20,048 nt of DNA from Fragilaria crotonensis. Its lineage: Eukaryota > Bacillariophyta > Fragilariophyceae > Fragilariales > Fragilariaceae. Position 1 is the stretch's first letter, and each line of letters opens with the position of its first letter. The translations under genes and the position numbers were made by a program. The notes beneath the pieces are model-generated. The model saw only the letters and a list, made by a program, of their open reading frames with translations. It did not search any database and was not told where the DNA came from. The stretch is taken from positions 1 to 20,048 of the forward strand of contig JAKSYS010000834.1 in the NCBI GenBank assembly GCA_022925895.1. The letters are read 5' to 3'. Shown one piece after another: positions 1 to 20,048 of the stretch.

Positions 1-2
1 TT

Positions 3-176
3 GAGCATCATAACGCCGTCAGAGACGACATTGAAAGCTACAAATATAATGGGTATCCAATCGACGCGTGTGTTCTACCTGAGAATATCACCGATACGCA
101 GCTGGGTGTTGTAATCGGAGTCAGTGCCTTGGCGGGGATAGCGATGGTCATTGCTCTCTTTTGTATTGCTGGATAA
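3..176 (+). CDS. C-terminal end of a single-pass membrane protein (5' partial)
   Basis: The frame is open from the left edge and ends at TAA 174-176, giving the last 57 residues. It has a hydrophilic stretch with one Cys and an N-glycosylation-type sequon (NIT), then a hydrophobic helix of about 23 residues (from LGVVIGVSA to ALFCIAG) just before the stop. This looks like the end of a type I membrane protein. Most of the gene lies outside the window, so no family can be named. The adjacent frame after the helix encodes a basic tail (WIRRRRKEEE...) ending at 217, a common cytosolic tail after a TM helix. A one-base indel in the T run at 159-162 would join the two. The neighbouring gene is convergent. 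Confidence 0.55.
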   Translation, partial: EHHNAVRDDIESYKYNGYPIDACVLPENITDTQLGVVIGVSALAGIAMVIALFCIAG

Positions 177-834
177 GGCGACGTCGCAAAGAAGAAGAGT
201 TTGCTGACAATATATGACAGAACGATGCCTGCATACCCACACCCCCGTACCTGGTGGATACCAGATACACTAGTACCCATGAATAAATCGCTCGATGTAT
301 CACATCAATACATGCTCACATGACGACGATCATAATCGATTCAGAACTGATTTAGAGGAAAGTGCCTATAATACTCAACACCCAGCGAGCCTACACCAAA
401 ACAATGCATCTCTTGCTACAGCCCCTTCGTTTCATCGATACTTGGCGTAGACCGTTAGGGTACCGGATGTAGTTATGAGTAATTACAACAATGTTGCATC
501 ACCTCGAGTCGATTCAAATGTATTTAGACACGGGTGGGCACAACGAAAATCTAAATCTAATCCATGCATCAGGTCTCTTCAAAGACACTACACGTACACC
601 TTCGGCGCCGCAAAATGCGACATGAGCGTTGATCCTTTCCGTCCCGCAAGTCGATCTCAACATCTCTGGGGTTGATGACGATCACGAGATTGCAACTTGT
701 GCACGCACCCCCAAGAAAATAATCAATTTCCTGCTGCCACGACACTGTCCTCGAATCTAAAACGCTAACTCGGGTGGGTACCACCGCGACAGGGAACTTA
801 CAAATTATTGTCGATACGACATCGTCAAGTGATG
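177..834. other. Intergenic region between convergent genes
   Basis: This stretch separates the 3' ends of the partial membrane protein gene and the thioredoxin-fold gene. Only short open frames without recognisable motifs occur in it. I see no RNA gene, array or clear repeat. Confidence 0.4.
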
Positions 835-1491
835 CTAGTCTACCTTTTCAAGTTTGGTAGAGGTCGCTTTTTTCCCGGGAAAGACAATTCTCAAAAGCAC
901 TACGAAAAGGGCACCTACGACTCCTCCGATCAACATCAATGCGACGGCCGCATTCTTTCGATATTTCGCAATGTGATCCATATCCTCCAGTACGACCGAT
1001 ACGAATCGAGATGAGTTCCTCCACACTTTATGAACAAATTCCATCCAATCATCCCAAAACTTCGGTGGTGGGGGTACGACCGACCCCACTATACTCTGGT
1101 AACGTGTTTCTACAAAGGACAACATGGCTTGGACCGCGCCATCGCCGGATATTGGGCCTCGGTAGGTGCACATGCGGTTCTTGACAAAATAGAGGTGGGT
1201 GGGATAAAAGCGAATCCCCAAGCGTTGCGAGAGCTTGCGATTTTCCAGAACGTTCACAATGCCAACGTGAATTCCGTCCGAGACGATGGATGCAAGGTCC
1301 TGAAGCACCGGGTCGCGAGAGACTTTAGATGTGGTGAACATGACAAACCATTTACCATTGGTTTGGCCAGAAGATGCTCTTGTCAGACGCTCAAAGTTGG
1401 ACTCGTCAAGCTGTATTACTGCGGACGACAAAACCAGGGGCGAGGAACAGAGGAGAAGAATTACAAGACGGGTTACCATGGTTATTGTCAT
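835..1491 (-). CDS. Thioredoxin-fold type I membrane protein without CXXC (PDI/TMX-like)
   Basis: The protein has 218 residues. The start is the ATG at 1491; the open frame extends upstream only through a non-ATG codon. Residues 1-24 form a signal peptide (VTRLVILLLCSSPLVLSSA). A thioredoxin-like domain follows at about 25-130: the beta strand WFVMF at 48-52, and the cis-proline segment GIRFYPTHLYF with Pro97. Where PDI/TMX proteins have CXXC, this protein reads TTSKVS, so the redox cysteines are absent. A transmembrane helix lies at about 181-204, followed by a short basic tail. By family knowledge it should sit in the ER or secretory membrane with a lumenal thioredoxin fold, acting as a non-catalytic chaperone or binding module. 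That role is inferred. It is divergent from the radical-SAM-like gene. Confidence 0.75.
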   Translation of the reverse strand: MTITMVTRLVILLLCSSPLVLSSAVIQLDESNFERLTRASSGQTNGKWFVMFTTSKVSRDPVLQDLASIVSDGIHVGIVNVLENRKLSQRLGIRFYPTHLYFVKNRMCTYRGPISGDGAVQAMLSFVETRYQSIVGSVVPPPPKFWDDWMEFVHKVWRNSSRFVSVVLEDMDHIAKYRKNAAVALMLIGGVVGALFVVLLRIVFPGKKATSTKLEKVD

Positions 1492-2049
1492 CGCACTGCT
1501 CCCGCGTCCCTTAGCAAGCCTTTTGTCACGACGTGTGAGTCGAGCATCAAACGCAAATCGTGATACAGTCTCACGGTGGAGGATGCGCAATGGCCGGATC
1601 GATTTTTTTCGTTGACGACCCTTTGAAAGGGCCCCTGGCCATTGCCTCTAGTGGTATACGGGAGTACTGTCGTCTACTGACTACTGGTACGGTGAGGGGC
1701 TCAAGATTTGTAGGCAGTACAGTACTCCAGTACTTGAACCGGTATTCTTCCTCTCCTTCATTTGCAAGCATGGATCTCTGCGTATGATCGGGACAAAAAC
1801 GGTGCCTTTCTGTAGGGGGTAGGTACAATATTCAGTACCTTGTACAAGTACCTCGTCGAAATTGTGAGACGCGGCAGGGCAGGCTGCACGTTGTGAATTG
1901 ACGTTACCTGTCAACTGACTTTGTGCTTTCGTATGCTCTTGAACAAAGGAAATGGGTCCGCAATCTTCACTATTTCTTACATTCCCATCACAAACTGTGC
2001 CATGTCAGTCGTCGATTCTGTATAGCGACTTCTTTATCTGCTCTATAGT
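1492..2049. promoter_or_regulatory. Divergent intergenic region with GTAC cluster
   Basis: This 558-bp region lies between two divergently oriented start codons, so it should hold both promoters. Between 1664 and 1851 the tetramer GTAC occurs nine times (1664, 1687, 1717, 1722, 1730, 1823, 1835, 1842, 1848). Less than one copy is expected by chance in that length. Many copies read AGTAC or GTACT. No function is established from the sequence alone. Confidence 0.4.
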
Positions 2050-2766
2050 ATGATAATCAAAGCCCCCTTCTATACCTATGCCCTAGGTCGAACGCTCTAC
2101 ATTCCCATCACATGTCGTAGCAACTCGCGAACTTTGCCCGAGACGCGTGGCCCCGGATTCACTCTGTCATCGCACACGGTGGCCGCCCTTTGTCGATTTC
2201 GCGATCTTGAATGCCAAAATCAAAGGTGGTCGTATTGGTGTAACTGGCTTGACACGCAAGACATAAACCAACATCTACCGGAAGCGTTGGTGAAGGTTGT
2301 TGCTATTGACTACAATCCGTCAATAGAAATCATCCTCAAGGATGAGATTCAAGGCCAAATGGAACGATCGGAGTGGACAGAGCTTAGATTGGGCGGCGAG
2401 GGCGAACCGACATTGAATCTACCAGCTGTGGAATATTTATCCCGAGAGTTCAGTGACAAGATTACCATGACAGTGATGACTAATGGCTTGACAGATTGTG
2501 CCTCCTCCCTAAAAGAATGGGGAATCTCGGGGGTGAGTGTGGCGTTTCCCACAAGCGATCCAAATCAATACCTTACACTTATGGATCCGCTGGTCGATAA
2601 TGGGCATGAGCGAGTTTGTTCCTTCGTTCTCAGTGCTTTGGCCTGTGATTTGCAAGTGGAACTTACTGCTATCGATCGGCCGGATGTCAATCAGGTCAAG
2701 ACTCAAGAGTTGGCAAGGCGCTTGGGTGTTGAGACCGAGATACGATGGAGACCTTACTTCCCGTGA
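2050..2766 (+). CDS. Radical-SAM-like protein, TatD-associated type, without visible CX3CX2C
   Basis: The protein has 238 residues and no intron. The overall pattern resembles TatD-linked radical SAM proteins: an N-terminal strand (GRTLYIPIT, residues 13-21), a TRGPGF segment near 32-37, the glycine-rich GGEGEPTLNLP motif at 115-125 matching the radical-SAM GE motif, a TNGL strand, and a C-terminal segment with DVN and ARRLGVETE ending RWRPYFP. The expected CX3CX2C iron-sulfur motif after the first strand is not visible; only one Cys (in ITCRS) lies there and the other N-terminal cysteines have non-canonical spacing. It may be a degenerate family member, or the 5' end may be mis-modelled. Its substrate is unknown. 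It is divergent from the thioredoxin-fold gene and convergent with glutamine synthetase. Confidence 0.6.
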   Translation: MIIKAPFYTYALGRTLYIPITCRSNSRTLPETRGPGFTLSSHTVAALCRFRDLECQNQRWSYWCNWLDTQDINQHLPEALVKVVAIDYNPSIEIILKDEIQGQMERSEWTELRLGGEGEPTLNLPAVEYLSREFSDKITMTVMTNGLTDCASSLKEWGISGVSVAFPTSDPNQYLTLMDPLVDNGHERVCSFVLSALACDLQVELTAIDRPDVNQVKTQELARRLGVETEIRWRPYFP

Positions 2767-3038
2767 ATGGCGATGGTTCGATCCATATGAAAGGAGAGAT
2801 TTGGTCAGTGATTGCTCATGATCCAACGGTTCATGCAAAAAGTCATGACCTGAGGACTGAGGCGGCCACTAAGCGAATATTTGAAGGCAGTTTATGCCAC
2901 TGGCAATTCGTTTTCGTGACATTTCTAGTCTGATATGCTGTACATTGTACCATAGGAGTGGTGCATGTCAAAGCGCAAGGTGAACTTTAACTAAATGCCT
3001 AGCAATATTTCTTTGGTCAAGAGATGTAAACCATACGT

Positions 3039-4624
3039 CTAAACTACCTCACGGTCTTTTGGCTTGATCTCCGGGGCCTCAGGTCCCATAATGGTCTGCA
3101 TGATCTTTCCTGTCACGATGTATGGGTCAGCATTGGATGACGGTCTGCGGTCCTCAAAGTATCCCTTGCCCTCAGCCTCGGTATCACGTCCAATACGAAT
3201 GGAGGCGCCGCGATTTGCAACACCGTACGAGAAAGTATCCATAGAAGCTGTTTCGTGCTTTCCGGTCAAACGCAGTTCGTTGCCCTCTCCGTAAACAGCA
3301 ATGTGTTCAGCGTGCTTGGCCCCAAGCTTGTAGATGGCCTTCTTAATAACCTCGAGACCACCCTCTTCGCGCATGGCCTTGGTGGAAACGTTCGTGTGCA
3401 TGCCAGCACCATTCCAATCTCCCTGAACAATGGGCTTAGGATGAAGAGTGCAGTAGACCTGGAAATCCTCGCACACGCGCTGGAGGATATACCTTGACAT
3501 CATGAGCTGGTCGGCTGCGTCGATTCCAACACATGGTCCGACTTGGTATTCCTGTTGTCCAGGCATGACTTCTCCGTTAACACCGGAGATCTCGATACCC
3601 GCGTACAGACAGGCTTGGTATAGGGAGTCAGTGATGGCACGTCCAAAGTTATTCTCTGGACCAACGGAGCAGTAGTATGGTCCTTGAGGGCGACTTGGCA
3701 TACCGCCCTCTGGCCAGCCAAGAGGAGTTTTTGTGTCCATGTTGAACAGAGTGAACTCTTGCTCACATCCGAACCAGATCTGTTCGTCGTCGTGACCTTC
3801 GAAGGCCTTCACAGCTAGCAGTATTACATGAAAAAAGAGAAAAGGTGAGATTCGCCTTGCGATCCAGGACATTTTTCGACAACAGGAAACTTCGCGAATT
3901 TTGTCGTTAGTTCCAATCGTGTATCCCTTCACGCCAAAACAAGTGGACTGTTGTCTGACAGTAAAACTCCGAACAGTAAAACCACTCCAAAGTCCTTGGC
4001 ATACGTGAAGATGGAGTGCCGGGGACGATGCACCGAAGATCGAGGATGAGATGTGATTTGGTAGGGGAATCAACTTACCGACAGCACGGTTGTTCGTTGG
4101 GAGTGGCTCGCCAGCAGGAGTGTACGTATCGCACATGACGAGGATATTGTTCAAACCATCGGAACGAGGGCGGAAAGGATCCTTGAAGATGCGCTGTGGC
4201 CTGATGAATTGATAGTGGTATCAGGAATAAAAAAATTTAGCAGACGGCACGGAGAACCTGCAACTTACTTGAGGATTACTTCAGAGTCGTCACCAGGGGC
4301 TTGGCCGGTGGATGATCCGTCGAAGTTCCACTTAGGAAGGGAATCAACATCCTTTCCCTTGGAAGCAGGAAGAGTGCGGGTCTTGGATCTAGTGTTACCG
4401 TCCGCATCAACCCAGACATACTCTGCTAGGATCTTGTCATCAGGAAAGCCAAGGCTTTGGTATTTTGCAATAACTGCTGGGTCAAGAGACGATTGACCAG
4501 TTTTTGGCGTTAGGATTCCAGCCATTTCGATGGCGGTGGCTCGGCGGGAAAAGGTGGCAGCAGGGGCAAAAGAGGAGACGCCGCCGATAGCGGCAAGCGC
4601 CAGTACTGCTGTTGAGAATTTCAT
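3039..4624 (-). CDS. Glutamine synthetase type II, plastid-targeted, three exons
   Basis: The exons are 4269-4624, 4079-4200 and 3039-3814. The introns are 4201-4268 (68 bp) and 3815-4078 (264 bp), both starting GTAAGT and ending AG. The spliced length is 1254 nt (417 residues), and both junctions restore conserved protein sequence. It makes glutamine from glutamate, ammonia and ATP. Visible signatures include [18 protein letters not shown] (residues 99-115), the ATP-binding KP...[11 protein letters not shown] motif and [11 protein letters not shown]. The N-terminus is a signal peptide followed by SSFAP at 17-21, the bipartite plastid-import signal of diatoms. Diatom plastid GSII assimilates ammonium from nitrite reduction. 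GSIII is a different family and is excluded by these motifs and the length. The upstream region carries two TGACGTCA sites. Confidence 0.95.
3815..4078 (-). other. Intron 2 of glutamine synthetase II
   Basis: The donor is GTCG|GTAAGT and the acceptor is CTGCTAG|CTGTG. Removing it joins NNRAV to [11 protein letters not shown] in frame. No embedded gene or RNA motif is evident in its 264 bases. Confidence 0.85.
4201..4268 (-). other. Intron 1 of glutamine synthetase II
   Basis: The donor is AA|GTAAGT and the acceptor is TCATCAG|G. Removing it joins EVILK to PQRIFKDP, a continuous glutamine synthetase sequence. Confidence 0.88.
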
Positions 4625-4862
4625 GTTGGCCGTTGTTTGTGAGAAGGTGAGTCAAATGCGAAATGCCAGATTTTTGGAAATGTGGAATCTGGTTGGTTCG
4701 CGATCTTTTGCATTCTCGGGTATTAACGGTGATGGGGGTGGAATATCACGTTTTTCGTCTCTTTGCACAGCGGGGATGACGAGTTTTCAGTACATTGTTT
4801 ACTCATTGTAGCATAGGTGAGAAGTGTACTCTGTACTCCAGTACTCCGTTGATACACTTGAT

Positions 4863-4870
4863 TGACGTCA
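4863..4870. promoter_or_regulatory. CRE-type palindrome TGACGTCA (proximal)
   Basis: This perfect TGACGTCA palindrome lies about 240 bp upstream of the glutamine synthetase start codon. TGACGT/ACGTCA elements are bZIP-binding, CO2/cAMP-responsive sites in the P. tricornutum ptca1 carbonic anhydrase promoter. A role here is inferred. Confidence 0.5.
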
Positions 4871-4926
4871 GTCGATCTGCGATCACCAAAACCAAATGGT
4901 TCCTTGCCCTGATGGAGGGAACAAGC

Positions 4927-4934
4927 TGACGTCA
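4927..4934. promoter_or_regulatory. CRE-type palindrome TGACGTCA (distal)
   Basis: This second perfect copy lies 64 bp from the first and about 300 bp upstream of the glutamine synthetase ATG. A near copy (TGACGTCT) occurs at 5335, next to the TTGCTTAC array. Confidence 0.5.
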
Positions 4935-5354
4935 TTGGCATCCGGTTGATCGTATCGCCCGTACGAGACCACTACAGTACTACAAATAGAACAGCGTACA
5001 GCAGTAGGAGTACTAACTACTGTACTAACTACTGTACTGACTTGTACTGACTACTGACTTCTCGAAGTACTAAACAACACTGGTACTTGTACTGGTATAA
5101 GTGTAAAGGAGAGGGAGTTTGGAGTTTGGAGCGCGCATGTCATTTCTTAACGGAGAGTGCCTACATATGTACACACTGCCTACTGCCTACACATCGTGTG
5201 CTGCTGGAAGGTCCGGCAATACGGGCGAATTCCTGAATAAAGGAAGTATGCGCGCCCGCCGGGAGGGAGGGAAACAAGTTCCGATCGATGTCTGGCTGGC
5301 GCAAAATTGGATGTGCCGGCGTGGTGGTGACACGGCTGACGTCTGTAAGAAAAT

Positions 5355-5667
5355 TTGCTTACAGCGAAAAAAAAATTGCTTACGGAATGAAATTGCTTAC
5401 GGAATTTGCTTACCATAAGCAAATCTATTGTAAGCAGAAATTTGCTTACAAAATTTGCTTACTGGGAGATTAAATTTGCTTACGGGGACTGTCTTTTCTA
5501 CGTAAAAACATACCAATTTTCAAACACCTAAATAAAATTTACTTACAGCAAAGAAGAATTTGCTTACGAAAATCAAATTTGCTTACAGAAAAAATTTGCT
5601 TACAAAATTTGCTTACCGGCATAATTTGCTTACTGATTTTGCTTACTGTCATGAAAAATTTGCTTAC
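5355..5667. repeat. Dense array of the octamer TTGCTTAC
   Basis: Fourteen exact copies of TTGCTTAC start at 5355, 5376, 5393, 5406, 5442, 5455, 5476, 5560, 5579, 5596, 5609, 5626, 5639 and 5660. One variant (TTACTTAC) is at 5539, and two inverted one-mismatch copies are at 5415 and 5430. Most exact copies are preceded by AAT or AAAT. Eleven of the fourteen intervals (counting the variant) are 13, 17 or 21 bp. The array lies in the divergent intergenic region 275-590 bp upstream of the AP-3 sigma ATG. Spacers are far too short for CRISPR. It could be a clustered protein-binding array or a decayed minisatellite. Confidence 0.8.
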
Positions 5668-5847
5668 GATGCAGCAACCTTGCCGGCTCGGATGGATCAT
5701 TACGATTGCTAAAATTCTCGCATCATGCAAATCGGAGCAAGGCTGACGCGCAAACTCAACTGCCCCTAACGGTACGGCTGGAACGTGCATGGGCCGGACC
5801 TTCCTGGCAGATGGCTGGACGCAGGAGTTCATGTTGTGCGCGTATTG

Positions 5848-5868
5848 AGTCGCAAGTCGCAAGTCGCA
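5848..5868 (+). repeat. Three tandem copies of AGTCGCA
   Basis: Three perfect 7-bp tandem units lie 74-94 bp upstream of the AP-3 sigma start codon, probably in its promoter or 5' UTR. No function is visible. Confidence 0.6.
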
Positions 5869-5941
5869 GCTCAGTTCGGACCAGCCGACCGACAGCGGGT
5901 GATTCATTCTGTCATAAAGTCACGCTTGCTTCAGTTCCACC

Positions 5942-6485
5942 ATGATCAAGGGTATCCTCATAGTCAACAACCAAGGCAAGCCGCGTCTTGTCAAGTTTTA
6001 CCAGTCTGTCACATCTGAAGAGAAGCAACAATCTGTTATTCGACGAGTCTTTCAACAAGTGGGCGCAACGACCCGATAGTTTCTGCAATTACTTGGAGGG
6101 TTCGATACCCGAGTGGGGTGAAAACATCAAGCTCATCTACCGACATTACGCAACCTTATACTTTGTATTTGCTGTTGACTCTCAAGAATCTGATTTGGGA
6201 ATATTAGACTTGATTCAAGTCTTCGTTGAGGCGCTCGACAAGTGCTTTGAGAATGTTTGTGAATTGGATCTGATTTTTCACTCGGATCGGGTACATTACA
6301 TCCTGGACGAAGTGGTCATGGGTGGGATGGTGCTGGAAACCAATATCAACCAGATTCTACAAGCAATAAAGGATCAAGGCAAGATGCACACGGATTCCTT
6401 GACAAAAGTGGACGCGGGCGACTCTGCCAGTGCAATTCGAGAACGATTAGGTGGTGACGTCTCAAAGTGGACGTATAACTGGTAG
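5942..6485 (+). CDS. AP-3 adaptor complex small (sigma) subunit, with an apparent +1 frame break
   Basis: The start is ATG 5942 (context CCACCATG). The first frame reads MIKGILIVNNQGKPRLVKFY, the canonical AP sigma N-terminus, and ends at TAG 6077. The adjacent frame continues with NYLEG, IYRHYATLYFVF, LGILDLIQVFVEALDKCFEN and VMGGMVLETN, which are hallmarks of AP-3 sigma rather than AP-1 or AP-2. One surplus base near the GGG at 6061-6063 explains the break. Without it the protein has about 180 residues and its spacing matches animal AP-3 sigma. AP-3 sorts cargo from the trans-Golgi network or endosomes to lysosome- or vacuole-related compartments. No intron fits the break: the only GT...AG pair there is 21 nt and would not change frame. 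The gene is convergent with the Lifeguard gene, 52 bp away. Confidence 0.88.
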
Positions 6486-6537
6486 CTGCTACAGTAAACA
6501 AGCTTAGTTGCTGGAACGCATTCAGGATTGTGTTTCA

Positions 6538-7570
6538 TTACTTTCTTTGATCTTCTCCAATCAGTCGCAAGATATAGATGAACATGTTGATAATGTCATT
6601 GTACAGTGACATGGCGCCGAATACGTAATCCTTCTCGTTCATTTGGTACTTGCTGTACTTGCCCGCCACAATGAGTTTGGTGTGGTAGGCTAGGTAGAAC
6701 GAGAATAGTACTGCACCGGCGAACGACATCCACGCGTCTCGCATCGGCAAAACCCGGCCGGAATGATCCCGTACTGCTCTAATAGATTGATCAAGATGAA
6801 CATGAGGAATATCATTCCTGCCGATGAAAGGCCTGCACCCCATTGAGAAAGATCATACTTGGGTTCTTGTTCAAAATGGTATACGCCGACACGGTAGTGG
6901 CTGCAACAGCCGTCGCTCCCATGGCCGCGAGCACAGCTGAAAACTGGTAAAAGCTGGAAATGAAACCCACTGCGACCGATTCACCCAGCGTGAAAAGCGC
7001 AAGTAACTGCCATTTCATGGGAGCCTCCCGACAGGCTCGGACAGAACCGCAAACCAAAAACCAGGCGATTGATGATATGCCTAAAGAAAGAAGAGGAACA
7101 AAAGATCCAGCTTGTCTCATCCAAGCACCAACCTGAGGTTCATTCCAAAGAACAGTACTGATAAGGCTGTGACAAGTAATTGACCGGATAATATCGCATA
7201 GACTCGAGCTATAGCATAGAACGGGGGCAAATGAGTCGGATACATTTCATCAACGAGCTCGTATGACAACGCGTCATGGCGGCTTACCAATGAATGTGTT
7301 GCGATCCTCTCTAGTCAAGAAGGCGTTGATCATGTTCTTTGTTTCCTGGTTCTCGTCGTCATCCTTGGTGAGATCCTCTACGATTGGATAAAGCCGTTGG
7401 TGTTGTTGCCGTTGCGACTGGCTTCCAGGTTTGCGAACCCCCATGGGACCAAACAAACGAGGCCCTCCGCCACGTTGACCTAACTGAGGGGATTCGGCAT
7501 GGCACGACTGCAGGGATAGGACCACAGTGAACAACAGCGCTATGCAAGGAATGCGCAGGATGAAATTCAT
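6538..7570 (-). CDS. Lifeguard/TMBIM (Bax-inhibitor-1 superfamily) membrane protein, two exons, three apparent -1 breaks
   Basis: Exon 1 is 7288-7570 and exon 2 is 6538-7208; the 79-bp intron begins GTAAG and ends TATAG. Exon 1 encodes a signal-like leader (IPCIALLFTVVLSLQSCHA) and a polar segment. The junction reads FIA/RVYAILSGQLLVTAL, the conserved start of Lifeguard TM1. Further segments match TM2-TM7, ending with KYQMNEKDYVFGAMSLYNDI and FIYILRLIGE. Exon 2 needs three one-base shifts, at the runs near 7147-7149, 6859-6863 and 6749-6755; all are consistent with a missing base. Corrected length is about 318 residues. The family comprises ER/Golgi/plasma-membrane Ca2+ leak and anti-cell-death proteins. 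The TM6 Asp of the family (F/Y-D-T) reads YHT here. Confidence 0.82.
7209..7287 (-). other. Intron of the Lifeguard gene
   Basis: The donor is ATTG|GTAAGCC and the acceptor is GCTATAG|CTCG. It splits an Ala codon, and its removal restores the conserved FI-x-RVY start of the membrane domain. Confidence 0.8.
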
Positions 7571-8234
7571 AGTACTGTCTTGTTACAAAAGGAAGTATTC
7601 AGCAGAGTTGATGGTCGATTGTTGAATATTTACGCTGACCCTCGCTGATGCATCTGTGTGAAAGGCAAAACGTATATGGTAGGGAGTTGTATACTTGGAT
7701 TGTCTTTTATGAAAAATGAATAGAGAATGTCGAAAGCAAAAAAGAAAGAAAAAAGATCGGATCCCTCGGATGATTGACACCTATCGGTTTGCTCGGGAAC
7801 CTAGCCAATCCCTATTCAGACAGGATGAATCAATTGAGTTGGTGGCGTTTGGCGGAAGTAGGAAGGGCGATGGCTAAATTTATCGAGTTTCTGGTCCAAG
7901 TTATACAAGTACAGTACTATGTAGTAGAGCTAGTACTCCGGTTATCTCGAGAAATGATTGCGCCAGAATTCCGACGGTTAGACACAAGAAAATGACGATG
8001 ACATCACTCAATTTCATAGGAACAAGCCGTGACAACAGCGCTACAAGCTCTACCGTGAGCTGGATTTGTTCACAGAATTTTTTTGCCGCATCACTTCACT
8101 CTTGACATCGCATTTCGCTTTCGGCGTCAGAAGTTTTCACCACATTTCGACACTTTCGAAACATCTCATCTCATATCGCAGGTTTGAATTGCTACAACGG
8201 CGCTAGCACATCGCAGCGAAAACACTCGTTGAAA
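7571..8234. promoter_or_regulatory. Divergent intergenic region between Lifeguard and LRR genes
   Basis: This region holds both start-proximal promoters. Three GTAC tetramers cluster at 7909, 7914 and 7933, echoing the other two large divergent regions. Short open frames on both strands have no recognisable motifs and are treated as noise. Confidence 0.35.
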
Positions 8235-9290
8235 ATGCCACTCTCACCAGTCCCCCCCTCTCTCCGCGACATTTGCCGACGACTTTCAAGCGACGACGAT
8301 GATCTCACATCCTTGGATCTTGCCGGTTGCAACATTGGAAATGCCGGGGCCGTTGCCTTGGGCAGATCACTTGAGCACAATACGAATCTCGAGTCCCTCT
8401 CATTGAGTTACAATCTCATCTCACCAGTTGGTGCGGTGCCTCTCTTGTCACAAGGTGCGACAAGTGTCCGCAAGCTCGATCTTCGGTACAACTCCATCGG
8501 AGATGACGGAGCTGACGCTATTGCACGAGTTTTACCAAAGAATCCAAATTTGCAGAACTTGACGCTTCGCAACAACTATATTGGACCCGTGGGAGCGGCC
8601 ACTATAGCTGAGGCATTGGAGACGAATGAGACGGTCGAACATCTGGATTTGAGCACAAATGCCATTGGGAAAGCTGGTGCGGCGGCAATTTCCAAGATGC
8701 TGCAGAAGAACAAAACTCTGCGGTGCCTTTGCTTGTGGTCCAATCGCTTCGATGCCGACGGAATTCAACAGATTGCGATGGGACTGAGGTACAATACCAC
8801 CTTGGAGGTACTCAATCTCGGAGGAAATGAGATTGGCGATGTCGGGGCCCAAGCGCTCGCTGATGTGCTTCGCTACAATACCACCCTGCGAAGTTTGCAC
8901 ATGGCAAACGCTCAAATTGGTCGGAATGGAGCGTTGGCACTGGCGCGTGTACTCACCACGAACACCAAGCTACGGATCGTCGACATTCTTCACAACCCAA
9001 TCGGTTTAGAAGGAGCGGCGGCATTTCGCAGCGTCCTGAGAAGTTCCAACCGAACGATCCAAGAGTTGAGACTCGATTATCAGTTTACTGCGGTGGAGCA
9101 TTTTTGCTTCAAGGGCGTTAATGCTGAGATTACAATATACCTCAAACTCAATAAGAACGGAAGGGCACAAATGACAAACGTTAGATTGCCTTGGGGTTCA
9201 TGGCCCAATATTTTGGCGAAAGTCAACGTTGAAACGGATATGATGTACTTGACGCTACAGGAAAAGCCAGATCTGATACAACGAGAATGA
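8235..9290 (+). CDS. Leucine-rich repeat protein, ribonuclease-inhibitor/NLRC3-like type
   Basis: The protein has 351 residues. The start is ATG 8235 in the context GAAAATGCC; the open frame runs further upstream but only from a TTG. After about 20 residues come nine full 28-residue LRRs and a partial tenth. The pattern is LxxLxLxxNxIGxxGAxAxAxxLxxN, for example LDLAGCNIGNAGAVALGRSL and LNLGGNEIGDVGAQALADVL. The 28-residue period and IGxxGA turn are typical of RI-type LRRs (RanGAP, NLRC3-like proteins). The C-terminal 60 residues form a non-LRR cap with NKNGRAQ and a PWGSW motif. No signal peptide, TM helix or NACHT/NB domain is present, so it is probably a cytosolic or nuclear protein-interaction scaffold. 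Its partner is unknown. Confidence 0.85.
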   Translation: MPLSPVPPSLRDICRRLSSDDDDLTSLDLAGCNIGNAGAVALGRSLEHNTNLESLSLSYNLISPVGAVPLLSQGATSVRKLDLRYNSIGDDGADAIARVLPKNPNLQNLTLRNNYIGPVGAATIAEALETNETVEHLDLSTNAIGKAGAAAISKMLQKNKTLRCLCLWSNRFDADGIQQIAMGLRYNTTLEVLNLGGNEIGDVGAQALADVLRYNTTLRSLHMANAQIGRNGALALARVLTTNTKLRIVDILHNPIGLEGAAAFRSVLRSSNRTIQELRLDYQFTAVEHFCFKGVNAEITIYLKLNKNGRAQMTNVRLPWGSWPNILAKVNVETDMMYLTLQEKPDLIQRE

Positions 9291-9357
9291 CTTGAATGAC
9301 ATGATGCAGAGAGTGCTCACATGATGAGGGATGGGCGCTTGCAGCGATACCCACAAA

Positions 9358-9455
9358 TATTCCAATTGATAGCTTAAAATTATCCTTCGCCCCACGCGTT
9401 ACTAATCTTTCAATCGACAGCTAAAAATTATCCTTCGCCGAACGCGCTATTCATA
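9358..9455. repeat. Two tandem copies of an about 48-bp unit in a convergent 3' region
   Basis: The unit core AAATTATCCTTCGCC appears at both 9377 and 9425, flanked by similar TTCCAATTGATAGC/TTTCAATCGACAGC and CACGCG/AACGCG sequences, at a 48-bp offset. A partial third start (ATTCCAATTG) lies near 9459. It sits between the 3' ends of the LRR gene and the lysine-rich-tail gene, so it may lie in their 3' UTRs. Confidence 0.6.
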
Positions 9456-9513
9456 CACATTCCAATTGTCACCTTGGAATTCTTCGTTATAGTTGCTTTT
9501 CATTCGTTCGAAC

Positions 9514-10713
9514 TCAAGATAACGAAGCACTTCGCTTCTTTTTCGTCTTCGTTTCTTTGCCTTCTTTGCTTCCTTTCTTGGACTTCTTCTTTTTCTTCTT
9601 CCCTTTGGGACTTTTTGAAGCATCTATTTCTTTTACAGCTTCCATTACATTTCCCCCTTCAGAATGCCGTATCGCATCGTAGTTCCATGAGGGTTCGAAA
9701 TCGTTGCCAAAGGTGGCAGCATCGTTCGTCTCAGCATGAACAGACTGTGATTCATCGTTTGCTAGTTTTCTTCTATCGCCAAACTGGTCGAATGGATCTT
9801 CATTACGTGACACATCAGATGGACGTGCTCTTCGTTGAGTCACGTGCAGAGCTGCAGGAGCTGATTGTATCGAGTTGTCCGATGATCGTTCCAGCGCACG
9901 AGGACGCTTCTGCGTTTTGTTCATAGCTGCCGCCTTCTCTCCAAGATGATCAGAATTTTTAACCAATTCATCCCAGATTGCCTTTCGTTGAGCTTCCGCT
10001 GCCATGTGTTCCTTCGTCAGCTGTGCAGCTTTGACCGACGGTCGTCGCTGAAAACTGAAGGCTCGTTTGCACTTGCGCCCGGCGGATTCAATGACCTCCT
10101 CCAATTTCGTGGAAGTGCTTAAATTGGTAACCGTGGTACGACGTTGATTCTTTAACCTGAGAATGGATCGAACCGCCCTACTGATTTCGCTTCTGGGGAC
10201 ATTCCAAACGTTCTCCAACAGATCCTCACGTTCTTCGCGTGTCAAAACCAATTCCATTTGACTCCTTCGAGAAGGTCGAGCTTGTTCGAACGCATCGACA
10301 GACATGCGGCGCGGTGGGGAATGATAGATCCAGTTAATACTAATGTTTTATGTAAAGAGAGGATGCGATTGAGAAGACTCACAGTCATTCGAAAGTTTCA
10401 TGTCGAAACATGTAGTATCAACTCACCTTAAGGGGGGTCCCGAGCTCACGCTTGGATTGTCTCCAACTGTTACTTCATATTGACGAACGTTCACGTCTCT
10501 CCAAACAATACTCTTCGGCGCTCTATTTGATGCGCCCCAGCTTGACCGGAGAGAGTCGCGGTGTGTTTTCACAGTTAAAGTGGATTTCAGAGGATGACGA
10601 AAGCCGGCCTGTAGAGACTGAGGCCCCTCCGTCGGTGGCTCTTCGATCATTACATTGCCAGATACAGAGTTTGTTGGTAATGACTGCGACTGCCAACCTA
10701 GTTCGTTTGCCAT
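9514..10713 (-). CDS. Conserved diatom-type hypothetical protein with lysine-rich C-terminus, two exons
   Basis: Exon 1 is 10427-10713 (start ATG 10713) and exon 2 is 9514-10339. The 87-bp intron runs from GTGAGT to CATTAG. The spliced length is 1113 nt (370 residues). The splice completes a motif I recall from many uncharacterised diatom proteins: VNVRQYEVTVGDNPSVSSGPPL followed by SINW, then a FEQAR...R segment, LTREEREDLLENVWNVP and SEISRAVRSILRLKNQRRTT. The last 40 residues are almost all Lys, Ser, Thr and Gly, as in nuclear or nucleolar proteins. There is no signal peptide or TM helix. The function is unknown; nuclear location is only suggested by the basic tail. The retrotransposon begins 172 bp upstream of its start codon. 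Confidence 0.78.
10340..10426 (-). other. Intron of the lysine-rich-tail gene
   Basis: The donor is TTAAG|GTGAGT and the acceptor is ACATTAG|TATTAAC. It splits a Ser codon and restores GPPLSINW. Without it the first frame stops immediately after GPPLR. Confidence 0.78.
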
Positions 10714-10884
10714 GATGAGGTTTACGATGCTAAACCCACCTGGCAAACTTTAGAGCATATCTCTTTTGGCCTTCATCCTATCTCTTGATAATCGTATGTA
10801 GCTGGTGTATTGGACACATGGCACAAGCTTTTTGGGTTGGGGGGACATAGGAGGGACACATAGGGACATCGCATCCTACGTCAG

Positions 10885-11129
10885 TTGCAGATAAGACACT
10901 AAGCCAATGCAACAGTAGACGAGTAAGCTACTCCCTTCTATTGCAGTACCCAAGTGTCTATCTAACATCTGTCGTTACGTAAATGACATACTGACGGCCC
11001 TAGAACATTCGACCGCAGCGCGGTCGAGGGCAAACAACTTGTTCCCTGATGGAAATCACTCACTTGTTTTGCAAATGAGCGATTTGAATACATCGGTGAT
11101 GCGATATCTGCCGATGTACTTTTTGCTAA
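10885..11129 (+). repeat. Split direct repeat A1 (5' terminus of the element)
   Basis: These 245 bp match A2 except for one substitution (A at 11004) and a T run of 5 instead of 7. The repeat holds five consecutive inverted repeats able to form stem-loops: nested 10894-10959, 11009-11027, 11027-11047, 11059-11079 and 11089-11118. The left boundary is defined by where similarity to A2 begins. Confidence 0.9.
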
Positions 11130-11221
11130 TTTGATCACGACAATGAAGCGACACTACGCGTGTTGCTTACTATCTCTGATCTGCTTATGTTTGGAGCTCA
11201 AATGAGCCCAACATTTATTTT

Positions 11222-11261
11222 GCAAACCATTGTGTCTATCAAAATCTGACCAATGGCGCGC
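11222..11261 (+). repeat. 40-bp leader repeat, copy 1
   Basis: It matches 11400-11439 at 34 of 40 positions. Both copies contain CCATTG at the left and CAATGGCGCGC at the right, so each can also fold as a hairpin. Confidence 0.65.
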
Positions 11262-11399
11262 TTCAGTTGTAAACAACAGTCGACGACTACTGCGACGCAG
11301 TAATCGTCTGACTAATGATGCTTCGTTATCTTTCGATACGGCATTATAACAAAGTTATACCTGCATGGTACCCTTTAATCAGGGTCCAGCAGTCTTTCA

Positions 11400-11439
11400 G
11401 CAAACCATTGCGCTTATCAATATCTAGCCAATGGCGCGC
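11400..11439 (+). repeat. 40-bp leader repeat, copy 2
   Basis: This is the second copy, 178 bp after the first. The flanking CCATTG...CAATGG inverted repeat is conserved while the central part differs. Confidence 0.65.
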
Positions 11440-12421
11440 ACACGATCGGTCGATAACCCTGCCGAGCGGCAACTTATCTGACACCTAATGCTCGAAATTT
11501 ACACATCCTAGCCTTTTGGTATCACTTTTACACCTACGGATGAACATGCTCTGCCATTCGATCCAATATTACTTTACACCAACTACAGCTACCGATCAAT
11601 GGCGAAAAACAACTCAAGGAAAAATACAATTTTTTTAAAAACAGACGGACATGACTGCACACAAAGTAATCAGCGTTCGTAGCGAACTATTCCATGTTAC
11701 AACGCGTTGCTCGTAACGATGAGATCCAATTTTCAACAATTACGATCATAAACAAACCATAGCAATCCGTATCCATCATCTCAATCGCAATTGAAAGCAC
11801 CCACACGAACCAAATCGTTATCTCATGATGAAAACCCAAAAAGCCTAATACATCCCAATCAGTTCTAAGACGAATTTCATTCAAGCCCAGCCCAATGTCT
11901 CACACACGCAACTGGGCTATGACTCTATGATAGTAGAAATGACCAAAATTACTACTGGGGCCGGCATAACTGTAAGGTCAATAAATGTCCGAATTCTGGT
12001 CCGGGACTTTTTGTCCTCACATCCCGACTAGTAAAATCTTCGTTCACACTTTTATTCGAGATCAAACATAAATACAGCTATGATTTCTCACGTCCCAATG
12101 AGCCCATTCCCACTTTACCTCCCCTATCTATCCCTACACTAGCATCTGGATATGCAAACCAGACCCACTTACCAAGATCACATTCACCTATGTAAACCAA
12201 CATTATTATAGCGAAGTTTTAAGACAGATGACGCAATTAATTTCATTCCCCTTCGCAATATAAACCATTATTTAGCAAAGTGTTACTCAACCCGTCCTTC
12301 CAATAAATGCAGTATTTATCTGCACGTAACGTAAAGGTCAACGTTTCCATTTATACTCATCGCGATTTACCAAATAAGCTCACAATCCGTCGAATTTCTC
12401 GATAAGCCTTCACAACACAAG

Positions 12422-14921
12422 ATGAACTTTGCAACCGCAGCCCGAGACCTCTCGTTCCGCGAACGCGCACTCAACGTCGCAACTGCCGCTAAGCTCTCTA
12501 GCTTCGCAGACGCATACGACCCCAACCCCGACCATGTCGAGAAAGTCAACGCAACATTTGCCAAGACTTGCTCACCACTCACCAGATTCGCCACATTGTG
12601 TGACATTAGCGTGGTCAAGCTCGCATTCGTCATGCCGAGCTTCAAAATGCAAGTCATGACGTGCCCATTTCCAGCCCAAGGCAGGAACAACGAAGAAGTC
12701 TTTGCCGGAAGCCTCGGTGACTCTTTAGAAGTCTTCTGCCCTGTCACCATCAGGATGAAGGATGTGAGAGGCGACCTCCTCAGCATCTGCGAAACCCGTG
12801 CCGAAGCAAACGTTCTCAAGCTCCCAACTTCAGACACCAACCCCCTCGAAGAGGATGCTCCACCAAATGAAGATGAATTTGTTGAAATTGAAGTTGCTGG
12901 GCCAGACCGTATTGGCATCGACCTCAACGTCGCAACTAAAGAACCATGTTTTGTTGCAATTCCAAAGGTGATCCCCGTCACTGGAGGAGTAAAGGATTAT
13001 TCTGAGTTCAAGGAGTCGGTCGTCACCGAATCGGATATCCCATCAGCCACACCAGGAAGTATGACCGCAGTCTGGTACGAGGCCATGCGATATGGCATCC
13101 GCAAGCTCGACAACTTATCATTGCAAGCAAAGGACGTCCTCTTCCGGTATGAAAACCTCGAAAAAGCCGAATTCACAACGGCCAATCGCGCCCTTGTATC
13201 CCGATTTACTACCATCGTGACATACCTTACGCCTGAGGACGCTTTATACCACGAGGTTATCAAACGAGTCCTCGAAGAGAAAGAAAAGGCATTGTTGACT
13301 TATGGAACAAAAATATTGAGGCGGCACCTCCAGAGCAAGCACTCGCAATTGCGGGAGAAACAGGTGCCGCAATCGGTACGACAGCATTGATCCCATCCCA
13401 TCCGGACTCTGGTATAACCGCGTTGCTTGACGGGTTGGCAAAAGCCATTTCAGACTCGTCTTCCAAGACGCTTACAGGAACCGAAAGGGATAAAGTTTCT
13501 GAAGCAGAAGATTCAAAACGCTTCTACAGTATTCTCTTTGGCGCTGTTCACTATACGATTGAGGAGGACGGTACCCACACTCCTATGTTTGTCCAAGCAA
13601 CTATTCATCCTCTGTTCGCACCCGTTCTCACGGCGAACAAAATTCTAAAGCAACAAAAGCTATGCAGGAAGCAGTTGAGTCAATGGCGGCTGAACTTAGC
13701 CTTCAGGACAACTGCTTTGCATCGTCAAGCAACCTTGTCCCAAGAATGTTTGACCAACCTCTCACTGCAGCTATCCGCATGGGCCAATGGGAGTCCCAAC
13801 ACACGGTACTGAACCCAGAAGGCGTCAAAACCAACTTCGGATTGCACCATCTAGCGCCACCCCGAACTAACAGTGCGACATACATTACACGCCAGCAAGG
13901 CGAGCTTCAACTAACTCAACAAGAGCAAGTCGAAGAAGACCAGAGTCGGTATAACGCAAAAACAACCGATCTCTACCATTTTGGGTACATGGGAACACTC
14001 TCAGAGATCCATGAGATGGTTGGAAATTTTTTGGTTGATGTGCGTCATCATCGAATTCAATGCTGAGCGACCGCCACTTATCTGGGCAGAAATCGCAAAA
14101 TTCATGAAGATTCTGCGAACCAACGATGGTCGCAGATTCGCAGCTCGCCATCGTAACATCAAGGAGGTTATGTTTAACGTCAGCCAAGAAATCCAGTCAA
14201 CAATAATCGGTTTCGTATCAGAAGCAAGGAAAACCAACTATAAAGCAGCCCTCAAAGCAGGTAACGAGATCTCCCCGTCTATATTTGACATTGCACAACA
14301 ACAAGCAGCCGAATTACGCAGCCGCTTTACCCTCGCAGTGCTGTCTGCAAATGCTGGCACTTACAGAGATACATCGGTTATTTTCAAACTCTTCCAACCC
14401 GAGCATACAAAGGAGGAATTGAACAGAAAGAAGAGAGACGCAGCACACGACTCGAATGGCAATCTTTCATCCCGAAACCGGCCCTTTGTATCCAGTGGGA
14501 ATCGCCAAACCGGTTCCCGAACCAAGTGGCTCATACAGTCACTCCAAATGGCAGCCCAACGTCAGCGGGTCCAAACTCCAACAGTGTACCCCCGGGAAAG
14601 ACAGTATTTGTCCACGCAAACCCTGCTCCGCAAAAGCTGCCTCACCCAGGTGCAATCTTCCCTCACCCGACCAGAGATAACAAATTTACTATCCTATGTT
14701 GCCGGAGCGCATACGAGGGACGAACATGCACTATACCAACATGTGCATTTTATCACTTCCCGAAACAATTGAACCAAGTCCCTCGCGACTTGAAAATCAA
14801 ATTGAACGAATGGGTAACCAACCATGAATCGGTCACATGGCACACAGACGCTGTCAACTGGGCGAACCCACCAGGTAACGTTACGCAAACGCGATCGAGT
14901 ACCGCAGCGTCGAACCACTAA
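12422..14921 (+). CDS. Gag-like protein of the retrotransposon with CCCH-type zinc motif (frame-broken)
   Basis: Coding potential starts at ATG 12422 and runs through several frames to TAA 14919-14921. The first 290 residues have no recognised domain. Breaks occur near 13284-13287 (AAAA, base apparently missing), 13647-13649 (AAA, base apparently missing) and 14027-14032 (six T, base apparently extra), and at unresolved points between 14450 and 14560. The C-terminal part is proline-rich (about 14530-14660). A motif with Cys codons at 14700, 14727 and 14742 and His at 14754 follows, giving C-X8-C-X4-C-X3-H. Position before the RT region, size and a C-terminal zinc motif support a nucleocapsid-like role. 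Homology to characterised Gag proteins is not demonstrated. It could be intact in the source if the breaks are sequencing errors. Confidence 0.65.
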
Positions 14922-14978
14922 TAATCTAACCTATTTCGTCTATCCTTACTAATATTAGTCCCAGCGTTCTACCCAAAT

Positions 14979-17643
14979 TTGCATCTTCAAATTCCCAAGA
15001 AAGCATTTCATTATTCACTGCCATCGATTAGTGTTGAACCAACACCTGCGATATCAATTCCCCAGCAGAGACGACACCAAGCAATATCAGATACTGGCCT
15101 AAAACAATCAACTGAAAGCCAGGGGAATGGTGCGACCACTCAAGCAAACACGATGCCAGGAGTCGCTAGTGCCACCAAAAGAACCACCAGTGATACCGTT
15201 GTGAGTACCGCAATCGACGAAACAGTACCGTCTACGTCGGCATACTTAAGCCAAATGATAAACGCATCCGCGACCCAAGACCTTGCTAACCGGCACCAGG
15301 ATTCGAACATATTCGAACGAGACCATTGGAAAACTGGGAAACTTACGTCAAAACGATTGGACAAGTTCGCCCAAATCGTTCTCCTTCAATGTCCAAATAC
15401 AATTGGCGCAGCCCTTTGGTAAGGATTCGTCAACCCAATTCTTTTGCTCTCAAAAATGTTTTCGCCATGTTTTGTTACCTGTCTTAAAAGCGGTTTTTGT
15501 CCTGTCGCGCAACGAAAACCTTGAAAAGCATCGCGACGTGCTCGCCAACTCCAAATGTTGAGGAAGCAATACGCTACTGTCGACTTTACACCATTGCAAG
15601 GTTTCCAGTCCGACTGGGAAGCAACAACAACAATTCGAAACGATTGGAAAATAATGACCTCCGCCTGCCTTCTCCATTTTAATGGCGACGTCGCCACAAT
15701 GGTGCGATGGATTGGAGGCCCACACGTCAACGCCCACCTGGACGTACCGTCAATCCTGGCCAAACTCAAACTTATTGTGGACGCTGATATACATGCAGAC
15801 ATCAGCCGTATTCTCTTGATAGGAGCCCCAGCAGAATGTAAAGCATCTGCAACTGAAGAGAATTTCCAAGCCTTCTTGAAATATGGTAACCACGAATCGG
15901 TTACCAGTAACCAAGATGTGCACGCTTCAACGATTGTGAAGCAAAGCAAACGAGGATTGACCCTCATCATGGACCCAAAATTGATCCATTTTACGCTGAA
16001 CGCTCATCTATCTCCCCAAGGCTTGGTCGATGTTCTCCACGCACGCAGGAAACCTCGACCATTGTCAGATAGCAGTTTCCGACCGTGGCCAGGAGCAATG
16101 GCCATCAATGATTGGACCAACAAAAAGAACGAACCAACCCTCCATTTTGCAAGTTCATTCATGAACTTCTGTAAATGGCATTGGAACCTCGCCATCTCCT
16201 ATCCCCACCACGATAGACACACTGGCGACGACGATGTGCAATGTGCATTCCCCCCGCCTGAAATACAACCCACAATTGGTGGCCATGCATAGTTCAATAT
16301 CAAACAATACCCTCAGCATGAACACAGGCTTAACGTTTGGAGATAACACAAGCCCGTCGAATTGGGAACCAGTTGCACGAGCTCGCCAGCAGTTGGCACA
16401 ACACTACTGGAAGAACCAACCAGCAATGGCAATGGAAAAAGCACAGCCATTCCTTCCCCCATTCAAATTCGCTCCGCCGGCAACCAAAACCGAGCGAGAT
16501 GCATTTGCAGTCGCCATCCGCGATTCATTGAACACTGGGGTGTTCGACGCAGACGGGCGTCGCCGACCACCAACGTATGACCACCATGTTGACGACAACA
16601 TGTATGGTGACATAACAGAGTTGATGCCACTGGCGGCCGCCGCAAGCGTCATCGCTCTCTATGAGATCCTGGGATATCCTGATGGGAGAATCCCAGATCC
16701 CATTTCTTGGGAAAAATTCGAGTCCGTCCACGGCCACATCCGACGAGTGATAGGATGGGACTTCAACACCCGAAACCTGACGTTCGCTCTCCCAGATGAC
16801 AAACGTCAAGCACTGTTATCAACACTCAAGGCATGGCGCACGAAAACATCGTGTACCCTCTTAGAAGCCGCAGAACTACACGGCACCCTGGCAGATATTT
16901 CCCGAGCAAACCGAAAAGGACGAGCCATGTTTTTCGGATTCCAAAACGCATTACGTCGCACCATCCAGCAACGTTACCACCAAGTCAATGGGTATTATTC
17001 GCGGCACAATAAACGAGAATATATGACAACTCAGTTGCCCAAGCATCTGCACCATCGCTTGGATTCGCTGATAGCGCGCGAAATGGCGGCCCTTATATGG
17101 AAAACAAAAAAACCACCATCAAACTGACGGAAGCCGTCGCGTTTGAAATTCGCAACATTGAATCGCTGCTGGCCAACAAAGATAGGCCATGGTCGATTAG
17201 TATTGGACACGTCATCCCGCGCGACGCCCAATTTACCAGTCTTGGCGATGCGTGTGGAATTGGGGGAGGAGCGTTCTGCCACGAACTCCCAATATTGGTT
17301 TGATGTTGTGTGGTCCGATCACACCCGCCAACAATTCAACATTGGGAAAATACACATCAACATCTTGGAATTTGTTGTCGTGTTGCTGCAACTAGCGGCA
17401 GCTATTACTCGGGACGAGCAAGCATTCCAGGTCAACGGTCGCAGCATCCTACCGCTTCACAAACTTCTCATCCGATCCGACAACTCACCATCATGTAACT
17501 GGGCGCATAAAGTGTCAGCTAAATCAGAGAGAGGGCAGTTATTTGTCAGCATATACGCTGACCTCATCGAGCGTACCGAACTTACAGTTGACTGTACCCA
17601 TGTGGCGGGATCCGATAACGATCTCGCCGACTTTTTATCTCGA
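14979..17643 (+). CDS. Reverse transcriptase - RNase H polyprotein of the retrotransposon (frame-broken)
   Basis: The N-terminal part (14979-15550) is low-complexity and its start is uncertain. The RT core is clear from 15555. Motif A has the Asp triplet at 16227-16235 followed by V-Q-C-A-F. Motif B reads FGDNTSPSNWE at 16336-16368. Motif C reads HHVDDNMY at 16582-16605, with the two catalytic Asp codons at 16591 and 16594. Thumb/connection sequence follows (LPDDKRQALLSTLKAW, ELHGTLADISRANRKG). RNase H runs from about 17128, with SDNSPSCNW and the C-terminal HVAGSDNDLADFLSR at 17599-17643. Frame breaks lie at six C (16250-16255), seven A (17106-17112) and CCC (17288-17290). It copies element RNA to DNA and removes the RNA strand. 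No integrase or protease domain is seen. Confidence 0.8.
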
Positions 17644-17678
17644 CCACCTTTCCCAGATAACCCCACTCACAGGATTCG

Positions 17679-18910
17679 TTGCCAACAGATATTTCAAAAG
17701 GAGCCGAGGTTGCGGTCTTACAGCTTTTCCGCCCCAGTCCAGAACTCTTATCATGCCTGGTGTCCAGGCTGTCCACCGTACATTGGCAAGCAAGCCCGCC
17801 TCTACCAAAGTCGCTCGGACAATTCGAAACCGTCGACTCCACTACTTCATATTCTGTTTCGATATGAAGCTCGATGACGACTGGCTCCTCGAAAACCAGT
17901 CGCAAGAACGAGCCAATTTCAATTGGCAATGTACGCAACGCATTTGGCAACAGGATCGTCTCTCCACTGTCGAGCAATCAAGGCCAGCACGATTGCGAGT
18001 TACTTATGACATCGCAACTTTTCTGGGGCGTTTCCGCCCGATTGACCCGCGTTTTATTTCCGCAGCCGACGCAGCGCTCGCGCCAGTGATCGCCAAGGTA
18101 ATTGCCGAACAACGACGATGGGAAATGGTCCCAAATCGACGCGAACCATTTACAGTCGAAATGCATCTCGCCATCGCTAACTTTCCAAGTTCCCAAAAGG
18201 ATGATTGTTGTCTGACTGCCGCAATGGCAAACTGGACGTTATGCAATCTGTATGCAGGATGTCGCGGTATCAGTGGGCACAAACCCAACTTATCCACCGA
18301 CCCCTCAACACGTTCCACAAAAATCGATTCAAAATGCATATGCATTTACTTTGAACGATGTCTTGTGCTTCACCATAACTTCCTCTCCTTTAACCTTCGC
18401 GCAAGCTCTCGCAACCCCGTCGCGAGTCGAAAAATCAAGCTGCGATTCGAAGAACAAAAAATGGTGAGAATGGAGAGTGGAAATTGTTCACGCGCAACAA
18501 CAGCAACACGAACCTATGTTTCGTATCGAATTTTACAAATTCTTGCACGCCACAAGCGACTTGCAAATTCCTCCCCCACTCAGCCTCTGAGCGTGTACCG
18601 AGGTAATGATGGAGTCGCATACAATATCACAACTGTCGACATTGATGCAACTCTCCGCGCCGCCGCCGCTAAAGTATACCAACTTGACCCTACTGCGCAT
18701 CGCGCAACCCTTCAATTGTGGTCTTCCCATTCGTTGCGCGTCGGCGCGTGTACCCTATTATATTCAAAAGGGTTTAGTGAGATGGAGATCAAGTATCTGT
18801 TGCGATGGAAAAGTAACGCTTTTATGACTTACCTGCGCAATTTGGCCGTCACCTCCCGCCGACAAAACGACGCGGTGAACGACACCAGCGAAATACCTAA
18901 TTTTGTGTAA
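17679..18910 (+). CDS. Tyrosine recombinase of the retrotransposon (frame-broken)
   Basis: The N-terminal part overlaps frame changes at about 17680-17880. The core runs from RLRVTYDIATFLGRF to the stop at 18908-18910. Catalytic signatures of the tyrosine recombinase family are visible: the first Arg at 18263 in YAGCRGIS, HSLR at 18728-18739, Trp at 18806 in the His/Trp position (LLRWKS), and the nucleophilic Tyr at 18830 in FMTYLRN. Between 18270 and 18540 the best-looking sequence switches frames (for example NGEWKLFTRN), so at least two indels lie there. The enzyme integrates circular element DNA by strand exchange through a 3'-phosphotyrosyl link. This is the element's integrase equivalent and separates it from gypsy and copia elements. 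Confidence 0.85.
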
Positions 18911-19453
18911 TGCGATTTACCCTTTCGAACAGCGTTCGCATGTGTATGAGCATTCCCGAGCACGCAGAGCCACATCGGTGCCCACACCATGTGTTGTAAT
19001 TAGCCCGAGCACATCCCTCTCGCCTGAAGCCTCGAGGTCCAGCGTTAGTATACGCTAAATTATCGAATTGCGCTGCGAACATAACGCATATGAAAACGTA
19101 TGCCAATAAGATATAACGCATGCCCGGTACGCACCAAGCAACGCAGACGAGCAGGCAAACGTCCTGCTCGAGTATGCCAGTACCATCGCACGCGATCGTT
19201 TTACATGTATGTCTTGTTGTCCTACTCAACCGAGTTTTAGCAACCCAACTGTTTCTAGTACCATTCCAGCTGCTTGTTACGTTGTCATGCTAAACGCAAT
19301 TATAACAACCCGACTGAAACACAGAATAATTTCCTTTTTCTTTTTTTTCCGGCTGTCTGCCGCCGCACGATATGGCCCCCAACCCTGCTACACTGCGTAT
19401 AACAGCGTCAGCAGACGACACGGGCAGGCCAGTGCTTTAGTGAACCATCCGGG
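18911..19453. other. Non-coding 3' part of the retrotransposon
   Basis: This stretch lies between the recombinase stop and repeat B1. It contains a pyrimidine-rich run near 19330-19350. I see no coding frame with recognisable motifs and no RNA gene. Confidence 0.4.
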
Positions 19454-19636
19454 AATCCGTTGGACTCCTCGGATACTCTAAAATCGTCATTGTCACTACG
19501 TCATACTCGTAGAAGTACACATACGACAGTAACATGAATGCTCCATACGTAGTTGCTATGTGGTTACACTATTGCACAGCCATACCGTTCGACAGTGCAG
19601 TACAGCTGAGGCGACTTCTGGGAATCCATAGGATTC
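19454..19636 (+). repeat. Split direct repeat B1
   Basis: From 19454 it matches B2 until the window edge (to 19563 in B1) with one substitution and a 30-bp gap. The remaining 73 bp up to A2 are assigned to B1 by the logic of split direct repeats, where the B1-A2 junction equals the joined B2-A1 ends of the circular form. Confidence 0.75.
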
Positions 19637-19883
19637 TTGCAGATAAGACACTAAGCCAATGCAACAGTAGACGAGTAAGCTACTCCCTTCTATTGCAGTA
19701 CCCAAGTGTCTATCTAACATCTGTCGTTACGTAAATGACATACTGACGGCCCTAGGACATTCGACCGCAGCGCGGTCGAGGGCAAACAACTTGTTCCCTG
19801 ATGGAAATCACTCACTTGTTTTGCAAATGAGCGATTTGAATACATCGGTGATGCGATATCTGCCGATGTACTTTTTTTGCTAA
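19637..19883 (+). repeat. Split direct repeat A2 (internal copy)
   Basis: These 247 bp are nearly identical to A1 at 10885-11129, at an offset of 8752. They lie between B1 and B2. A 25-bp unique spacer (19884-19908) separates A2 from B2. Confidence 0.9.
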
Positions 19884-19908
19884 CCCACCCGCCGTCCCCA
19901 ACAGCCTC

Positions 19909-20048
19909 AATCCGTTGGACTCCTCGGATACTCTAAAATCGTCATAGTCACTACGTTTTTTGCCCACTATGCTACTGTCACTACGTCATACTCGTAGAAA
20001 TACACATACGACAGTAACATGAATGCTCCATACGTAGTTGCTATGTGG
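19909..20048 (+). repeat. Split direct repeat B2 (3' terminus, truncated by the window)
   Basis: It starts with AATCCGTTGGACTCC as B1 does and continues to the last base. It has 30 bp more than B1 (19946-19975), bounded by direct copies of GTCACTACG at 19947 and 19977. Confidence 0.85.

Follow-up and report, generated by a model that had tools for sequence, protein, structure and literature searches.

What kind of mobile element occupies the right-hand part of this contig, and did it arrive recently? The Fragilaria crotonensis DNA was analysed over its full 20,048 nt (the window). Its letters had led to the original prediction of a recent, nearly full-length tyrosine-recombinase retrotransposon with split direct repeats, of Ngaro/PAT/TOC architecture and rare for a diatom. 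We are highly confident that it is a member of a young multicopy family of tyrosine-recombinase (YR) retrotransposons of the Ngaro structural type, a known kind of element; set against named families by their descriptions, the family itself is apparently undescribed. The host is most likely a diatom, as predicted: its genome yields 19 matches to the silicon-transporter family PF03842, 18 of them over the cut-off, and silicon transporters mark diatoms and have few other holders.

Architecture of the element

The element is organized as A1-ORFs-B1-A2-B2, with a gag-like region, reverse transcriptase (RT), RNase H and YR between the repeats.

10825..10884, no strand: left flank; the homologous contig C118 (L062) continues beyond it, without the element
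10885..11129, + strand: A1, left terminal split direct repeat, first bases TTGCAGATAAGAC, last GCTAA
11130..12421, + strand: untranslated leader
12422..14921, + strand: gag-like region, assigned as gag by position only
12335-13390, 13237-13812, 13563-14066, 13915-14772 and 14289-14921, + strand: gag-like open frames
14685..14759, + strand: CCCH-type Cys/His motif C-x8-C-x4-C-x3-H, 5' of pol
15384..17240, + strand: RT region, split over frames, from motifs; limits approximate, the left one set by pol DNA homology
16224-16250, 16330-16365 and 16576-16605, + strand: RT motifs A, B and C
17241..17643, + strand: RNase H, D / E / D / ADF-SR motifs in two frames, from motif reading
17714..18910, + strand: YR, inside the open frame 17396-18910
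18248-18268, 18716-18739 and 18803-18838, + strand: YR boxes (R box, HxxR, W/Y box)
18911..19424, + strand: 3' untranslated region (UTR)
19425..19636, + strand: B1, internal repeat, abutting A2
19637..19883, + strand: A2, internal copy of A1
19884..19908, + strand: A2-B2 linker (~25 nt), belonging to neither A nor B
19909..20048, + strand: B2, right terminal repeat, incomplete at the contig end

The predicted A1 ... B1-A2-B2 termini are present. A 240-nt repeat pair of 100% identity, 8,752 nt apart, forms the core of A1 and A2, B1 and B2 appear as the repeat families D4 (73 nt, 99%) and D7 (48 nt, 98%), and B1 abuts A2. Aligned in full, A1 (245 nt) and A2 (247 nt) have 244 matches, one mismatch and one gap; the single substitution in about 245 bp noted beforehand is thus joined by a 2-nt difference, a T-run being longer in A2. 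In the seven other copies compared, B1 and B2 measure 240-241 nt with 0-2 mismatches and the linker 20-26 nt; relative to them, the window's B1 is ~30 nt and its B2 ~28 nt short. B2 is incomplete because the contig ends at 20,048 nt, and comparison with L005 places its final ~75 nt beyond that end, so the description as nearly full-length holds. The B1-A2 joint (GGATTC/TTGCAG) is identical to the joint of element end to element start. The start of A1 is abrupt: it coincides exactly with the end of the C118 homology, and in other copies it stands against unrelated flanks. The window's sole pair of inverted repeats of at least 20 nt (21 nt, 81% identity) has one arm outside the element, which therefore lacks the inverted repeats of DIRS-like elements in the narrow sense. 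Scanning the window for Rfam families and tRNAs gave no hits.

Coding region and comparison with known elements

The predicted gag-like, RT, RNase H and YR segments are recognizable in that order, but the frames of the window copy are interrupted. The gag-like region matched no Pfam family above the cut-off; the CCCH motif 5' of pol also occurs in L048 and L060. Reading by eye, we noted a similar cysteine cluster upstream of the RT in L064/L065.

The RT motif residues are invariant in all nine relatives, although Pfam RVT_1 hit none of eight pol proteins at E<=1; RNase H, likewise missed by Pfam, was identified from motifs alone. Compared by hhalign, the RT profile of the family matched L064/L065/L081 (probability 97%, E 1e-10) and, more weakly, L079 (23%, E 9e-4). 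The L064-type RT in turn matched L079 (98%, E 9e-13), which barely exceeds the RVT_1 cut-off (30.0 versus 29.6 bits). The motifs and this chain of profiles to an RVT_1-passing RT indicate the RT and RNase H expected of the DIRS order. An AlphaFold model of an RT piece (16249-17112), made without an alignment, had a pLDDT of 36.7, and PDB sequence searches returned nothing useful, whether the query was a single pol protein or the pol profile. Four of six candidate relatives (L076, L077, L078, L080) were set aside as apparent LINE-type RTs on reading by eye, and among 190 IMG/VR stretches matching a pattern none was confirmed as a relative.

The R, HxxR and Y boxes, together with weak similarity to PF00589, indicate a YR in place of a DDE integrase. 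PF00589 gave E=0.0096 for the window YR and 0.002-0.01 across the YR proteins, all under the cut-off, and the matches listed from the PDB (17 of 17 Cre or Cre-derived, E 0.078-0.3) are suggestive only. The YR also matches that of the L065 element (E 3e-8 over 39 residues), and in both related RT-YR families, L064-type and L079, RT/RNase H is followed by a YR-like frame. The window's YR frame is open, yet it holds stretches that cannot be aligned to a relative. A Crypton, which has a YR without RT, is excluded by the presence of RT. A Pfam search of the element frames found no methyltransferase, and little room is left for one, as YR homology begins ~70 nt past the last RNase H motif.

We compared the family with named groups as they are portrayed in the available portions of the cited papers. 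It shares the order A1-[ORFs]-B1A2B2, in which the internal repeats lie 3' of the YR, as well as RT, RNase H and YR, with Ngaro-like elements (PMC4157794), including those of Cafeteria (PMC8547959), and a methyltransferase is found in neither. It differs from them in size (~9.2 kb versus ~6 kb in Cafeteria, PMC8547959), in an RT that Pfam does not recognize, in the CCCH motif upstream of pol and perhaps in the 20-26 nt A2-B2 linker. PAT and TOC elements have split direct repeats, YR and RT in common with it (PMC4157794), but the methyltransferase by which that source defines the PAT group is missing from our Pfam matches. Of the Ngaro/PAT/TOC assignment, the Ngaro part therefore stands by the definitions given in PMC4157794, and the PAT/TOC part does not.

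The kinetoplastid VIPER and TATE elements (PMC6681497) share the YR and, in some copies, the repeat order; their host differs and the likeness is drawn from descriptions. DIRS-like elements of Symbiodinium have the same A-coding-B-A-B order and an RT reported to align poorly to Pfam seeds, which recalls the Pfam-missed RT described here; some of their copies contain a cytosine methyltransferase (PMC5890265), whereas we found none. Closer to the host, 14 DIRS copies covering 18,118 bp are annotated in Phaeodactylum (Phatr3; PMC5859163), which tempers the predicted rarity in diatoms, and a review of marine stramenopiles names DIRS/Ngaro-like elements (PMC3145265). These belong to the same order and to related hosts, and are likened here by name.

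Copies, insertion sites and age

A search for further copies, as had been proposed, found A pairs 8,752-8,847 nt apart in ten contigs, which also contain RT and YR matches. The empty site sought for the window copy is provided by C118, which is homologous and lacks the insertion. Element-free sites were also found for C368 (in C340 and 10 further contigs) and for C829 (in C453, over 29 nt past the joint), and for none of the three other alpha copies. No target duplication of at least 2 nt accompanies any of eight usable insertions, the right flank of the window copy lying beyond the contig end. A ninth copy, C482, was left out of this count because its ends seem to come from two elements: its two A repeats are 99% and 91% identical to the window and 9.48 kb apart, and contig C452 carries its left flank on into other sequence. 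The absence of target-site duplications is typical of the DIRS order.

It is scarcely credible that a satellite or an unrelated duplication around coding DNA accounts for the A and B repeats. Coding-free repeats do occur, as A-B remnants with a B end (L021, L027/L028) or as A plus linker (L024 and L025). The solo copies have the form A-linker-B between unrelated flanks, as would be expected from deletion between A1 and A2, and the spacing of the A pairs, with RT and YR alongside, already refutes a satellite. It is also very unlikely that we are dealing with a gypsy or copia element whose LTRs only seem split and whose recombinase-like frame arose by chance. Both classes exist in the genome, and the profile method misses even the kinship of gypsy and copia, so that it says little on deep kinship. 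After motif trimming, which left 5 of 9 focal and 3 of 4 copia sequences, the RT profile matched none of the genome's own gypsy, copia and LINE RTs nor a reversed control (0.2% for gypsy and copia), where a close member should match; since gypsy, copia and LINE RTs miss one another by the same method (0.2-0.9%), this is weak evidence of distance. The RT was thus not found to group inside gypsy or copia, which argues against close membership and not against a common root. Moreover, the element frames gave no Pfam match to an aspartic protease or DDE integrase, whereas a control gypsy frame shows both RVT_1 and RVP, and the absent target duplication and the A-B-A-B order also speak against an LTR element.

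The interrupted reading frames of the window copy bear on its age. Motifs of gag, RT and RNase H are scattered in it over several frames, and the frame changes across gag, pol and YR could reflect genuine decay of an old, dead insertion, which we regard as possible but rather unlikely. Over 3.5 kb, the window copy differs from C437 by 1 substitution and 13 indels and from C241 by 1 substitution and 15 indels, and these sisters differ from each other by 0 substitutions and 8 indels. Most indels fall in single-base runs of at least 3 nt (8/13 for C437, 9/15 for C241, 5/8 between the two). Indels of this kind with so few substitutions point to sequencing or assembly error, or to very recent indels, rather than to age. 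A recent insertion, as predicted, agrees with the single A1/A2 mismatch, the element-free C118 and the near identity to both sisters.

Mosaic lineages and a proposed replication cycle

Lineages that lie 16-25% apart in pol (75-84% identical) share A repeats at 97.5-99.6%. Identity changes stepwise, at the end of A1, within the 3' UTR and close to where RNase H gives way to the YR. The leader is 100% identical in the alpha copy C191 and ~65-80% identical or unalignable in most other lineages; in beta, the first ~500 bases of the element are near-identical to the window.

We somewhat favor the view that the split repeats form an exchangeable end cassette, one version of which has reached three or more pol lineages, and that each cycle rebuilds A1 from A2. 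The cassette would comprise A1, the 3' UTR and B1-A2-B2, and in one lineage the YR too, and template switching is the likely cause of the mosaics. Because A1 would be rebuilt from A2, one exchange near the 3' end would swap both ends. Strong selection on the ends, as YR or priming sites, might instead keep the A repeats alike without exchange, and recombinase and promoter sites could indeed sit there. Taken alone, the AU test of topologies for the short A alignment is not significant, the gamma plus delta grouping seen in pol not being rejected (p=0.18), and part of the beta step is local conservation, its first ~150 nt being better conserved in gamma too (76-100%). We nevertheless consider selection improbable: the delta copies C765 and C1 keep A repeats only 82-86% identical to the others and to each other, gamma falls from 100% to 40% identity directly past the A1 end, and past the locally conserved stretch the identity of beta to alpha remains 89-100% as far as the element end, whereas that of gamma drops back to 65-90% until the 3' UTR.

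The repeats, domain motifs, unduplicated target sites, element-free sites and solo remnants can be read from the assembled DNA; the cycle that may underlie them is our proposal. Element RNA would be copied to DNA by RT/RNase H, with the internal B1-A2 block serving as the template for rejoining both ends. The product would be a circle whose B-A joint equals the genomic B1-A2 joint, and the YR would recombine this joint with a target that is not duplicated. We infer the rebuilding of A1 from A2 because lineages with a foreign-type 3' end carry a matching A1 and not a matching adjoining leader.

There seem to be few descriptions of YR retrotransposons from diatoms. The standard RT profile does not detect this family, which may therefore be undercounted when algal genomes are annotated. 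Because one genome offers recent copies, sites free of the element, solo remnants and mosaic lineages side by side, the replication model for split repeats can be tested; if the end-cassette reading is true, the family would record the proposed split-direct-repeat replication scheme in natural recombinants.

Split repeats and coding content of the element

The direct repeats that bound the element are placed in the window as follows.

10885–11129: A1, paired with A2 by repeat comparison
19425–19636: B1, adjoining A2 at the joint GGATTC/TTGCAG
19637–19883: A2, paired with A1 by repeat comparison
Directly after A2: a linker of about 25 nt, then B2, which is cut by the contig end

A1 and A2 of the window copy align with 244 matches, one mismatch and one gap in a T-run, confirming a genuine repeat pair as originally predicted; chance would not produce 240 identical bases. 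Seven further copies were compared: their A1 and A2 differ by 0–2 mismatches, B1 and B2 measure 240–241 nt with 0–2 mismatches, and 20–26 nt of linker separate A2 from B2. Published Ngaro and PAT models imply near-identity of A1/A2 and of B1/B2 at insertion (PMC6681497).

The frames of the window copy are broken, and domains were read from its pieces taken separately and from relatives that retain long open frames. All nine such relatives keep the RT motif residues DDDVQCAF, FG..TSPSNW and HVDDN unchanged in their pol (RT/RNase H) proteins. A Pfam search of eight pol proteins returned RT for none at E up to 1, and none of the genome's 111 RVT_1 rows coincides with a pol-search row when the lists are compared by eye. 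RNase H is assigned by motif reading, and a CCCH motif lies upstream of pol, as it does at two other loci. The tyrosine recombinase (YR) matches PF00589 under the curated cut-off (E 0.002–0.01), and each of the 17 PDB matches listed is to Cre or a Cre derivative, at E values (0.078–0.3) that make this likeness suggestive only. Pfam searches of the element frames found no methyltransferase, protease or DDE integrase. According to PMC4157794, what chiefly sets Ngaro and Viper apart from DIRS is that they have no methyltransferase; their repeats are split, the internal pair lying downstream of YR, and PAT and TOC are placed in the methyltransferase group. The Ngaro of Cafeteria spans about 6 kb (PMC8547959).

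Profile–profile comparison linked the focal RT to that of another family (loci L064, L065 and L081; probability 97%, E 1e-10 over 259 columns) and at low probability to that of a third (L079; 23%, E 9e-4), and the L064-type and L079 RTs to each other (98%, E 9e-13). The RT showed no profile match to gypsy or copia, whose grouping with it would have spoken against the original prediction: gypsy, copia, LINE and reversed sequences of the same comparison gave nothing, by a method also blind between gypsy, copia and LINE RTs, which miss each other (0.2–0.9%). Pfam RVT_1 also fails on L064 and L065 and L079 just passes (30.0 bits, cut-off 29.6); divergent DIRS RTs of Symbiodinium align poorly to Pfam seeds (PMC5890265). 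Both related families carry a YR-like frame downstream of RT; the first family lies at C24:66500–74300 (L065, L082), on C409 (L064) and on C187 (L081), the second at C82:89200–95000 (L079, L083). The L082 frame matches PF00589 at E 0.0005, still below cut-off, and the L083 frame was read from motifs, with no Pfam match. The recombinase core of the window family matches that of the L065 element (E 3e-8 over 39 residues), and a cysteine cluster resembling the CCCH motif precedes RT in L064 and L065.

Host genome, copies and insertion sites

The window spans the entire contig C817, 20,048 nt long, in an assembly of 62.1 Mb and 881 contigs that most likely comes from a diatom. Silicon transporters are a diatom marker that a few other algae and protists also carry. 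A profile search for this family (PF03842) gave 19 matches, 18 above cut-off (best E 4e-193), and one of 14 control genomes gave a match, below cut-off; a single open frame of 1,456 aa at C97:29749–33762 holds three such matches. The left half of the window carries ordinary genes, among them those for glutamine synthetase, a clathrin-adaptor small chain and a leucine-rich-repeat protein, and two of the seven frames tested there had no match. Short repeats of the form AATTTGCTTAC cluster with uneven spacing between host genes at 5350–5670. Contig C880 bears 14 RVT_1 rows from about 8.9 to 91.4 kb; these may belong to group II introns in organelle DNA.

Further copies were found: among 40 scored matches to the A repeat (54 candidates), pairs lie 8,752–8,847 nt apart in ten contigs. 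C437, C241 and C191 are near-identical to the window copy in the regions compared. Over about 3.5 kb, the window copy differs from C437 by 1 substitution and 13 indels and from C241 by 1 and 15; C437 and C241 differ by 0 and 8. So many indels with almost no substitutions suggest that the differences stem from errors in sequence or assembly or from very recent indels, and not from age.

The left flank of the window copy has one other match, C118, which is 97.8% identical across the 1.9 kb that end at base 10884 and runs on from there without the element. Judged from the left side, C118 would be the element-free allele, the right flank falling beyond the contig. The C368 site, inside another repeat, is uninterrupted in C340, also read letter by letter, and in at least 10 other contigs (40 of 152 candidates scored). 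C453 carries the C829 site and follows it for 29 nt beyond the joint, with a single mismatch, before the sequences diverge; none of C437, C241 and C191 yielded an element-free partner. Both flanks are present for eight copies other than the window copy (C437, C241, C191, C228, C829, C234, C368 and the solo C60), none of which shows a target duplication of at least 2 nt; the C437 flanks share a 1-nt match.

C60 is a solo, an A-linker-B remnant without coding region, with unrelated flanks; C539 and C99 resemble it and have one flank in common. The original prediction had named an unrelated satellite as the alternative: repeats do occur without the coding region, but A1–A2 recombination would produce just such A-linker-B remnants. 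C243 and C62 hold A and linker, with no B end found by pattern search. Behind B2, C368 carries an extra A-linker-B unit (C368:22913–32700; L013, L014, L020) that looks like a solo joined on. At the position of the C368 insertion, another copy of its host repeat holds 3.7 kb of sequence bounded by inverted ends of 40 nt (C76:112550–116800; L084) and accompanied by a 4-nt duplication, TGAG, reflecting either coincidence or a preferred site.

Mosaic lineages and shared ends

Four lineages were distinguished.

Alpha: C817 (the window copy), C437, C241, C191
Beta: C368, C234, C244, C120
Gamma: C228, C338, C829
Delta: C49, C306, C765, C493

Identities in pol and in A were tabulated with C191 left out. 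Gamma pol is 84.6–84.9% identical to delta and 75.2–76.1% to alpha, whereas gamma A repeats reach 98.3–99.2% against alpha and 82.4% against the single delta A; beta and alpha share 80.7–83.9% in pol and 97.5–98.8% in A. The changes are abrupt. Over the final 80 nt of A1 gamma matches alpha at 100%; its identity sinks to 40–55% directly after and regains 95–100% only from about 120–140 nt before B1. Beta is near-identical to alpha for the first about 500 nt, declines to roughly 50% around element position 600 and runs at about 70–88% in pol. At element position 6,800 (window about 17684), immediately past RNase H in the pol/YR frame overlap, its identity steps up from 63% to 100%. An increase at that point is seen in gamma too, from 63% to 76–100% and lasting about 150 nt, indicating that this stretch is conserved in itself; past it, beta holds 89–100% to the element end, unlike gamma.

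The pol tree (16 sequences) unites gamma and delta with support 100, and the pol alignment rejects an alpha+beta+gamma clade (AU p=0.00017). Since the gamma+delta grouping also survives the test on the short A alignment (AU p=0.18; 13 sequences, one delta), the topology test backs pol alone, and exchange is argued from the distances and the abrupt steps. On these sequence comparisons, the simplest account would place the exchange in reverse transcription or on circles and have A1 rebuilt from A2: an exchange near the 3' end would then alter both ends, and a step would be expected at the end of A1, as gamma shows. The main rival holds that selection on the ends, not exchange, keeps the A repeats alike, which the diverged ends of delta and of contig C1 suit poorly.

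The diatom and stramenopile literature reports 14 DIRS copies in Phaeodactylum (PMC5859163), DIRS/Ngaro-like elements in a marine stramenopile review (PMC3145265), LTR elements, mostly copia-like, as the most abundant in two diatoms (PMC2806351), and a Gypsy/DIRS1 class of 1.11%, with no finer split, in Chaetoceros (PMC8613185). Among the open-access papers listed, judged by titles and abstract openings, none dissects diatom split-repeat elements or end exchange; by that yardstick the family is probably undescribed. The element is of an ordinary kind, well preserved as a family, and the ends shared across its lineages are the family's more interesting property.
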